Shown here one piece after another: positions 1 to 64,000 of a stretch of 64,000 nucleotides of DNA. A program made the position numbers and the translations under genes. The stretch is from NCBI RefSeq assembly GCF_028752835.1, contig NZ_CP087952.1:725041-789040 (forward strand), in the 5' to 3' direction. The stretch comes from Desulfosarcina sp. BuS5 (GTDB lineage Bacteria; Desulfobacterota; Desulfobacteria; Desulfobacterales; BuS5). Within the stretch, counting starts at the first letter, position 1. Every line of letters starts with the position of its first letter. Under the pieces are notes generated by a model. That model was given only the letters and a program-made list of their open reading frames with translations. It was not told the DNA's origin and did not search any database.

Positions 1-1
1 T

Positions 2-1165
2 TCTGAAAAACCCCAGGCTGAGCTTTGGATGGGGGCTCACCCCAAGGCTCCTTCCCGTGTAATGATCGGGGGGAAATGGATCGGCCTGGATAGATTGATC
101 GAGAGAGATCCCGAAGGAATTCTTGGTAAGGAGATCGCAAAAAAATTTAATAATCGGTTTCCTTATCTTTTTAAAGTGCTTGCGGCGGCAAGACCTTTGT
201 CCATACAGGCCCATCCGGATATTTTACAGGCCAAAAAAGGCTTTTTAAAAGAAAACCTGCGCGGGATTCCACTGGATGCCCCTGACAGAAACTATAAGGA
301 TGAGAATCATAAGCCGGAAATAATATGCGCCCTTACGCCCTTTTGGGCTCTGAATGGATTCAGGAGAATAAAAGATACCATATATTTTATGGAAAGGGTT
401 TGCGGTTCCGGGTTAAGCATGGAAATCGGTTATATCAGGAAAGAACCCGATTCGGCCGGTCTTAAAAAGTTTTTTAACAGTCTTATGAGCATTGAAGAGA
501 GCCGCTGCGCCAAAATAATAGATGAGGCTGTTTCCAATGCGCGTAATCTTGCAGAGAATAATGATGTATATAGATGGATAATCAAACTGCGGGATGAATA
601 TCCGGAAGATATTGGTGTGCTCTCCCCGGTATTTCTCAATCTTGTATGCCTTAAGCCCGGTCAGGCTATGTTTCTTCCGGCAGGTGAACTGCATGCCTAT
701 CTTGAAGGGCTGGGTATAGAACTTATGGCAAATTCGGACAATGTATTAAGGGGCGGTCTTACCTCCAAGCATATCGATCTGCCTGAGCTGTTAAATACTT
801 TGAACTTCCAGGAGAGGGATCCGGATATTCTTGAGCCTGTCTTAAGGTCGAACAATGAGAGTACTTATGTTTCAGGGGCTGAAGAGTTTGTACTTTCCGT
901 GATAACCTTGAAAGAAGGAGAAAAATATAGAAGCGCAGCAGACCGGAGCGCGGAGATTATACTTTGCATAAAAGGTGAAGCGACCTTACTCGAAGCGGGC
1001 ATAGAAAAAGAACTGATACTCTCTCAAGGGAATTCCGTGTTGATCCCTGCTGCTGTTGAAAAATATTCTATTTCGGGTGATGCTGTTTTTTACAAGGCTG
1101 CGTGTGTGGGAGATTTTTTTGCAAAAGTAAAAAAAAATATTGACATAAAAAAAAAATCAATATAA
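2..1165 (+). CDS. manA: Mannose-6-phosphate isomerase, class I (5' end outside window)
   Basis: Interconverts mannose 6-phosphate and fructose 6-phosphate in the cytoplasm, feeding GDP-mannose and polysaccharide synthesis. The reading frame is open to the left edge: codons 2-28 read SEKPQAELW directly before MGAHPKAPS, which is the conserved type I PMI stretch AELWMGAHPKAPS. The ATG at 29 is therefore internal and the first few dozen residues lie outside the window. Visible family marks are QAHPD, the zinc-ligand region NHKPE, and AGELHAYLEGLGIELMANSD followed by VLRGGLT. The end of the gene overlaps a TTGACA box of the next operon's promoter. Function is certain at family level; use in catabolism or glycan synthesis is open. 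Confidence 0.93.
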   Translation, partial: SEKPQAELWMGAHPKAPSRVMIGGKWIGLDRLIERDPEGILGKEIAKKFNNRFPYLFKVLAAARPLSIQAHPDILQAKKGFLKENLRGIPLDAPDRNYKDENHKPEIICALTPFWALNGFRRIKDTIYFMERVCGSGLSMEIGYIRKEPDSAGLKKFFNSLMSIEESRCAKIIDEAVSNARNLAENNDVYRWIIKLRDEYPEDIGVLSPVFLNLVCLKPGQAMFLPAGELHAYLEGLGIELMANSDNVLRGGLTSKHIDLPELLNTLNFQERDPDILEPVLRSNNESTYVSGAEEFVLSVITLKEGEKYRSAADRSAEIILCIKGEATLLEAGIEKELILSQGNSVLIPAAVEKYSISGDAVFYKAACVGDFFAKVKKNIDIKKKSI

Positions 1166-1180
1166 AAAATATTTTATAAT
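1140..1180 (+). promoter_or_regulatory. Putative promoter of the aromatic operon leader
   Basis: A perfect TTGACA lies at 1140-1145 in the last codons of manA. It is followed by a very AT-rich stretch with TATAAA at 1161-1166 (15-bp spacer) and a perfect TATAAT at 1175-1180. Which -10 is used cannot be decided from sequence. Either start would give a transcript carrying the leader peptide at 1201. Confidence 0.5.
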
Positions 1181-1200
1181 TTTTCAGGATGGTTATTTTG

Positions 1201-1269
1201 ATGTGTAAGTTTTTTGCCAGGTTTTTTTATTTTTATTTTTTTATTTCGAGTCTGCCTGGCTTGCTTTGA
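1201..1269 (+). CDS. Phe/Tyr-rich leader peptide of the aromatic operon (22 aa)
   Basis: A short ORF starts at ATG 1201, with an AGGA at 1186-1189 as a possible ribosome site. It begins MCKFFARFFYFYFFI and ends at TGA 1267-1269. Residues 4-14 hold seven Phe and two Tyr, the pattern of attenuator leader peptides such as that of enterobacterial pheA. Two terminator-like hairpins follow directly and the operon beyond contains pheA and most of the shikimate pathway. The peptide most likely senses charged tRNA-Phe/Tyr through ribosome stalling and has no function of its own. Translation is inferred, not shown. Confidence 0.75.
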   Translation: MCKFFARFFYFYFFISSLPGLL

Positions 1270-1331
1270 AAAAGAACCAAAATCTATAGGAAACAAAGCT
1301 GTGGGCAGAATTTTTATGCCGCAGCTTTTTT
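1216..1331 (+). promoter_or_regulatory. Transcription attenuator: pause, antiterminator and terminator stems
   Basis: Alternative pairings can be read by eye. GCCAGG (1216-1221) pairs with CCTGGC (1255-1260), enclosing the Phe/Tyr codons. TCTGCC (1251-1256) pairs with GGCAGA (1304-1309) as an antiterminator. AAGCTG (1296-1301) and GGCA (1304-1307) pair with CAGCTT (1322-1327) and TGCC (1317-1320), followed by six T, as a terminator. The last two pairings share 1304-1307 and so exclude each other. A ribosome stalled on early Phe codons would cover 1216-1221 and leave 1251-1256 free, favouring readthrough under Phe/Tyr starvation. This is the classical attenuation layout, inferred from sequence. 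Confidence 0.68.
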
Positions 1332-1334
1332 AGA

Positions 1335-1366
1335 AAGGCTGTGGAGTTTACTTCACGGCCTTTTTT
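1335..1366 (+). terminator. Second terminator-like hairpin in the aromatic leader
   Basis: AAGGCTGTG (1335-1343) pairs with CACGGCCTT (1354-1362) with one G-U pair around a 10-nt loop, followed by a T run to 1366. It lies just after the attenuator terminator and 90 nt before the first structural gene, so it may be a second attenuation step or a backup stop. Confidence 0.6.
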
Positions 1367-1458
1367 GTTTATAACCTTCCAGAGTATAGGAATTACGGTT
1401 TTACAGGTTTTGAGAAAGTTTTGATATATTCTATTAATAGATTGTGTTAGGGGGATGT

Positions 1459-2256
1459 ATGACATTTCTAGGAAAACAAATCAGGATGGAGCGGATTTTA
1501 AATCGGAATACCGGCAGAACCGTCATTGTTCCGATGGATCACGGTCTTTCCGTAGGTCCCATACCGGGTGTGATAGATATGAGAAACGCAGTCCGGAAAG
1601 TGGCGGAAGGCGGGGCTAACGCTATTGTTGAACATAAAGGTCTCGTTAAGGCAGGACATCGCAGAGAGGGTAATGATATAGGATTGATAATACATCTTTC
1701 CGGATCAACAAGCCTGTCTCCTTTCCCGAATTCCAAGTCACTGGTATGCTCTGTGGAAGAGGCTGTAAAACTTGGGGCAGATGCAGTCTCCATACATGTG
1801 AACATAGGTGATGATAATGAAAAGGATATGTTGAAGGATTTCGGCCTGGTAAGTTATGAAGCTCGGACATGGGGGATGCCGCTTCTTGCCATGATTTATC
1901 CCAGGGGAGAGAAGATCAAGGATGAATATGATGTGAAATTTGTAAAGCACGCGGCACGTATCGGTGACGAGATGGGCGCTGATATTGTCAAGGTTTCATA
2001 CACCGGAAGTCCTGAATCATTTCGTGAAGTAGTTTCGGGCTGTTCGGTGCCGGTGGTAATAGCCGGGGGCGAAAAGATGGATTCCGACCAGGCAATACTG
2101 GAGATGGTTAAAGGCTCGATAGATGCCGGGGGATCGGGTGTATCAATAGGCCGTAATGTTTTTCAGCATAGGGATTCAACACGAATGGTGCGTGCCATAT
2201 CCTTGATTGTAAATGAGAACGGAACCGTTGATGAAGCTCTTGGAATACTTGGATAA
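1459..2256 (+). CDS. aroA': 2-amino-3,7-dideoxy-D-threo-hept-6-ulosonate (ADTH) synthase
   Basis: Class I aldolase of the FbaB/DhnA family. It performs the first step of the archaeal-type route to dehydroquinate, joining aspartate semialdehyde to a methylglyoxal-derived sugar phosphate to give ADTH. Family marks are [14 protein letters not shown] near the N-terminus, the Schiff-base lysine in [18 protein letters not shown] and [14 protein letters not shown]. The start is placed at ATG 1459 because GGGGGA (1450-1455) precedes it; a GTG at 1444 is in frame. It pairs functionally with the DHQ synthase II gene downstream, which makes ADTH synthesis much more likely than a fructose-bisphosphate aldolase role. 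About 266 aa, normal for the family. Confidence 0.88.
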
Positions 2257-2270
2257 AGATAGGTATGATA

Positions 2271-2398
2271 TATAAATTTTCAGATAATTACCTGATTTTA
2301 AAATTTGGCATAAGGCCGGAGGTGGTAGAGACGCAAAATTTTGCGTCTCTACTCCGACGACCGATAACGCAGTGAAATTATTTATGTGACAATCTATA
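2271..2398 (+). repeat. MITE-like repeat, copy A (palindromic core)
   Basis: About 128 bp whose ends resemble inverted repeats (TCAGATAATT near the left end, TGTGACAATCTATAG at the right). In the middle is a perfect 28-bp palindrome containing AGACGCAAAATTTTGCGTCT. A closely related copy in the opposite orientation lies at 21189-21317. It codes for nothing and separates two genes that must work together. Confidence 0.75.
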
Positions 2399-2498
2399 GG
2401 CTGTCACATAATTCATTTCACAAGGCCAGAGGGAGGAAGGCGTATTGAAATACTCCGACGACCGATAACGCAGTGAAATTATTTATGTGACAGTCTAT
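2398..2498 (+). repeat. MITE-like repeat, copy B (adjacent, different core)
   Basis: Directly abuts copy A and shares its right half almost exactly (CTCCGACGACCGATAACGCA through TGTGACAGTCTATA), but has a different left half and a short core (GTATTGAAATAC). An inverted near-copy is at 60802-60907. Ends are inverted repeats of the CTATAG..TGTCACATAA type. Copies A and B together make the 260-nt gap between the first two aromatic genes. Confidence 0.75.
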
Positions 2499-2516
2499 AC
2501 TTTAAAGGATAATAAA

Positions 2517-3509
2517 ATGCGTACAATATGGGTAAAAGTTGATCCGTGGGACAAGAAGATAGTTACCACAGCTCTTGAAGGCGGGGCCGATGGTATCATG
2601 GTGCCGAAAGGATTTTCCGAAAAAGTAAAACAACTTGGAAGAATTCAGACCATATCGGAAGACGGTGATCTGAAAACAGGAAAAGATGTAGTCATTTTTA
2701 CAATTAAAAGCGGTGAAGATGAGGATGAGATTGTAAAACTGAGCCAGGACAAAAAGGTTATTTTAAAATGTACCGACTGGACAGTTATTCCACTTGAGAA
2801 TCTGATTGCGAAAGGGGCCGATGTGATTGCAGAGGTTGAGAATCTCAGGGATGCTGAGACGGCTTTCGGAATACTCGAAAAAGGGGTAAAACAGATTCTT
2901 TTTCATACATCGGACGTTTTAGAGTTAAAAAAGGCGCTGTCCGTGCTCTGCTCCGATGAAGAGAAAACCTCCTTGCAAGAGGCCGAGATAAGCGATATTA
3001 TTCCCTTGGGAATGGGTGACCGGGTATGTGTGGATACATGTACATCTATGTCAATAGGTGAAGGAATGCTTGTCGGCAACAGTAGCAGCGCTCTTTTTCT
3101 TGTGCATTCGGAGAGCATATCCAACCCATATGTTGCACCAAGACCTTTCAGGGTAAATGCAGGGCCGGTTCATGCATACACAAGAGTGCCCGGCGGCAAA
3201 ACAAGATATCTTTCAGAGCTGGCCGCCGGTGATCAGATTCTTGTTACTGATTTTCAAGGCCGTACAACAATAGGCATTGTAGGACGCCTGAAAATTGAAA
3301 AACGACCGCTGATGCTTGTCAAGGCGGTTGTGGCCGGCACGGATATTACAACCATTCTTCAGAATGCGGAGACAATTCGGCTTACCGCTCCTGACGGCAA
3401 TCCCGTGTCGGTTGTCAGTCTTAAACCGGGAGACAGAGTTATGGTGGCGGTGGAGGCCGGGGGACGGCATTTCGGCCATAAAATTGATGAAACAATAACG
3501 GAAAAATAG
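2517..3509 (+). CDS. aroB': 3-dehydroquinate synthase II
   Basis: Converts ADTH to 3-dehydroquinate by NAD-dependent oxidative deamination and cyclisation, replacing the DAHP-based AroB reaction. The protein begins MRTIWVKVDPWDKKIVTTAL and carries GGADGIMVPKGF, MGDRVCVDTCTSMSIGEGML and NAGPVHAYTRVPGGKTRYLS, all typical of the MJ1249 family. The start is ATG 2517, behind AAAGGA at 2504-2509; an in-frame GTG at 2487 lies inside the repeat and is unlikely. About 330 aa. It lies 19 nt after the repeat pair and 6 nt before pheA. Confidence 0.92.
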   Translation: MRTIWVKVDPWDKKIVTTALEGGADGIMVPKGFSEKVKQLGRIQTISEDGDLKTGKDVVIFTIKSGEDEDEIVKLSQDKKVILKCTDWTVIPLENLIAKGADVIAEVENLRDAETAFGILEKGVKQILFHTSDVLELKKALSVLCSDEEKTSLQEAEISDIIPLGMGDRVCVDTCTSMSIGEGMLVGNSSSALFLVHSESISNPYVAPRPFRVNAGPVHAYTRVPGGKTRYLSELAAGDQILVTDFQGRTTIGIVGRLKIEKRPLMLVKAVVAGTDITTILQNAETIRLTAPDGNPVSVVSLKPGDRVMVAVEAGGRHFGHKIDETITEK

Positions 3510-3515
3510 TATATT

Positions 3516-4622
3516 ATGGCATTACCGGAAGAGAATACCAGGAACTTCCAGGATTCCCGTATCCTGGAAGCAAGAAAGGCCATAGATGAGATAGACTCGA
3601 AAATACTCGATCTGATCAATCAGAGGCTGCTTCATGCAAGGGAGATCGGCCGCGTTAAACATGATAAAGGCGGCAAGGTATTGGACAACCAACGGGAAAT
3701 AGAAATAATGGACAGGCTGATTTCTTTGAACAAAGGCCCTGTGAGAAATGATACGATTATACAGATTTTTCAGGATATCATTTCGGAATCCCGCGAGATC
3801 CAGAGGCCGCAAAAGGTCTCATATCTCGGCCCTGAAGCTACTTTTACACATATTGCGGCCATGAGTCATTTTGGCCGTCCCCCTTCTTTTCTACCCCAAA
3901 CCAGCATACGGGATGTTTTTACGGAAGTTGAAAAGGGTGCATCTGCATATGGCGTTGTGCCGGCGGAAAATTCCATTGAGGGGGCTGTTAATCATACCCT
4001 GGATCTCTTCTTTGAATCGGATTTAAAAGTATGCGCAGAGATATATCAGCCCATATCCCATGATCTATTATCTTTAACGGGTGATTTGAATAAGATTGAA
4101 AAAATATATTCCCATCCCCAGGCTTTCGGGCAATGCCGCAAATGGCTGAGAAGATATCTGCCGGGTATACCCCTTGAGGAATGCAGCAGCACGGCCCGGG
4201 CCGCCCAGAAAGCTTCGGAAGAGGAGAGAACCGCAGCGATTGCAAGCAGCGCGGCGGCGCAAATATATAAACTGCTTGTGGCTGAGTCCGGGATTCAGGA
4301 TTTTGCGCATAATGTAACGAGATTTCTTGTTATAGGAAACGATGAAACCCATAGAACCGGGAAAGACAAAACATCAATAATGTTTGCTACTATTCATGCC
4401 CCAGGGGCACTGCACATGGCGCTGGAGCCGATTGCAAAAGCAGGTATCAATATGGTTAAACTTGAGTCGCGTCCTACTAAACATGAAAACTGGAACTATT
4501 TTTTCTTTGTCGATATAGAAGGCCATCTGGAGGATCCAAAGGTCAATGATACTTTCAACAGCATGCAGGAATTTTGCCAGTATTTGAAATGTTTAGGCTC
4601 ATATCCAAAGGCCAGGGAGTAA
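3516..4622 (+). CDS. pheA: Bifunctional chorismate mutase / prephenate dehydratase
   Basis: Makes phenylpyruvate from chorismate through prephenate. Domain order: AroQ-type chorismate mutase at about residues 15-95 (ILEARKAIDEIDSKILDLIN), prephenate dehydratase at about 105-280 (YLGPEATFTH, NSIEGAVNHTLDLFFES, and the catalytic-loop motif NVTRFLVIGN), then an ACT domain at about 290-360 (KDKTSIMFATIH, KLESRPTK), the usual site of phenylalanine feedback inhibition. The ESRP motif of the Phe-binding ACT domain is present. At 368 aa it has normal P-protein length. The Phe-rich leader upstream of the operon fits this product. Confidence 0.95.
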   Translation: MALPEENTRNFQDSRILEARKAIDEIDSKILDLINQRLLHAREIGRVKHDKGGKVLDNQREIEIMDRLISLNKGPVRNDTIIQIFQDIISESREIQRPQKVSYLGPEATFTHIAAMSHFGRPPSFLPQTSIRDVFTEVEKGASAYGVVPAENSIEGAVNHTLDLFFESDLKVCAEIYQPISHDLLSLTGDLNKIEKIYSHPQAFGQCRKWLRRYLPGIPLEECSSTARAAQKASEEERTAAIASSAAAQIYKLLVAESGIQDFAHNVTRFLVIGNDETHRTGKDKTSIMFATIHAPGALHMALEPIAKAGINMVKLESRPTKHENWNYFFFVDIEGHLEDPKVNDTFNSMQEFCQYLKCLGSYPKARE

Positions 4623-4627
4623 AACAA

Positions 4628-5449
4628 ATGAAGATTAGTGCAACAACCTCCACCTATTGTGTTATAGGAGATCCCATCGCCCACAGCTTGAGCCCTGTAA
4701 TGCATAATGCCGCATTTCAGGATGCTGGATATAACGGGGCATATCTGGCCTTTAATGTAAAAGATGTTGCTTCCGCAATGGCCGGTTTTAAAGGACTCGG
4801 CATTAAAGGCGCCAGCGTAACGATTCCTCATAAAATTGCTGTAATGGAATTTCTCGACCATATTGATGAGACGGCTGTAAAGATCGGCGCTGTTAATACT
4901 ATAGTCAACAAAGACGGAAAGCTTCTTGGATATAATACGGACTGCCTGGGAGCCACCCGCGCTTTGCTTGAGAAAACGGAAATAAAGGATAAACAGGTGG
5001 TGCTGGCCGGAGCCGGCGGAGCAGCACGCGCCATAGGTTTCGGCATCCTGGCTGAGGGTGGAAGTCTGACCATTATTAATATCCTGGAGGATGAAGGTAA
5101 AAATCTGGCAAATGATCTGGGCGTAAATTATTATCCGCTTGAGCATTTCAAACATCTTGACTGTGATATACTGATTAATGCCACTCCCCTGGGCATGACT
5201 CCGAATATAAATGACATGGTAGTTGAGGGTGAATATCTGGGAAGTGGTATGACCGTAATGGATATTGTTTACAACCCGCTTAAGACACGACTTTTAAAAG
5301 AGGCTGAAGCAATCGGATGCAATACTGTTGACGGGGTATCCATGTTTGTTTATCAGGGCGTTGCGCAGTTTGAGATGTGGACAGGTCTGAAGTCGCCGGT
5401 TGAGTTAATGCGGGGGATAGTTGTCGCAGCCCTGGGGGAGAATGCTTAA
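4628..5449 (+). CDS. aroE: Shikimate dehydrogenase
   Basis: NADPH-dependent reduction of 3-dehydroshikimate to shikimate. N-terminal substrate domain with YCVIGDPIAHSLSPVMHNAAF and SVTIPHKIAVMEFLD; NADP site GAGGAARAIGFGI; C-terminal GVSMFVYQGVAQFEMWTG. The start is ATG 4628, preceded by AGGGAG at 4613-4618. The frame is open further upstream, but into the pheA end. About 273 aa with no fused dehydroquinate dehydratase domain, so the AroD step must be encoded elsewhere in the genome. Confidence 0.94.
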   Translation: MKISATTSTYCVIGDPIAHSLSPVMHNAAFQDAGYNGAYLAFNVKDVASAMAGFKGLGIKGASVTIPHKIAVMEFLDHIDETAVKIGAVNTIVNKDGKLLGYNTDCLGATRALLEKTEIKDKQVVLAGAGGAARAIGFGILAEGGSLTIINILEDEGKNLANDLGVNYYPLEHFKHLDCDILINATPLGMTPNINDMVVEGEYLGSGMTVMDIVYNPLKTRLLKEAEAIGCNTVDGVSMFVYQGVAQFEMWTGLKSPVELMRGIVVAALGENA

Positions 5450-5453
5450 CAGT

Positions 5454-6716
5454 ATGATTGAGATAAGATCCGGGAAGATCCGGGATTGCAGCGTAACAGT
5501 GCCAGGTTCAAAGAGTTACACCCACAGGATGTTGATAGCTGCGGCCCTGTCAGACGGAATCTGTAAAATAACCAACTCCCTGCAAAGTGAAGATACCATT
5601 CTTACCAGCAACGCCCTGCGGCAAATGGGAGTTACGGTATATTCAGAAGGCGGCCAACTGCTGGTGCATGGAACAGGTGGTGCAATTGGTACATGCGGGG
5701 AATCTGTATATCTCGCAAATTCCGGCACATCCATGCGGCTGTTGACTTCGGTTGCCGCTCTGGGAAAGGGAATTTACAGGCTTACAGGCACAGAGCGGAT
5801 GAGTGAACGACCGATTCAGGATCTCCTCGATGCTTTAAACAGCATCGGCGTAAATGCGTACTCTATGTCAAAAAACGGCTGTCCTCCGGTTGAAGTTGAA
5901 GGAGGCATCATAAAAGGAGGGAAACTCTCGATAAACTGCGGCATCAGCAGCCAGTTTCTTTCTTCGCTGCTTTTGATAGCCCCTTATACCCAAAAAGGAC
6001 TCGATATTACTGTCAGCGAAGGCCCGGTATCCAGGCCTTATCTTGATATGACCGTTGATGTAATGTCTTTGCTTGGCATAAATGTTGAGCGGGACGGTTA
6101 TAAAAGGTTTAAGATCGAGGGTGGCCGGAAATACATATCAGGTGATTATATGGTTGAACCTGACTCTTCGCAGGCGAGTTATTTCTGGGCTGCGGCGGCT
6201 GTAACCGGAGCGAGTATAAAAGTGAAAGGGATTAATAAATTTTCCAGACAGGGAGATGTCCGTTTTGCAAGGGTGCTGGAATCGATGGGCTGCAAAGTCG
6301 TTTATGAAGATGACGGCATAACGGTTACAGGCGGAGCTCTTGCTGCTGTGGAAGCGGATATGTCGGATATGCCTGATATTGTACCTACTTTGGCGGTTGT
6401 AGCTGCTTTTGCAAAGGGCGTAACACGCATAACCAATGTGGCACATTTAAAAGCAAAAGAGAGTGACAGACTCGGATCCGTTGCCAACGAATTGAAGAAG
6501 ATGGGTATAGATGCCGTTGCAACTGATTCGGGCTTGATTATTCAAGGCGGAGTTCCGTGCGGTGCTGAAATAGATACATATAATGATCATAGAATCGCAA
6601 TGAGTTTTGCGGTGGCGGGTTTAAATATTCCAGGCGTTTTTATTAAAGACGAAAAGTGTGTTCAAAAATCTTTCCCGGAATTCTGGAATGTTTTCGGAGA
6701 TATGTATAAACGATGA
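5454..6716 (+). CDS. aroA: 3-phosphoshikimate 1-carboxyvinyltransferase (EPSP synthase)
   Basis: Transfers enolpyruvate from PEP to shikimate 3-phosphate. Motifs seen: VPGSKSYTHR (PEP-binding lysine region), LANSGTSMRLL, GTERMSERPI, the catalytic Asp region DMPDIVPTLAVVA, SDRLGSVANEL and TYNDHRIAMSF. The start is placed at ATG 5454 (MIEIRSGK), the usual beginning of the fold. An ATG at 5442 is in frame but sits one base after GGGGAG, too close for a ribosome site. The gene begins 4 nt after the aroE stop and overlaps aroK by 4 nt. Confidence 0.93.
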   Translation: MIEIRSGKIRDCSVTVPGSKSYTHRMLIAAALSDGICKITNSLQSEDTILTSNALRQMGVTVYSEGGQLLVHGTGGAIGTCGESVYLANSGTSMRLLTSVAALGKGIYRLTGTERMSERPIQDLLDALNSIGVNAYSMSKNGCPPVEVEGGIIKGGKLSINCGISSQFLSSLLLIAPYTQKGLDITVSEGPVSRPYLDMTVDVMSLLGINVERDGYKRFKIEGGRKYISGDYMVEPDSSQASYFWAAAAVTGASIKVKGINKFSRQGDVRFARVLESMGCKVVYEDDGITVTGGALAAVEADMSDMPDIVPTLAVVAAFAKGVTRITNVAHLKAKESDRLGSVANELKKMGIDAVATDSGLIIQGGVPCGAEIDTYNDHRIAMSFAVAGLNIPGVFIKDEKCVQKSFPEFWNVFGDMYKR

Positions 6717-7228
6717 CTATTTTTTTGATAGGATATCGGTGCACCGGTAAAACTTCGGTCGGCAAAGCCCTGGCAGACAAGCTGAAATTGCCTTTTGTAG
6801 ATGCGGATCTATTGCTGGTTGAAGAATATGGCGTGACCATAAGTGAAATGGTGGCAAAAGAAGGCTGGCAGCCGTTTCGGGAAAAAGAGGGCCGCATACT
6901 GGCCAGAATCTGCAAGATGGGCGACCAGGTTGTCGCTACAGGAGGAGGAGTCATCCTTGACAAAAAGAATGTCTCCTTAATGAAAGCGAGCGGGACTTGC
7001 GTATGGTTAAAGGCCGGAGCTGAAACTATAAAAAAAAGAATCGTTCAGGATGAAAAAACTGAAGATTCACGTCCTTCGCTCACAAACAGGGGATTGCTGG
7101 AGGAAATAGAAGATACCCTCTCTGAGAGAAATCCTCTTTATGAAGATGCCATGGATTTTTCCGTTGACACGGATGGGAAACAAATCGAAGAGATATGTGA
7201 AATAATTGTTAATGAGCTGAAGCCTTAG
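6713..7228 (+). CDS. aroK: Shikimate kinase
   Basis: Phosphorylates shikimate at the 3-hydroxyl with ATP. 171 aa, typical size. The P-loop is GYRCTGKTSVGKAL at residues 6-19, the shikimate-binding acidic motif DADLLLVEEYG follows, then EGWQPFREKEGRIL and the GGG motif VVATGGGVI. The ATG overlaps the aroA stop (ATGA), indicating translational coupling. Confidence 0.94.
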   Translation: MTIFLIGYRCTGKTSVGKALADKLKLPFVDADLLLVEEYGVTISEMVAKEGWQPFREKEGRILARICKMGDQVVATGGGVILDKKNVSLMKASGTCVWLKAGAETIKKRIVQDEKTEDSRPSLTNRGLLEEIEDTLSERNPLYEDAMDFSVDTDGKQIEEICEIIVNELKP

Positions 7229-7252
7229 CCCCTCAGCCTATAAAGGTTATAA

Positions 7253-8317
7253 ATGCCGGGAAACAGTTTTGGAACAATATTCAGAATAACCACCTGGGGC
7301 GAATCACACGGAAAAGGAGTTGGCGTAGTTGTTGACGGCTGCCCTCCCGGGATACCCTTGAGTGAACATATCATACAAAAGATGCTTGATCGGAGAAGAC
7401 CGGGCGGTTCTTCGACCAGCACATCCCGAAAAGAGCCTGACCAGGCTGTTATAATGTCCGGTCTTTTTGAGGGGTTGACAACCGGCACGCCTTTGTTGAT
7501 CATGGTCAGAAATAAGGATGCCAGGTCAAACGCCTATGCGCCCTATGCACAACTTTTCAGACCGGGACATGGTGATATAACATATCAGGCTAAATACGGG
7601 ATTCGCGACTGGAGGGGCGGGGGAAGATCTTCTGCCCGTGAGACAGTCGCCCGTGTGGCTTCCGGAGCAGTTGCCAGGGCACTGCTGGAAACTGTGAATA
7701 TCAATGTTTCTGCTTATACGGTAAAACTTGGCGGTGTCAAAGCGGAAAAACGGGATTTGGATACAGTAGCCGAGAATATGTTTTTATGCCCGGATCCTGA
7801 AGCTGCCCTGAAAATGGAGAATCGTGTAAAGCAGGTTAAAAAAGACGGTGATTCCCTGGGTGGAATAGTTGAGATTGTAGCCCGGGGAGTCCCGGCGGGC
7901 CTGGGCGAACCTGTTTTTGACAAGCTTGATGCTGAATTGGCCAAGGGGCTGATGAGCATCGGGGCCGTTAAAGGTGTGGAGATAGGTTCGGGCTTTGAAG
8001 CTGCCCGTAAGTTAGGTTCTGAAAATAATGATCCGATCCTTCCGGATGGTTTTGATACTAATAACGCGGGCGGAATACTGGCCGGAATATCAAATGGTGA
8101 TGATATAATAATTCGTATTGCCGTAAAGCCGATTCCGTCCATAAGCCTGGATCAGCGCACAATTGATATTAAAAAAAAAATAAATACTATTTCTATAAAA
8201 GGACGGCACGATATATCCGCTATACCGAGAATAAACGTGGTATGCGAGTCTATGGTTTACCTGGTTCTGGCAGATCATTATCTGCGGCAAAAGGCGATTA
8301 TGAATAATGGAGGGTGA
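7253..8317 (+). CDS. aroC: Chorismate synthase
   Basis: Final common step, EPSP to chorismate, needing reduced FMN. 354 aa. Signatures are WGESHGKGVGVVVDGCPPG near the N-terminus, RPGHGDITYQAKYGIRDWRG and GGGRSSARETVARVASGA in the middle, and AVKPIPSI with RHDISAIPR at the C-terminal side. It lies 24 nt after aroK and overlaps the next gene by 11 nt. Confidence 0.96.
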   Translation: MPGNSFGTIFRITTWGESHGKGVGVVVDGCPPGIPLSEHIIQKMLDRRRPGGSSTSTSRKEPDQAVIMSGLFEGLTTGTPLLIMVRNKDARSNAYAPYAQLFRPGHGDITYQAKYGIRDWRGGGRSSARETVARVASGAVARALLETVNINVSAYTVKLGGVKAEKRDLDTVAENMFLCPDPEAALKMENRVKQVKKDGDSLGGIVEIVARGVPAGLGEPVFDKLDAELAKGLMSIGAVKGVEIGSGFEAARKLGSENNDPILPDGFDTNNAGGILAGISNGDDIIIRIAVKPIPSISLDQRTIDIKKKINTISIKGRHDISAIPRINVVCESMVYLVLADHYLRQKAIMNNGG

Positions 8318-9512
8318 CTTTAGTTGTGATCATCAAAATCCTGAAGTTCACGTTTGCGGGGGAAACGGGCCTTACGAAAATACACTGGCGGTCTTATCCC
8401 GTTTTGATCTTGCGCCTCTTAAAGGAAAACAGGTTCTCCTTAAACCGAATATAGGGCGGGTCGCTGCAAGCGGCGCGGGAATAACAACGGAGGCCTTGGT
8501 AGTTGCAGGGGCAGCCGATGCATTTACAGAAGCCGGTGCAACAGTGGCTATAGGTGAAAGCCCGATAACAGGCGTTGCGATAAAAGAAGCTTTTGACGTA
8601 TCCGGGATTGAAAGGATTGCGCAGGAACGTAGCATCCGGCTGATAGATCTTGACGCACGCCCTTTTGTTAAAGTGGCGGTTCATGGAGGCCGGGTCATAG
8701 ATTCCCTGAAAGTATGTCCCGAAGTTCTGGAATACGATATTGTCGTTTCCATGCCGGTCATGAAGATGCACATGCACACCGGAGTTACCCTGGCAGTAAA
8801 GAATATGAAAGGGTGTCTCTGGAGACGGAGCAAGGTAAAATTTCATATGCTGCCGCAGGTAAAAGGGAGTGAAGAAAAATCTATCAATGTTGCCATCTCC
8901 GATATGTCCGGAGTACTACGCCCCGATTTTTCAATAATCGACGGCACCACCGGGATGGAGGGAATGGGGCCCGGCTCCGGCTCCCCTAAACCCCTGGGGG
9001 TTGTTGTGGCCGGATTTGATCCTTTTGCGGCCGACGCGGTGTCATGCAGGATAATGGGAACCAGGGCGGAGAATGTGCCGCATCTGCGAATCGGAGCGGA
9101 ACGTGGTTATGGTATCATAGATATTGAAAAAATAGCAGTTTATCCGCAGGACTGGCGCAAATATATATCCCCGTTTATACCTCCCCCCGAGAAGCTTGAA
9201 TTTGAATTCCCAAACATCACTGTTCTGGATGAAAATTCGTGCAGCGCCTGCCAGTCCACACTCCTGCTTTTTCTGAAGCAGCAGAAAGAAAAAATTTTCG
9301 ATTATTTTCCTGATATTGAGGAGCTGACCATAGCAATAGGGAAGGGGAATAAAGAGGTTCCGGCAGGAACCCTCTGTATCGGAAACTGTACCGCTGCCCA
9401 TAAAGAGAAGGGCATATTTGTCCAGGGCTGTCCTCCGGTGGGGAGTGAGATTATGAATGTACTTAAATTTGGGATCACGGATCATCCGTCGCCGTTATGC
9501 GCAAAAAAATGA
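8307..9512 (+). CDS. DUF362 domain protein
   Basis: 401 aa. The first 300 residues show the DUF362 pattern: LLKPNIGR, ITTEALVVAGAADAFTEAGA, GESPITG, VVSMPVMKMHMHTGVTLAVKNMKG and DGTTGMEGMGPGSGSPKPLG. The C-terminal part has scattered cysteines (CSACQS, CIGNCTA, GCP) but not a plain 2x[4Fe-4S] ferredoxin pattern. ATG 8307 lies within the aroC end, so it is probably the last gene of the aromatic operon. Its reaction is unknown; the sequence gives no link to chorismate use beyond position. Confidence 0.8.
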   Translation: MEGDFSCDHQNPEVHVCGGNGPYENTLAVLSRFDLAPLKGKQVLLKPNIGRVAASGAGITTEALVVAGAADAFTEAGATVAIGESPITGVAIKEAFDVSGIERIAQERSIRLIDLDARPFVKVAVHGGRVIDSLKVCPEVLEYDIVVSMPVMKMHMHTGVTLAVKNMKGCLWRRSKVKFHMLPQVKGSEEKSINVAISDMSGVLRPDFSIIDGTTGMEGMGPGSGSPKPLGVVVAGFDPFAADAVSCRIMGTRAENVPHLRIGAERGYGIIDIEKIAVYPQDWRKYISPFIPPPEKLEFEFPNITVLDENSCSACQSTLLLFLKQQKEKIFDYFPDIEELTIAIGKGNKEVPAGTLCIGNCTAAHKEKGIFVQGCPPVGSEIMNVLKFGITDHPSPLCAKK

Positions 9513-9596
9513 GGTGTAAAAATGACAAAGCTATTAGAAAATGCCTTTTATGAGATATCAAAACTTCCAGAAATTGAACAAAATGTTATTGGAAGA

Positions 9597-10904
9597 CAGT
9601 AGTGTCCGGTTAAGTTTTTGCATATAGCATTTGCTCTTTGATAATCAGATTATTAGACCATACGTTTTTTTCGTCAGTACGTAATTCGTTCTGGATGGTA
9701 TTTCTAAGCTGACGAATCCTCTTTATTGATACAGGTTCATTAAACTGTTCATGGCAGTATATGGCCATAAGCAGGTAGGTTATTAACCCCGCAAGGATTT
9801 GAACCATCAGGCCATATCTACTGTGAGCAATCAAGTGGTACACTTTTAAATGTTTCTTCCACCATTTGAAAAAAGTTTCGATATCCCATCTAAGCTTATA
9901 AACGGTTGCAACCTGCTCGGCTGTAAGATCATAACGATCAGTTGCCACAAAATATTTGACACCGGCAATTTTATAACCAACCAGTCGAACCGGCTTTCTG
10001 GTCTGGTTTACCCCAGGAGTGCCAAGAAGAACCACAGCATCATAAAAAATATAGCTGTCGGGATCAACAGGCTGCTCTTTGATAATAGTTCTTGTTGTTT
10101 TCGCTTTGATGCGGCAAACAAAATGTTTTTTTTCATCCTGAAGAAGATCAAAATCCTTATGTGATTGATACCCCCGATCCATGATTCCTGTTTGGCCTTT
10201 TGTAAGGATAGACCTGACAAAGGGGCGTTCAGCGCCATTTCCATTTGTCAGATGAATTTTTATAGGAATCTTGCGATTGACATCAAAGCCGAAATGGCCT
10301 TTTGCTTTTTTAGCGCCTTTTCTGTAATCAGCCCAGTACATGGACAGAACTGCATCAATTAAAGATCCATCAATGGAAACGAGTTCACCGAGATCTGAAT
10401 AATTTGATGGTAAAGCATTTTGTGCCTGGCTGCAAAGAGCTTGAAAAACATATTCAAGCTGTTCAAGCCCTCGAGAATTGATAATTTCGGAAAAACTGCT
10501 ACGACTGATCCCTCCATCTGGAGCGACACATTCTTTGGCAAAATCGTCTTCTTTAAGGTGTTGAATAAGATCACGAGCTGATTCATGTTCTTGTAGATGG
10601 AAAAATATCAGTGCGTGAAGCTGATCTTCAAAAGTCATTTTCAATGGCCTGTGACCTCGGGATTTAAGCTGTGGCGTGTCAGGAAAAATCTTTTGCAAAG
10701 GTTTGAGAAATCGAGCATGAGATTGGGGATTAAAATTCTTTTTTGGGATATTGAATATGTCCATTTTTGTCTTAACTCCTTGTTATAATTATATTTTATA
10801 ACAAAACGATAAAAAATTTTTATTTGGTTTGTCAAGTAAAAAATGAACATTTTTCTAATTTTTTTATCCCATATAACATGCAAAAACCTAACCGGACACT
10901 ACTG
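9597..10904 (-). mobile_element. IS4-family insertion sequence, complete
   Basis: 1308 bp with 24-bp terminal inverted repeats (outer bases CAGTAGTGTCCGGTTA) differing at one position, flanked by a 9-bp direct repeat ATTGGAAGA at 9588-9596 and 10905-10913. It holds a single transposase gene on the minus strand. Both ends and the ORF are intact, so the element looks potentially active and recent. Confidence 0.93.
9610..10764 (-). CDS. IS4-family DDE transposase
   Basis: 384 aa. An N-terminal DUF4372-type helical region (residues 1-80) precedes the RNase H-fold DDE domain: first Asp in VSIDGSLIDAV, second in GIMDRGYQSHKDFDLL, and Glu in the IS4 signature Y(2)R(3)E(6)K, seen as YKLRWDIETFFKWWK. 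No frameshift or internal stop. It catalyses transposition of the surrounding 1308-bp element. Confidence 0.93.
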   Translation of the reverse strand: MDIFNIPKKNFNPQSHARFLKPLQKIFPDTPQLKSRGHRPLKMTFEDQLHALIFFHLQEHESARDLIQHLKEDDFAKECVAPDGGISRSSFSEIINSRGLEQLEYVFQALCSQAQNALPSNYSDLGELVSIDGSLIDAVLSMYWADYRKGAKKAKGHFGFDVNRKIPIKIHLTNGNGAERPFVRSILTKGQTGIMDRGYQSHKDFDLLQDEKKHFVCRIKAKTTRTIIKEQPVDPDSYIFYDAVVLLGTPGVNQTRKPVRLVGYKIAGVKYFVATDRYDLTAEQVATVYKLRWDIETFFKWWKKHLKVYHLIAHSRYGLMVQILAGLITYLLMAIYCHEQFNEPVSIKRIRQLRNTIQNELRTDEKNVWSNNLIIKEQMLYAKT

Positions 10905-11053
10905 ATTGGAAGATGGCTATTGGATGAAATCAAAGCCGATAAAGAATGGGACAAACTATTTGCCGAATCAGAAGACATATTAGAGCATCTGGCACAGGAA
11001 GCTTTGATGGAGCATGAAAAAGGCAAAACAAAAAATTTGGATATAAATAAACT

Positions 11054-11351
11054 GTGAAATCAAAAACTACAGACAAATTTTGGAAATACTATCATGTGTT
11101 GCCGGATGAAATAAAGAAAAAGGGGAAACAAGCATATACACAATTTAAACGAGACCCATGGTATCCAAGTCTTCATTTTAAAAGGGTTCATTCAAGGTTA
11201 CCCATATATTCTGTCCGTATCACAAAGGATTATAGAGCAGTAAGTGTATTATAGAGCAGTAAGTGTATTAAGAGGAGAAATAGTTATTTGGTTCTGGACA
11301 GGATCACACTCTGATTATGATAAACTGTTGAGCCAGATAAAAAACGCATAA
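11054..11351 (+). pseudogene. RelE/HigB-like toxin broken by a 19-bp tandem duplication
   Basis: GTG 11054 overlaps the antitoxin stop. The protein reads KFWKYYHVLPDEIKKKGKQA and SLHFKRVHSRLPIYSVRI, then DYRAVSVL, and stops at TAG 11252. The 19-nt unit ATAGAGCAGTAAGTGTATT occurs twice (11232-11250, 11251-11269). Removing one copy restores the frame through RGEIVIWFWTGSHSDYDKLL to TAA 11349-11351. The full form would be a small RelE-superfamily RNase-like toxin of about 92 aa; the present allele lacks its C-terminal third. Confidence 0.82.
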
Positions 11352-11450
11352 TGAATGATGAAATTATGAATTTAAAATTAAACAAATTTATTTTAAATCT
11401 TCCTTTATTTATTTGTGTTCATTTGTGAAAATCTGTGTCCAATTTTTGTT

Positions 11451-12227
11451 TTAAGTCTTCCTCACCCGTATTCCGTTTGAATCAAGATACGATTTGATCT
11501 CATTAATGGAGTAATGTCTGTAGTGGACCATGGACGCAATAAGCGCGGCATCGGCTTTTCCTTTGGTCAGCACATCTGCCAGATGTTCGGGTATGCCGGC
11601 CCCGCCGGAGGCTATAACCGGAATATTGACGTTTTCGGAAATTAAGGCTGTAAGTTTCAGTTCATAACCTTCCCGCATGCCATCCGCGTCGATTGAATTA
11701 AGGCATATCTCACCGGCGCCTGCTTCCTGCGCCCTGATAGCCCACTCAAGCGCATCGATACCCATATATTTCCTGCCGCCGTTGATAACTATTTCATAGC
11801 CGGAAGATATATTTTCCTTTTGTCCGACATACTTGACATCCATGCCCAGCACTACGCACTGGCTGCCGAAGGCATTTGCTCCCTGGGAGATAATCTCTGG
11901 ATTTTTAACTGCGGCCGAGTTTACGCTTATCTTCTCGGCTCCGGCCAGCAGCACATTTCTCATATCATCCACGCTGCGGATACCGCCGCCAACCGAAAAG
12001 GGTATAAATATGGTTTCCGCCACCCTTTTGACAACATCGAGCATGATATCCCTTTTTTCGTGGGAAGCGGTAATATCGTAAAATACGATTTCATCCGCCC
12101 CCTCTTCATAATAGAACCGGGCCATATCCACCGGATCGCCGATATCCACATTGTTCTGGAACTTGATTCCTTTGGTTGTTTTTCCTTCCCGGACATCGAG
12201 GCAGGGTATTATGCGTTTGCTTAACAT
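11451..12227 (-). CDS. hisF: Imidazole glycerol phosphate synthase, cyclase subunit
   Basis: TIM-barrel subunit that uses ammonia from HisH to turn PRFAR into imidazole glycerol phosphate and AICAR. 258 aa. [18 protein letters not shown] carries the first catalytic Asp, and the second is in [13 protein letters not shown]. Phosphate-binding loops VGGGIRS and IASGGAG are present. Its gene follows hisH by 9 nt on the same strand. No other his genes are in the window. Confidence 0.95.
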
Positions 12228-12236
12228 GATTTGCTT

Positions 12237-12866
12237 TTAATATAATTTGCTTCGGCAAAAGTTGTTTAAAATTTTTAGACCCGGTTTGCCACTCTTTTCA
12301 GGGTGAAACTGGGTAGCGAATATATTGTCAAATCCGATAATCGAGGGAAAGCTGATCCCATGATCGGTCTTCGCCACAACATGTTGCTGATGTGCAGGGG
12401 CCGGGTAGAAACTATGTACAAAGTAGAACTCATCATCATCTTCCAGGCCTGCTAAAAGAGGGTGATCCTTTATAGGATGAATCCGGTTCCAGCCCATGTG
12501 GGGGATTTTAAGCTTAAGTCCGTCTTCAGAAGTCATGTTTTCCGGAAACGGCTTGACTGATCCCGCCATTATCCCGATACATTCGGTATTATTTTCCTGG
12601 CTGGATTGCATTATAATCTGGGTACCGAGACAGATACCGAAAACAGGTTTTCCGTCTGAAAAAGCCTTTTTTACGGCCTGATCAAGTCCCAGCCGTCTTA
12701 AGCTCTCCATTGCGGATCCGGCCGCGCCTACTCCTGGGAAAATTATCTTTTCAGCCTCGGAAATCAAGCGGATATCGTTTGTGACCTTACACTTAAACCC
12801 CAAATGGGTCACGGCATGAGCAACACTTGTCAGGTTACCGGCATTATAATCTATTATAGCAATCAT
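12237..12866 (-). CDS. hisH: Imidazole glycerol phosphate synthase, glutamine amidotransferase subunit
   Basis: Class I glutaminase that supplies ammonia to HisF. 209 aa. The nucleophile is Cys in FGICLGTQ; the His-Glu pair is in ATQFHPEKSG; the N-terminus IAIIDYNAGNLTSV is typical. It is the first gene of the minus-strand hisHF pair and has its own likely promoter upstream. Confidence 0.95.
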   Translation of the reverse strand: MIAIIDYNAGNLTSVAHAVTHLGFKCKVTNDIRLISEAEKIIFPGVGAAGSAMESLRRLGLDQAVKKAFSDGKPVFGICLGTQIIMQSSQENNTECIGIMAGSVKPFPENMTSEDGLKLKIPHMGWNRIHPIKDHPLLAGLEDDDEFYFVHSFYPAPAHQQHVVAKTDHGISFPSIIGFDNIFATQFHPEKSGKPGLKILNNFCRSKLY

Positions 12867-12924
12867 TTATTTTAAATCAGCTATGGTTTTTGATTTATAT
12901 AATAAGGATTCGTTTTTACCGCTT

Positions 12925-12953
12925 TATATATTTTTAACAGTATGATAAGTCAA
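12925..12953 (-). promoter_or_regulatory. Putative sigma-70 promoter of hisHF
   Basis: On the minus strand TTGACT (12948-12953) and TATATA (12925-12930) are separated by 17 bp, about 60 bp before the hisH start codon. Confidence 0.5.
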
Positions 12954-13031
12954 GAAAGACTTTGTGGGAACGTATACCCAAAGGCTCTGTCTTATGTACT
13001 AAAATTTCAAATATCTTTGTATAAACTTTAC

Positions 13032-13065
13032 TTGACAACTATAACTTTTTTTATCTAAATATGAT
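13032..13065 (+). promoter_or_regulatory. Putative promoter of the pilus assembly operon
   Basis: TTGACA at 13032-13037, with TAAATA at 13056-13061 (18-bp spacer) or TATGAT at 13060-13065 as -10 candidates, 33-40 bp before the TTG start at 13098. Confidence 0.4.
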
Positions 13066-13097
13066 ATATTTATACATATAACCAATGGAGATCGGCC

Positions 13098-15024
13098 TTG
13101 GTAAAAGATAATGAAATTTCCTCTACAGAGAAACTTCTTGCACTGATTCGCAATGAAAATACCGGGGAACCTGAACCGGCGCCCAGGGTTGTTCCCTCAA
13201 AAACATCCAGGGCTATAAGACCTTTTTTATCCAAACCTCGTTCCTCAAAGCAGATTATTAACATAGGTCTTTATTTCAGTGGTGAGAATCTGCTGCTGGT
13301 GAAGGTCGACCGGGCTTCTGAAGAAACTCCCAAACTGCTCGATTATGCCGAGGTGGCTCTTGAACTGGGAATTACCGGTGACCGCCGCCGGCTTTCAGCT
13401 TTTATCAATTCACTATTGACGAATTATTGCGGCCCCCTGAAACAAGTGCATATTTGGGCTGTTGTATCGTCTGCCTATTTAGAAACTCGAAGTTTGCTTA
13501 TACCCAGGGTGCCCAAAAAACAGATCTTCAATGCTGTTTACTGGTCTTATAAAAAAAATGTTCCGTTGAACGACAGCAAGGATCTCTTCGATTTCGAGGT
13601 TATGGGGAATATAACCGACGATGGCGTCAAAAAGATTGAGATCACTGCTTGTTCCTTACCCAAAAAGGTAGTGGATGAACTGCAGTTTTTGTTTTTTGAA
13701 GCCGGATATCCATTGACGGGGATTTCAAGCCTCCCTTTTGCCATTCAGAACATGTTTCGCGCAGGATGGCTGGAGAACGGTGAAGAGGACGGTATATGCA
13801 CTATTTATATAGACCTGGAATGCTCTCATATCAGTATATATTCAAACCGTAATCTTGCATTGTCCCGTGTTATCAAGGCCGGCATACATAGCATGCAGGA
13901 GGCTCTCAGGGATATGCTCGAATCCAGGGCGGATCATCAGTCTGCGTTGACCTCTAATAAGGATGCCAAGCCCGGAGATGCGGCGTACATAGAAAAAGAT
14001 CAGGCGGGTAGAATTTTATCCGATTTTATACAAGGGAGCAGATCGCCGGGAGTCGACTCGAAAACGACCGGCTTAAACAAGGGGGATATATTCCGGGCTA
14101 TTCTGCCGGCGCTGGAGAGACTGGTTAAACAGTTGGAGCGGACACTAAAACATTACTATTTGAACTTTGGAAACAAAAAGGTAAGGAAAGTGTTGATATC
14201 CGGTCTGATTAACGATAACAGCCGTATTGCGGAATATATAGGTTCCCAGCTTGATATAAACATTGAAATATTTAACCCGTTCCCGGAAAAAATGCTGCGT
14301 GCCGACAAAGGCTTGACATCATTAAAGAGCGGAGCCATGGTGCCTGCTGCAGGGATAGCGCTTTCCGATAACAAAATTACCCCTAACTTCCTGTTTACAT
14401 ACAGGGATAAGGAAAAAACCGCGCTGGCAAAGCAGGTCAATTTTTCGTTATTTGCCTTTCTTATCTTTTTAATGACAGTCTGCGTTGGAATATATTTAAG
14501 TCAGAATCATATCTTGTCGCATAAACGGAGTTTGTTGTCCGGGTTAAACCGGGAGATCGAAAGCTACATCCCTAATGTTGACCGGGATCTGCTGCTGAAA
14601 ATGGCTGACAGGGCCACAACAGCCCGGTCGGAACATCGCCAACGATCTGGCGGAAGCGCTAGGCGCTGATGCTGACAGGGCCACAACAGCCCGGTCGGAA
14701 CTGGATAATATAAGCAGAAGGCATTTGGGACTGGCGGTTATAAGCGAACTGACGGACCTGACCACGGATAATATCCGGTTATTAAGCATCGAGTCCAAAC
14801 TCGGTGGCAGCAGCGTTGCCGATAAGAATACCCTTGACATGGAAGGGCTGATTTTTGGTGACCGTATGACATTTGAGACCCTGCTGGGAAGTTATCTTGT
14901 AAAATTGAAAGAATCGCTTCTTTTTGACAAGCCGGTTATAAAAAAGAATCTGGTTGAGACATATCAGGGCAAAGAGGTTCTCCGTTTTTCGGTAAGCCTG
15001 GAATTGCTCTGTACTCGGAGATAA
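13098..15024 (+). pseudogene. MshI-like PilM/PilN fusion, frameshifted by a 67-bp insertion
   Basis: An actin-like PilM domain (about residues 50-430; INIGLYFSGENLLLVKVD, GAMVPAAGIAL) is followed by a transmembrane segment near residue 455 and a PilN/fimbrial-assembly coiled-coil part, i.e. the MshI/GspL layout of the inner-membrane platform of a type IV pilus. The start is TTG 13098 behind GGAG (13087-13090). After KMADRATTARSE the frame is broken: 14635-14670 is foreign and 14671-14701 repeats 14604-14634, so translation stops at 14669. Deleting 67 bp restores LDNISRRHLGLAVISELTDL through 15024 (about 619 aa). The foreign 37 nt match etfA of this window. Damaged in this allele, unless the assembly is wrong. 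Confidence 0.78.
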
Positions 15025-15025
15025 T

Positions 15026-15574
15026 ATGGCAAACCTGAAATTTGATCCGCGCTTTATTATAAATCTGCTGATATGCTCAGGGGGCATAGCATTATTTATA
15101 CTTTTTCTTATATGGCCGCTTCATATTTCCATATCCCGAACGGATAAGGAAATTGATCGCGTTAAAAGCCGGATTGAAGAGCAGAAAATATTATATCCGG
15201 TTTATTGCGACCTGTTAAAGATCATAAAGCAGAAAGTTCCCGGGGGAGTTTTTGCAAAAGAGAGCGAAAAGCCGGTTCAATATGATTCTGAAGATATTAC
15301 CCTGTTAATTCAAGAAATTGCAGCCGGGAATAATCTTAAGGTGAAAAGTATTATCCACGATGTGGGATCATTAATCGACGATACGGGATATGAAATAATA
15401 GATGTTTCCGTTACTGGGAAATTTAAGGATTTTCGCAATTTTCTGGTGGGAATCGGCGAGATGCGGTATGCAAATTATCTGGAAGAATTGCACATTGAAG
15501 AATTCGGGGACGGCGGAGATCTTTTTCTTGGATTTAAAATCAGGGTTTCAGGGGAAAAGGATGGCGCAGTATGA
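15026..15574 (+). CDS. PilO/MshJ-like pilus assembly protein
   Basis: 182 aa: one transmembrane helix at about residues 12-32, a short coiled coil (DKEIDRVKSRIEEQKILY), then a small alpha-beta domain ending in the ISV/FRNFLVGIGEMRYANYLEEL pattern seen in PilO and GspM ferredoxin-like domains. It starts one base after the previous stop and overlaps the next gene by 4 nt. It probably forms the PilN-PilO-type heterodimer that joins the ATPase platform to the secretin. Confidence 0.68.
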   Translation: MANLKFDPRFIINLLICSGGIALFILFLIWPLHISISRTDKEIDRVKSRIEEQKILYPVYCDLLKIIKQKVPGGVFAKESEKPVQYDSEDITLLIQEIAAGNNLKVKSIIHDVGSLIDDTGYEIIDVSVTGKFKDFRNFLVGIGEMRYANYLEELHIEEFGDGGDLFLGFKIRVSGEKDGAV

Positions 15575-16074
15575 AAAAAAGGGAAAAAATAGTCATTTTT
15601 TTTGCTGTAATCGCTGTACTGTATGGCTGCTATAATTTTTTTACAGCATCTACTTCAAGTACGGTGACGGATGTTTCGAAAACGGACCTTGGCGCTTCCA
15701 AAAAACTAGTTAATGATTTGGTATCAAAAGTATTAAAAAATGAACTTAATGTCCGGGAGCTTTACACCATTGCCCAGGCCGGTAAAGATTGGACCGGCAA
15801 CCCCTTTATGAAGATTAAAGATGAGATCAAGAAAGTAACGAAATTTGATAAAACAGAGTCTTCAACCCCGGTGGACAATCTGGCATATTACGGTTTTGTA
15901 GAAACCGGACATGGAAAACTGGCGATTATCGGCGGCCGGGAGTATGAAGAAGGAGATACACTGGCCAGTGGAAAATATTGCCTGAAAAAAATTTTTAAGC
16001 ATAAGGTGGTAGTTTCTGTAAAAGGCCAAAAAGACCTTATCCTTCCTCTGATGGCAACTAACAAAGGGAATTGA
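15571..16074 (+). CDS. PilP/GspC-like (MshK-like) pilus assembly protein
   Basis: 167 aa with an N-terminal transmembrane helix (residues 7-25). The C-terminal region GKLAIIGGREYEEGDTLASG..CLKKIFKHKVVVSVKGQKDLILPL has the form of the beta-rich PilP/GspC homology domain that binds the secretin. No lipobox is present. Position between PilO-like and secretin genes supports this; sequence alone is weak. Confidence 0.6.
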   Translation: MKKREKIVIFFAVIAVLYGCYNFFTASTSSTVTDVSKTDLGASKKLVNDLVSKVLKNELNVRELYTIAQAGKDWTGNPFMKIKDEIKKVTKFDKTESSTPVDNLAYYGFVETGHGKLAIIGGREYEEGDTLASGKYCLKKIFKHKVVVSVKGQKDLILPLMATNKGN

Positions 16075-16081
16075 GTCTGAT

Positions 16082-17734
16082 ATGAAAAAATATTATATTT
16101 TTAAAAAGATATTATCGGGTTTGGCTGTTTTTTTTATATGTTCGGCTCTTTTTTCAGGATGCGCAGGAACCGGCAAAGAAAAAAACGATCTGTTTTTTGA
16201 CAAATGGAAGGCTGTAGCAGACAAATCCGAAGGCTATTCACCCATGCCTTCAGAAGACACGGAAGAAAACAAGGGGATCCTGATAGAACATCCGGACCGG
16301 GAAGGACTCGCTGCAAGCAGTGATTTAGCCGGTTTAGTTCCTAAAAAGCCTCTTCCGGCAGAAAAGGTAACCCTTGAAATGCATGATGTGGAAATTTCGG
16401 TTCTGCTTAAAACCCTTGCCCGGGCGGTTAATCAGAATATCATAATAAGTGAAGCGGTTACCGGAAGGTCATATGTCAGCATCAAAAATACTCCCTGGGA
16501 CCAGGTTTTTATGGGGCTTCTGGATACAAACGGTCTGGCGTATGAATGGGAAGGCGACATAATCCGGATTGTTACAACCGACGATATTAATCGTGCCCTG
16601 GAGCTTATGGACGCGGAGCAGAATCTGGTGGCCGGCCGCAAAGAGCATGAAATCGAGATGGAAAGATTACGGTCAAGGGCAAAAATGGCGGAACCTCTCC
16701 AGACCTGGGTTTATCATGTTAAATATGCCGATACGGAGAACCTGCGGGATAATCTGGAAGAATTTTTCCAAAGCAGCCATGCCGGCCCAGGGGCCGCGGA
16801 AGAAGGCAAAAGCGCTGATTCCCTGCTGACCGGGATGTCCCGGACCAAATCGTCGACTTCCGGGCTGAGAGGCGCTATCCTGGTGGATCTCCATACCAAT
16901 TCCCTTGTGATCCAGGCCGGCAAGAGTGATCTGGAGAGAATGCGGGCCATGGTGCTTGAGCTTGACAAACCTACCCTTCAGGTCCTGATACAGGCCCATA
17001 TTGTTGAAGCCAACAGCAATACCGCCCTGGAACTGGGAATCCAGTGGGGCGGCCTTTATAATGGTGGCGACACATGGATAACACCAGGAGCCAACAGTAC
17101 CGGAATAACAGGCGCAAAATTGAGCGAAGGCATAGATCCGACTGCGGGAATGGCTGCTAATTTCCCGGCCGCTTTGAGCGACGGCAAGGGCCTGACACTC
17201 GGCGTTATCTCGGAAAGTATCGGCAACAATATTATTACCGCGCAGCTTTCGGCGCTCGAAAAGGAGGTCAAGCTCAACATCCTCTCCAGCCCGTCTATTA
17301 CAACCCTTGATAACCAGAAAGCAATTATAGAGAGCGGCAAGGATATTCCCTATCAGACCGTTGAAGATGAAGATGTACAGATAGAGTGGAAAAAAGCTGT
17401 TATCAGGCTTGAGGTTACGCCCTATATTATCGACGGCAAGACATTGAAGATGAAGATCCTTACAAACAAGGATGAGGTCGATTTTTCAGATACGGTTATG
17501 GGTAATCCTGTTATAATCACCAAGAGCGCCGAGACCAGTGTGGTTCTTTTTGACGGACAGACAACCGTAATCGGAGGCTTGAGCAAGGAGAATGTTGCCG
17601 ATGGTGAATCCGGGGTTCCTTTTTTGAAAAATATTCCGTTTCTTGGTTATTTTTTCAAGGGTATCAGCAAAGAGAATGTAAAGGAAGAGCTGCTTATTTT
17701 CATAACGCCGTATATTCTTAAAGAAAAATCGTAA
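16082..17734 (+). CDS. mshL: Outer-membrane secretin lipoprotein of the pilus (MshL/PilQ type)
   Basis: Forms the outer-membrane gate for the pilus. 550 aa. The lipoprotein signal ends in the lipobox LFSGC with Cys27. An STN-type domain lies at about 95-150 (VTLEMHDVEISVLLKTLARA), a NolW-like domain at about 205-295 (WVYHVKYADTENLRDNLEEF), and the secretin domain at about 300-548 (VLIQAHIVEANSNTALELGI, LNILSSPSITTLDNQKA, VPFLKNIPFLGYFFKG, EELLIFITPYIL). It is followed 2 nt later by the ExeA-like ATPase gene, the order of MSHA loci. Confidence 0.88.
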   Translation: MKKYYIFKKILSGLAVFFICSALFSGCAGTGKEKNDLFFDKWKAVADKSEGYSPMPSEDTEENKGILIEHPDREGLAASSDLAGLVPKKPLPAEKVTLEMHDVEISVLLKTLARAVNQNIIISEAVTGRSYVSIKNTPWDQVFMGLLDTNGLAYEWEGDIIRIVTTDDINRALELMDAEQNLVAGRKEHEIEMERLRSRAKMAEPLQTWVYHVKYADTENLRDNLEEFFQSSHAGPGAAEEGKSADSLLTGMSRTKSSTSGLRGAILVDLHTNSLVIQAGKSDLERMRAMVLELDKPTLQVLIQAHIVEANSNTALELGIQWGGLYNGGDTWITPGANSTGITGAKLSEGIDPTAGMAANFPAALSDGKGLTLGVISESIGNNIITAQLSALEKEVKLNILSSPSITTLDNQKAIIESGKDIPYQTVEDEDVQIEWKKAVIRLEVTPYIIDGKTLKMKILTNKDEVDFSDTVMGNPVIITKSAETSVVLFDGQTTVIGGLSKENVADGESGVPFLKNIPFLGYFFKGISKENVKEELLIFITPYILKEKS

Positions 17735-17735
17735 T

Positions 17736-19484
17736 ATGGATTATTTTCGGATCCTTAATCTTGAAAAAGAACCTTTTTCCAATTCACCTGATCCCGATTT
17801 TTTCTACCGGTCCAGGCAGCATCTGGACTGCCTGCAGAAGATTGAACTTTCCGTGCGCCTGCGCCGGGGCCTTAATTTTGTTGTGGGCGACGTGGGCGCC
17901 GGCAAAACCACCCTCTGCCGGCAGCTTATTCGAAATTTTGCATCTGATGATAAAATAGATACGCACCTTATCCTGGATCCCGATTTCGGCAGTCCCCTGG
18001 AATTTCTTGTTACAGTTGCAGAGATATTCAATGAGGAACAGCCTGACAAAAATGCCGGGGAAAGGCAGATAAAAGAGATTATCAAGCAGAATATTTTTCG
18101 GAGAGGCGTTGACGAGAAAAAAATTATCGTTCTGATTATTGATGAGGGCCAGAAAATTCCCCTTCCCTGCCTTGAAATTCTGCGTGAGTTCCTCAATTTT
18201 GAAACCAATCAGCACAAGTTGCTGCAGATAGTTATTTTTGCTCAAAGAGAAATAGAAAAGCGACTTGAAAACTATAAGAATTTTGCGGACAGAATAAATC
18301 TTTATCATATCCTGAAACCGATGAATTTTTCAGGCACAAAGGCTATGATCGAGTATCGTCTGGAAAAATCGGCGGAAGCTGCCGGGCGCGTTTTTAACCC
18401 GTTCAGTCACTCCGCTTTATGGGCGATATACAGGTTTACCGGAGGGTACCCGCGCAAAATTGTAACATTATGTCATACCAGCCTTTTGGCCATGATTATC
18501 CAGAATAAAACCACGGCCGGGCTGCGCCTGGTACGTTCCTGCGTAAAGCGTTCGCTCCCTTCGCTCTATAGAAAAAGATTTCCGGCGCTTGCGGCGCTGC
18601 TGCTTGTCTGTCTTGTGAGCGCTCTTTTTATATATGAATTCCGGCCGGAAATCTTGAATCCCTTTATTTCTCTGAATGATCAAAGCATAGAGGCTTCTCT
18701 GCAGGAGCCGGATTTCAGCTTTGATGCGGCGGAAACAATGGAGAGCACGAAAGTGCCTGAGAATATTGATCCGGTTAATATAAATGATGCCGAGCGCGGG
18801 CCGGAAGCTGTTATTGATACAGAGCAGGCTGTAACACCTTTAAACAACCCGCCGGGACCCAAAAAGCAGGAAGAGCCGAAAAAACAAGACCAGGCAGTTG
18901 TCAATAATCATAGTCCGGTGGAAAATTATACGCCTATGCCGCTTGTGCCCAAACCGATTATGCCCAAACCGATTATTCTGGGTTCGGTACGCTTAAAGGA
19001 GAATGAGACCCTGTGGCGGTTGCTGGAAAAGGTTTACGGTTTATGCACTCCTCAATATTTAAAAGCAGTGCTTTTAATAAATCCTGAAATTAAAAATCAG
19101 GATCATGTTGAGGTGGGACAAAAGATTACTCTTCCGGCAACACCCGTTGAAAACAAAACATTTCCCCCCAGGGCATGGTTTGTCAAGCTTGAAGAAAAAA
19201 AATTTCTTGCAGACGCACTTGAATACCTCAGGTTATACCCTGAAGACGCTCCTCCGGCACATTTAATTCCATATTGGAATAAACATGCCGGTCTTAAATA
19301 TACAATATTTCTGAAAGATATTTTTATCACGGAAGCATCCGCTTTAAAACGTTTCAGGTCCCTGGATCCGACTGCATATCCGGACGGGGAAGTCATTTTA
19401 CTGCAGAATGATGACACGGTTTTTTTTGCCGATCCTGTTTGGGAGTCAGGTTTGCAAGTCAGGACTGGAGGCCCGGTAAATTGA
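17736..19484 (+). CDS. mshM: ExeA/MshM-like AAA ATPase with LysM domain
   Basis: 582 aa. AAA domain at about residues 1-270 beginning MDYFRILNLEKEPFSNSPDP, with Walker A GDVGAGKTT and Walker B VLIIDEGQ. A transmembrane helix near 285-303 leads to a periplasmic part that is proline-rich (repeated PKPI, from a 15-bp tandem repeat in DNA) and a LysM-like domain at about 420-465 (ENETLWRLLEKVYGL..VEVGQKITLPA). ExeA-type proteins bind peptidoglycan and help the secretin assemble through the wall. Its TGA overlaps the TTG start of the next gene. Confidence 0.85.
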   Translation: MDYFRILNLEKEPFSNSPDPDFFYRSRQHLDCLQKIELSVRLRRGLNFVVGDVGAGKTTLCRQLIRNFASDDKIDTHLILDPDFGSPLEFLVTVAEIFNEEQPDKNAGERQIKEIIKQNIFRRGVDEKKIIVLIIDEGQKIPLPCLEILREFLNFETNQHKLLQIVIFAQREIEKRLENYKNFADRINLYHILKPMNFSGTKAMIEYRLEKSAEAAGRVFNPFSHSALWAIYRFTGGYPRKIVTLCHTSLLAMIIQNKTTAGLRLVRSCVKRSLPSLYRKRFPALAALLLVCLVSALFIYEFRPEILNPFISLNDQSIEASLQEPDFSFDAAETMESTKVPENIDPVNINDAERGPEAVIDTEQAVTPLNNPPGPKKQEEPKKQDQAVVNNHSPVENYTPMPLVPKPIMPKPIILGSVRLKENETLWRLLEKVYGLCTPQYLKAVLLINPEIKNQDHVEVGQKITLPATPVENKTFPPRAWFVKLEEKKFLADALEYLRLYPEDAPPAHLIPYWNKHAGLKYTIFLKDIFITEASALKRFRSLDPTAYPDGEVILLQNDDTVFFADPVWESGLQVRTGGPVN

Positions 19485-21190
19485 TAGCTAATAAAAAACT
19501 TGGAGAAATGCTTGTAGAGGGCGGCCTTTTAAGCGAGGAGCAGCTCCGGCAGGCAATGCCGGATCATAAAAGGAACAATATAAAGCTGGGTCAGTTCCTT
19601 GTAAGGGAAGGGATAGTAAGCAGCACCCAGATCGTGGAGCTTATTTCAACCCAGCTTAATATCAAAAAATATCATCCTGATGATTATCCTGTAGATATGG
19701 CTCTGGCAAGGATAATCCCCGTGGAAATAGCTCATAAATACCAGGCTGTTCCGCTTTGCAGCAGCAGTTTTCTGCTTACCGTGGCCATGACTGATCCTAT
19801 GGATATTGCGGCCCTGGATGCAATCGAGGTGCATACCAATACAGAGATAGAAGCCATTATCTGCACCAATCAGGAGCTTGTTCATCTGATCAATGTGCTC
19901 TACGGCACATATTCCGGTATCGGCGGTGTGCTGGACAGCATGAATGGTATTGAGGTTGATGCCGGCAAAAGACAGGATGAGGCTGTTTACGGCGATGATG
20001 TTGAAGTCGGATCTCTGCAGGATATGGCTGAAGAGGCTCCGGTAGTTCGGCTTGTAAATTCGGTTTTGTCCCAGGCTGTCCGGGAAAGCGCCAGTGATAT
20101 TCATATAAGTCCTGAAAAGGATTATGTGCAGGTCCGGTTCCGGGTGGACGGAAAGCTGCATGAAGTGCCGGCTCCGCCCAAATCCATGATTTTGCCCGTA
20201 ATATCCAGGCTTAAAATTCTTGCCAATATGGATATTGCATTATCCAGGATTCCCCAAGACGGACGATTTACGGTCAAGATGGACAACAAGGAGATAAATT
20301 TCAGGGCTTCGACCGTGCCGACTATTTATGGTGAAAACATTGTCCTTCGGCTGCTTGATACCAGCGCTGCCATACATACCCTGGACAGCCTGGGAATGTC
20401 GAAAGGTGACCGTAAAAAGATAGAGAGTATGATCGTAAAGCCTCATGGAATGATTCTGAGCACCGGTCCCACCGGCAGCGGCAAGAGCACCACGCTCTAT
20501 TCCATTCTCAAGAAGATAAATACACCGGATATTAATATAATTACCCTGGAAGATCCTGTTGAATACAGGCTTAAAAAAATAAGGCAGATCCAGCTTAATC
20601 GAAAAGCCGGGATGACCTTTGCCGGCGGGTTGCGGTCTATACTGCGCCAGGATCCGGATGTTATAATGGTCGGCGAGATTCGCGACGGAGAGACCGCGAC
20701 ACTCGCAGTTCAGTCGGCTCTGACCGGTCACCGGGTCTTGAGCACGGTTCATACCAATGATGCCGCCGGCGCCATCACAAGATTTATAGATATGGGCATA
20801 GAGCCTTTCCTGGTATCTTCGGTAATCCTTGTATCTGTTGCCCAGCGCTTGATAAGGAAAGTATGTCCTTACTGCAAAAAGCCCTTCCGGCCTCCGGAAG
20901 AGGCTTTAAAGTACTGGGGGCTTGATAAAGTAGAAGGCGCTGATTTTGTGCGCGGAAGCGGCTGCATGAATTGTATGGATAAAGGTTACAGCGGCCGGAC
21001 GGGAATATTCGAGGTTCTTATTATCGACGATATGATTCAGGATATGATACTGAAACACAAGTCAGCCCTGGAGATAACCCGCGCTGCCAGTCAGTCCGGA
21101 AGTCTCTCAACCCTTCGGGAAGATGCGGTAAGGAAGGTCGCCCAGGGTATCACAACACTTGAAGAAGCGGCATCCGCCGTGATGATATAG
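19481..21190 (+). CDS. mshE: Type IV pilus extension ATPase (MshE/PilB)
   Basis: Hexameric motor that drives pilus growth. The start is TTG 19481 (IANKKLGEML), with GGAG at 19467-19470. The N-terminus holds two copies of the MshEN-type motif, KLGEMLVEGGLLSEEQL and KLGQFLVREGIVSSTQI, known in this family as a cyclic-di-GMP binding site. Walker A is STGPTGSGKSTTLY, the Asp box and Walker B are VIMVGEIRDGETA, the His box is HRVLSTVHTNDA, and a zinc tetracysteine is formed by CPYC and CMNC. About 569 aa. It is followed by a MITE-like repeat that parts it from mshG. Confidence 0.92.
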   Translation: MIANKKLGEMLVEGGLLSEEQLRQAMPDHKRNNIKLGQFLVREGIVSSTQIVELISTQLNIKKYHPDDYPVDMALARIIPVEIAHKYQAVPLCSSSFLLTVAMTDPMDIAALDAIEVHTNTEIEAIICTNQELVHLINVLYGTYSGIGGVLDSMNGIEVDAGKRQDEAVYGDDVEVGSLQDMAEEAPVVRLVNSVLSQAVRESASDIHISPEKDYVQVRFRVDGKLHEVPAPPKSMILPVISRLKILANMDIALSRIPQDGRFTVKMDNKEINFRASTVPTIYGENIVLRLLDTSAAIHTLDSLGMSKGDRKKIESMIVKPHGMILSTGPTGSGKSTTLYSILKKINTPDINIITLEDPVEYRLKKIRQIQLNRKAGMTFAGGLRSILRQDPDVIMVGEIRDGETATLAVQSALTGHRVLSTVHTNDAAGAITRFIDMGIEPFLVSSVILVSVAQRLIRKVCPYCKKPFRPPEEALKYWGLDKVEGADFVRGSGCMNCMDKGYSGRTGIFEVLIIDDMIQDMILKHKSALEITRAASQSGSLSTLREDAVRKVAQGITTLEEAASAVMI

Positions 21191-21317
21191 ATAGATTTCC
21201 AGATAATTCATTTCACTGCGTTATCGGTCGTTGAAGTAGAGACGCAAAATTTTGCGTCTCTACCACCCTTGGCCTTGTGCCAAAATTGAAATCTGGTAAT
21301 TATCTGAAAATCTATAA
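21189..21317 (-). repeat. MITE-like repeat, inverted copy of 2271-2398
   Basis: The same element as copy A in reverse orientation, with the same 28-bp palindromic core. Ends ATAGATTTCCAGATAATT and TAATTATCTGAAAATCTATA form inverted repeats. It fills the gap between two co-transcribed pilus genes and could fold into a long hairpin in mRNA. Confidence 0.75.
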
Positions 21318-21335
21318 ATTTATAAAGGTTTCCTA

Positions 21336-22556
21336 ATGCCGAAATATTCATACAAAGCCATAAACGAAACAGGTGGTCGGGCAGCCGGTGTAATTGAAGC
21401 CGATTCCCCGGACGCGGTTGGCAATATTCTTGCCGGGCGGGGATTTATACCTTTGAAGATCTCTGAACAGGAGGACAGTCTGTTACCACCGGCCCTGGCA
21501 TTACTTAAGAATAAAATGGTCTCCGCCAGGGCTCAGGATCTGATTGTTTTTACAAAACAGTTCAAAACCATGACCAAAGCCGGAGTGCCCACCTTAAAGC
21601 TGCTTCATGTTCTCGAAAACCAGACCGAGAATAAAAAGCTGAAAAAAATAGCAGGGTTAATGCCCCAGGATATTACCAGGGGTGAAAGCCTTTTTAATGC
21701 TTTTAAAAAGCATCCGGAAACATTTTCCAATTTATACTGCAGCATGGTGCGTGCCGGTGAAGCCAGCGGCAAGCTGCCGGAAGTCCTTGAACGGCTGATT
21801 TATATTATAGAACATGAAAACAAGCTTAAAACAGATATCAAGGCAGCGCTTACGTATCCGGTGATTGTTCTCTTTTTTCTATTTTCGGCTTTTTTTATTC
21901 TGTTGACCCTGGTTATTCCGAAGTTTGTTAATGTTTTTGTTAAATCAGGTGTTGATATACCTGCTCCCACCAGGATCTGCATACTTATGTACCAGTTTAT
22001 TACCGGATACTGGTATATAGTCGCCGGGCTTATAGTCGCAGTGGTGATATCCATGTTCTGTTATCTAAGAACGAAACGCGGCCGGTATGCGCTGGATGCC
22101 TTAATGATGAAGATACCCCTGCTGGGTCCTATGTTCGTCAAGTCCGTCATGTCACGCTTTGCCAGCATATTTGCCATACTTCAGTCAAGCGGGGTGAGTG
22201 CTTTGAACTCCCTCAAGATTCTTGCAGGCACCGTAAACAACAGGGCAATTGCAAGAGAATTTGACCTGATATCGGATCGTCTTGAAGAAGGAAGAGGTAT
22301 CGCAGAGCCGCTAAGGGCGGCCAAATATTTTACGCCCATGGTTACAAATATGGTCTCCATAGGGGAGGAAACCGGCAATCTTGATGAAATGCTGGGAGAA
22401 ATTTCGGATCATTATGATGCAGAGCTTGAGTATAATATTAAAAGATTGTCTGAAGCAATCGGTCCGATCCTGACCATCGGACTGGCTATTGTCGTAGGTT
22501 TTTTTGCCTTGTCAGTATTCCTGCCGATGTGGGATATGGCCAAAATGGTGAGGTAG
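21336..22556 (+). CDS. mshG: Pilus inner-membrane platform protein (MshG/PilC/GspF)
   Basis: 406 aa with the two repeated GspF cytoplasmic domains, each followed by membrane helices (about 170-200, 220-240, 375-400). Typical phrases: DLIVFTKQFKTMTKAGVPTLKLL, YCSMVRAGEASGKLPEVL, FASIFAILQSSGVSALNSL and MVSIGEETGNLDEMLGEISD. It anchors the extension ATPase and loads pilins. Confidence 0.92.
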   Translation: MPKYSYKAINETGGRAAGVIEADSPDAVGNILAGRGFIPLKISEQEDSLLPPALALLKNKMVSARAQDLIVFTKQFKTMTKAGVPTLKLLHVLENQTENKKLKKIAGLMPQDITRGESLFNAFKKHPETFSNLYCSMVRAGEASGKLPEVLERLIYIIEHENKLKTDIKAALTYPVIVLFFLFSAFFILLTLVIPKFVNVFVKSGVDIPAPTRICILMYQFITGYWYIVAGLIVAVVISMFCYLRTKRGRYALDALMMKIPLLGPMFVKSVMSRFASIFAILQSSGVSALNSLKILAGTVNNRAIAREFDLISDRLEEGRGIAEPLRAAKYFTPMVTNMVSIGEETGNLDEMLGEISDHYDAELEYNIKRLSEAIGPILTIGLAIVVGFFALSVFLPMWDMAKMVR

Positions 22557-22575
22557 GAGCAGGTATGCGTAGGCA

Positions 22576-23910
22576 ATGAAAAATTTTAGATTTAACATCA
22601 GCCTGTATGTTATAATACCGCTTATCTCAATGGGCGCTGTGACTTTTGCCGTGATTATCACCTATGAAATCACGGCCTATTATCTGCGAAAAGGCTTGAA
22701 CCCTTTCTGGCCGGCGGCTTTCTGGGGCATGGTTATGCTTGTTTTTACCGGCTGCATCAGTTTTTTGATAGCAAAAATTATAATAGGTCCACTGGAACGT
22801 TTTGTTCAAAAAGCCGAAAACCTTGGGGTAGTGCAAAAAAATACGGGCATAAAAGAATCCCTCAAGGATGATATGGGACGCTTCACCTCTGTTTTTGATC
22901 AGGTCACGGAACTCCTTTCAAGGGTGGAGGCGCGGAAGCTTTTCCCCCTGATAACGGGCAGCAGCCGGGGGATAAGGGGTGTATTGAACCGGATTATAAA
23001 AGTAGCCCCGACCGATTCAACGGTTCTTATCCTGGGAGAAACCGGCACCGGCAAGGAACTGGTCGCCACTAGTATTTACAAGCACAGCCGCCGCAAAGAT
23101 AAACCCTTTGTTACGATTAATTGCGCGGCCATACCTGCCGGCCTGCTTGAGAGTGAACTTTTCGGACATGAAAAGGGCTCCTTTACAGATGCAGGAGCCA
23201 GGAAAACCGGCCGCTTTGAACTTGCCGACAAGGGGACAATATTCCTGGATGAAATCGGGGACATGCCCCTCGATACCCAGGCCAAGCTGCTGCGAGTTCT
23301 GGAGAACCGGTATATAGAACGGGTGGGAGGCTCACAGCAGATCAGGGTGGATGTGCGGATCATCGCCGCCACAAACCGGAACCTGGAAGAGATGGTAAAA
23401 CAAAACAGATTCCGCCGGGATCTTTTCTACCGGCTCAATGTTTTTTCAATCATTATTCCTCCCTTGCGTGAAAGAAAAGAGGATATCCCGGCCATAGCCG
23501 ATCATTTTATTAAAAAGCTGGGAAAGGGGGTCGATATAGCCCCTGAAAGCATGAACATCCTTTCCGCTTATCACTGGCCCGGGAATGTCAGGGAACTTCA
23601 AAATATAATTGAATCCGCATCAATTACTGCAAAGGATACGATTGAACCGGTGCAGCTCTTGTCACTTATTGCAAAATACCCGCAAGAGGCTGGTTCAATT
23701 TTTGCCGGAGATGAATCAGATAATTCAAGCTGTAATATTGATCAGCGTATTCAGGAATATGAAAAAGGGATTATTATCGCGGCCCTTAACCGGACCGGAG
23801 GTGTGCAGATCAGGGCCGCCAAAATGCTTGGCATTAAAGAGCGAAGTTTGTGGCACCGGATTAAAAAGTACGGCATTGATGTTAATTCATTCAAGTCCGA
23901 TGCCGGGTGA
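22576..23910 (+). CDS. Membrane-anchored sigma-54 activator without receiver domain
   Basis: 444 aa. Two transmembrane helices (about 8-32 and 45-70) precede a HAMP-like linker, an AAA+ sigma-54 activator domain (about 125-355) and a Fis-type HTH at the C-terminus (GGVQIRAAKMLGIKERSLWHRI). Walker A is GETGTGKE and the arginine-finger region is FRRDLFYRLNVF. The sigma-54 contact loop, usually GAFTGA, reads GSFTDA here. No phosphoacceptor domain is present, so the signal is probably sensed at the membrane. A sigma-54 promoter 1 kb downstream precedes the pilin gene, making pilin transcription its likely target. Confidence 0.87.
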   Translation: MKNFRFNISLYVIIPLISMGAVTFAVIITYEITAYYLRKGLNPFWPAAFWGMVMLVFTGCISFLIAKIIIGPLERFVQKAENLGVVQKNTGIKESLKDDMGRFTSVFDQVTELLSRVEARKLFPLITGSSRGIRGVLNRIIKVAPTDSTVLILGETGTGKELVATSIYKHSRRKDKPFVTINCAAIPAGLLESELFGHEKGSFTDAGARKTGRFELADKGTIFLDEIGDMPLDTQAKLLRVLENRYIERVGGSQQIRVDVRIIAATNRNLEEMVKQNRFRRDLFYRLNVFSIIIPPLRERKEDIPAIADHFIKKLGKGVDIAPESMNILSAYHWPGNVRELQNIIESASITAKDTIEPVQLLSLIAKYPQEAGSIFAGDESDNSSCNIDQRIQEYEKGIIIAALNRTGGVQIRAAKMLGIKERSLWHRIKKYGIDVNSFKSDAG

Positions 23911-24067
23911 GAATGTCTGAACTGTGATTTGTATGATTAAATGATGGGCTATGATTTGAAAAACCGGGGAAGTTATAAAGTCTGCAATATTATAATTATT
24001 CAACTTGCGAAAACAAATTATGCCGCAACAATAATAATGCAAGGTGTTATTAAAACAATAGCAACCC

Positions 24068-24096
24068 TTGACGATATTATCCCTTTGGTATATTAT
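24068..24096 (+). promoter_or_regulatory. Putative promoter of the higBA module
   Basis: TTGACG (24068-24073) and TATTAT (24091-24096) with a 17-bp spacer, just before the higB ATG at 24105. Such promoters are usually repressed by the antitoxin. Confidence 0.5.
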
Positions 24097-24104
24097 TAAT
24101 ATTG

Positions 24105-24385
24105 ATGATAAAGGCATTCAAGTGCAAAGAAACTAAAAAAATATTTAACGGTCGTTTTCCAGCAAATTGCCTAATGATATTCAGAGGCTTGCTGAGTGTA
24201 AGCTGGTTATGCTTCATAATGCCGGAGGCATTAACGACCTTCGGGTTCCTCCTGCCAACCGGCTGGAAGCATTAAGGGGAACAAGGAAGGGGCGGCACAG
24301 TATTCGAATTAATGATCAGTGGCGTATTTGTTTTAAATGGCGTGCTGATGGCGTATATCATGTTGAAATAACAGATTATCATTGA
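24105..24385 (+). pseudogene. higB: HigB-like toxin with a one-base frameshift
   Basis: ATG 24105 gives MIKAFKCKETKKIFNGRF, the normal HigB start, but the frame then fails. Adding one T to the TTTT run at 24155-24158 restores SSKLPNDIQRLAECKL and the rest: DLRVPPANRLEALRG, HSIRINDQWRICF and VEITDYH. Full-length HigB is a ribosome-associated mRNA endonuclease of about 92 aa. The present allele could only make a downstream fragment from TTG 24167. Either a real loss of function or a homopolymer sequencing error. Confidence 0.78.
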
Positions 24386-24393
24386 GGTATAGT

Positions 24394-24693
24394 ATGAGAG
24401 ATTTTCCACCGGTTCATCCTGGTGAAATCCTGCTTGAGGAATTTTTAAAACCTATGGGAATTAGTCAATATCGCCTTGCAAAAGATATAGGTGTCGCGGC
24501 TATGCGTATCAACAAAATTGTTCGCGGCAAAAGGGGAATCAGCGCGGATACGGCGCTTCGCCTTGCCCGCTATTTTGGAATGTCGGTTGAATTCTGGACA
24601 GGAATCCAGACTCATTATGAGACTGAAATGGCTAAAATGGTACTCGCAGGCCGGCTTGAGAAGGAAGTAAAAATTTTTGCGCAAGCCGTTTGA
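24394..24693 (+). CDS. higA: HigA-type antitoxin, XRE-family HTH
   Basis: About 99 aa. It begins MRDFPPVHPGEILLEEFLKP, the hallmark of HigA/VapI antitoxins. The HTH is at about residues 25-50 (SQYRLAKDIGVAAMRINKIV) with RGKRGISADTALRLARYF after it. It binds and silences HigB and represses the operon. The start is ATG 24394 behind GAGG (24384-24387). Intact, although its toxin is frameshifted. Confidence 0.9.
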   Translation: MRDFPPVHPGEILLEEFLKPMGISQYRLAKDIGVAAMRINKIVRGKRGISADTALRLARYFGMSVEFWTGIQTHYETEMAKMVLAGRLEKEVKIFAQAV

Positions 24694-24770
24694 CAGCCGG
24701 CACAGGTAGAGCATGGACATTGCAAGGTCTGACCGGCAAACCTGAAAACGCAGTCCGCCCCATCAATAAA

Positions 24771-24808
24771 CCTGCAAAATTTGCAGTAAAACCTGCAAAT
24801 TTTGCAGG
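24771..24808. repeat. Tandem pair of palindromes (CCTGCAAATTTTGCAGG type)
   Basis: CCTGCAAAATTTGCAG at 24771-24786 and CCTGCAAATTTTGCAGG at 24792-24808, each self-complementary, 5 nt apart, downstream of higA. No T tract follows. The 24694-25044 interval holds no convincing gene; besides this pair it contains the sigma-54 promoter at 24931. Confidence 0.6.
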
Positions 24809-24930
24809 ATCTGAATAACGATTATAACGCATTAAGATTTAAGGGAAAAAATAATTTATTAAGTTTTTTGCTGTCTGATAAAGGCCTTAGACCGGATTCC
24901 TTCCATGCGGTATGCTAAGCGAACGGCTAT

Positions 24931-24946
24931 TGGCATTAAAACTGCA
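24931..24946 (+). promoter_or_regulatory. Sigma-54 (RpoN) promoter of the pilin gene
   Basis: TGGCATTAAAACTGCA has the -24 GG and -12 GC exactly 10 nt apart, as required for sigma-54, and matches the TGGCAC-N5-TTGCA consensus at most positions. It lies 98 nt before the pilin ATG, and the nearest regulator gene upstream is a sigma-54 activator. Confidence 0.62.
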
Positions 24947-25044
24947 CATTGTCAGGTTATCGGCATTGATTGTGTGCTGATTTGGCTGCCGGAAACATTG
25001 AACAAATAATAGTGAATTCTGAATTTATTTCAGGGAAGGTGAAT

Positions 25045-25494
25045 ATGAAAATTTTTACGAACAAGAGAAGCTGTGTTAATAACGAGGAAGGTTTCACCCT
25101 GATTGAAATCATCGCTGTTATTATCATCCTGGGCATTATGGCCGCTGTGGCTGTGCCCAAGTTCTTTGACATGCAGGAAGATGCAAAACAGGCTGTAATT
25201 AACGGCGCGCTGGCCGAAGGAGCGGCCAGATTTAACCATGCCTTTGGTAAATACATATTGAAAGAAAAAAAAGCACCTGCCACTATAGCCGACTTAACTG
25301 ATACCGAAACAGAAGATTATTTGGGTGCAACCCCCGGGACAGGGGAAAACATTGGTGATTTTGATATAAAATGGGAGAAGAGTACGGATGATCTTGTTAT
25401 TACAGTTACTAATGCCCCGACTGTTGGCGACTTGACAGATCTAATTGTAGTAAAAACAATTACCGGTATTGAGTGGGGATCATCTGGATCTTGA
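25045..25494 (+). CDS. Type IV pilin-like protein, likely major pilin (MshA type)
   Basis: Prepilin with a 16-residue basic leader (MKIFTNKRSCVNNEEG) cut before Phe by prepilin peptidase, then the hydrophobic spine FTLIEIIAVIIILGIMAAVA with Glu5. PKFFDMQEDAKQAVINGALA matches the start of MSHA-type pilins. About 149 aa with a glycine/threonine-rich C-terminus and no disulfide pair. The start is ATG 25045 behind AAGGTGA; the frame is open further upstream without a better start. Preceded by a sigma-54 promoter and followed by a strong terminator, so it is expressed alone, as expected for the major subunit. Confidence 0.82.
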   Translation: MKIFTNKRSCVNNEEGFTLIEIIAVIIILGIMAAVAVPKFFDMQEDAKQAVINGALAEGAARFNHAFGKYILKEKKAPATIADLTDTETEDYLGATPGTGENIGDFDIKWEKSTDDLVITVTNAPTVGDLTDLIVVKTITGIEWGSSGS

Positions 25495-25531
25495 TTTTAA
25501 TAATATTTTAGCTGAATTGGGATTTGACATG

Positions 25532-25565
25532 AGGCGGCGCTGTATAAATTACAGGCCGCCTTTTT
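25532..25565 (+). terminator. Rho-independent terminator after the pilin gene
   Basis: AGGCGGC (25532-25538) pairs with GCCGCCT (25555-25561) and is followed by five T. It isolates the pilin transcript from the genes beyond. Confidence 0.82.
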
Positions 25566-25621
25566 AGTTTCTACGCCGGCCGCCGTGATGTTTCATTTGA
25601 CAAACACGGAAGGGGATAATA

Positions 25622-25689
25622 TTTTAAGTTTTAAGTTTTAAGAAATATGCCACTTAAAACTTAATAACTTAATAACTTAAAACTTAATA
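25622..25689. repeat. Inverted repeat made of TTTTAAG / CTTAA iterations
   Basis: Left arm is TTTTAAG repeated three times (25622-25642), right arm is CTTAAAACTTAATAACTTAA and further iterations (25653-25687). The arms are roughly complementary. Similar structures occur at 50033-50076 and 59615-59697. Confidence 0.55.
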
Positions 25690-25716
25690 CACCAAAGCAG
25701 CGGGGAAATCAGTGCC

Positions 25717-25995
25717 ATGGCAGATTTGATAAGGCAGAAACGGGATAAAATCGTACAGTTGGCAGATAAATACGGAGCAAAAAACATACGTATTTTCGGC
25801 TCATTCGCACGAGGCGAAAACAATTCCGAAAGCGATGCGGATTTTCTGGTAAATATGGAGGGAAGCCTGCTGAGACGCATTGCGTTGATGCAGGATTTGG
25901 AAGATTTGCTCGGCAGGAAAGTGGATGTTGTTACAGAAAAAAGTGTTCACTGGTATGTTCGTGAAAGAATTATGAAAGAAGCTGTTCCCTTATGA
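25717..25995 (+). CDS. MNT-type minimal nucleotidyltransferase (MntA-like antitoxin)
   Basis: 92 aa nucleotidyltransferase fold with the catalytic motif GSFARGENNSESDADFLV (GSx10DxD). In known MntA-HepT pairs this enzyme inactivates the HEPN RNase by adding AMP to a tyrosine. The stop overlaps the start of the HEPN partner by 4 nt. All catalytic residues are present, so it appears functional. The pair sits between two pilus genes to which it has no metabolic relation. Confidence 0.9.
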   Translation: MADLIRQKRDKIVQLADKYGAKNIRIFGSFARGENNSESDADFLVNMEGSLLRRIALMQDLEDLLGRKVDVVTEKSVHWYVRERIMKEAVPL

Positions 25996-26327
25996 AAGAT
26001 CAACGACTTTATCTCATTCATATAAAAGAATGCATTGAGAAAATAGAACAATATACTGAAGACGGCGAATTATCGTTTTCAAATGATCCGAAAATACAGG
26101 ATGCGGTGATTCGTAATTTTGAAATTATCGGCGAAGCCGTAAAACGTCTTTCCGAAGATACACGGCAAACTGTTTCGGAAATACCCTGGAGGCAGTTTGC
26201 AGGATTACGAGATGTTCTGATTCATCAGTATGACGGTATAGATCTTTCAGAAGTATGGCTGACGGTTGTAGATGACCTGCCGATTTTGAAGGAAGCGGTC
26301 AGGACGCTCCTGGAATCTGATAAATAA
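25992..26327 (+). CDS. HepT-like HEPN ribonuclease toxin (DUF86)
   Basis: 111 aa, all-helical. The RNase motif RX4HXY is seen as RDVLIHQY near residue 80, after the conserved helix IQDAVIRNFEIIGEAVKRL. HepT toxins cut tRNA or other RNA when not modified by the partner nucleotidyltransferase. Intact. Confidence 0.9.
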   Translation: MKDQRLYLIHIKECIEKIEQYTEDGELSFSNDPKIQDAVIRNFEIIGEAVKRLSEDTRQTVSEIPWRQFAGLRDVLIHQYDGIDLSEVWLTVVDDLPILKEAVRTLLESDK

Positions 26328-26332
26328 AATAT

Positions 26333-26851
26333 ATGCGTTTTTGTAAAAGATACACGTGCAGTCAGAACCGCTTATACCATTTTTGCCGGTTCGATAATTC
26401 CGGCTTTACCCTGGTTGAATTACTGGCGGTTATAGTTGTCCTCAGCACAATCAGCGCTGTTGCTGTAAGCCGTTTTTATTTCAGTGATTCAAACCTGGAA
26501 GCCCAGACCGAAGCGATAAAAGTCTATCTGCGCTATGCCCAGGTCAGATCGATGAATACGGAAACCGTCTGGGGTATCAGTTGCGACGGGACTGATTTAT
26601 GGCTTTACCGCGATGGAAATATTAATAATAAGGTTCTTCCGGCAGGCGAAGATGGTGTTGATGTAAACTTGGCCGAAAAAGGGATCTCTATGGGGGCTTT
26701 TACGGTCTCTTTCAATTCCTGGGGCAAGCCCTGCACCGATGAGGCAGGTCAAACAGAGTGGGATACCTACCCACCCTTGACAGTTAATTCAGTTTCAGGT
26801 TCAGACAGCAGAAATATAATCATCACCAAAAACACAGGCTTTATTCCATGA
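26333..26851 (+). CDS. GspH/FimT-type minor pilin (pseudopilin)
   Basis: 172 aa. A long basic leader of about 23 residues ends at NSG, then FTLVELLAVIVVLSTISAVAV with Glu5. AQTEAIKVYLRYAQVRSMN is the GspH/FimT region, followed by a beta-rich part. It overlaps the next pilin gene by 4 nt. The leader is longer than usual; no good ribosome site precedes ATG 26333, so the start could be later. Confidence 0.8.
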   Translation: MRFCKRYTCSQNRLYHFCRFDNSGFTLVELLAVIVVLSTISAVAVSRFYFSDSNLEAQTEAIKVYLRYAQVRSMNTETVWGISCDGTDLWLYRDGNINNKVLPAGEDGVDVNLAEKGISMGAFTVSFNSWGKPCTDEAGQTEWDTYPPLTVNSVSGSDSRNIIITKNTGFIP

Positions 26852-27294
26852 TCCGTCCGGATAATATTTTAAAAACCAGCGCCGGTTTTACCATGATCGA
26901 AATAATTTTGCTGATCATACTCTCGGCCCTGTTCGGAACCCTGCTCTTTCAGTTTACCGGCACAAGCGTTACCCGCAGCGGAGAGGAAGTCGTCCTGGTT
27001 CAGCAAGGCTGTGAACTGACCGGAATTATGGAACAAATGACCGCCGATTATGATGAACTGATTAAAACGGATCCCGAGGGATTTTCATTAGATACTTTTC
27101 AAAGTAATATTGCAGCCGGCAATACAAAGGAGAATGTTCCATATTACGGCGATTACACTGTTAACACCAATTGTTATATTATATTTACAGATGGGAATGA
27201 AGTAGTTGTAGATGACAGCAACCTCCTGAAAGTTACAATAACAAAAGGCAGCCAGTCCTTAACCGCCCTTTTTTCCAAAAAAACCGATACATAA
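26848..27294 (+). CDS. Minor pilin-like protein (MshD-like position)
   Basis: 148 aa prepilin. The leader MIRPDNILKTSAG is followed by FTMIEIILLIILSALFGTLL with Glu5, then a short globular domain without cysteine pairs. The ATG overlaps the stop of the previous minor pilin. Probably part of the pilus tip or initiation complex. Confidence 0.75.
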   Translation: MIRPDNILKTSAGFTMIEIILLIILSALFGTLLFQFTGTSVTRSGEEVVLVQQGCELTGIMEQMTADYDELIKTDPEGFSLDTFQSNIAAGNTKENVPYYGDYTVNTNCYIIFTDGNEVVVDDSNLLKVTITKGSQSLTALFSKKTDT

Positions 27295-27312
27295 AATGGA
27301 GGAACAGCGGAT

Positions 27313-27618
27313 ATGCCAAAGATTTATGTGTATCTCGGTATTGTGATTTTATTTTATAGTAACGAACATGAACCCGTTCACATTCATGGAAAGCATCAAG
27401 GAAGGGAATCAAAGGCTGAACTTATTATTGAAAACGGAAAAGTAATCGACATTATAATAAAACCCGTAAGAGGACGTAAACTTTTGCATGCAAATATTTT
27501 GAAAAATTTCAAGATATTTGTTGATATTTATTCTGAAAAAATTGTTCAAAAATGGATTGATTATTTCGTCTTGCATAAAGAGGTGATTTGCGAAAATATC
27601 GAGAGGAGAATCAAATGA
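27313..27618 (+). CDS. DUF4160 protein, first gene of a DUF4160-DUF2442 pair
   Basis: 101 aa. Family pattern YLGIVILFYSNEHEPVHIHG with the HIHG core, then SKAELIIENGKV and RGRKLLHANILKNFKIFVD. A GGAGG ribosome site is present. Such pairs are widespread near mobile DNA and behave like toxin-antitoxin genes in location and size, but the activity is not established. It overlaps its partner by 4 nt. Confidence 0.82.
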   Translation: MPKIYVYLGIVILFYSNEHEPVHIHGKHQGRESKAELIIENGKVIDIIIKPVRGRKLLHANILKNFKIFVDIYSEKIVQKWIDYFVLHKEVICENIERRIK

Positions 27619-27878
27619 TTAAGGAGAATCAAATAATTAAAATTGAAAAAGCAAGCTACCTTGGCGGTTATAAGATAAAATTAGCTTTTAATGATAAATC
27701 GGAACAATCTATAGATTTTTACCCATTCCTTTCAAACTCCTTAAATCCGTTGATAAGAAAATATTTAGACGAAAAAAAATTCAAGGAGTATGAACTGGAT
27801 GATGGCGATTTAGAATGGAATGACTATGATCTTTGTTTTCCAATAGCTGATTTATATGAGAATACAATTAGGCCATAA
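27615..27878 (+). CDS. DUF2442 protein, second gene of a DUF4160-DUF2442 pair
   Basis: 87 aa from ATG 27615, with GAGGAG just before it. Typical DUF2442 parts: YKIKLAFNDKSEQSIDF, then LEWNDYDLCFPIADLYEN. Coupled by overlap to the DUF4160 gene. The same arrangement recurs at 34863-35322. Function unknown. Confidence 0.82.
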   Translation: MIKENQIIKIEKASYLGGYKIKLAFNDKSEQSIDFYPFLSNSLNPLIRKYLDEKKFKEYELDDGDLEWNDYDLCFPIADLYENTIRP

Positions 27879-27887
27879 TATGGTATG

Positions 27888-27913
27888 CATTCCCCCGCTG
27901 GAGCCTGGGAATG
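27888..27913. repeat. Short palindrome CATTCCC / GGGAATG
   Basis: Perfect 7-bp arms around CCGCTGGAGCCT, without a T tract. It resembles REP-type extragenic palindromes and lies between two small gene pairs. Confidence 0.5.
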
Positions 27914-27962
27914 AGAAAAAAATCAGCCTGCCGAAGAGGTTTGAAAAATAAGGAGCCCTAAA

Positions 27963-28163
27963 ATGAATAGAATGGAAATCAAAAAAATGAGCACAGTTGA
28001 ACGGCTTCAGGTTATGGAGGCGCTTTGGAACTCCCTGTTGGAAGAGGAATCCAAAATCGTATCCCCCGAATGGCATGGGAATATCCTTGAGGAAAGAAAA
28101 AGAAAAATGGAAAGTGGTGAAGCTGAATTCATATCCCTGGAAGAACTGAAAAAGAATCGCTGA
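27963..28163 (+). CDS. Addiction module antitoxin component (ParD/RelB-like)
   Basis: 66 aa. MNRMEIKKMSTVERLQVMEA then LWNSLLEEESKIVSPEWH and LEERKRKMESGEAEFISLEE are the pattern of the small addiction-module component family paired with ParE/RelE toxins. A strong AAGGAG site precedes it. The antitoxin is intact; its toxin two bases downstream has an early stop. Confidence 0.85.
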   Translation: MNRMEIKKMSTVERLQVMEALWNSLLEEESKIVSPEWHGNILEERKRKMESGEAEFISLEELKKNR

Positions 28164-28165
28164 AT

Positions 28166-28474
28166 ATGAATGTAAAAAGTGTCATTACCTTAAGAGAAGT
28201 TGCTGACGACCTGCAAGGCGGAAAGGTATTTTATGAACGAAGAGAAACGGGGGTTGGAGATTATTTTTGGGATAGTTTAATCAGCGATATCGAATCACTT
28301 TACATACATGCCGGCATTCACCGCAAAAAGTTTGGGCTCCACAGGATGCTTTCTAAACGATTTCCTTATGCTATCTACTACTAGATAGAGAACAAGATTG
28401 CCCAGGTTGTCGCCGTTTTGCCCATACGCCGTGATCCTGCCTGGATTAAAAGAATATTAAAAGGGAGAAGCTGA
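28166..28474 (+). pseudogene. ParE/RelE-family toxin with premature TAG
   Basis: VREVADDL-type start, then GVGDYFWDSLISDIESLYIH and GLHRMLSKRFPYAIYY, followed by TAG at 28382. The same frame continues without interruption as IENKIAQVVAVLPIRRDPAW to TGA 28472-28474, the normal ParE ending. The stop replaces the residue that is usually Glu (GAG to TAG is one change). The truncated protein lacks the last beta strand and the conserved RRDPAW tail, so it is probably inactive. Confidence 0.8.
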
Positions 28475-28584
28475 TAGGTCTTCACCTTTGGATAGTTGAC
28501 GATAAAGCGGGCAGGCAGGGGGGCATCGCCCGCCAAAACATCACACACCAGACAAAAAAACAACATTTTTGCTGAACATGATTT

Positions 28585-29112
28585 ATGTTAAATGTAATGA
28601 AAAAAGAATCCGGCTTTACACTTCTTGAAATAATTCTTGTACTTGTGATTTTCAGCATCATCGTTGCGGTTGCAGGCCTGGGGATTGTCACCGGCACAAA
28701 AGGCTATGTCTTTGCCCGGCAGAACGCGCATTCCGCCCAGAAAGCGCAGATGGCGCTGGCCCGCATTACCAGGGAGTTTCAGGAACTTTATAATATAACG
28801 GCCTGCTCCGGCAGCTCTGTTTCCTTTGAGAGCGGCGACGGAGAATACATAATAGGGCTCGACGGCAGCAGGATACGCATCGCGGCAGGCGGCAGTACGC
28901 TTGCAAACGGTGATATACTCATTGACGGAATTGAAGCAAACGGATTTACCCTGACTTTTTACAAGGGTGATGAAATCTGGAATCAGGGTACTGACGATAT
29001 TGACTCTTTAACTGATATTAGTATACAGATCGATATGATACGGAATGATGTCATTGGCGGGAGCCTGACTTTTTCCACGTTCGTTCACCCCAGAAATGTG
29101 GGTTATTGGTGA
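28585..29112 (+). CDS. GspJ/PilW-like minor pilin (MshO-like position)
   Basis: 175 aa prepilin. The leader MLNVMKKESG is followed by FTLLEIILVLVIFSIIVAVA with Glu5. The globular part has the QMALARITREFQEL stretch typical of PilW/MshO/GspJ proteins. An internal ATG at 28597 is also plausible. The stop overlaps the start of the next gene (TGATG). Confidence 0.8.
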   Translation: MLNVMKKESGFTLLEIILVLVIFSIIVAVAGLGIVTGTKGYVFARQNAHSAQKAQMALARITREFQELYNITACSGSSVSFESGDGEYIIGLDGSRIRIAAGGSTLANGDILIDGIEANGFTLTFYKGDEIWNQGTDDIDSLTDISIQIDMIRNDVIGGSLTFSTFVHPRNVGYW

Positions 29113-31191
29113 TGGGAGCTTTGAAATTCGTGATTTCAAAAACTAATCAAAAAGGGAGTATCCTGATCGGCATTATTGCCGCCATGGTTCTTTTTGCGGC
29201 TCTCGGCACCGCCATCCTCTCCCTCACCAGCACCGCGACCATGAACCAGGTAATGGCCAACAGCACAGCCAGGGCATATTACCTGGCGGAATCCGGCTTT
29301 AGATACATACAAGGTCTTTCTTCCGGCACGGAAAGTGAAAACGCCAGGGACAGTATGCTGGAATCCCTTCACGGCCGGACTTTTACCTTGAATGATAATG
29401 AAGGAAGTTTTGACCTTGATGTTTATCCTTATTATTTAAAAGTTACCGAAGACCCCTCTGGCACAAACATTCTTAATACAAAGGCGCCCGGAGGGCTTCC
29501 CCCGGGATTCTCCCCGACCCGGGGTTACCTTAAAATAGGTTCAGGATATTATTTTTATAGTTCTGCATTCGGAATATCAGATCCCAATATTAATTTTACT
29601 ATAACTTCATTACTACCCCATTTTCCTGTTGGTACTGATGTTTTTTATGTTGCAGAGACGAATAACGCTCAGACTCAGACCGTGGCTTTGGATGGATCGA
29701 TCGATCTCAGGGATGATACCGCCGGGGAATTTCCCCTTCGTAATGGTTTAATTGAAATTAACGGTCATATATATTCATACAAGGAGTTTGATCTTACAGG
29801 CTACAGGTTAACAGGTATCAGGGATCCCAGAAGCAATGAAATGGAACCTTTGACTTTTGGTGCACATGAAAAAATAGTTTTACAAAAATTTACCAAAATA
29901 GAATCAACAGGCATATTCGGAGCAGGGGACTACCAGTCTGCCAGAAAGGTTGTTTACTCTGTCCCGCTTCCCATTAAATGGCAGGGTGAAAAAGTCGAAT
30001 TTCCTGAAAAATTTGATGACGGCTTATCGCGGTGGACTTCAGTATTGGGCAGTCATGACGTTCCAGAGGGTTATAGCGCATTAAAGGTAACCGGCACAGG
30101 CATGGTGGGAGGATCCGATTCGGGCAGCCTGGCTGTTTTTGAATGGTTCGATACGAAAACAGAAACTAAAATAGACCTTGAATCTTCCAGTAAGCATGCC
30201 GGAACTTATTTGAGTTATGACGCCCAGGTCAAGATCGGATTCGATACCGGGGTGCCGGGTACATATATGGCAGGAATTTCGTTTCGGCTGGAGGAATTGA
30301 TTGGAGAATCCGAGAGCTTTGGTATTTCGTTTTTAAAGAGCGGAGATTCTGATGCAATTCCAGATGGGTTTGTTCCTCACGAGGCAGATGGAACTCCAGT
30401 AACAAATAATCAACCAGCCATTGTTTTATGGCAAAAGATTGGCGAAGAACGAAAATGGCTGGCATATAAAAGCTTCGACGCGGTTTCTTTTTGACCCTGA
30501 TAATGCCACTATTCTTGTGCGAATTATTGAAGCTGCGTCAATAAAGTTTACTGACGGTGGGGGGGTCCCTGTGATAGATGGCGATATTGTAAAAGGCCAG
30601 ACAAGCGGCGCAAAGGGCAGGGTTGTTGGTTCTCCGATACTTAATGATGATGATGCTGGTAGCTGGGCAAGCAATAATGCTGCCGGGATAATTCTGCTGA
30701 ATAATGTAATCGGGACATTCACTTCTGATGAAATCATTGATGTTAATAGGCCAGTAATAACCGCAACCGTGAAGACCAAGGAGATCGATGCATACAGCAA
30801 AAGAGATAATTACATCCGGGCATATTACGGAACGGCGGAGAACGTAGGGAGTCCAAGTTCTGATCCTTTGGATGATCAGCAGATGGCAACCTCCCGCGGC
30901 ACAATTTTCTGGCCTCCGGATAATACGGAGGAATGGTCAGCTGCAGTTGATTATTTTACCTTGGTGGCTTGGGATGCTAATGACAATCTGAATCTACCAG
31001 GAGAAGAACAACTGGATTCAAACACCATGATCAGATCTGGCAGCCTCACCACCTCAGCCACAAAGTTTGCCAAACCGGAAATAGGCCTGCATACCTTCGG
31101 CATCAATTCAACCTCGATTTATTTTGATGATTTTGCCATGCAGGCGGTAATTCAAGCCGATCCGATAATTCCGCCGCCGGTGCAGGAGTAG
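29112..31191 (+). pseudogene. Large PilX/MshP-like pilus protein with lectin-like domain, frameshifted
   Basis: The N-terminus has a PilX-type segment GSILIGIIAAMVLFAALGTA followed by TARAYYLAESGFRY. The C-terminal half has a jelly-roll, LamG-like look (FDDGLSRWTSVLGS, YFTLVAWDAND, STSIYFDDFAMQ), as in MshP/MshQ-region proteins. The first frame ends at TGA 30492-30494. The second frame, overlapping from 30421, continues to 31191. Removing one T from the TTTTT run at 30488-30492 joins them as DAVSFDPDNATILVR, giving about 692 aa. The break may be real, a phase-variable tract or a sequencing error. Confidence 0.72.
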
Positions 31192-31205
31192 AGTATAGCA
31201 AAACT

Positions 31206-31409
31206 ATGCCAAAGAAAATAAGAGAATTGATACAAGAGCTTGTTGAGGCAGGGTTCTATGAAATCAAAGGCACAGGTAAGGGATCTCATCGAAAATATGC
31301 GCACGCCCTTTACCCGGGCGCTGTAACCATCAGCGGAAAATCAGGTGGAGATTCCAAGCAGTATCAGGAAAAACAAGTACGGCAAGCAATTGAAGAGGTA
31401 AAAAAATGA
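31206..31409 (+). CDS. hicA: HicA-type toxin
   Basis: 67 aa dsRBD-like mRNA interferase. LIQELVEAGFYEIKGTGKGS, then the catalytic His in GSHRKY, and QVRQAIEEV at the C-terminus. The start overlaps nothing; the stop overlaps hicB by 4 nt. No lesion is visible, so this toxin appears active. Confidence 0.85.
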   Translation: MPKKIRELIQELVEAGFYEIKGTGKGSHRKYAHALYPGAVTISGKSGGDSKQYQEKQVRQAIEEVKK

Positions 31410-31627
31410 AGACGAGCGACAAATACCATAAATGGGTGGAGTGGAGTGAAGAAGATCAGGTTTACATAGGCAAGTGTCCCGATCTTATAACAGGGATTCA
31501 CGGTGATGACCCACAACAGGTATATAGTGACTTATGTGAAGTAGTTGAGGATGTTATTCGCCATCTGGAGTCTAAAAAAAGTTCCCTTCCCTTCCCGCAA
31601 GTCAGACCGATGCGAGACGTAGCATAA
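31406..31627 (+). CDS. hicB: HicB-type antitoxin
   Basis: 73 aa with the HicB partial RNase H-like fold: KWVEWSEEDQVYIGKCPDL, ITGIHGDDPQQVYSDL and CEVVEDVIRHLE. The C-terminus is short with no clear DNA-binding domain, as in the HicB-lk type. Coupled to hicA. Confidence 0.83.
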   Translation: MKTSDKYHKWVEWSEEDQVYIGKCPDLITGIHGDDPQQVYSDLCEVVEDVIRHLESKKSSLPFPQVRPMRDVA

Positions 31628-31647
31628 GGTAAATGGCCGGGGACCAT

Positions 31648-31824
31648 GCGCATAGGAAACGGATACGATGTTCACAGGCTCGTAAAGGGCCGCAAGCTCA
31701 TTCTAGGCGGGGTGACAATCCCGTTTGAAAAGGGACTGCTCGGATACTCGGATGCGGATGTTCTGCTGCACGCGGTCTGTGACGCCTTGCTGGGAGCCGC
31801 GGGGCTGTGAGATATCGGCTGTCC
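31648..31824 (+). pseudogene. Truncated duplicate of ispF (5' part only)
   Basis: ATG 31648 opens [20 protein letters not shown], parallel to the complete ispF at 32902. About 177 bp align with roughly 14 mismatches by eye, most silent. GGA is changed to TGA at 31807, and similarity stops after GATATCGGCT. The two copies flank a 1.1-kb stretch of small and decayed genes. Confidence 0.85.
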
Positions 31825-31838
31825 AATTATGCCCCTAT

Positions 31839-31874
31839 ATTTAGAAATTTAAAATCATTTAGAAATTTAAAATC
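31839..31874. repeat. Perfect 18-bp tandem duplication
   Basis: ATTTAGAAATTTAAAATC occurs twice in succession, just beyond the truncated ispF copy. Non-coding. Confidence 0.8.
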
Positions 31875-31902
31875 GAATAAAGATTGGGAATGATTTTGAG
31901 CA

Positions 31903-32028
31903 ATGTCTTTTCAGGTCAGAGAAATATTAAGCAAAATTCGAAATAAAGAAGTAATAGCAAAAGGTACATCGGTAAAAATACGGAAGAGGCTTGAGAAATT
32001 TTATGGATCTGGTAACTGGAAAAAATGA
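31903..32028 (+). CDS. Small hypothetical protein (41 aa), first of a coupled pair
   Basis: ATG 31903, reading MSFQVREILSKIRNKEVI then basic (KIRKRLEKFYGSGNWKK), predicted mostly helical and positively charged. The stop overlaps the next ATG (ATGA at 32025-32028). I do not recognise the family. Size, coupling and surroundings resemble toxin-antitoxin genes. Confidence 0.55.
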   Translation: MSFQVREILSKIRNKEVIAKGTSVKIRKRLEKFYGSGNWKK

Positions 32029-32147
32029 AAGGAATTGCTAACGTACGACTTTCGGATGGTTCTGTGAAACTAACTGAAATCCATTGGTTTGAAGCTCATG
32101 GTATTGGTAAAAAAAATATCAAGGTAAAATATTACATGGAAGAATAA
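32025..32147 (+). CDS. Small hypothetical protein (40 aa), second of a coupled pair
   Basis: MKGIANVRLSDGSVKLTEIH then WFEAHGIGKKNIKVKYYMEE: a short beta-rich protein. It follows the basic 41-aa protein with a 4-nt overlap and precedes an 84-aa ORF by 2 nt. Not recognised. It could be a complete small partner or the remains of a longer one. Confidence 0.55.
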   Translation: MKGIANVRLSDGSVKLTEIHWFEAHGIGKKNIKVKYYMEE

Positions 32148-32149
32148 TC

Positions 32150-32404
32150 ATGATAAATCAATTTAAAGGAAAGAGACTCGTCATCTGCATTAACAATAAA
32201 GGAAACGAAGCATCTTTGGAGCAATGGAAGGTGTACCAATGTTTACCGGATGAGAACGCTGAGAGGCACAACGAAATCCGTGTTATTGACGAAGAAGGTG
32301 AAGATTATCTTTACCCGTCCGGTTTTTTTTCACCAGTTTCTTTAGAACCGTCTATTGCAAAAATATTCATAATGCAGAATTCAAAAAATGCTCAACAGGC
32401 ATAA
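32150..32404 (+). CDS. Hypothetical protein (84 aa)
   Basis: Third gene of the small cluster between the ispF copies, 2 nt after the previous stop. It begins MINQFKGKRLVICINNKGNE and carries DEEGEDYLYPSGFFSPVSL. Probably a small beta-barrel; no motif of known function. The 233 nt after it (32405-32637) show no gene. Confidence 0.6.
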   Translation: MINQFKGKRLVICINNKGNEASLEQWKVYQCLPDENAERHNEIRVIDEEGEDYLYPSGFFSPVSLEPSIAKIFIMQNSKNAQQA

Positions 32405-32637
32405 CCGTACCATGCCGAATTTCATATTGTAATACTACAATCCATTATCCGGCAATCCGGCATTTCAAGGAGTGAATTTGAATTATAAGCGCCCAACAAT
32501 CTGCTACCTTGATCGCAGAAGCCGTGCCGATTCAGAATATTTGTAGGTTTGCGGCAGCTTATCACTTTTTTGATAGTTTTTCGGATAGCGTTTGCGACAA
32601 GTGAGCAGTACGTTATGCCTATGAAAAGGGAAAAAAT

Positions 32638-32739
32638 ATGAAAAAAAGAATTTCAGTAAATCCAAAAATCCATTTTGGCAAACCTTGTATTACTAGTACT
32701 CGAATTACTGTCCAAAATATTCTTGATCGGAAGATATAA
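32638..32739 (+). pseudogene. Remnant of a DUF433 antitoxin
   Basis: MKKRISVNPKIHFGKPCITS then TRITVQNILDRKI and a stop. This is the N-terminal third of a DUF433 protein (normally about 75 aa), which pairs with DUF5615 toxins. The remainder is deleted. Confidence 0.72.
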
Positions 32740-32758
32740 AAATTGAGACTGAAGCAGC

Positions 32759-32854
32759 ATGAAATTCCTTGCAGATTAAGATGTTTACGCCATAACAGTC
32801 CGTTTTTTAATGGAATCAGGTCATGATGTAATTACAGCTTCTGAAATTGATTGA
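32759..32854 (+). pseudogene. Remnant of a DUF5615 PIN-like toxin
   Basis: MKFLAD, a TAA at codon 7 where the family usually has Gln, then DVYAITVRFLMESGHDVITA and a stop at 32852-32854. It matches the start of DUF5615 (Mut7-C/PIN-like) proteins. Both a nonsense change and a truncation are present. It follows the DUF433 remnant in the usual order. Confidence 0.7.
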
Positions 32855-32901
32855 GACAAACAGGTTGTGAGGGAGCTGCCAAAGGGAAAAATAAATTAAC
32901 C

Positions 32902-33369
32902 ATGCGCATAGGAAACGGATATGATATTCACAGGCTCGTCAAAGGCCGCAAGCTCATTTTGGGGGGGGTGACAATCCCGTTTGAAAAGGGGCTGCTCGGA
33001 CACTCGGACGCGGATGTTCTCCTGCACGCGGTTTGTGACGCCTTGCTGGGAGCCGCGGGCCTGGGAGATATCGGCTTGCATTTTCCGGATACGGACATAC
33101 AATATAAGAATATTTCCAGCCTGAAGCTGCTGCGCAAAACCTGTTCCATGATAGCCGATAAGGGCTTTGCAGTGGTTAATCTGGATACTGTTATATTAGC
33201 TGAGGCTCCCAAAATTTCCCCTTACAGGGAGGAAATGAGAAAGAATATTGCCAAAGCAGCCGGAATTAAACCTGAAAATATAAACATAAAGGCTACCACC
33301 GGCGAAGGCCTTGGTTTCACAGGCAGAGGCGAAGGTATTGGAGCTATGTGTGTGGCCCTGATTGAATAA
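32902..33369 (+). CDS. ispF: 2-C-methyl-D-erythritol 2,4-cyclodiphosphate synthase
   Basis: Fifth step of the MEP isoprenoid pathway: forms MEcPP with release of CMP. About 155 aa. [12 protein letters not shown] holds the zinc ligands Asp and His, with [31 protein letters not shown] and the C-terminal ATTGEGLGFTGRGEGI. The start is ATG 32902; the longer open frame before it is not conserved, and the truncated copy at 31648 starts at the same Met. Followed by cysS after 12 nt. Confidence 0.95.
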   Translation: MRIGNGYDIHRLVKGRKLILGGVTIPFEKGLLGHSDADVLLHAVCDALLGAAGLGDIGLHFPDTDIQYKNISSLKLLRKTCSMIADKGFAVVNLDTVILAEAPKISPYREEMRKNIAKAAGIKPENINIKATTGEGLGFTGRGEGIGAMCVALIE

Positions 33370-33381
33370 CAGGAAAAAAAT

Positions 33382-34839
33382 ATGACTCTCAAGATTTACA
33401 ATACTCTAAGCGGAAAAAAGGAAATTTTCAAGCCCCTGACTGAAGGCCGGGTAGGCATGTATGTATGCGGTCCGACTGTTTATGACTCATGTCATATCGG
33501 CCATGCCAGGTCTGTGGTCGTCTTTGACGTAATTTTTCGCTATTTAAAAGCACTCGGTTTTGAGGTGACCTATGTCAGGAATTTTACCGATGTTGACGAC
33601 AAAATAATCAACCGGGCTAATGAACTCGGGATTAGCTCGTCGGAATTGGCAGGGAAATATATTCAGGAATTTTACGATGATATGGACGCCCTTAATGTCG
33701 AGCGGGCGACAATAGAGCCTAAAGCCACGGAAAATATTGATCAGATAGTCACTTTGATAGAAAAGCTTATATCTAAAGGGATTGCCTACCAGGTTGACGG
33801 CGATGTCTATTTTTCCGTGAAGTCCTTTGACGCGTATGGCCGGCTTTCAGGACGAAAATTGGAGGATATGATGGCCGGTGCCAGAATTGAAGTTGATCAA
33901 AGAAAAAAGAATCCCTTCGATTTCGCGCTATGGAAATCCGCCAAACCCGGTGAACCGTGCTGGGAAAGCCCCTGGGGGAAGGGAAGGCCGGGCTGGCACA
34001 TTGAATGCTCGGCCATGAGCAGCGAGTATCTTGGCGAGACCCTGGATATTCACGGCGGTGGCAAGGATCTTATTTTTCCCCATCACGAAAATGAGATCGC
34101 GCAGTCGGAATCTGCTTCCGGTAAGCCTTTTGTCAGGTTCTGGGTTCATAACGGGTTTGTAAATATAAATCAGGAAAAGATGTCAAAGTCCCTTGGAAAT
34201 TTTTTGATGATCAAGGATGTTATCAAAGAGTATCATCCTGAAGCTGTCAGGCTTTTTTTACTCTCCAACCATTATCGCAGCCCGGTCGATTTCACGGATC
34301 AGTCTCTTAAAGATGCTGAATCGGGTCTGGACAAAATTTATGCCCTGCTGGAACGTATAGAGAAGCAAACGGGACCAGGCCGTGAAAAAGAGCGTGAAAA
34401 AGAGGCTGTTGCAGGAGAATCGGGGAAAGGAGATATCTGGGCCCGCTTTATCGAAGCCATGGACGATGATTTTAATTCAGCGCAAGCTATCGGCATTATA
34501 TTTGATTCCGTCAAAAAAATAAACCGGATGCTCAACAATAATGATATTTCTTCAAAAACCATGCAGATAATAAAAACAGGATATGGAGATATTTTAAGGA
34601 CAGGCGGCATCCTTGGAATTTTGACTGAGCCGCCGGACGTTTATTTTGCAGGAAAAAAATCCACCGGGATTGAGAAAGGCGCCATTGATCCTGATTTAAT
34701 CGATAAAATGGTTCTGGAAAGGAGCGCGGCCCGCACAAACAAGGACTGGGCCCGGGCTGATCAGATCAGGCAGGAGCTGCTGGATATGAATATTATTATT
34801 GAGGACAGTACTGAAGGAACTGTGTGGAAAATTGGGTGA
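33382..34839 (+). CDS. cysS: Cysteinyl-tRNA synthetase
   Basis: Class I aminoacyl-tRNA synthetase, 485 aa. YVCGPTVYDSCHIGHARSVV contains the HIGH-type motif and a zinc cysteine; WHIECSAMS and FPHHENEIAQSE supply the other zinc ligands; KMSKSLGNF is the KMSKS loop. A DALR-like helical domain lies in the C-terminal part. Complete. Confidence 0.96.
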   Translation: MTLKIYNTLSGKKEIFKPLTEGRVGMYVCGPTVYDSCHIGHARSVVVFDVIFRYLKALGFEVTYVRNFTDVDDKIINRANELGISSSELAGKYIQEFYDDMDALNVERATIEPKATENIDQIVTLIEKLISKGIAYQVDGDVYFSVKSFDAYGRLSGRKLEDMMAGARIEVDQRKKNPFDFALWKSAKPGEPCWESPWGKGRPGWHIECSAMSSEYLGETLDIHGGGKDLIFPHHENEIAQSESASGKPFVRFWVHNGFVNINQEKMSKSLGNFLMIKDVIKEYHPEAVRLFLLSNHYRSPVDFTDQSLKDAESGLDKIYALLERIEKQTGPGREKEREKEAVAGESGKGDIWARFIEAMDDDFNSAQAIGIIFDSVKKINRMLNNNDISSKTMQIIKTGYGDILRTGGILGILTEPPDVYFAGKKSTGIEKGAIDPDLIDKMVLERSAARTNKDWARADQIRQELLDMNIIIEDSTEGTVWKIG

Positions 34840-34862
34840 ATATTTTATAATAAGGGGAGGCA

Positions 34863-35111
34863 ATGAGTCCAACCATATTTTATGAAAAAAGTTTCCGGTT
34901 TTTTTTCTTTTCCCGTGAAGAACCTCGCATGCACGTCCATGTTTATTGTGGAGATGGAGAGGCAAAGTTTTGGTTGAAGCCGGAAATTGAATTGGCGAAG
35001 AATTTTCAATTGTCACGTTTAAAAATCAAAAAAATAGAAAAAATTATAGAGGCACACTATGATGAGCTTACAATCGCCTGGAGCAAACACTTCGGAAGTG
35101 GAAGTAACTAA
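34863..35111 (+). CDS. DUF4160 protein, second pair
   Basis: 82 aa. MSPTIFYEKSFRFFFFSREE, then RMHVHVYCGDGEAKFWL with the HVHV core in place of HIHG. A GGGGAGG site precedes the ATG. It overlaps the DUF2442 gene by 53 nt in another frame. Same gene order as at 27313-27878, but the sequences are clearly diverged, so it is not a recent copy. Confidence 0.82.
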   Translation: MSPTIFYEKSFRFFFFSREEPRMHVHVYCGDGEAKFWLKPEIELAKNFQLSRLKIKKIEKIIEAHYDELTIAWSKHFGSGSN

Positions 35112-35322
35112 TATTTCGAATCATGGGATATGGCTGCTTGCCGGAGACAAAGAGCTTTTTATGTCTTATGATGACTTTCCATGGTTCAAGGATGCCCCTG
35201 TTGGAAAAATATTCAATGTAAAAGAGCTATCTCCGGATCATTTCCATTGGCCGGATTTAGATGTGGATTTGGGCATAGAATCAATAGAACATCCGGAACG
35301 GTTTCCCTTAAAATCAGTATAG
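35059..35322 (+). CDS. DUF2442 protein, second pair
   Basis: 87 aa. ISNHGIWLLAGDKELFMSYD, then FPWFKDAPVGKIFNV and DLDVDLGIESIEHPE are typical of DUF2442. It starts inside the DUF4160 gene (ATG 35059 or 35062). Function unknown; converges with the DnaJ-domain gene 11 nt away. Confidence 0.82.
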   Translation: MMSLQSPGANTSEVEVTNISNHGIWLLAGDKELFMSYDDFPWFKDAPVGKIFNVKELSPDHFHWPDLDVDLGIESIEHPERFPLKSV

Positions 35323-35333
35323 AGTATAAGGCA

Positions 35334-35792
35334 TTATTTAATTTTCAAGCTCTGATAGGCTTCCTGGATTTCCTTAAAACGTTCTTCGGCAAGTTTTTTG
35401 AATTCGTCGCCCAGGTGCGCGACTTTATCCGGATGATACTGGTTGGCCAGTTTTCTGTAAGCTTTTTTTATCTCTTCCTGGGACGCATTTCTGCTGACAT
35501 CCAGCACATTATACGGATTTTTTATTTCTGTGGAGGATGAGGATTCCTGTTTTTGTTCTTTATTATATGACTTATTATCGTTCTGGTTATATGCCTGGTT
35601 ATAGGCTTGGCGGTTTTGCTGCCCGGAATAGCCGAAGCGTGAGGGTTTTTTTTTGCTCGAATAAAACTTGCGCCACATAAGCCAGAATATTACCAGATCA
35701 TCGAGCCATCCCCATCCGGCAATAAAATCGGGCATTAAATCGTATGGGCAGATTATGTATAATAGCGCCAGGATAGTTAATATTATTTTCAT
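35334..35792 (-). CDS. Membrane-anchored J-domain protein with DUF1232
   Basis: 152 aa. The N-terminus [19 protein letters not shown] is a DUF1232-like membrane hairpin, followed by a Gln/Asn/Tyr-rich linker (residues 55-88) and a C-terminal J domain ([20 protein letters not shown], then [12 protein letters not shown] with the HPD motif). Probably recruits DnaK to the inner membrane. Divergent from the cupin gene, 30 nt away. Confidence 0.85.
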
Positions 35793-35822
35793 ATTCGTTG
35801 AACAGGGCTTTGTTTCAGGGTT

Positions 35823-36323
35823 GTGAAAAACGCCGGATACTGGATAAAAAATCTTTGTTTACGCAAACATCCTGAAGGTGGTTACTTCAGGGAGACCTAT
35901 GCTGCAAAAGATGAGATAGGTGTTTGCTGTCTCAAGAGCGGCTATGACGGGCCGCGTCCTGTTTCTACAGCCATATATTTTTTGCTGCCGGGCAATGAAT
36001 TTTCGGCATTCCACAGACTCCGATCCGACGAGATCTGGCATCATTACGCCGGCGTCTCACTTACAATAGAGATGCTTGCTCAAGACGGAGGATACCGTAA
36101 AGTTGTATTGGGTCTGGATTATGAAAATGGTGAGCAGCCGCAGGTTCTCATTTCTGCCGGAGTATGGTTTGCCGCGCATGTGAATGATAAAAATTCTTTT
36201 ACGCTTTCAGGCTGCACTGTAGCGCCGGGCTTTAATTTCAGAGATTTCGAACTCGGCCGGCGTGCAGAGCTTGTCGAAGAGTATCCGGAATATGAGCAGC
36301 TTATTGTTCAGCTTACCCGGTGA
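35823..36323 (+). CDS. Cupin-like DUF985 protein
   Basis: 166 aa with a GTG start. [18 protein letters not shown], then [20 protein letters not shown] with [17 protein letters not shown] and [13 protein letters not shown] are the cupin_5 (DUF985) motifs; the histidines could bind a metal. Enzyme activity is not known from sequence. Converges with the VOC gene 4 nt away. Confidence 0.85.
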
Positions 36324-36327
36324 AAAT

Positions 36328-36735
36328 CTACAGCCCTCGCTCATCCTGGACAAGCTCCACAAAAATTCCGTCCGGGTCTTTTATAAAAAAATAGTCTATC
36401 CCTGTTTTTCCCTTATTTATCTCTATTTCTTCTGCATACCCATTTTTTATAATAAAATTTTTGGCCTCTCTTAAAGAATCGACTTGAATTCCGAAATGCC
36501 GAATGCCGATCACAGGCAGGTCGGTTTCAAGTTTTTTCATCGATTCAGGGGCCGGACGTGGGTCCGCAAAACAAAAAAGCTCCAGGATACTTTCCTTCAG
36601 TTTCAGGTGCGCTATGCTTAATGCATTGTCATCCGCTTCCCATTGCAAAATTTTTTTGAAACCGAATCCTGAATAAAATTCCATGGATTTATCAAGGTCT
36701 GTCACGCTTAATGAAATATGATGAAAATTGAACAT
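36328..36735 (-). CDS. VOC superfamily (glyoxalase-like) protein
   Basis: 135 aa. Two beta-alpha-beta-beta-beta modules: FNFHHISLSVTDLDKSMEFY at the N-terminus and IRHFGIQVDSLREAKNFI after the middle, with the closing strand FFIKDPDGIFVELVQDE. Metal-ligand positions (His, Glu, His, Glu) appear present. Could be a lactoylglutathione lyase-like or epimerase-like enzyme; substrate unknown. Confidence 0.83.
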   Translation of the reverse strand: MFNFHHISLSVTDLDKSMEFYSGFGFKKILQWEADDNALSIAHLKLKESILELFCFADPRPAPESMKKLETDLPVIGIRHFGIQVDSLREAKNFIIKNGYAEEIEINKGKTGIDYFFIKDPDGIFVELVQDERGL

Positions 36736-36933
36736 AATTTAAAACCCTTTTTTACGATACTACGATAATTTAAAAAATATGATAATATTGTATAAGTTTT
36801 TTTGCAAGAAAGTTTAAAAGACTTTGAAAAATGCTCAATGTCGTTTAAGTTCAATCATTGACAAATGGAGTGCGGCATCATATTAATTTGGGGTGAGATC
36901 TAAAACACTTAATCAACCCAAGGGCGAAAAATT

Positions 36934-39645
36934 ATGAAAAAAAACCGGAAGCGCCTGCTTTTGTTTCTATGCGGAGGGATTGCAGTCTGTGGAATTTTAT
37001 ATGTTCTCTTCAATCTTATCTTCCTGGATTTTATGGTAGATTTGTTATGGTTTGGATCCTTGAAGCTTAAAGGATACTATTTGCTTCGTTTATATTACCG
37101 TTATCTTGTATTTTCCGGCGCGACCTTGGCCTTTTTCCTGATTTTTTTCCTGAATTTCTGGACAGCCTCGCGCTATCTTGGGACTACAATCTCTTCCGCA
37201 GAGGAGACCGAGCTTGCCGGCAGACAGAAAAAGCTTAATCTCATCAGGTTGTTTCAGAGCGGTTCGCTTAAAATATATGCTCTTATTTCTTTTATACTGG
37301 CTATTTTCATAGCCATACCTTTGTATGAAAAATGGGAGTCGGCGCTTCTGTTTATTTTTGGTTCAGGCTCCGGGGTCAATGATCCGGTTTACGGGAAAGA
37401 TATAAGCTATTATTTTTTTGGATATCCTGTTTATATGCTTATTCAGAACAGGCTGCTGTTGGCATTTATTCTCCTTTTTGCAGGTATCTTCATTTTATAC
37501 TGGCTCGAAAAGCAGATCCTTTCCAAAGATAATAATCGGCTGCCGCGGGGTTCCAGAATACATCTTACAATCCTGGCCGGGCTGGTTGTTTTGATTGTTA
37601 CCTGGGGATTTTTTCTCGAACGTTATTCCCTTTTATACAACAGCAGCCACATGCCTGTTTTTTTCGGGCCCGGATTTATTGAGATGCGGTATTATCTGCC
37701 TCTTATCTGGGCCTGGATCGCTCTCTTCGTCCTGTCCGCCGTATTGCTGATAATATATGTCCACAGGCGGAAGGGCTTAAAACCACTTTTGATCTCCGGA
37801 TTATGCTTTGCTGCGGTATTATGGATAAGCAAAACATCTTTTTTACCAAATATGATCAGCAAATATATTGTTAAATCGAATCCCTTAAAGTGTGAGAGAG
37901 CCTTTATTGATAATAATATCCGGGCCACGCTGGCTGCTTTTAATCTTAATGATATAAAAAAATTGCAATATGATCTGCCGGCGGCTCCCGATATTTTGAA
38001 CGACAATAAAATAGAAGAGAGTATCAGGAATATACCGGTATGGGATCGAAGCGTGCTTGGCGATGTTTATGCCCAGCTTCAAGGCTTAAGGCCGTATTAT
38101 TCATTTTCCGGCGTGGCTGTGGACCGATATAAGGTTGCCGGACGCTATCAGCAGGTTTACCTGGCTGCAAGGGAATTGAATACTTCCGGGCTTCCCATGG
38201 CCGCCCGGAACTGGGAAAACAGCCATCTTTTATATACCCATGGGCTGGGAGCAGTTATGACGCCTGCGGCCCAGGGCGGAGATGAGCCGATGACCTGGTT
38301 CCTGCATGGTTTGAACAATGAATCCGACTACGGTCTCAAAACAGGCCGGGCGGATATATATTACGGCCGGGAACCTTACGGCTATTGTATTGCTCCCAAT
38401 GATATCAGGGAGGGGATAAAATCAGAAGAAGATGCTGCCTTTCAAAATTATGAGGGCACAGGGGGTGTTTCTCTTTCATCCCTTATGCATAAAATATTTT
38501 TTTCCATATATTACAAGGACTCAAAAATATTTTTTACGACCAGTATAAACAAAAAGAGCAGAATCCTTTTTAGGCGGAATATCAAAGACCGTATCAGAAC
38601 CATAACCCCTTATTTGCTGCTTGACGATGATCCCTATATAGTTGTTGCCGAAAGCGGGCTTTTTTGGGTGCAGGATGCTTATACGACTTCAGATAAATAT
38701 CCTGTTGTCGGCTGCCTGGACTCACCATTCAGGGACGCGGAAGGTTCTGACAGCCGGTTTAATTATATCAGGAATTCCGTCAAGATCGTTGTGGATGCCT
38801 ATAACGGCAGCGTTAAATACTATATCGCGGACGACCACGACCCTGTTGTTAAAGCGTATGACCGGGCATATCCCGGTTTATTCAAAAAACTGGATGAGAT
38901 GCCACCGGAAATCAGGGGACATCTGCGATATCCAAAATACCTTTTTGAAATGCAGATGAATGTATATGCCCGGTATCATCAACAGGAGCCGGATATATTT
39001 TATATGCAGGAAGATACGTGGGAGTTTTCAAAGATTAATTCTTCTCCAATGAAACCTTATTATCTCACAACTTTTTTCCCTGGTTCGGAGAAGCAGGAGT
39101 TTATGCTTGTCAGCCCTATGAGTCCGGCGGGAAGGGCTAACCTTCGGGCGCTGGCCGTTGCCGGCTGTGACGGAGATAATTACGGAAAAATCTATATGTA
39201 TAACTTCCCGAAAGGAAAGCAGATCAGCGGACCTTCTCAAGTAGAAGCGCTTATAGCCCAAAACGCGTTGATATCTCAAAAACTGACATTATGGGGACAG
39301 GGAGGATCTGAAGTTAAACTCGGCCGTATGATTATACTACCTGCGGGAAACTCAATTTTATATATTCAGCCCCTTTACCTTATATCAACTGCCGGAACAA
39401 AAATTCCCGAGCTTAAGCGGCTTATTGTATCCCGGGAGAATATCGTCGCAATGGAGAGCACATTGGAGGCGGGTATTAAAGATATTGATATCAGGATGAA
39501 GGCCATGCTTGAGAGAATGAGGAACCGTTATAAGATACTCCCTGTAAAACCTGAGAAAGAGCCTGAAAAAAAAAAGCCTGAATCCACGCCGGAAGATAGG
39601 GACGGCAATAGCGGCGATTCTGATGTAGAACAACATTCAATATAA
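36934..39645 (+). CDS. UPF0182 family integral membrane protein
   Basis: 903 aa. About seven transmembrane helices fill the first 320 residues, followed by a large extracytoplasmic domain with the family phrases FIDNNIRATLAAFNL, PVWDRSVLGDVYAQLQGLRP, LYTHGLGAVMTPA, YGREPYGYCI, SPFRDAEGSDSRFNYIRNSV and RYPKYLFEMQMNVYARYH. The C-terminus is charged (KPEKEPEKKKPE). Function of the family is unknown. Complete, with no frameshift. Confidence 0.9.
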   Translation: MKKNRKRLLLFLCGGIAVCGILYVLFNLIFLDFMVDLLWFGSLKLKGYYLLRLYYRYLVFSGATLAFFLIFFLNFWTASRYLGTTISSAEETELAGRQKKLNLIRLFQSGSLKIYALISFILAIFIAIPLYEKWESALLFIFGSGSGVNDPVYGKDISYYFFGYPVYMLIQNRLLLAFILLFAGIFILYWLEKQILSKDNNRLPRGSRIHLTILAGLVVLIVTWGFFLERYSLLYNSSHMPVFFGPGFIEMRYYLPLIWAWIALFVLSAVLLIIYVHRRKGLKPLLISGLCFAAVLWISKTSFLPNMISKYIVKSNPLKCERAFIDNNIRATLAAFNLNDIKKLQYDLPAAPDILNDNKIEESIRNIPVWDRSVLGDVYAQLQGLRPYYSFSGVAVDRYKVAGRYQQVYLAARELNTSGLPMAARNWENSHLLYTHGLGAVMTPAAQGGDEPMTWFLHGLNNESDYGLKTGRADIYYGREPYGYCIAPNDIREGIKSEEDAAFQNYEGTGGVSLSSLMHKIFFSIYYKDSKIFFTTSINKKSRILFRRNIKDRIRTITPYLLLDDDPYIVVAESGLFWVQDAYTTSDKYPVVGCLDSPFRDAEGSDSRFNYIRNSVKIVVDAYNGSVKYYIADDHDPVVKAYDRAYPGLFKKLDEMPPEIRGHLRYPKYLFEMQMNVYARYHQQEPDIFYMQEDTWEFSKINSSPMKPYYLTTFFPGSEKQEFMLVSPMSPAGRANLRALAVAGCDGDNYGKIYMYNFPKGKQISGPSQVEALIAQNALISQKLTLWGQGGSEVKLGRMIILPAGNSILYIQPLYLISTAGTKIPELKRLIVSRENIVAMESTLEAGIKDIDIRMKAMLERMRNRYKILPVKPEKEPEKKKPESTPEDRDGNSGDSDVEQHSI

Positions 39646-39663
39646 AAAAGTGATTAAATTGTT

Positions 39664-41304
39664 ATGAAAATAAAGACGGATTTTTTGATAATCGGAAGTG
39701 GTGTAGCCGGCCTCTCATTTGCATTGAAAGTGGCGGAATTCGGGAGTGTGGCACTGGTAACAAAAAAAGATGTGGAGGACAGCAACACCCAGCGCGCCCA
39801 GGGTGGAATAGCTTCGGTTTTTGGGGATATGGATTCTTTCGATCTGCATATCCAGGATACCCTTGCATCCGGAGACGGACTATGCTCTGTGGAAGTGGTT
39901 GAGATGGTAGTAAAAAACGGTCCTTCGAGAATTCGTGAACTGATAGACCTTGGGGTCAGATTTAACATCAGCGGAAATAATTCTGATGATAACGCCTCCT
40001 GTGACCTCGATCTTGGACGGGAAGGGGGGCATTCGGAAAAACGGATCGTGCATGCCCAGGATATGACCGGCCGGGAAGTTGAAAACGTACTTGTTGATCA
40101 TGCCCGGAATCATAAAAATATAACACTTTATGAGAACCATATTGCAATAGATCTTATAACCTGTTCGACCAGGATGAAAAGAGGACTTATAACCACAACC
40201 CATGAAGACTTTTGTTGCGGCGCTTATGTGCTCGACCGGGAGTCCGGCCAGGTCATAACATTCAGCGCGTCCATAACCCTGTTGGCCACCGGGGGAGCCG
40301 GCAAGGTCTATCTTTATACCAGCAATCCGGATGTCGCAACCGGCGACGGCATTGCAATGGGATACAGGGCAGGGGCCACAGTGGCGAATCTTGAATTTGT
40401 GCAATTTCATCCCACCTGTCTTTTTCATCCGGATGCAAAAAATTTTCTGATTTCAGAAGCGGTGCGCGGTGAAGGCGCCGTTCTGATAGATTCCGCCGGA
40501 AGGCCGTTTATGGAGAAGTATGACCCTCTTAAGGATCTGGCCTGCCGGGATGTTGTGGCACGCGCGATCGACACGGAATTGAAGCAGAGCGGCAGCGATT
40601 CGGTTTTTCTAGATATTTCACATAAGGACTCCGGGTTTGTGAAAGAGCGCTTTCCGAATTTATATAGGAAATGCTTGACCTTCGGCATAGATATGAGCAG
40701 TGAACCGATACCGGTTGTGCCTGCGGCACATTATATGTGCGGTGGTGTTGTGACCGATATGTTCGGCCGAACCGATATAAAAAGGCTTTATGCTGTCGGC
40801 GAAACCGCCTGCACAGGACTGCACGGCGCAAACAGGCTGGCCAGCAACTCTTTGAGCGAAGCCCTGGTTTATGCGGATAAAGCAGCTAAACAGGCTCTGC
40901 ATGAAATTAAAACAAAAGATTTTACTTCCACGCCCGAACCGCCCCAGTGGGATGAAACCGGAACAATCCATAGTGATGAATGTATTATGGTCTCGCACAA
41001 CTGGGATGAGATACGCAGATTTATGTGGAACTATGTCGGTATAGTAAGGTCAAATAAAAGACTTGACAGGGCGCGGCGACGCATTGAAAATATTCAGAAA
41101 GAGATCCTTGCTTATTACTGGGATTTTAAGGTGGCGCCCGATCTTATTGAGCTGAGAAATATAGCCACAGTGGCGGAACTTATAATCAAATGCGCCATGC
41201 ACCGGAAAGAGAGCCGGGGACTTCATTATACTTTGCAATATCCTGAAAAAGACGATCAAAGGTGGCTCAAAGATACGGTGCTTAGAAGACCCCTGGTGGG
41301 GTAA
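39664..41304 (+). CDS. nadB: L-aspartate oxidase
   Basis: FAD enzyme that oxidises aspartate to iminoaspartate for NAD synthesis. 546 aa. FAD-binding DFLIIGSGVAGLSFAL, the substrate region NTQRAQGGIASV, LATGGAGKVY, EFVQFHPTCLF and HYMCGGVVTDMFGRTDI. The C-terminal flavoprotein helical domain includes RIENIQKEIL and MHRKESRGLHY. nadA and nadC are not in the window. Confidence 0.94.
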   Translation: MKIKTDFLIIGSGVAGLSFALKVAEFGSVALVTKKDVEDSNTQRAQGGIASVFGDMDSFDLHIQDTLASGDGLCSVEVVEMVVKNGPSRIRELIDLGVRFNISGNNSDDNASCDLDLGREGGHSEKRIVHAQDMTGREVENVLVDHARNHKNITLYENHIAIDLITCSTRMKRGLITTTHEDFCCGAYVLDRESGQVITFSASITLLATGGAGKVYLYTSNPDVATGDGIAMGYRAGATVANLEFVQFHPTCLFHPDAKNFLISEAVRGEGAVLIDSAGRPFMEKYDPLKDLACRDVVARAIDTELKQSGSDSVFLDISHKDSGFVKERFPNLYRKCLTFGIDMSSEPIPVVPAAHYMCGGVVTDMFGRTDIKRLYAVGETACTGLHGANRLASNSLSEALVYADKAAKQALHEIKTKDFTSTPEPPQWDETGTIHSDECIMVSHNWDEIRRFMWNYVGIVRSNKRLDRARRRIENIQKEILAYYWDFKVAPDLIELRNIATVAELIIKCAMHRKESRGLHYTLQYPEKDDQRWLKDTVLRRPLVG

Positions 41305-41355
41305 CAATTTAGGTGCCCAAGCCATGCTTATGGAATCATTGAAATTATCACCGTA

Positions 41356-41378
41356 GGGGCGGATTCCATATCCGCCCC
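41356..41378. repeat. Palindrome GGGGCGGAT / ATCCGCCCC
   Basis: 9-bp arms with a 5-nt loop, about 50 nt after nadB. It could slow transcription but lacks a T tract. The preceding GTA and general form resemble the core at 57456-57483. Confidence 0.5.
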
Positions 41379-41583
41379 ATCCATATCCGCTAAAAAATGA
41401 TATAGGGGCAGAAAGAGGGTTCGAAATTGTGCAATCATTTAAACGGCATGCAGCAATTTAATACATAGAAAAGGTAAAACGGAATATTGTGCCGCCTTTT
41501 GGAAAACGAATGCGGGTAGGTGACGATTTGTAGCTTGTGAATAGTTTGGCATCAATTATGCAGATAATTATAATGATTATACA

Positions 41584-42786
41584 ATGACTTCCGAAAAAGA
41601 AGCAGGTTATCGCTGGGTAATTTTATCGATCTTTGTCATATCACAATTTATACTTTCCATTGCCGGCTTCGGGTGGGGGTCCCTGGCGCCCTTTCTAAAG
41701 AAGGTGATGGCCCTCAATGCGACTCAAATCGGTTTAATAAGTTCCAGTTTCTATTTTACATCTGCCATGATCGCTTTCCCGGCAGGAGTTGCGATAGATC
41801 GCTATGGGGTAAGAGTAGGGGTCATTCTTTGGCTCGGCCTTACCGGGATACCTTTGTTTTTCTTAAGTTTTATTCATTATTATTATTTATTTCTGGTTGT
41901 TGCGGCTCTATCGGGACTCGGATACGGAATAGGCAACCCTGTTGCCTCAAAAGGGCTCTTTATATGGTTTGACCAAAGGACCAGGGGGACTGCCTTCGGA
42001 ATCAGGCAGGCGGCCGTAACAGCAGGCGGAGCCGCGGCGGGAATATTTCTTGTTTATCTTTCCGAGAGAATGGGACCGTTTTCTGCTATACGTATTATAA
42101 GTCTTATGATTATAGTCGTTATGGGTTTTGCCATATTTTTTTACCGGGATCCTGCCGGAGATGGTACCGAATCAGGCAGAGTCTCCAAAAAACTCGAATT
42201 CGGAGTTCTTTTTAATAATATCCCCTTACTCCTCTTATCTGTTTACATGGCCATGCTCGCCTTGGCCCAGGGAGTCGTTATTACCTTCCTGATACTTTAT
42301 CTTAATGAAAAACTTGGTTATTCATTGATTATGTCAGGTTCTTTTTTGGCAATACTGATGATAGGAGCGGCCTCCGGACGAATATTGTGGGGCATGCTCA
42401 GTGACCGCATGTTTAATGGAAGGAGAAAGCCGGTTTTGCTTATGATTCCCGCGTTTTCCTTTGCCAGTATTACGGTATTGACTTGCTGGACCAGGGAATG
42501 GCCGGACTGGCTGCTGATGATTGTTGTAATATTGACAGGGATATCAAGTGTCGGTTGGACCAGTATCGGACTTGTGACGGTTTCCGAGATCAGCGACAGA
42601 GAAAAGACTGCTTCGGCTGTGGGTCTGGCATCCACAATTGGATGGTCGGGCATGTTTATAAGCCCGATAGCTTTCGGAAGTCTGACGGATTATTTTGGCT
42701 ATTTAACGGCCTGGTTCTCCATCGCTGTTTTTTGTTTATTAGCTTTTATTTTGTGCCTGTTTATACCTATAAGAACCAGGGATTAA
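41584..42786 (+). CDS. Major facilitator superfamily transporter
   Basis: 400 aa, twelve predicted helices. The MFS loop 2-3 motif is seen as GVAIDRYGVRVGVI; GLGYGIGNPVASKGLF and RGTAFGIRQAAVTAGGAAAG resemble the CynX/NimT and oxalate-formate antiporter groups. A second loop motif, GMLSDRMFNGRRKP, is between helices 8 and 9. Substrate cannot be told. Confidence 0.88.
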   Translation: MTSEKEAGYRWVILSIFVISQFILSIAGFGWGSLAPFLKKVMALNATQIGLISSSFYFTSAMIAFPAGVAIDRYGVRVGVILWLGLTGIPLFFLSFIHYYYLFLVVAALSGLGYGIGNPVASKGLFIWFDQRTRGTAFGIRQAAVTAGGAAAGIFLVYLSERMGPFSAIRIISLMIIVVMGFAIFFYRDPAGDGTESGRVSKKLEFGVLFNNIPLLLLSVYMAMLALAQGVVITFLILYLNEKLGYSLIMSGSFLAILMIGAASGRILWGMLSDRMFNGRRKPVLLMIPAFSFASITVLTCWTREWPDWLLMIVVILTGISSVGWTSIGLVTVSEISDREKTASAVGLASTIGWSGMFISPIAFGSLTDYFGYLTAWFSIAVFCLLAFILCLFIPIRTRD

Positions 42787-42802
42787 TAATACAGAAAAAT
42801 TT

Positions 42803-43522
42803 ATGTATAAGACTAATATAGTTCAGATTGTTTTAATATTTGCATTTGCAACTCTTTTTATTCCGCAACAATTATACGGGAAGATTTTTAAATATTTGGA
42901 TAAAAACGGACGCACCTGTTTTGTTGATGACGAGAGTAAAATACCTCATGAATATTTTGAAAATTCAACTGTTTATCAGGATAGATTTGAAAACTTGTCC
43001 GAGGAGGAGCGGTTGAAAATATTGGAAAGGGATGCCAGACTGACCCGGGAAAAGGAAGAATTTCTTGTAAGAGAAGAAGAGGCATTAAAAAAAGAGGAAG
43101 AGCTGGCCGCCAGGGAAAAATATTTAAAGAGCCTGGAAACCGGGGTTACGATAATCGGCAATCAGGTCATTGTGCCTGTTGTATTAGGATACGGCGGCAG
43201 GGAAATTAAAGCCCGCCTACTGCTTGATACAGGTGCCTCGATAACCGCCCTGCATAGTGAGCTTGCCGAGAAGCTTTCTTTCGGGAATTCCCGGAAAATT
43301 GTCCTGCAGGGGGCGGGAGGAAATCTTTTGAATGCTGCCCTGGTTAAATTGAATTATATAAAAGTTGGTCCTGTAAAAAAGTCGGATGTTTATGCAGGAA
43401 TAATTGATCGCAATGGGCCCAGTGTGAATCACGGCGGCCTGCTCGGTATGAATTTTTTGCGCGGCCTCGATTACACCATAGATTTTAATAAAAAGACTAT
43501 TAAATGGAGACCAAAGCAGTAA
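42803..43522 (+). CDS. Retropepsin-like aspartic protease with DUF4124-like N-terminus
   Basis: 239 aa. Signal-like helix at residues 5-24, then a DUF4124-like strand pair (KIFKYLDKNGRTCFVDDESK), a Glu/Lys/Arg coiled coil (residues 70-115), and a clan AA protease domain with the catalytic DTGAS motif in ARLLLDTGASITALHS and the hydrophobic GLLGMNFLRGLDY. Probably periplasmic. Substrate unknown. Confidence 0.85.
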   Translation: MYKTNIVQIVLIFAFATLFIPQQLYGKIFKYLDKNGRTCFVDDESKIPHEYFENSTVYQDRFENLSEEERLKILERDARLTREKEEFLVREEEALKKEEELAAREKYLKSLETGVTIIGNQVIVPVVLGYGGREIKARLLLDTGASITALHSELAEKLSFGNSRKIVLQGAGGNLLNAALVKLNYIKVGPVKKSDVYAGIIDRNGPSVNHGGLLGMNFLRGLDYTIDFNKKTIKWRPKQ

Positions 43523-43643
43523 GAATTACTTCTTATATATACCTCGAAAGGCCATGCGCTTTTTCAATGGCCCTGAACATCAAAGAGGCTGCCCCTTGTT
43601 CGTCCCCTTATCTGAAAATCTATAGTTGTAAAAGGATATGTTC

Positions 43644-44441
43644 ATGAAAATAAATCTGCAGGAAAAGCGAAAAGCGGTTATACTTTCAAGCGGAGGGCTT
43701 GATTCCACAACCGTGATGTATCTTGTAAAAAATCAAGGGTATGCCATCTACAGTTTAAGCTTCAACTATGGACAGCGCCATAAACATGAACTTAATGCCG
43801 CAAAAAGATTGGCGAATATAATAGGCGCGTCAAAACATCTGGTGTTGAATATCGAACTTGATAAAATAGGCGGTTCGGCCCTGACAGATAATATTGATGT
43901 GCCCAAAATAGATAAAAAGCCTGGATATGACAATGAAATCCCCGTAACATACGTTCCTGCCAGAAATACAATATTTCTTTCTTACGCTCTGGCCTGGGCC
44001 GAAGTCCTAGGCGCGTCAAATATATTTATCGGCGTTAATGCGCTTGATTACAGCGGTTATCCGGATTGCAGACCCGAATATATAAAAGCTTATGAAAAAA
44101 TGGCCAACCTGGCTACAAGAACAGGTGTGGAAGGTACCACAAAAATTAAAATAGTAACTCCTCTTATAAATTTGACTAAAGCGGAAATTATTAAAAAAGG
44201 GATTGCACTCGGAATCGATTATTCTCTCACCCACTCATGTTATGATCCCTCAATTTATGGAAAAGCATGCGGCCTCTGTGAGAGTTGCAAGCTGAGGGAA
44301 AGGGGCTTCCGGGAAGCAGGAATCGAAGACCCGACCATATACGAATCCTGCTCTTCCTCAAGCGAAGCGCTCCTCAAGGCCGAAGGCCGCCCCTCAAGCG
44401 CAGCGCCCCCAACCCGGGGTGGTGAAAAAAATGTTCAGTAA
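43644..44441 (+). CDS. queC: 7-cyano-7-deazaguanine synthase, with repeat-encoded tail
   Basis: ATP-dependent conversion of carboxy-deazaguanine to preQ0 in queuosine synthesis. PP-loop motif [11 protein letters not shown] near the N-terminus; GYPDCRPEY; zinc site formed by Cys in [22 protein letters not shown]. The family normally ends soon after IEDPTIY. Here about 30 extra residues ([17 protein letters not shown]) are encoded by a mini-hairpin repeat array. The start is ATG 44 codons before DSTT is not needed: ATG 43644 has AAGGA seven bases upstream; ATG 43638 is the alternative. Overlaps the next gene by 11 nt. Confidence 0.92.
44357..44411. repeat. Mini-hairpin repeat array in the queC 3' end
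   Basis: Successive units CTCAAGCGAAGCGCTC, CTCAAGGCCGAAGGCCGCC and CCTCAAGCGCAGCGCCC, each a 4-bp GC stem closed by a one- to three-base loop. Related arrays are at 50859-50953 and 54038-54090. Confidence 0.72.
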
Positions 44442-46329
44442 TTTCATATATTTCATCATAGCATTACTCATCTACACTACCTACCAGCCTACGGAAACGC
44501 CTTTATTCTCATATTTTGAAAGACTCTTCCTGTTTCTATTTCTTTCGATCATATTTGCATGTTTTACATGGTACGAATTTGTTAGGCTCAAAAAAAAAAT
44601 ATCAGTAATAAGGTTTGCCGACAGCGATTACAGATTTAACGCTCTTGTAACCAGGCATTCCGTCATGGCAATCCTGCTATTTACATTTGAAATATACGGC
44701 TTGCAACTCCCCGCCTTTTTTTTTGATATACAGATATTTACAAGTCTTCCTACAATTACGGCGCTGATCTTTATCATGCTCTTTATGCTGTATCTTATAA
44801 TTGTATGGTCGGCTTCGTACGAATTTTATCAAAAAAAGTACCTGGCCGGAATAACACGGCGTTCGTATATATTTTCCAATATTTCGTTCGCAGCCCCGGT
44901 AATTTTGCCGTGGCTGTTGTTATCTGCAATTCTGGATATTATAAACCTGCTTCCCTTTGACGCTCCAGGACGAATACTCTCCACAACAGCCGGGGAGTCT
45001 ATCTTTTTTCTCATGTTTCTATTTGCAGTTGCTTACACGGGGCCTGCATTAATCCCTAAAATATGGGGATGCCGACCTTTGGAACCGGGTTATTTCAGAA
45101 CCAGAATTGAAAGGCTGTGCAAAAAAGCGGGTATTGAATTTACTGATATTCTCTACTGGCCCATATTCGGCGGAAGAATGATTACGGCCGGTGTTATGGG
45201 TATTACTAAAAGATTTCGTTATATTTTAGTTACAGATGCGCTTTTAAGAATGCTTGAACCTGACGAACTGGACATGGTAATTAGCCATGAGATCGGTCAT
45301 GTAAAAAAAAAGCATCTTATATTTTATCTTCTATTTTTTGCCGGATACATGCTGATTGCATACGTAGTCATGGATTTGATAATCATGTCAGCACTCTATT
45401 CGGAGTTTATCTTCAATCTTATCGGCAGCTATGGTTCCGACCAGGGAACCAGATCTTCAATAATCTTCAGTTTTATTATGGTTTTTATTTTTGTAATATA
45501 CTTCAGATACCTTTTCGGCTATTTCATGCGCAACTTTGAACGTCAGGCCGACACATATGTATATACTCTTTTTAACAATGCCGCCCCTCTTATTTCCACA
45601 TTTAAAAAAATAGCCTTATCCAGCGGGCAATCCCCGGATAAACCATGCTGGCACCACTTCAGCATTACAAAAAGAATAAATTTTCTTGAAAAATGCGAAA
45701 CCGACCGGAGCTGGATTCAAAGGCATGACAGAAACATAAAAAAAAGCATTACCGCCTATGTTGTTGCAATGCTTTTCATCGGGGGAATCGGCTACCAGTT
45801 AAACTTCGGTTGGGTAGGCCAGGTTTTTGAGAAACATTTTATTGAAAAAATAATAAAGCGGGAAATAAAGAACAATCCGGACAACCCGAATTTTTACAAA
45901 ATTATGGGAGATTTGTTTTATGAGCATATGGAATATTCGAAGGCTGTTGCTTTTTATGAAAAATCGCTGTCGCTCGATCCGGATAATCCTGAGATCCTGA
46001 ACAACCTTGCCTGGATACTGGCAACATGCGATGACAGGATGCTATCTGATCCTGCAAGGAGTATAAGGCTGGCGCAAAGGGCGGCGCTCTTAAAAAAATC
46101 ACCCCATATCCTCGATACCCTTGCAGAGAGCTACTATATGTCAGGTATGTATGCCGAGGCCGTAAAAACAGGTCGGGAGGCCTTGAAACTTGTAAAAACA
46201 GACAAAGACAAAGCCTATTACAAAAAACAGTTGGAAAAATTTAAACAGGCACTACTTAATGCAGACCTTTCTGACCTGCATCAGATCGCATTTGCCGCTA
46301 AAAATTTTTTCGATCCCATCCTGTTTTAG
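44431..46329 (+). CDS. Membrane M48 zinc metalloprotease with TPR repeats
   Basis: About 632 aa from ATG 44431. Several N-terminal membrane helices, a zinc site HEIGH in [16 protein letters not shown], a further Glu in [11 protein letters not shown], then C-terminal TPR units ([33 protein letters not shown]). Likely an envelope quality-control protease of the Ste24/HtpX-like class. Its last 78 nt overlap the convergent PilB-like gene. Confidence 0.88.
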
Positions 46330-48681
46330 AGTTGTCATACCGTCTTTGATTGCCTGTTCTCGGAGTATTTCCATTCTTGAGCTTTCCTGTATCAACTTTT
46401 TCTGTTCATCCGTGCCCATCAGGAGCTCATGGATTCCCATCCGGCCCCGGTATCCTGTTTCATGACAGGCATCACATCCTTTAGGTTTGTAAAGAGTCAG
46501 ATCCTCTGTATAGGGGATATTTACTTTTTCCATGAAAATTTCTTCACCACCGTATTCCCTTAGCAGTTCATCATATTCTTTTCTGGAAGGGTGATATTCC
46601 TCCTTGCAGTCTTTGCATAGTGTCCGCACAAGACGCTGTGCCAGTATACACAAAATAGCATCGGCAAAATTAAAAGGATCCATCCCCATGTCCAGGAGCC
46701 TTGTTACACTCTCCGGTGCGCTGTTGGTATGGAGGGTTGACAATACCAGGTGGCCTGTCAAAGAGGCTTCTATCCCTATTTGAGTGGTCTCCTTGTCACG
46801 CATTTCGCCAACCATTATAACATCAGGGTCGGCCCGTAAAAATGACCTCATGGCCGAAGCAAAATCAAACCCTATCTTAGGCTGGACCTGGACCTGCCTT
46901 AATCCGGTCTGTGTTATTTCAACCGGATCCTCAGCAGTCCAGATTTTTGTCTCGGTCTTGTTGATATATCCCAGCGCCGAATGGAGGGTCGTTGTCTTTC
47001 CTGAACCGGTTGGACCGCAAACAAATATGATGCCATATGGCTGTACAATAACACTAAGAAAATTTTCATAATTTTTCTTGGAAAACCCCATTTCGGACAG
47101 AGGAATGGGGTCACCTGCAGCAAGAATACGCATTACGATGTCCTCAACTCCGCCCTGGGTGGGAACAGTCGCCACCCTGAGCTCAACATCAAGACCGCCG
47201 TATTTTTTAAACTTGATTTTTCCGTCCTGGGGTTTGCGACGTTCCGCAATATCAAGATTCGACATAATTTTAATGCGGGAGATCACTGCGTTTTTATAAC
47301 TGTACGGTATAGTCTGATAAAGTGTGCAACTGCCGTCGACCCTGATGCGCACTTCCGTATTTTTTTTGCCGGGATATGGTTCAATATGAATATCAGATGC
47401 GCCTCGGGCATAAGCATCAAGAATTATTTTGTTAACAAGCTGGACAACAGCATTGTCATCTTCTGTAACCAGGGCAGTTTCTTCATCTATATCATCGTCT
47501 TCATCCCGGAGCTGCGAAATAATAGATTCAATTCCGGCCAATTCCTTTTCATCCTGGGTAAAGAGTTTGATAAAATCCAGGATATCCTCTTTAATGGCCA
47601 CTTTGAATTCTATCTTTTTGCCGGGAAAAAGAGATTTTATAACATCGATTTTTTGCAGATCATGGGGATTATCAACCAGGATAATAAGCTTGTCATTTTC
47701 AGAACGTAAGGGAACCCATGCATTGGTTCGTATAAAGGGTATTTTTAATCCCTTCAGCAGCTCTCCGGGAATAGCTGTATTATTGTTATATTCAACGAAT
47801 GGAATATTATAATACCGGCTGAGGGATTTGCCGATATCATTTTTGGAAACCTTTAATTTTTTAATCAGGAAAAATTCAATAGATGCATTCTCCTTTTTTG
47901 CATCCACCATAGCCTTTTTCAGCTCTTTCTGGGTAATAATATAATTTTCAAGGAGATGATTGAATTTATTAATATTCCCTTTTATAACCCTTTTCCGATT
48001 ATACAGAGCAATTCCGATAGTCTTTGCAAGTTCCTTAATATGCTCCTCATCAGACCTGTCATAGTCACCACCTGTTTTTTTATTTATAAGTTGAAGTGCC
48101 CCAAGCATGAATGTTCTATATATAATAGGAGCCACCATTACCTGGCGGGTCGTAAAACCGGTCTTGATATCCCATATAGGGTCAAACTTTAATTCGAGGT
48201 CAATGGCGGACAGCTCTTTTTTATCGTATGCATTTTTAATATTAATAAGTTTCTGTTTATGTGCCGAATATCCCGCAATTGTGCCGGCAGATAGGGGTAT
48301 TCTTATTTCATTAACTTCATTACCTGATTTAAATTTGGAGACTAGTTCACGCTTTATCCCGTCAACCACAAATAGAGTTAACCGCTCGGAGTTAAAGAGC
48401 GCAGTAATCTCGTTTGTCAATTCGGCAAACACATGATCAACATTTGTCGCAGAATAGATTCTGGTGCATACATTTTGAAATTTCTTGCCGAATTCAGCCT
48501 CCGAATTTATCTGTTCTCCGCCTGCCCTGTCCGTATAAAGAGCATCGGTCTTCTCTGCCTGATCTGAGGCTGAAGTATGGGGAGTATCGGTTTTGTTGGT
48601 ATTACCCGAAGCAGTTGTATAAAGAGCATCGGTTTTCGCAGATTGCTTTGAAGTGCTGGTGTATAGTGCGTCTGTTTTCAT
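46252..48681 (-). CDS. GAF-domain GspE/PilB-family ATPase with N-terminal KTDALYT repeats
   Basis: 809 aa. Residues 1-57 are four 14-15-residue units with KTDALYT or KTDTPHT. A GAF domain lies at about 65-235 (QNVCTRIYSATNVDHVFAEL), an N-terminal GspE domain at about 245-400, and the secretion ATPase at 400-800: FVCGPTGSGKTTTLHSAL, VIMVGEMRDKETTQ, HLVLSTLHTNS and the zinc motifs CKDC and CDAC. All ATPase motifs are intact. It lies 25 kb from the pilus cluster with no pilus genes nearby, so it may be a signal-controlled alternative extension motor. The GAF ligand is unknown. Confidence 0.88.
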   Translation of the reverse strand: MKTDALYTSTSKQSAKTDALYTTASGNTNKTDTPHTSASDQAEKTDALYTDRAGGEQINSEAEFGKKFQNVCTRIYSATNVDHVFAELTNEITALFNSERLTLFVVDGIKRELVSKFKSGNEVNEIRIPLSAGTIAGYSAHKQKLINIKNAYDKKELSAIDLELKFDPIWDIKTGFTTRQVMVAPIIYRTFMLGALQLINKKTGGDYDRSDEEHIKELAKTIGIALYNRKRVIKGNINKFNHLLENYIITQKELKKAMVDAKKENASIEFFLIKKLKVSKNDIGKSLSRYYNIPFVEYNNNTAIPGELLKGLKIPFIRTNAWVPLRSENDKLIILVDNPHDLQKIDVIKSLFPGKKIEFKVAIKEDILDFIKLFTQDEKELAGIESIISQLRDEDDDIDEETALVTEDDNAVVQLVNKIILDAYARGASDIHIEPYPGKKNTEVRIRVDGSCTLYQTIPYSYKNAVISRIKIMSNLDIAERRKPQDGKIKFKKYGGLDVELRVATVPTQGGVEDIVMRILAAGDPIPLSEMGFSKKNYENFLSVIVQPYGIIFVCGPTGSGKTTTLHSALGYINKTETKIWTAEDPVEITQTGLRQVQVQPKIGFDFASAMRSFLRADPDVIMVGEMRDKETTQIGIEASLTGHLVLSTLHTNSAPESVTRLLDMGMDPFNFADAILCILAQRLVRTLCKDCKEEYHPSRKEYDELLREYGGEEIFMEKVNIPYTEDLTLYKPKGCDACHETGYRGRMGIHELLMGTDEQKKLIQESSRMEILREQAIKDGMTTLKQDGIEKIFSGKCDLMQVRKVCIK

Positions 48682-48937
48682 AGGCTATTTTCAAAAAAAG
48701 TATCGATTAATTAACAACCCACAAATAAAGCAAACTTCGTGCCTAAAACAAAAAATATGGAATATAATTTATATAAAAATAGTGAATTTTGGGCATCCTT
48801 CATTTGTCGTTGACACTTTTGAAACAACAATGGAACAGCGATGTACACAGATAAACACAGATGGGCTATAGCAGATGAGTTTGGTTTTTAAAAAAGTGTG
48901 AAGTACTTTTGAAGTAATATGAATAATGTTAATATAA

Positions 48938-49183
48938 TTATTCAGAATTTTTTTTATGCAGATCGCGGCAATTTGTGAAAATTTTTTTAATACCCCCGCC
49001 CAGCAGCAGGATACCGATAAGGTAAAAAGAAAACCTGATAAAAAACAGGTTTGATGAAAAAAAACCCGATTTTTCTATATCAGCCATTTTTTGAGGTATT
49101 GCAAAAAAGACGCCCAATCCCGCTGCAAACAGGAGAATACCCCATACTATTTGAATAATCGTTTTATTATCAGACATAAGCAT
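48938..49183 (-). CDS. Small two-helix membrane protein
   Basis: 81 aa with helices at about 8-28 (IIQIVWGILLFAAGLGVFFA) and 44-64 (FFIRFSFYLIGILLLGGGIK), and a basic C-terminus. Start ATG 49183 or 49177. Not recognised; hypothetical. It lies upstream of the tRNA-Ser genes' 3' side and the PilB-like gene but has no clear partner. The 256 nt between it and the PilB-like gene hold only AT-rich sequence. Confidence 0.62.
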   Translation of the reverse strand: MLMSDNKTIIQIVWGILLFAAGLGVFFAIPQKMADIEKSGFFSSNLFFIRFSFYLIGILLLGGGIKKIFTNCRDLHKKNSE

Positions 49184-49232
49184 ATACTTAAAAGAATGCC
49201 GAGACCATTAAGGCCCCAATGGATTGAATTGG

Positions 49233-49322
49233 CGGAGAGAGAGGGATTCGAACCCTCGGTGAGGTATAACCCCCACACTCGCTTAGCAGGCGAGCGCCTT
49301 CAGCCAGCTCGGCCATCTCTCC
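49233..49322 (-). tRNA. tRNA-Ser (GCU)
   Basis: 90 nt. Acceptor GGAGAGA pairs with TCTCTCC; the anticodon arm reads CTCGC-CTGCTAA-GCGAG with anticodon GCT; a long variable arm and the T loop GGTTCGAATCC are present. CCA is not encoded. Confidence 0.95.
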
Positions 49323-49359
49323 GCAATTATGTGACCTTTAAGGGTTTAATTGTGAGTGG

Positions 49360-49443
49360 CGGAGGGAGTAGGATTTGAACCCACGGAGCCATTAGCTCAA
49401 CGGTTTTCAAGACCGCCGCCTTAAACCACTCGGCCATCCCTCC
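49360..49443 (-). tRNA. tRNA-Ser (UGA)
   Basis: 84 nt. Acceptor GGAGGGA pairs with TCCCTCC; anticodon loop CTTGAAA gives anticodon TGA; a variable arm (TGAGCTAATGGCT) and T loop GGTTCAAATCC are present. It lies 37 nt from tRNA-Ser(GCU) on the same strand, so the two serine tRNAs may be co-transcribed. Confidence 0.93.
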
Positions 49444-49605
49444 GTTAGAATTTTTCTTTTACCACCGGATAAACCTGTGGTCAATATTAAACCTGCCGGC
49501 TGATCGTATTTTTTTATAGATTACAGATTATATAAAAATATCTTCTTGACAATGGAGTAAAAAAGTTTGAAAAAAAGAAATTTATAAATATTTTAAGATA
49601 TTGAT

Positions 49606-49953
49606 ATGAATAACCAAAAAATGGGGAATAAAAAAGACGAAAGAAGGGGGGAACAGAGAAAAATAACCGATTTATATTATAGCGTTGAATTTTCTATTAA
49701 GGGGCTGGCATATTTTTACCAATTTAAATTGAGAGATATATCGCAAAATGGTCTCTGTATAATGGTAAAGGAAGGTTCACCGGTCCTGCAGAATATCAAA
49801 GTTGGTAATTTGTTGGATATGAAGTATTACTCGGTCGAAACACCGGATAAAACCGATAAAATTATTACAAAGGTCAAACATATAACAAAACATGCTCAAG
49901 GCCGATTTCAGGGTCACAGTCTGGTGGGGCTTGAAATACTCAAAAAAGAATAA
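49606..49953 (+). CDS. PilZ-domain protein
   Basis: 115 aa single domain. The arginine-rich start KDERRGEQRKITDLYYSVEF and DISQNGLCIMV match the PilZ pattern RxxxR...[DN]xSxxG that binds cyclic-di-GMP; HSLVGLEIL closes the barrel. With the MshEN motifs in the pilus ATPase it suggests cyclic-di-GMP control of surface behaviour in this organism. The target is unknown. Confidence 0.78.
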   Translation: MNNQKMGNKKDERRGEQRKITDLYYSVEFSIKGLAYFYQFKLRDISQNGLCIMVKEGSPVLQNIKVGNLLDMKYYSVETPDKTDKIITKVKHITKHAQGRFQGHSLVGLEILKKE

Positions 49954-50032
49954 AACAAACTCGGATCATAGCGGATTATTGTGGAGATTCTATTTCTTGA
50001 GCATATACTAATTAAACTTATGCCATCAGGTA

Positions 50033-50076
50033 TTAGCTTTTAGCGTTAATAACAGCTAAAAGCTAAGTGCTAATAG
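50033..50076. repeat. Inverted repeat of TTAGCTTTTAGC type
   Basis: TTAGCTTTTAGCGTTA and TAACAGCTAAAAGCTAA are complementary, with further related iterations (AGTGCTAATAGC). Related to the structures at 25622 and 59615. A hairpin GTTCATCATGG / CCGTGATGAAC follows. Confidence 0.55.
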
Positions 50077-50140
50077 CTGTTCATCATGGATTACCACACT
50101 AACCCGTGATGAACCACAAACTCCCGGTATATCTGAAAAT

Positions 50141-50806
50141 CTATAATAAAGAGACATCTGTCCAGGATATTTCGTTCACACCATCTATCTGTCTCAACTC
50201 CCTGGCTATCTCCCGCCGCCGATCAACCCCTTTGGAGACCAGTTTTATATCGTACAAAGTGATGTTATTTAAAATATCTCTGCGAAAATTTACAAATTCG
50301 ACAGACAGGTTTTCATATTCATCGAGAAGTTTTTCAATGTGACTGAAATCGCAAATCCGCGTATTGACCTGCAGGGTGATGTGCGTATAAACCTCCTTTA
50401 AAATACTCGATTTAAATCTCCTAAGTCCATAAAGAACAATAATGGCAATAAATATTGTTATTACCGCAGGCGCATAAAAACCGGAGCCGACAGCAAGCCC
50501 CACTCCAGTCAGAAGCCACAAACCAGCTGCCGTTGTCAAACCTCTAACAGAGACTCCCGATTTCATAATTGCTCCAGCGCCCAGAAAACCCATGCTTGCT
50601 ATGGCATATGAAGCGATACGTGCGGGGTCCAGCCGGGCAACGGATTGCTGGTCAAGATGCCTGAAAAGAACCTCCATGTTCATGGATAGCTGCATCATAA
50701 GACATGCGCTCATGCAAATCAGAATATTTGTTCTGAAACCGGCGCCCTGCCTGTGCATTTCACGCTCAAAACCTATAACACCGCCCAAAAAAGCAGCTAA
50801 AAGCAA
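50141..50806 (-). CDS. MgtC/SapB family membrane protein
   Basis: 221 aa. Helices 1-5 with the family phrases AAFLGGVIGFEREMHRQGAGFRTNI and GFLGAGAIMKSG, VRGLTTAAGLWLLTGVGLAVG, then a cytoplasmic ACT-like domain (about 145-220). MgtC proteins affect Mg2+ homeostasis or ATP synthase control. No ATG or GTG is available: the open frame continues a few codons upstream of TTG 50806 (REIIRFSLE) to a stop, so the start is TTG or another rare codon. A mini-hairpin array lies just upstream. Confidence 0.82.
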   Translation of the reverse strand: MLLAAFLGGVIGFEREMHRQGAGFRTNILICMSACLMMQLSMNMEVLFRHLDQQSVARLDPARIASYAIASMGFLGAGAIMKSGVSVRGLTTAAGLWLLTGVGLAVGSGFYAPAVITIFIAIIVLYGLRRFKSSILKEVYTHITLQVNTRICDFSHIEKLLDEYENLSVEFVNFRRDILNNITLYDIKLVSKGVDRRREIARELRQIDGVNEISWTDVSLL

Positions 50807-50858
50807 CTCCAGGGAAAACCGTATAATCTCGCGTGCAAATTAAAAGATCCCATATTCA

Positions 50859-50953
50859 CTCCTCAAGCGCAGCGCCCTTAAAGGCCGCAGGCCGTCCCTA
50901 AAGCAAAGCGCTCCTCAAGGCCGAAGGCCGTTCCCAAAGGCCGAAGGCCGCTC
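50859..50953. repeat. Mini-hairpin repeat array between mgtC and DUF362 genes
   Basis: Five units: CCTCAAGCGCAGCGCCC, AAAGGCCGCAGGCCGTCC, TAAAGCAAAGCGCTC, CTCAAGGCCGAAGGCCG and CAAAGGCCGAAGGCCGC. Each forms a GC mini-stem. The right end codes for the tail of the DUF362 protein. Confidence 0.75.
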
Positions 50954-52051
50954 CATAATCCAGCGAAATATCTTGCCCAACCGTGCCTCTTTTGCGCGCA
51001 GCGCGCCATGTGGACAGACTTCGATACAGCAATAACACCTTATGCAGCTGTTATAGTCAAAAATAATCTTTTTCTTGTTGAGAGTAATTGCCCTGGCCGG
51101 ACAATAATCCCGGCATTCCCCGCATAACCGGCAGATGCTTTTATTTACAATAGGCCTTTGGGACAGATATTTTCTTGTAAATCCATGCAGGAATCGAGGC
51201 CCGAATGTAAGATCACCAAGTTCCGGAAACCTGAAATCATTAACAATCTGAAAATCGCCGCTAATATAGATTTCTTGGTCGATAAGTCCGAGTCTTTGGG
51301 CGGCCCTATTGGTTGGAAGCATATCACTTTTTAGCCCCAGCATACTGCATACCGCCAGATCCACAGCCAAAGCACTTCTGCTCCCGGCGATCACACCTGT
51401 ATGCCGTGGAGTTCCACTCTTGCCGGGGCCATCTCCTTCCATGGCGAGAATCCCGTCAAGAATAGTAAGCGAAGGTTTAACGGCTTCGTGAATCTGTACC
51501 AGTAGTTTCGCAAAGACCTCCCGGTCAACACCTGCCCTGAAATGCCATCCAGGCTTATTAAAACCTATAATACATCCAAAAAGATTTTTTACCCCAAGAG
51601 TCAAAAGCATTTGGGCATGTGTTTTGAGCTTTGCAATATTAATGACCAGGTCGGCCTCCACGGCATCTTTGGCAATATCGATTCTGCCAAAAGGGTCTCC
51701 GATATCCACCTTGACAGATTCTTTGAACTCCTTAAAAACAACATCAATACCTTCAAAGATTTTTTCATATGTTCCCTCTTTAAGAACTTTGCTGAATGAT
51801 CCCACCGCCGGACTGTCTGAAATCTGGACATGCCCTCCTTTGTCAAGCACATATTCAGCTACGGCTTTTACAACCATGGGGTGGGTTAAAATAGCTTTGT
51901 CCGGCCCGGCCGGTAAAAGGAGGTTTGGTTTTATCAATACCCGTGCTCCTTTTTGTATAAAATCTCCCCCCAACCCATCTATAATATCAGATACAAGAGT
52001 CTTTAATGCCCCATAATCATAGGAGGCGTTTCTGAAAATTACATTTATCAT
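50915..52051 (-). CDS. DUF362 protein with 2x[4Fe-4S] ferredoxin domain
   Basis: About 378 aa from ATG 52051 (MINVIFRNASYDYG). The DUF362 part has VLIKPNLLLPAGPDKAILTH, DSPAVGSFSKVL and LINIAKLKTHAQMLLTLGVK with NLFG. The C-terminal ferredoxin part has CRLCGECRDYCPARAI and CIRCYCCIEVCPHGAL. The last residues (ERPSAFGNGLRP) are encoded by the mini-hairpin array, so the original C-terminus has been changed. Redox role likely; reaction unknown. It lies beyond the etf operon terminator. Confidence 0.85.
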   Translation of the reverse strand: MINVIFRNASYDYGALKTLVSDIIDGLGGDFIQKGARVLIKPNLLLPAGPDKAILTHPMVVKAVAEYVLDKGGHVQISDSPAVGSFSKVLKEGTYEKIFEGIDVVFKEFKESVKVDIGDPFGRIDIAKDAVEADLVINIAKLKTHAQMLLTLGVKNLFGCIIGFNKPGWHFRAGVDREVFAKLLVQIHEAVKPSLTILDGILAMEGDGPGKSGTPRHTGVIAGSRSALAVDLAVCSMLGLKSDMLPTNRAAQRLGLIDQEIYISGDFQIVNDFRFPELGDLTFGPRFLHGFTRKYLSQRPIVNKSICRLCGECRDYCPARAITLNKKKIIFDYNSCIRCYCCIEVCPHGALRAKEARLGKIFRWIMERPSAFGNGLRP

Positions 52052-52186
52052 GTTCAGCCTTTTAGCATAGTTTAACAAATATCAAATTTATGGGGAAAAA
52101 CCGATCAAGAAATGGTCAGGTTTATATGGAGGGAAGTTTGGAAACTTTGGTGTGGGGCTCGCTTAAAAACAACGTTTTATTAAAAA

Positions 52187-52220
52187 AAACCGGCCTTGGG
52201 AAAGGAACCGGTCTTTTTTA
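52187..52220 (-). terminator. Terminator of the etf operon
   Basis: ACCGG and CCGGT arms inside A- and T-rich flanks (AAAAAAACCGG ... CCGGTCTTTTTTA). Read on the minus strand it is a stem followed by a T run, 24 nt after the etfA stop; it may work in both directions. Confidence 0.68.
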
Positions 52221-52243
52221 ATAAAATTCAATTAGCAGAGTGC

Positions 52244-53212
52244 CTACATATCATTTATTTTTTCAGTTAATTCCGGCAGAAATTCCAGCATATCTTCAAC
52301 AATGCCTACATCTGCAACCTGAAAAATAGGGGCTTTGATATTTTTGTTGACGGCAACCATAAATGGCGATCCTTTGATGCCGCCCAGATGCTGAAAAGAA
52401 CCGCTTATACCGCAGGCAAGATATACCTTGGGTTTAACCGTCTGGCCTGACGTTCCCACCTGACGTGATTTTTCAAGCCATTTGGAATCTACGATCGGCC
52501 GTGAGCATGAAACATCAGCGCCTAGCGCTTCCGCCAGATCGTTGGCGATCTCAATATTATCTTCATCCTCAATGCCCCTTCCTATCGAAACAAGAACTTC
52601 AGACTTGGTAATATCAACATCCCCTACCTCAGCCACAACAGTCTCGAGAAAGGTTCGGCGGGCCGCAAGATCACCCGCTTCGGATGATTTATCTACAATT
52701 TCTCCGGATGCAGACTTGCTTTCATCGGGAGCAAATGCGCCGGGACGAATATTTACAACAGCGCCGGAGCCTATATCACAAAGCATATGCGTGCTGACCT
52801 GGCCGCTGAATTCCTGGCGAACAATTTTCAGATTAGATCCGTCAAGTCCTTCAAAATCGACTACATCGGCAACAAATGCCGACTCAAGTTTAATTGAAAG
52901 TCCAGGCCCCAGATCCATTCCAAAAGTATCATGGGGCAACAAAAGAACTGCATCACCGGGTAGGATATTAACCAAGATACCCCTGATTATTTCCGCATTG
53001 GGATATGTAATGGCGGCATTATCTATTTTAATGACCTCATTATATGTAGTGGCAACATCTTTACATACTGCCTCAAGATCAGCGCCGGATCCAGTCACAA
53101 TTGCCGATACAGATGCATCGGGATCAATCTTTTTGGCTGCCGTAATAAGCTCAAGAGCAGTATCATCGGCAACTCCGCCTTTGTGTACTATATATGCGTA
53201 AATCTGAGCCAT
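52244..53212 (-). CDS. etfA: Electron transfer flavoprotein, alpha subunit
   Basis: 322 aa. N-terminal domain with AQIYAYIVHKGGVADDTALE, and the C-terminal FAD domain with VLVSIGRGIEDEDNIEIAND, GADVSCSRPIVDSKWLEKSR, VGTSGQTVKPKVYLACGISG and QHLGGIKGSPFMVAVNKN. Takes electrons from acyl-CoA dehydrogenases and passes them on to the adjacent membrane Fe-S protein. Overlaps etfB by one base. Codons IANDLAEALGAD (52513-52549) are the source-like sequence of the insertion in the pilus gene at 14635. Confidence 0.95.
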   Translation of the reverse strand: MAQIYAYIVHKGGVADDTALELITAAKKIDPDASVSAIVTGSGADLEAVCKDVATTYNEVIKIDNAAITYPNAEIIRGILVNILPGDAVLLLPHDTFGMDLGPGLSIKLESAFVADVVDFEGLDGSNLKIVRQEFSGQVSTHMLCDIGSGAVVNIRPGAFAPDESKSASGEIVDKSSEAGDLAARRTFLETVVAEVGDVDITKSEVLVSIGRGIEDEDNIEIANDLAEALGADVSCSRPIVDSKWLEKSRQVGTSGQTVKPKVYLACGISGSFQHLGGIKGSPFMVAVNKNIKAPIFQVADVGIVEDMLEFLPELTEKINDM

Positions 53213-54003
53213 TATTTAATACCTCCTTTGGCTTTTAAGTATTCAACCAGTTTGTCAATGATTTCTTCGGTGCTGCCTTCGAGAATTTCAGCGCCTTCTC
53301 CAGTATCAGGTATAAAATAATCGACCTTTTTTACATTGGCGCCTGCTTCACCCACAGCATCGGATGCAAGGCCTAAATCCGAGGTGCCATGAACCGGGAT
53401 CTCTACCGAAGCAACCTTTCTGATGCCCCTGATTCCCACATAGCGCGGTTCATTGATACCGGTTTGAATAGAGAGCACACAAGGAAGTTCAATTTCGTTC
53501 ATCTCTATATTGCCGCCTTCTACTTCCCTGCCGACTTTAATCTTTTTATCATCTGTAATCTCTATAGTATTTACCAGGGAAGCATAGGGAAGATCCAGCA
53601 TTGCAGCCAGCATTCCACCAACCTGGCCGGCCCCGTCATCGGCCTGGGCTCCTGTCATGATCAAATCAAATTTACCCTTTTCGATTTCGGCCTTTAAAAT
53701 GGAAGCTATACCTTTTCCATCCGAATCATTAAAAGCATCATCAGACAGGAGAACGCCCTGGTCGGCACCCATTGCCATTTCTCGTCTGATAACTTCTTCT
53801 GATTCTTCATCACCGACCGAAACAACAGTAACATTGCCGCCCACATTATCACGGATCTGAATCGCCTCTTCAACCGCATAATTATCCCATTCGTTTACTG
53901 AGTAAACAAGATCATCCCGATCAATATCAGTTCCGTCGCTGTTAACCTCTATCTCGTTTTCAGCGGTATCAGGGACTCTCTTGACGCATACCAAAATTTC
54001 CAT
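53212..54003 (-). CDS. etfB: Electron transfer flavoprotein, beta subunit
   Basis: 263 aa from ATG 54003 with the site GGAGGTAACA in front. MEILVCVKRVPDTAENEIEV, AVEEAIQIRDN and the AMP/FAD-binding VGDEESEEVIRREMAMGADQ, DLIMTGAQADDGAGQVGGML are typical. Forms the EtfAB heterodimer. The longer open frame upstream runs into a non-coding repeat array and is not used. Confidence 0.95.
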   Translation of the reverse strand: MEILVCVKRVPDTAENEIEVNSDGTDIDRDDLVYSVNEWDNYAVEEAIQIRDNVGGNVTVVSVGDEESEEVIRREMAMGADQGVLLSDDAFNDSDGKGIASILKAEIEKGKFDLIMTGAQADDGAGQVGGMLAAMLDLPYASLVNTIEITDDKKIKVGREVEGGNIEMNEIELPCVLSIQTGINEPRYVGIRGIRKVASVEIPVHGTSDLGLASDAVGEAGANVKKVDYFIPDTGEGAEILEGSTEEIIDKLVEYLKAKGGIK

Positions 54004-54037
54004 TGTTACCTCCAATTTAAAATATTTTTCACAAAAT

Positions 54038-54090
54038 CTCAAGCGAAGCGCTCCTCAAGACCGCAGGCCGCCCCCTCAGGCAAAGCCGCC
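54038..54090. repeat. Mini-hairpin repeat array between etfB and the EMO gene
   Basis: Units CTCAAGCGAAGCGCTC, CTCAAGACCGCAGGCCGCC and CTCAGGCAAAGCCGCCC fill most of the gap between two genes of one operon. In the mRNA they would form consecutive small stems just upstream of the etfB ribosome site. Confidence 0.72.
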
Positions 54091-54096
54091 CGCGCC

Positions 54097-56151
54097 CTAA
54101 CCAACAAGATGCTGCTCTATTAGTTCAGCCAGATCCAGGACTTCCATAGCCCCTTCCAGTCCGGCTACTTTTATGGCATCTTCTATATTTACCAGGCAAA
54201 AAGGACAGGCCGTGACGATAACATTCGCACCAGCTTCTTTAGCCATCTCCACCCTTAAAACTCCCATTCTCTGCTCTTCCTCAGGCTCGTAAAAGAGCAT
54301 AAGACCCCCGCCGCCGCAGCAGAAGGAACGGTCACGGCTTTTTAGCATATCGATCCTTTTTATTCCGGGTATGGCATCTATGGCATCCCTGGGATCTTCA
54401 TAAATATCGTTGTGCCTGCCCAGATAACAAGGGTCGTGATAGGTGTAAATTTTTTCATTATCCTGGGCGCTGTTTAAGCGAATTTCGCCGGATTTTATTT
54501 TTCTGACTATTGTCTGACTGATATGCTCCACCGGGGGAAGTCCCGTATAATCATTTTTTAATACATTAAGAGCATGGGGATCGGCAGTTACAATCAGGTT
54601 GGCCCCGGAATTTAAAATCGCATCGGTATTTTTGCCTTTCATATCCTGAAACAACATCTCTTCACCGAACCTTCTGATCTCATTACCGCTGTCCTTTTCA
54701 GCCTTTCCAAGAATTCCGAAATCGATCCCGGCATAATTAAGAATCTTTGAAGTAGACCTCGCAATATCCTGCATCCTGTCGTCGTAGGAAGTAATACTAT
54801 CTACAAAATATAGTGTCTCGGCCGTAGCTCCCTTTTCGAGAACCTTGACTGGGCAGACCTCTGCGAACTCTTTATCCTTGCTCCAGTCAGCGCGTTTCTT
54901 TTCCATTTTGCCCCATGGGTTTCCGCGTTTCTCAATAGCGCTGAGCGGTTTTTGCAAAGATTGGGGCACCATGCCTTCGTCCACCATGCCGCGTCTCAAA
55001 TCAACGATCTTGTCTATATACTCTATCCCCAGCGGGCACTCCTGCTCACATGCCCCGCATGTGGTGCATGACCAGATTTCATCTTCTTCATAAATATCAC
55101 CGATCAGGGACTCGCTTGGTAAAAATTTTCCACGCAGGGGATAATTTTTAAAAATTTTATCACGCCCTTTAATAGAAATAAATCTGGGTGACAAGGGACG
55201 TTTAACCGCATTCGCCGGGCATTGGTCGGAACATCTGCCGCAATCCGCACATGTATAAAAATCAAGCAGGTGCTTCCAGGTAAAATCCTCCAGTTTCTTT
55301 ACTCCAAAGGACTCAAGGTCATCAAGTTTATCATCCGGCACACCATATTTTACCGGTTTAATGTTGCCTTTTTTAATCCGCATGAACAAGACATTAAAGA
55401 AAGATGTAATAACATGAAAATGCTTGCCCATCGGTAAAAAGCAAAGAAAAAAGAAAAACGTAAGGTCGTGAATATAATAGGCTATGATATGCAATGCTTG
55501 GAGAATGCCGTTTGAAGCATTGTTAAGCACAAGGCTAAAACACCATACAAGCGTAAAAGGAAGCAGGAAGGCTACGTGGCCGTGGGCAACCTCGGTAGCC
55601 TCAAACAGGCTTTCGGAAATCATCAGGGTCATGATCAGTCCTAAAACAAAAACCGCTTCAGATGTATGATCGTGGCCGTATTTTTCAGGAACAGCATACC
55701 TTGCAGGTTTGAAATAACCCCTTCGCACAGCGGCGACCGCACACGCAAGAAAGACTGCCGTGGCGGCTATATCCTTTAATATATTATAAATATCACCGAC
55801 GACTCCGGAAAAGCCAGGAAGAACAAAATCCTTGTACATTCCGATAATAACCAGGGATGTCGAGCGGACCGACAAGATCAGGAAGCCGAAAAATATAATC
55901 ATATGCAGTACACCGGCCAGCATATATCTCGGATGCCTATACTGGGCCAGCCAGATCTTCAAAATATTATATGCCCGCATGGGCAGGTTATCACTGCGTT
56001 TGTCCGGGGCAGCCAGAATGAGAGGGGCAAGCCTTTTTGCAATTATATATGCAAAGGCCGCGACACCTGTGACCGGAATCAGAAAGGATAAGATAAAAGT
56101 AGGAAAAAAGCCAAAAAGCCAAAATTGTGAGGGCCCTATTAATTCTGTCAT
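54097..56151 (-). CDS. Membrane Fe-S oxidoreductase, ETF:menaquinone oxidoreductase-like (EMO)
   Basis: 684 aa. A nitrate-reductase-gamma-like membrane part with about six helices (residues 10-260) likely binds b haem and quinone. It is followed by two [4Fe-4S] motifs, CADCGRCSDQCPANAV and CTTCGACEQECPLGIEY, and an HdrD/GlpC-like region with a CCG motif (DPCYLGRHNDIYED, RSFCCGGGGLMLF, TACPFCLVNIED). This protein type is regularly encoded with etfAB in anaerobes and is thought to pass ETF electrons to menaquinone. First gene of the operon with etfB and etfA. A GGAGAGAG site precedes the ATG. Confidence 0.88.
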   Translation of the reverse strand: MTELIGPSQFWLFGFFPTFILSFLIPVTGVAAFAYIIAKRLAPLILAAPDKRSDNLPMRAYNILKIWLAQYRHPRYMLAGVLHMIIFFGFLILSVRSTSLVIIGMYKDFVLPGFSGVVGDIYNILKDIAATAVFLACAVAAVRRGYFKPARYAVPEKYGHDHTSEAVFVLGLIMTLMISESLFEATEVAHGHVAFLLPFTLVWCFSLVLNNASNGILQALHIIAYYIHDLTFFFFLCFLPMGKHFHVITSFFNVLFMRIKKGNIKPVKYGVPDDKLDDLESFGVKKLEDFTWKHLLDFYTCADCGRCSDQCPANAVKRPLSPRFISIKGRDKIFKNYPLRGKFLPSESLIGDIYEEDEIWSCTTCGACEQECPLGIEYIDKIVDLRRGMVDEGMVPQSLQKPLSAIEKRGNPWGKMEKKRADWSKDKEFAEVCPVKVLEKGATAETLYFVDSITSYDDRMQDIARSTSKILNYAGIDFGILGKAEKDSGNEIRRFGEEMLFQDMKGKNTDAILNSGANLIVTADPHALNVLKNDYTGLPPVEHISQTIVRKIKSGEIRLNSAQDNEKIYTYHDPCYLGRHNDIYEDPRDAIDAIPGIKRIDMLKSRDRSFCCGGGGLMLFYEPEEEQRMGVLRVEMAKEAGANVIVTACPFCLVNIEDAIKVAGLEGAMEVLDLAELIEQHLVG

Positions 56152-56303
56152 TTTTTAAATTCTCTCTCCATTAATGATGTTAAAAGTAAAGGATCAGTTA
56201 TAAAAGTTTTGTGTTTAAACCTGAATCAATGTTGATTTGGTGCAAAAGATCATACTCATATATTAATTTTAATATGATTTACCTAACAAATTTTTTATCA
56301 AAG

Positions 56304-56361
56304 TGTCAAGATTTTTGGTTTAATTCTCAACAATTTGGTAAAATTTATTAAATTATTTACC
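56304..56361 (-). promoter_or_regulatory. Candidate promoter region of the EMO-etfBA operon
   Basis: TTGACA lies on the minus strand at 56304-56309, with no strong -10 17 bp further. An imperfect palindrome GGTAAA..TTTACC at 56337-56361 lies upstream and could be a regulator site. The 315-nt gap 56152-56466 holds no gene on either strand that I can support. Confidence 0.35.
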
Positions 56362-56466
56362 ACAGGGAAATAATATTTCAGGAATAAGAAAAAGCACGGA
56401 AGAGATCGAAATTTATGAAAGCTGAAGCTCCGGATAAAAAATTTGATAATAATGAGGCACTATATA

Positions 56467-57210
56467 TCAAATATCCAGTTTATGTTTCAATTCCATTGCA
56501 TATTGGTATTGGTCTGCATGGAAATAGTTTATACCCACTTCAATGGGTATTTCAGGGGATACGAAATATATCTGTTCCAGTTCAAGAACCGGTTCATCCT
56601 TCTTGATTGCAAGATGCCGGGCAACCCGTTCATCCGCCTTTACGGCTCTGAAAGTCTGGCGAACTTTCTGGATGCTCTGGCCGAGCTCCCTTTCCAGTAC
56701 CGTCAGCATGATCTCGTTAGTAAGCCGCCTGCCTCTGAAATAATGGGCATGCTCGGATGAAATGCTGGTAATAAAAAAACATATGGGCTGATCGCCTTGA
56801 TATCTGGTGCCGCGCAAACAGAAAATCTTTTTGTCCTGTTCCAGATTCAGAAGTTTGGAGATTTTTATAGAGGGTGTTACCAGCCCCCTGTAATGAATCG
56901 TTTTTTTAAGTTTGGCAAAATTTGATGATTCAACCAACCCGCCTGTGGTATGAAAATAATGGACGACTTTCCGATTGGGATCACGTTCAATTATAAAAGT
57001 ACCCTTGCCGGGTATCCTGGATATAAGACCTTCATTTAACAGCGCGGTGAAAGCCTGTCTGACCGTTGTTCTACTTACACCGTATTGATTGCAGAGTTCA
57101 TTCTCCGTCGGCAATGGATCTTCAGGAGAAATTTTCCCTGATAAAATACTTTTCCTTAAAATTTGCTGCAGTTGAAAATAGAGTGGGATATGGTCTCTGC
57201 TTAGCTTCAT
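56467..57210 (-). CDS. GntR-family regulator, HutC subfamily (UTRA domain)
   Basis: 247 aa. The winged helix at residues 5-75 begins MKLSRDHIPLYFQLQQILRK and contains ENELCNQYGVSRTTVRQAFTALLNEGLISRIPGKGTF. A UTRA effector domain follows (about 95-240; VLELEQIYFVSPEIPIEVGI). Its position upstream of the EMO-etf operon on the same strand suggests control of acyl-CoA oxidation genes, but the effector is unknown. Confidence 0.9.
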   Translation of the reverse strand: MKLSRDHIPLYFQLQQILRKSILSGKISPEDPLPTENELCNQYGVSRTTVRQAFTALLNEGLISRIPGKGTFIIERDPNRKVVHYFHTTGGLVESSNFAKLKKTIHYRGLVTPSIKISKLLNLEQDKKIFCLRGTRYQGDQPICFFITSISSEHAHYFRGRRLTNEIMLTVLERELGQSIQKVRQTFRAVKADERVARHLAIKKDEPVLELEQIYFVSPEIPIEVGINYFHADQYQYAMELKHKLDI

Positions 57211-57324
57211 AATATAATATTGATTGTGTAATCAAGACCTTCGTGTGTGTGTGATAAAATAAGATGTATTTATAATAATATTATATCATAATTATTATAG
57301 AATCTTAATAAACTAATTTTTTAA

Positions 57325-57347
57325 ACTATATACCTATATAGTGTCAA
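57325..57347 (-). promoter_or_regulatory. Candidate GntR operator overlapping its own promoter
   Basis: ACTATATA-CC-TATATAGT is a perfect 18-bp inverted repeat at 57325-57342. On the minus strand it directly follows TTGACA (57342-57347), occupying the promoter spacer of the GntR gene. This fits autorepression. The -10 would be the weak TTAAAA. Confidence 0.42.
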
Positions 57348-57455
57348 GGATATTTTATATTTTTTCTATGCAAATGATTCTTTGTATCAAAAATAAATCA
57401 GATAATTGATTTTACAGAGATAGATGAAAAAATATTAGGAAGGCTTACCTATAGG

Positions 57456-57495
57456 GTAGGGGCACGATGCATCGTGCCCCTACTGTGACAATCTA
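57456..57495. repeat. 28-bp perfect palindrome joined to a MITE-type end
   Basis: A perfect palindrome (57456-57483, outer arms GTAGGGGCACGATG) is followed at once by TGTGACAATCTATA, the terminal sequence of the MITE-like family. It lies directly after the transketolase stop and may also end that transcript. Confidence 0.65.
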
Positions 57496-59505
57496 TATCA
57501 ATTCAGTTACCTTGCTTATGATATTTCCGGTTGTAAAACCGTATTCTTCCATAACAGTGCCGCCCGGAGCGGACGCACCGAATTTATTTATACCAATTAT
57601 AGCGCCCTTGTCGCCTGTATAACGCTCCCATCCCATGGGGAGTCCGGCCTCTATGGCAATGCGTAAGGGAACTCCGGGTAAAATAACATTGTTTTTATAG
57701 CTAAGGGAGGTTTTTTCAAAAAGCTCCCAGCTCGGCATGCTTACAACCCTGGTCGCGATCCCTTTTTGCTGTAAAATGCTTTTTGCCTCAATTGCCAGGT
57801 GTACCTCTGATCCGGATGCAATCAAAATAACATCAGGCGTCTTTTTTGAATCTGAAAGAATATACGCTCCGTTTGAAAGCGCGCCTTTTGATTCCGATTT
57901 ATCCAGAACAGGCAATTTCTGGCGGCTTAGAATAAGAGCGACAGGGCCTCCCGAGGTCGTTAAAGCCTGCCGCCAGGCATTTTTGGTCTCTTCCGCATCG
58001 GCTGGTCTTATAACCGTCAGGCCGGGGATAGCCCGCAGGGAGGCAAGCTGTTCCACCGGTTGATGAGTCGGCCCGTCTTCACCCACGGCGATGCTGTCAT
58101 GGGTGAAGACGTAAATTAAGGGCAGCTTCATCAGTGCCGCAACCCGTATTGCCGCGCGCATATAATCAGCAAAAACGAGGAAAGTCCCGCCATAGGGACG
58201 AACGCCGTGATGCAAAAACATGCCTGACATTATGGCTCCCATGGCGTGTTCCCTTACGCCGAAACGGATATTCCTGCCGGCATAACTCCCTTTCTGGAAT
58301 TCCGGTGAGGAATCTATAAAGGTTTTGTTGGAAGGCGCCAGATCCGATGATCCACCAATGAGGGTTGGAAGCTTTTCCGATATCGCGTTCAAAATTTTTC
58401 CAGATGCCGCGCGAGTGGCAATCGGATCGTCTGAGGTAGTAAATTCAGGCAGATCGGCATCCCATCCTGGTTTTAGAAATCCGGTGACGGCATCAACCCA
58501 TTGTTTTGCAAGATCAGGATTTTGACTTGAATATGATTCAAACATCCCCAGCCATTCAGACTCGGCCTTTTCACCTTTTTTTGAACATTCCATAAATCTC
58601 CCGGAGACTTCATCGGGTACCAGGAAAAAGGCATCTTCCGGCCAGCCAAGATTTTTTTTGGTGAGTTTGATCTCATCTACTCCCAGGGGAGCGCCATGAG
58701 CATCAGCAGTATCCTGTTTATTAGGGCTGCCGTATGCTATATGTGTTTTAAGGATAACAATAGACGGTCTTTCAGTTTCCGCCCGGGCCGCCATAATTGC
58801 TTCATAAATTTTTTCCGTATCATTTCCGTCATCGACTTGCAAAACCTGCCACCCATAGGCTTGAAATCTCAAAGCGACGTTTTCGGTAAATGTTATGGAG
58901 GTCTTACCTTCAATGGAAATTCCGTTGTCATCGTAAAGACAGATCAGTCTGGAGAGGCCGAGATGTCCGGCCATGGAGGCTGCTTCACTTGTAACCCCCT
59001 CCATCATATCGCCGTCTCCACACATTATATAGGTAAAGTGATCCACTATCGCGTGTTCCGAAACGTTAAAGCGGGCGGCCAGGTGACGTTCCGCCATAGC
59101 CATGCCCACGCCGTTGGCAAAGCCCTGTCCGAGCGGGCCGGTGGTGGTCTCGACACCCGGTGTATGCCCGTATTCAGGATGCCCTGGTGTTTTGCTCCCC
59201 CATTGCCTGAAATTTTTTATATCATCAATACTCAGGCCGTATCCGCTAAGATGAAGCAGGCTGTAAAGAAGCATGGAGGCATGCCCGCCTGAAAGGACAA
59301 AACGGTCCCGATCCAGCCAGGCCGAATTTTTTGGATTATGTTTCAATACACGCGTCCATAAAACATATGCAGCCGCCGCAAGCCCCAGTGGCGCTCCGGG
59401 ATGTCCGGAATTGGCTTTCTGGACGGCATCCATGGATAATGTGCGGATTGTATTAATACATAATTGATCTGTTTCTTTCTGGCTATTGCTCAAGCCGTTG
59501 TTCAT
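57493..59505 (-). CDS. tkt: Transketolase
   Basis: Thiamine-diphosphate enzyme of the pentose phosphate pathway. 670 aa. [20 protein letters not shown] at the start; the TPP/Mg motif [20 protein letters not shown]...[23 protein letters not shown]; the pyrimidine domain [14 protein letters not shown] and [21 protein letters not shown]-terminal domain after residue 540. A strong AAGGAG site precedes the ATG. It stands alone. Confidence 0.95.
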
Positions 59506-59614
59506 GGTTAAAATCTCCTTATAAAAAATAATTAGCAGTGCCTGAACGAAAACTGTTATCCTGTTGATAAAATAACTATTGCCAGCTTGTTTTTTAAACG
59601 AAGATTTAAAGCGA

Positions 59615-59697
59615 TTAGCTTTTAGGCGTTAGGTATTGGCTCTAACATGTTCTATTTTCCCTTTAACACCTAAAAGCTAACATCTAACACCTAAAAC
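59615..59697. repeat. Inverted repeat of TTAGCTTTTAGG / CCTAAAAGCTAA type
   Basis: TTAGCTTTTAGGCGTT and AACACCTAAAAGCTAA are complementary around a 40-nt loop. Further units (GTTAGGTATTGG, ATCTAACACCTAAAAC) extend it. Lies in the 283-nt gap upstream of the transketolase gene, which holds no other feature. Confidence 0.55.
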
Positions 59698-59788
59698 TTC
59701 ATTTAAATAAACAAACAATAACACTTTGTTTTATTTTGATTAATATTGTTTTCGTTCAAGCACTAATTACAAATTAATTGAAAGGCTG

Positions 59789-60658
59789 TTAAAGCGCTCG
59801 CATCCATTCCGGCCTGAGCGCTACCCGGCCGCCAAGGGCTTCATCAATTAATTGCAGGGTAGGTTCCTTGTCTTTGGGCATTATTGCCCTGATAGGCAGG
59901 TAATTGGAGGCATGATTGGCATGAAAAAGCCCCCTGGTCATATTGGTATTCTTTATCATTATTTTCAGTTCTTCAAGCATTTTGTCCGGTTCTAAAAGAA
60001 CAAATTCACCGGACTTATATTCATTGTAAAGATCTGCATCCGGATAAAGCATAAGAGAGAGAGCGCCCACATATTCGGGATCGATTTCAGATAAAACCCG
60101 GCCGGTCTCTTTTGCATGAATAGTGGATCTTTCAGGGCCGGCAATCCCCAGAAGCACGGTTATGGATAGTTTAATACCTGCTTCCCGTACCTTTTTACCC
60201 ATCTTGATCATGGTATCCGAGTTTGCGCCCTTACGAATTTTTTTTAATGTTACATCATCGCCGGTTTCAAGGCCCATATAAGCTATGGCGAGGCCATGCT
60301 CTTTAAGCTCCTTCAGCTCATCCGGGGTTTTCATTTTTATGCTCTTGGTATTGGCATATACCCCAACGCGGGTCACCCAGGGCAATTGATTCTCTATCGC
60401 TTTTAAAATAGGCAGCAACCTCTTTTGAGGTATGATCAAGGCGTCTCCGTCGCATAAAAAAACCCTGCGCTGACGTTGGCAGTACTCGGCCGCAAATGCA
60501 ATATCCTCCATGATAATTGCATCCGGTTTTATGCGAAATCTTTCTCCTTTATAAGCTCCGCAGAATCTACATTTATTATGGGAGCACCCGACCGTAACCT
60601 GCAACAGGATGCTGTTGGCCTCACTCGGCGGCCTTATCATATTACCTTCATAGTGCAT
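59789..60658 (-). CDS. Radical SAM protein (Elp3/HemN-like)
   Basis: 289 aa. The [4Fe-4S]-SAM cluster motif CSHNKCRFC is near residue 25, with the adjoining GAYKGERFR; GYMGLETGDDV-like (IAYMGLETGDD) and ITVLLGIAGPERS are later barrel strands. Start ATG 60658 has GGAG upstream; ATG 60640 (MIRPPSEANSILL) is also possible. No second cluster motif is seen. Family members of this kind are often annotated as oxygen-independent coproporphyrinogen oxidase-like, but the substrate is not known. Confidence 0.85.
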   Translation of the reverse strand: MHYEGNMIRPPSEANSILLQVTVGCSHNKCRFCGAYKGERFRIKPDAIIMEDIAFAAEYCQRQRRVFLCDGDALIIPQKRLLPILKAIENQLPWVTRVGVYANTKSIKMKTPDELKELKEHGLAIAYMGLETGDDVTLKKIRKGANSDTMIKMGKKVREAGIKLSITVLLGIAGPERSTIHAKETGRVLSEIDPEYVGALSLMLYPDADLYNEYKSGEFVLLEPDKMLEELKIMIKNTNMTRGLFHANHASNYLPIRAIMPKDKEPTLQLIDEALGGRVALRPEWMRAL

Positions 60659-60801
60659 TTTTTTTCTCCTTTATTGTTTGCCTTATTTATTATAGAAAGA
60701 ATATTTTTTGCAACAATTTTTACAGAAGCCGCTTCCCTGGCGGTTACAAAAAAAAAGATTTACAAGGATTTAATATACGGATAAAGGTGATTTATCCTCT
60801 T

Positions 60802-60907
60802 TATAGATTGTCACATAAATAATTTCACTGCGTTATCGGTCGTCGGAGTATTACAATACGCCTTCCTCCCTCTGGCCTTGTGAAATTTATTATCTGACAA
60901 TCTATAG
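60802..60907 (-). repeat. MITE-like repeat, inverted near-copy of 2398-2498
   Basis: Ends TATAGATTGTCACATAAATA and TTATCTGACAATCTATA form inverted repeats. The centre has GTATTACAATAC. It shares the CTGCGTTATCGGTCGTCGGA block with all other copies. It is the only clear feature of the 332-nt gap 60659-60990. Confidence 0.75.
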
Positions 60908-60990
60908 ATATTTTAAAAATAACGCCCGGCAATACTGTAAACTTCAGACGCGTGTAACTTTTACGGTTTATCCGGGTCAGGAGACGAATC

Positions 60991-63009
60991 ATGAAAAGAT
61001 TTATTAAATGGTGTTTCATTGTCTGCCTCTCTACTATAGTTTTGATCATTGCCGTTCTTCTTGTTGTTCCGCATTTTATTGATATCCAGCATTACAAACC
61101 GGTTATTGAAAAAAAAGTTGCCGAAACAACGGGAAGATCTTTCACAATTAATGGGGATCTTGGTTTTTCCCTGTTTCCTGTGGCAGGCATATCATTTTCC
61201 GATCTACACCTTGGCAATCCCCAGGGATTCGAAAAAAAAGATTTTGTTGTTATTGAATCCTTTGAAGCCCGAGTGGATATTTTGAAATTAATACTGTCTC
61301 TATTTAAGGATATCAGGGTTACCCGATTCATAGTAAATGGCCCCCAGGTTATACTGATTCAAAAAAAAGAACTTTCAAACTGGGAAGGAATAGGGGAGAG
61401 CCGAAAAGGCGCTCCTTCAGATCCCGATCTCGTTCCCGAACTGAATGCGAAAAAATCAGAATTCAAAATATCCGTAGATTCTTTAAATGTGGACGAGTTT
61501 TCTATATCAGCAGGATCGATAATATTTATTGACGAAACCACGACTACAAAAAGGGAAATATCCGATCTGACCCTGCGCATAGATGATTTTTCCCTTGACC
61601 ATCAAATCAACATCAATTGTTCAGCAAATCTGGACGGGCATACTGTATCTTTAAAAGGAAGCATGGGCCCTCTTGGTAAAAAAATCTTTAAAGGAAAGAT
61701 ACCTTTTGATATATCGGTTATGGCAGCAAACCAGATGGATATAAAAATTGCCGGTTCCGTAGTCGACCCTGCAGCAGCGCCAGAAGCCGAAATCAAACTA
61801 AGTGTTGCACCATTTTCACCACGCAAACTTTGCAAGCATCTCGGGTTTGACTTTCCGGTGGAGACCTCCGATCCTGAAGTTTTAAATCTTGCATCCTTAA
61901 CTCTAAACCTGAAAGGTGATCTGAATAGCGTTTCAGTTTCAAAGTGTCTTTTGGAAATAGATGATTCAAAACTAAAAATTTCAGCCGATGCTAAAGAATT
62001 TTCCAAGCCCAACCTGAATTTTAATTTGGAGATGGATCAAATAGACCTGGATAGATATCTGCCGCCTGAACAGAAAAAAACAGCCACGCAAAAAGAAGCC
62101 GGGCAGGTGGAAATCAAGGCTGCTGCATTTCCTGCTTCAAAACTTGATTACACTCCACTGCGCAAACTCATTATAAAAGGTAGGATCAAAATTGGTAAAA
62201 TCAAGATCGGCAATGCAAAAATTAAGGATATTGACCTGTCAATTTCAGGGAAAAGCGGAATTTTTAAAATCAACCCGCTCACGTTGAATCTATATCAGGG
62301 CGATGTAACTACGGTGGGGCTTGTTGATGTGAAGAATGATATCATAAAAAGCAGTTTGGCTTTGGATGTAAAAAATCTCAACACCGGAGGGCTGCTTGCG
62401 GATACTTCGGGGCAGGACTTCCTGGAAGGTACTCTGAATACAACCTTAAATCTGAAAACAAGAGGCGACGCCCCCAGTGAAATCAAAAAGAGTCTTAACG
62501 GTTCCGGCGAACTAAACCTTACCAATGTCGCCATTAAGGGTATAGATATTACTGGCATGGTAAAAAACACCAAATCCGCATTTACTAAAATCATGGAGGG
62601 CAAAGAGGAATCCACCACAAAATTCGGACAAATTTTTTCTTCATTCAAAATAGTTGACGGTGTACTTAACATATCCGACGCCGGATTTATTTCCCATGAC
62701 ATTAGATTGACAGCCATGGGCAGAGCCGACCTTGTGACAGAGTCGTTGGATTTCCGGCTGGAACCATTTTTAGTTGAAAAAGAGGGTGACACGAATAAAG
62801 ATCGGAAGGGTTCGAAATATCTCATACCGGTGCTCATTACAGGAAATTTTTCATCTCCCAAATTTCGGCCTGATATTAAAAAGGTTATTGATAAAGAGCT
62901 TGAAGAACGACTTTTTGAATCATCCGAATTTAAAAAATTTTTTAAAAATGAAGAACTGAAACCTATGGAGGAAACTACAAAAGAAATTTTAAAAGGAATA
63001 TTTAAATAA
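60991..63009 (+). CDS. AsmA-family envelope protein
   Basis: 672 aa. An N-terminal membrane anchor (residues 8-28) is followed by the AsmA start GRSFTINGDLGFSLFPVAGI and SFSDLHLGNPQGF; long beta-rich repeats; the C-terminal AsmA_2 region LNGSGELNLTNVAIKGIDIT and DLVTESLDFRLEPFL. Probably a bridge-like periplasmic protein for lipid transport or outer-membrane assembly. Confidence 0.88.
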   Translation: MKRFIKWCFIVCLSTIVLIIAVLLVVPHFIDIQHYKPVIEKKVAETTGRSFTINGDLGFSLFPVAGISFSDLHLGNPQGFEKKDFVVIESFEARVDILKLILSLFKDIRVTRFIVNGPQVILIQKKELSNWEGIGESRKGAPSDPDLVPELNAKKSEFKISVDSLNVDEFSISAGSIIFIDETTTTKREISDLTLRIDDFSLDHQININCSANLDGHTVSLKGSMGPLGKKIFKGKIPFDISVMAANQMDIKIAGSVVDPAAAPEAEIKLSVAPFSPRKLCKHLGFDFPVETSDPEVLNLASLTLNLKGDLNSVSVSKCLLEIDDSKLKISADAKEFSKPNLNFNLEMDQIDLDRYLPPEQKKTATQKEAGQVEIKAAAFPASKLDYTPLRKLIIKGRIKIGKIKIGNAKIKDIDLSISGKSGIFKINPLTLNLYQGDVTTVGLVDVKNDIIKSSLALDVKNLNTGGLLADTSGQDFLEGTLNTTLNLKTRGDAPSEIKKSLNGSGELNLTNVAIKGIDITGMVKNTKSAFTKIMEGKEESTTKFGQIFSSFKIVDGVLNISDAGFISHDIRLTAMGRADLVTESLDFRLEPFLVEKEGDTNKDRKGSKYLIPVLITGNFSSPKFRPDIKKVIDKELEERLFESSEFKKFFKNEELKPMEETTKEILKGIFK

Positions 63010-63112
63010 TAATTGGCGGCACGTTTTTTTTGCTTTTTTTATACCTCACAGCACACCCGAAAAGCATCCTCTCACCTTGGCTTATGCGGTACTCAATGGT
63101 ATTTTTTTAATC

Positions 63113-63799
63113 ATGGAAAAAATTCTGGAAATTATATCAAAGACCCCTATTTTCAACGGACTATCCGAGGATCAGCTTAAAGCCATGAGAAGTATCGCCG
63201 AAGATCAGTTTTATGATAAAGGCAAGATTATTTTTATGGAAGGAGATGAGGGGAACGGTTTCTATATTGTTGCTGCCGGCAAGGTTAAAATCTACAAAGT
63301 CTCCATGGACGGTAAGGAGCAAATACTTCACATATACGGACCAGGCAACCCCTTTGGCGAGGTTTCGGTTTTTTCCGGCCTGAAATTTCCTGCCGTCGCT
63401 GAAGCTCTTATTAAAAGTCACATACTCTTTTTTCCCAAGGATTCTTTTATAAGTCTGTTATCAAAAAATCCGTCCCTGGCCCTAAAGATACTTGCCCTTC
63501 TTTCAAGAAGACTCCGTCAGTTCACACTTTTGATAGAAAACCTGTCCCTTAAAGAAGTTCCAGGACGTTTGGCCGCATATTTTATTTCTTTATCCGAAGA
63601 ACAGGACATACCTGACATCTTGACTCTGCCTGTTTCCAAGGGTCAACTCTCCAGCCTGCTGGGAACAATACCGGAAACCATGTCGCGCATTCTGTCCAGG
63701 ATGAGCAAGGATGGCCTGATTGAGGTTAATGGAAGGGAAATAAAAATATTAAACAATCCCGGGCTTGAAGAGCTGGCTGAATACGGAAAGTTATTATGA
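63113..63799 (+). CDS. Crp/Fnr-family transcription regulator
   Basis: 228 aa from ATG 63113 (MEKILEIISKTPIFNGLSED). Cyclic-nucleotide-like beta barrel (residues 10-120), dimer helix, and a C-terminal winged helix with PVSKGQLSSLLGTIPETMSR and ILSRMSKDGLIEV. There are no cysteines at all, so it is not an FNR-type iron-sulfur sensor; effector unknown. The stop overlaps a small downstream ORF. Confidence 0.9.
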   Translation: MEKILEIISKTPIFNGLSEDQLKAMRSIAEDQFYDKGKIIFMEGDEGNGFYIVAAGKVKIYKVSMDGKEQILHIYGPGNPFGEVSVFSGLKFPAVAEALIKSHILFFPKDSFISLLSKNPSLALKILALLSRRLRQFTLLIENLSLKEVPGRLAAYFISLSEEQDIPDILTLPVSKGQLSSLLGTIPETMSRILSRMSKDGLIEVNGREIKILNNPGLEELAEYGKLL

Positions 63800-63879
63800 A
63801 TGAGGGTTCGCTCAAAGATAACTTCACAGAATTTGTGTCCAAATCCGCTGTAGATTTAATTGATATTTTTAGGCAATAG
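63796..63879 (+). CDS. Possible 27-aa peptide coupled to the Crp/Fnr gene
   Basis: The ATG overlaps the regulator's TGA (ATGA), and the ORF reads MNEGSLKDNFTEFVSKSAVD then LIDIFRQ. The stop lies in the first arm of a terminator-like stem. It could be a real micro-protein or chance. No family recognised. Confidence 0.3.
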   Translation: MNEGSLKDNFTEFVSKSAVDLIDIFRQ

Positions 63880-63905
63880 CCCTACGCCCCGACCAGGGCT
63901 ATTGC
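63873..63905 (+). terminator. Strong hairpin after the Crp/Fnr gene
   Basis: GCAATAGCCCT (63873-63883) pairs perfectly with AGGGCTATTGC (63895-63905) around an 11-nt loop. Only a weak T tract (ATCAAAATTTT) follows. Nothing else is visible to the window end at 64000. Confidence 0.6.
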
Positions 63906-64000
63906 ATCAAAATTTTAGACCATTAAAAATCAAATAGTTGCGTAAGACAGCAAGCAGCATTTGTAACTTATTGATTTATCTAGAATCAAAAATCATGCTA

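Follow-up and report, generated by a model that had tools for sequence, protein, structure and literature searches.

The shikimate operon near the start of the window (the whole stretch of DNA analysed, 64,000 nucleotides of the Desulfosarcina sp. BuS5 genome, contig NZ_CP087952.1, positions 725,041 to 789,040 of the forward strand) is preceded by a leader that is, with a probability of roughly 0.87, a ribosome-mediated attenuator of transcription in which six RNA segments pair in mutually exclusive ways and a relay pairing of segments 4 and 5 links two terminators. What is seen, here and in relatives, is a short ORF, five alternative helices together with their covariation, both U-tailed hairpins, conservation across the phylum and a match between the codons of the ORF and the gene behind it.

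Leader peptide and operon

The features of the translated part of the leader and of the operon are as follows.

1140 to 1166, plus strand: tentative promoter, TTGACA (1140-1145) and candidate -10 TATAAA (1161-1166), spacer 15, from sequence only
1186 to 1189, plus strand: Shine-Dalgarno-like AGGA, 11 nt 5' of the leader ATG
1201 to 1269, plus strand: leader peptide ORF MCKFFARFFYFYFFISSLPGLL, ATG at 1201, TGA at 1267-1269, 22 codons; homologous leaders at ADTH loci
1210 to 1242, plus strand: sensor, nine Phe/Tyr codons (FFARFFYFYFF), from the leader sequence and ORF controls
1459 to 2256, plus strand: ADTH synthase (2-amino-3,7-dideoxy-D-threo-hept-6-ulosonate synthase), first operon gene; TIGR01949, 369 bits, cut-off 299
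2514 to 8317, plus strand: rest of the operon, namely 3-dehydroquinate synthase II, chorismate mutase/prephenate dehydratase (pheA), aroE, aroA, shikimate kinase and aroC (NCBIfam)

The 22-codon ORF of the original prediction, with nine Phe/Tyr codons in residues 4-14 of the peptide, is present at 1201-1269. An alternative in-frame ATG is possible at 1189, and the start at 1201 is favoured because the AGGA at 1186-1189 suits it. The TTGACA/TATAAA pair further upstream is tentatively taken as the promoter; the TGACA of its -35 is also present in a close relative (L004), and a promoter scan of the window did not report the pair.

That an ADTH-type shikimate operon with pheA stands behind the leader, as had been predicted, is borne out by NCBIfam matches above cut-off for ADH_synth, DHQ synthase II, prephenate dehydratase, aroE, aroA and aroC, with shikimate kinase, at 157.6 bits, just under its cut-off of 161. 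The genome had also been guessed to be Desulfobacterota-like, and its close named relatives are indeed Desulfobacterota. One copy of the leader is present in the genome (4.18 Mb), and no Trp leader was seen there before trpE, where relatives have one. The leader of the window carries Tyr codons although prephenate dehydrogenase (PF02153), present in 14 of 14 control genomes, was not found in this 97% complete genome. At the other end of the operon, aroC is followed, with an overlap of a few bases, by an ORF at 8307-9512 with a weak match to the Npun_F2552 family (113 bits against a cut-off of 500), and next by an ORF on the minus strand at 9610-10764 that is transposase-like by eye.

A chain of six RNA segments

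The RNA elements between the sensor codons and the first gene overlap one another.

1216 to 1222, plus strand: segment 1, GCCAGGT, pairing with segment 2 at 1254-1260
1251 to 1260, plus strand: segment 2, of which GCCTGGC at 1254-1260 pairs with segment 1 and 1251-1258 with segment 3 (antiterminator)
1263 to 1268, plus strand: 5' strand of helix X, overlapping the stop codon, partner 1294-1299; lengthens the antiterminator
1295 to 1331, plus strand: terminator 1, segments 3:4, stem 1295-1307/1317-1328, six T at 1326-1331
1319 to 1344, plus strand: relay helix 4:5, 1319-1329/1334-1344, 11 bp, loop 1330-1333; excludes both terminators
1332 to 1366, plus strand: terminator 2, segments 5:6, stem 1332-1346/1351-1365, six T at 1361-1366

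Segment 4 can pair with segment 5 as well as with segment 3, and the leader is therefore a single chain with two states, OFF (1:2, 3:4 and 5:6, giving two terminators) and ON (2:3 and 4:5). Terminator 2 is thus not independent, being tied to terminator 1 via 4:5. Much of this had been foreseen. Both terminators, the first excluded by an antiterminator and the second ahead of the operon, lie where they were expected, and the antiterminator, given originally as 1251-1256/1304-1309, extends to 1251-1258/1302-1309, so that part of segment 3 (1302-1309) pairs alternatively with segment 2, with helix X (1263-1268/1294-1299) nested within. The proposed stem around the aromatic codons holds for the second block of these, which lies inside 1:2, but not for Phe4-Phe5, which stand just before it. 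The 4:5 pairing and helix X are additional to the pairings predicted.

The region 1181-1372 folds with a z-score of -3.8, none of 200 shuffles being equally stable. In the window 2:3 with helix X has an energy of -16.1 kcal/mol against -15.3 for terminator 1, the overlap of 2:3 with the terminator-1 stem being limited to the upper part of the latter, and 4:5 has -15.2 against -20.7 kcal/mol for 5:6. Since over the whole states the OFF form (-36.0 kcal/mol) is more stable at equilibrium than the ON form (-31.3 kcal/mol), ON depends on kinetics and the order of folding, as known attenuators do. 2:3 with X can form before terminator 1, and 4:5 before 5:6; when leaders were folded in order of synthesis with a ribosome parked on them, 2:3 and then 4:5 formed in 79 of 83, the window's included.

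Proposed mechanism

We infer from these features that ribosomes stall, that the segments fold in a given order, that transcription terminates and that the leader responds to amino acids. When Phe- or Tyr-tRNA is scarce, a ribosome would stall in the FFARFFYFYFF run and cover segment 1, leaving segment 2 to capture segment 3 in 2:3 plus helix X. With segment 3 taken, terminator 1 would not form and the free segment 4 would capture segment 5; with 4:5 formed, terminator 2 would not form either, and RNA polymerase would enter the shikimate operon, so that one stalled ribosome could disarm both terminators. When Phe and Tyr are plentiful, the ribosome would reach the stop codon at 1267-1269 and cover segment 2, whereupon 3:4 and then 5:6 would form and transcription would end near 1331 or 1366. 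If the leader is not translated, the pairings expected are 1:2, 3:4 and 5:6, which again is the OFF state. A strong terminator directly ahead of the genes would keep them permanently shut off if nothing released it, and the 4:5 pairing is the sole candidate found for the release of terminator 2.

Conservation of the leader ORF

A set of 114 non-redundant ADTH genes was assembled, an upstream leader being accepted where a short ORF has at least six F/Y/W in twelve residues. At this threshold a leader ORF is present at 101 of the 114 loci and absent from 13, against 4.0% for dinucleotide shuffles and 3.4% for other stretches of the same loci. A peculiarity of this window alone was rejected on the count of 101. 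With at least eight F/Y/W in twelve residues the proportion upstream of ADTH synthase genes is 67%, against 0 of 570 dinucleotide shuffles and 0.2% of 4254 other 450-nt stretches. Trp is also present in 63 of 90 strong leaders, the window's leader having none. Gaps in the aligned leader ORF are multiples of three in 122 of 128 cases, with mixed lengths downstream of the ORF, and a Shine-Dalgarno match of at least 4 nt precedes 66 of 90 relatives' leaders against 55 of 360 control windows (15%). The C-terminal STGLPG pattern of the peptide is a consequence of segment 2.

These loci bear on another explanation, that the hairpins are tandem terminators of the upstream gene with a Phe-rich ORF there by chance. 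In the window that gene, a class I mannose-6-phosphate isomerase at 29-1165, reads in the same direction and has its end just upstream of the leader, as this explanation would have it. However, the nearest upstream ORF is divergent at 31 of 83 loci, on which ground a plain terminator of the upstream gene was rejected, and the ORF, its Shine-Dalgarno sequence and the antiterminator pairings are conserved though a plain terminator needs none of them; the explanation is very improbable.

Covariation and the relay pairing

In an alignment of 38 leaders, 89% of the cells of the OFF helices and 84.6% of those of the ON helices are paired, and both partners have changed in 23 OFF pairs and 14 ON pairs. 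From the OFF structure a covariance model (R1) was made, and with it 100 matches were aligned, DAHP-type operons included; among the weakest of them, two are spurious or antisense. Over the 99 distinct rows so obtained the OFF helices are paired in 88.5% of cells, with 33 double-sided changes (slid controls 36-55%), and the ON helices, to which this alignment was not fitted, in 84.5%, with 20 double-sided changes (slid controls 34-51%). All five helices (1:2, 2:3, 3:4, 4:5 and 5:6) covary, and helix X is the weakest element, paired in 46-74% of cells. In one relative (L095) GGCCATG stands in place of the common GCCGTGG core, all four arms having changed together. The check proposed with the original prediction was whether relatives keep the Phe/Tyr codons and show compensatory changes in both stems, and the prediction has come through it.

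A further comparison was between the pairing energy of segments from the same genome and that of segments exchanged between genomes, in 58 dereplicated leaders, to which the p values refer, and in a set of 83. With shared ancestry not modelled, the five neighbour pairings are favoured with p between 2e-11 and 7e-6 (1:2, 3e-10; 2:3, 4e-9; 3:4, 2e-11; 4:5, 7e-6; 5:6, 2e-11), and among non-neighbours the preference is absent or weak (2:4, p=0.03; 3:6, p=0.05). Segments 3 and 5 are alike, and duplicated hairpins could therefore account for part of the 4:5 complementarity, the 3:6 control being weakly positive. Likeness of the two hairpins is nevertheless not the whole of it, since 4:5 does better than the matched 3:6 control (p=4e-4).

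It is here that a simpler arrangement has to be weighed, in which 1:2, 2:3 and 3:4 make up a classical attenuator of three hairpins and the second terminator is independent of it, serving only to reduce read-through. Terminator 1 by itself completes a pheL-like attenuator, and in most relatives a U-run is present after hairpin 3:4. Yet an ever-active 5:6 as strong as that of the window would stop even antiterminated transcripts before they reached the operon, and 4:5 covaries and is matched within genomes better than the 3:6 control. In addition, five relatives (L027, L028, L030, L082 and L103) have no U-run after 3:4 and have kept both 2:3 and 4:5; because 5:6 is their only terminator, control in them must use 4:5. 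These natural variants point to the relay, and the three-hairpin arrangement is unlikely. As an independent element the second terminator was rejected in favour of the relay on the 4:5 covariation and the energies of own and swapped segments. Some relatives have a single hairpin only.

Distribution and the identity of the presumed sensor codons

At E <= 1e-3, R1 matches in 228 of 241 sampled genomes of the class and in 148 of 297 sampled genomes of the phylum. Inspection covered 40 strong or secondary matches and a further 20 of intermediate strength (about E 1e-7 to 1e-10); in all 20 of the latter the leader ORF contains a run of aromatic codons (once branched-chain codons), and a few have one hairpin only. 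ADTH operons are not alone in having this leader, the genes behind it including ADTH synthase, DAHP synthase of the aroFGH and Bsub types, and pheA-first operons. Its persistence ahead of different shikimate entry enzymes (ADTH synthase or either of two DAHP-synthase types) ties it to the pathway and not to the first gene. For one ADTH gene without a leader directly before it, R1 matches with 42 bits some 2.2 kb upstream (L098:4251-4441).

The codons change with the gene. Leaders of DAHP synthases and pheA have F/Y/W codons, and those before trpE have WWWW, CWWCW or GWWRWQ. Before tyrS, for tyrosyl-tRNA synthetase (L216:160-460), the leader has tandem hairpins, and the aromatic residues of its run are Tyr alone (AYYYYYRYY). 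Trp-rich leaders (WRWWW, WWRWWW and WCWWWAW in L245, L249 and L252) stand before DAHP-synthase-like genes that are probably Trp-specific isozymes. A Phe-rich leader of the same family (MSGIFFFFFYFTRSAREMAT; FFFFFYF) precedes paaK, for phenylacetate-CoA ligase (L229:180-420), together with an ACT-domain-like protein and an ABC-transporter-like set, a gene set that suggests phenylalanine synthesis from phenylacetate. Tandem hairpins and a GVLVVVV leader stand before an ilvB-like (acetolactate-synthase-like) gene (L261:167-400), so branched-chain operons too may share the tandem design. It is this match of the codons to the product of the downstream gene that we regard as the best evidence for the peptide as the sensor.

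A leader that binds a metabolite or tRNA (a riboswitch or T-box) or a protein, and is not coupled to translation, would also be a structured leader ahead of amino-acid genes. The Rfam scan of the window at gathering score gave two tRNAs only and no T-box or riboswitch, and the conserved ORF and the tracking of the downstream gene by codon identity likewise count against such a leader, which is most implausible.

The translation-coupled leader is likely to be a modular attenuator chassis throughout the Desulfobacterota, in which the relay would open two serial terminators and the codon cassette would be exchanged according to the gene (F/Y/W for shikimate operons, Y for tyrS, W for trp and some DAHP-synthase genes, F for paaK, V for ilvB), the leader having outlived non-orthologous replacement of the entry enzyme. 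Classical translation-coupled attenuation would then be a common control of aromatic biosynthesis in Desulfobacterota, acting here on the archaeal-type ADTH pathway. With sensor codons varying on a constant RNA chassis, the hundred or so aligned leaders are a useful natural set for studying how a run of codons determines specificity. They also allow prediction of gene function, in that paaK and an aminotransferase behind Phe/Tyr leaders are likely to act in aromatic amino-acid synthesis.

Comparison with known attenuators

Like other leader-peptide attenuators, that of the window has a short ORF rich in codons for the amino acid of its operon, and a mutually exclusive antiterminator and U-tailed terminator before the first gene. 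The enterobacterial his attenuator (hisL) has a six-segment model, with segments A-F. In the hisL sequence the central hairpin contains GAUCUUCC, which is able to pair with GGAAGAUC in the 5' arm of the terminator, as in 4:5, so that the logic of the relay is shared, and the pairings and covariation of the window's leader family, as read from aligned sequences, give the same type of chain (1:2/3:4/5:6 against 2:3/4:5). The differences are that hisL has His codons, the his operon and a single terminator, its central hairpin having no U-run, whereas the window's leader has Phe/Tyr codons, the shikimate operon and two U-tailed hairpins. R1 finds neither E. coli pheL nor hisL at E <= 1, and the score of the window with Rfam RF01859 (Phe_leader) is 18.4 bits, below the gathering score of 55.

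With the E. coli attenuators of pheA (pheL) and pheST the leader shares a Phe-rich peptide, the logic of 1:2, 2:3 and 3:4, and a target in the Phe pathway that includes pheA (PMC11802643). However, pheL has one terminator where the window's leader has two tied by 4:5, and the family to which the latter belongs has Phe and Tyr (often Trp) codons and a whole shikimate operon behind them. The mechanism would, by analogy, be like that of the enterobacterial phe and his attenuators, with an extra terminator relative to Phe_leader. The serial arrangement raises the question of whether two linked terminators leak less, or respond more steeply, than one alone as in pheL or hisL.

For DAHP synthases, aromatic leaders have already been reported in other groups. 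In Corynebacterium glutamicum the aroR leader before aroF encodes a peptide with Phe-Tyr-Phe, and ribosome stalling there is reported to raise transcription (Neshat et al. 2014, as described in PMC11802643; PMC4046766). It shares an aromatic leader peptide and control of a shikimate entry-enzyme operon with the window's leader, and differs in belonging to Actinobacteria, in having three aromatic residues and in that no tandem relay is described in the text consulted (PMC11802643, PMC4046766). Before aroF (DAHP synthase) in Acholeplasma the uORFC-13-1 motif, a uORF identified computationally, has one or more Phe codons beside a terminator; its 24 representatives are from Acholeplasma and environmental sequences only, and one terminator is described (PMC8632094). 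A Phe-codon uORF next to a terminator before an entry-enzyme gene is common to it and the window's leader. A literature search of partial coverage found no published description of aromatic leaders in Desulfobacterota.

Sequence between the leader and the first gene

Between terminator 2 and the ADTH gene, at 1368-1389, lies the 22-nt tttataaccttccagagtatag, which has one further exact copy in the genome (L002:1501-1522), upstream of a gene for a SurA-like peptidyl-prolyl isomerase, and one more with 2 mismatches, the reversed control pattern giving 0. Most relatives have a shorter spacer at this place, and for that reason the element is perhaps a shared operator or the remnant of an interspersed element.
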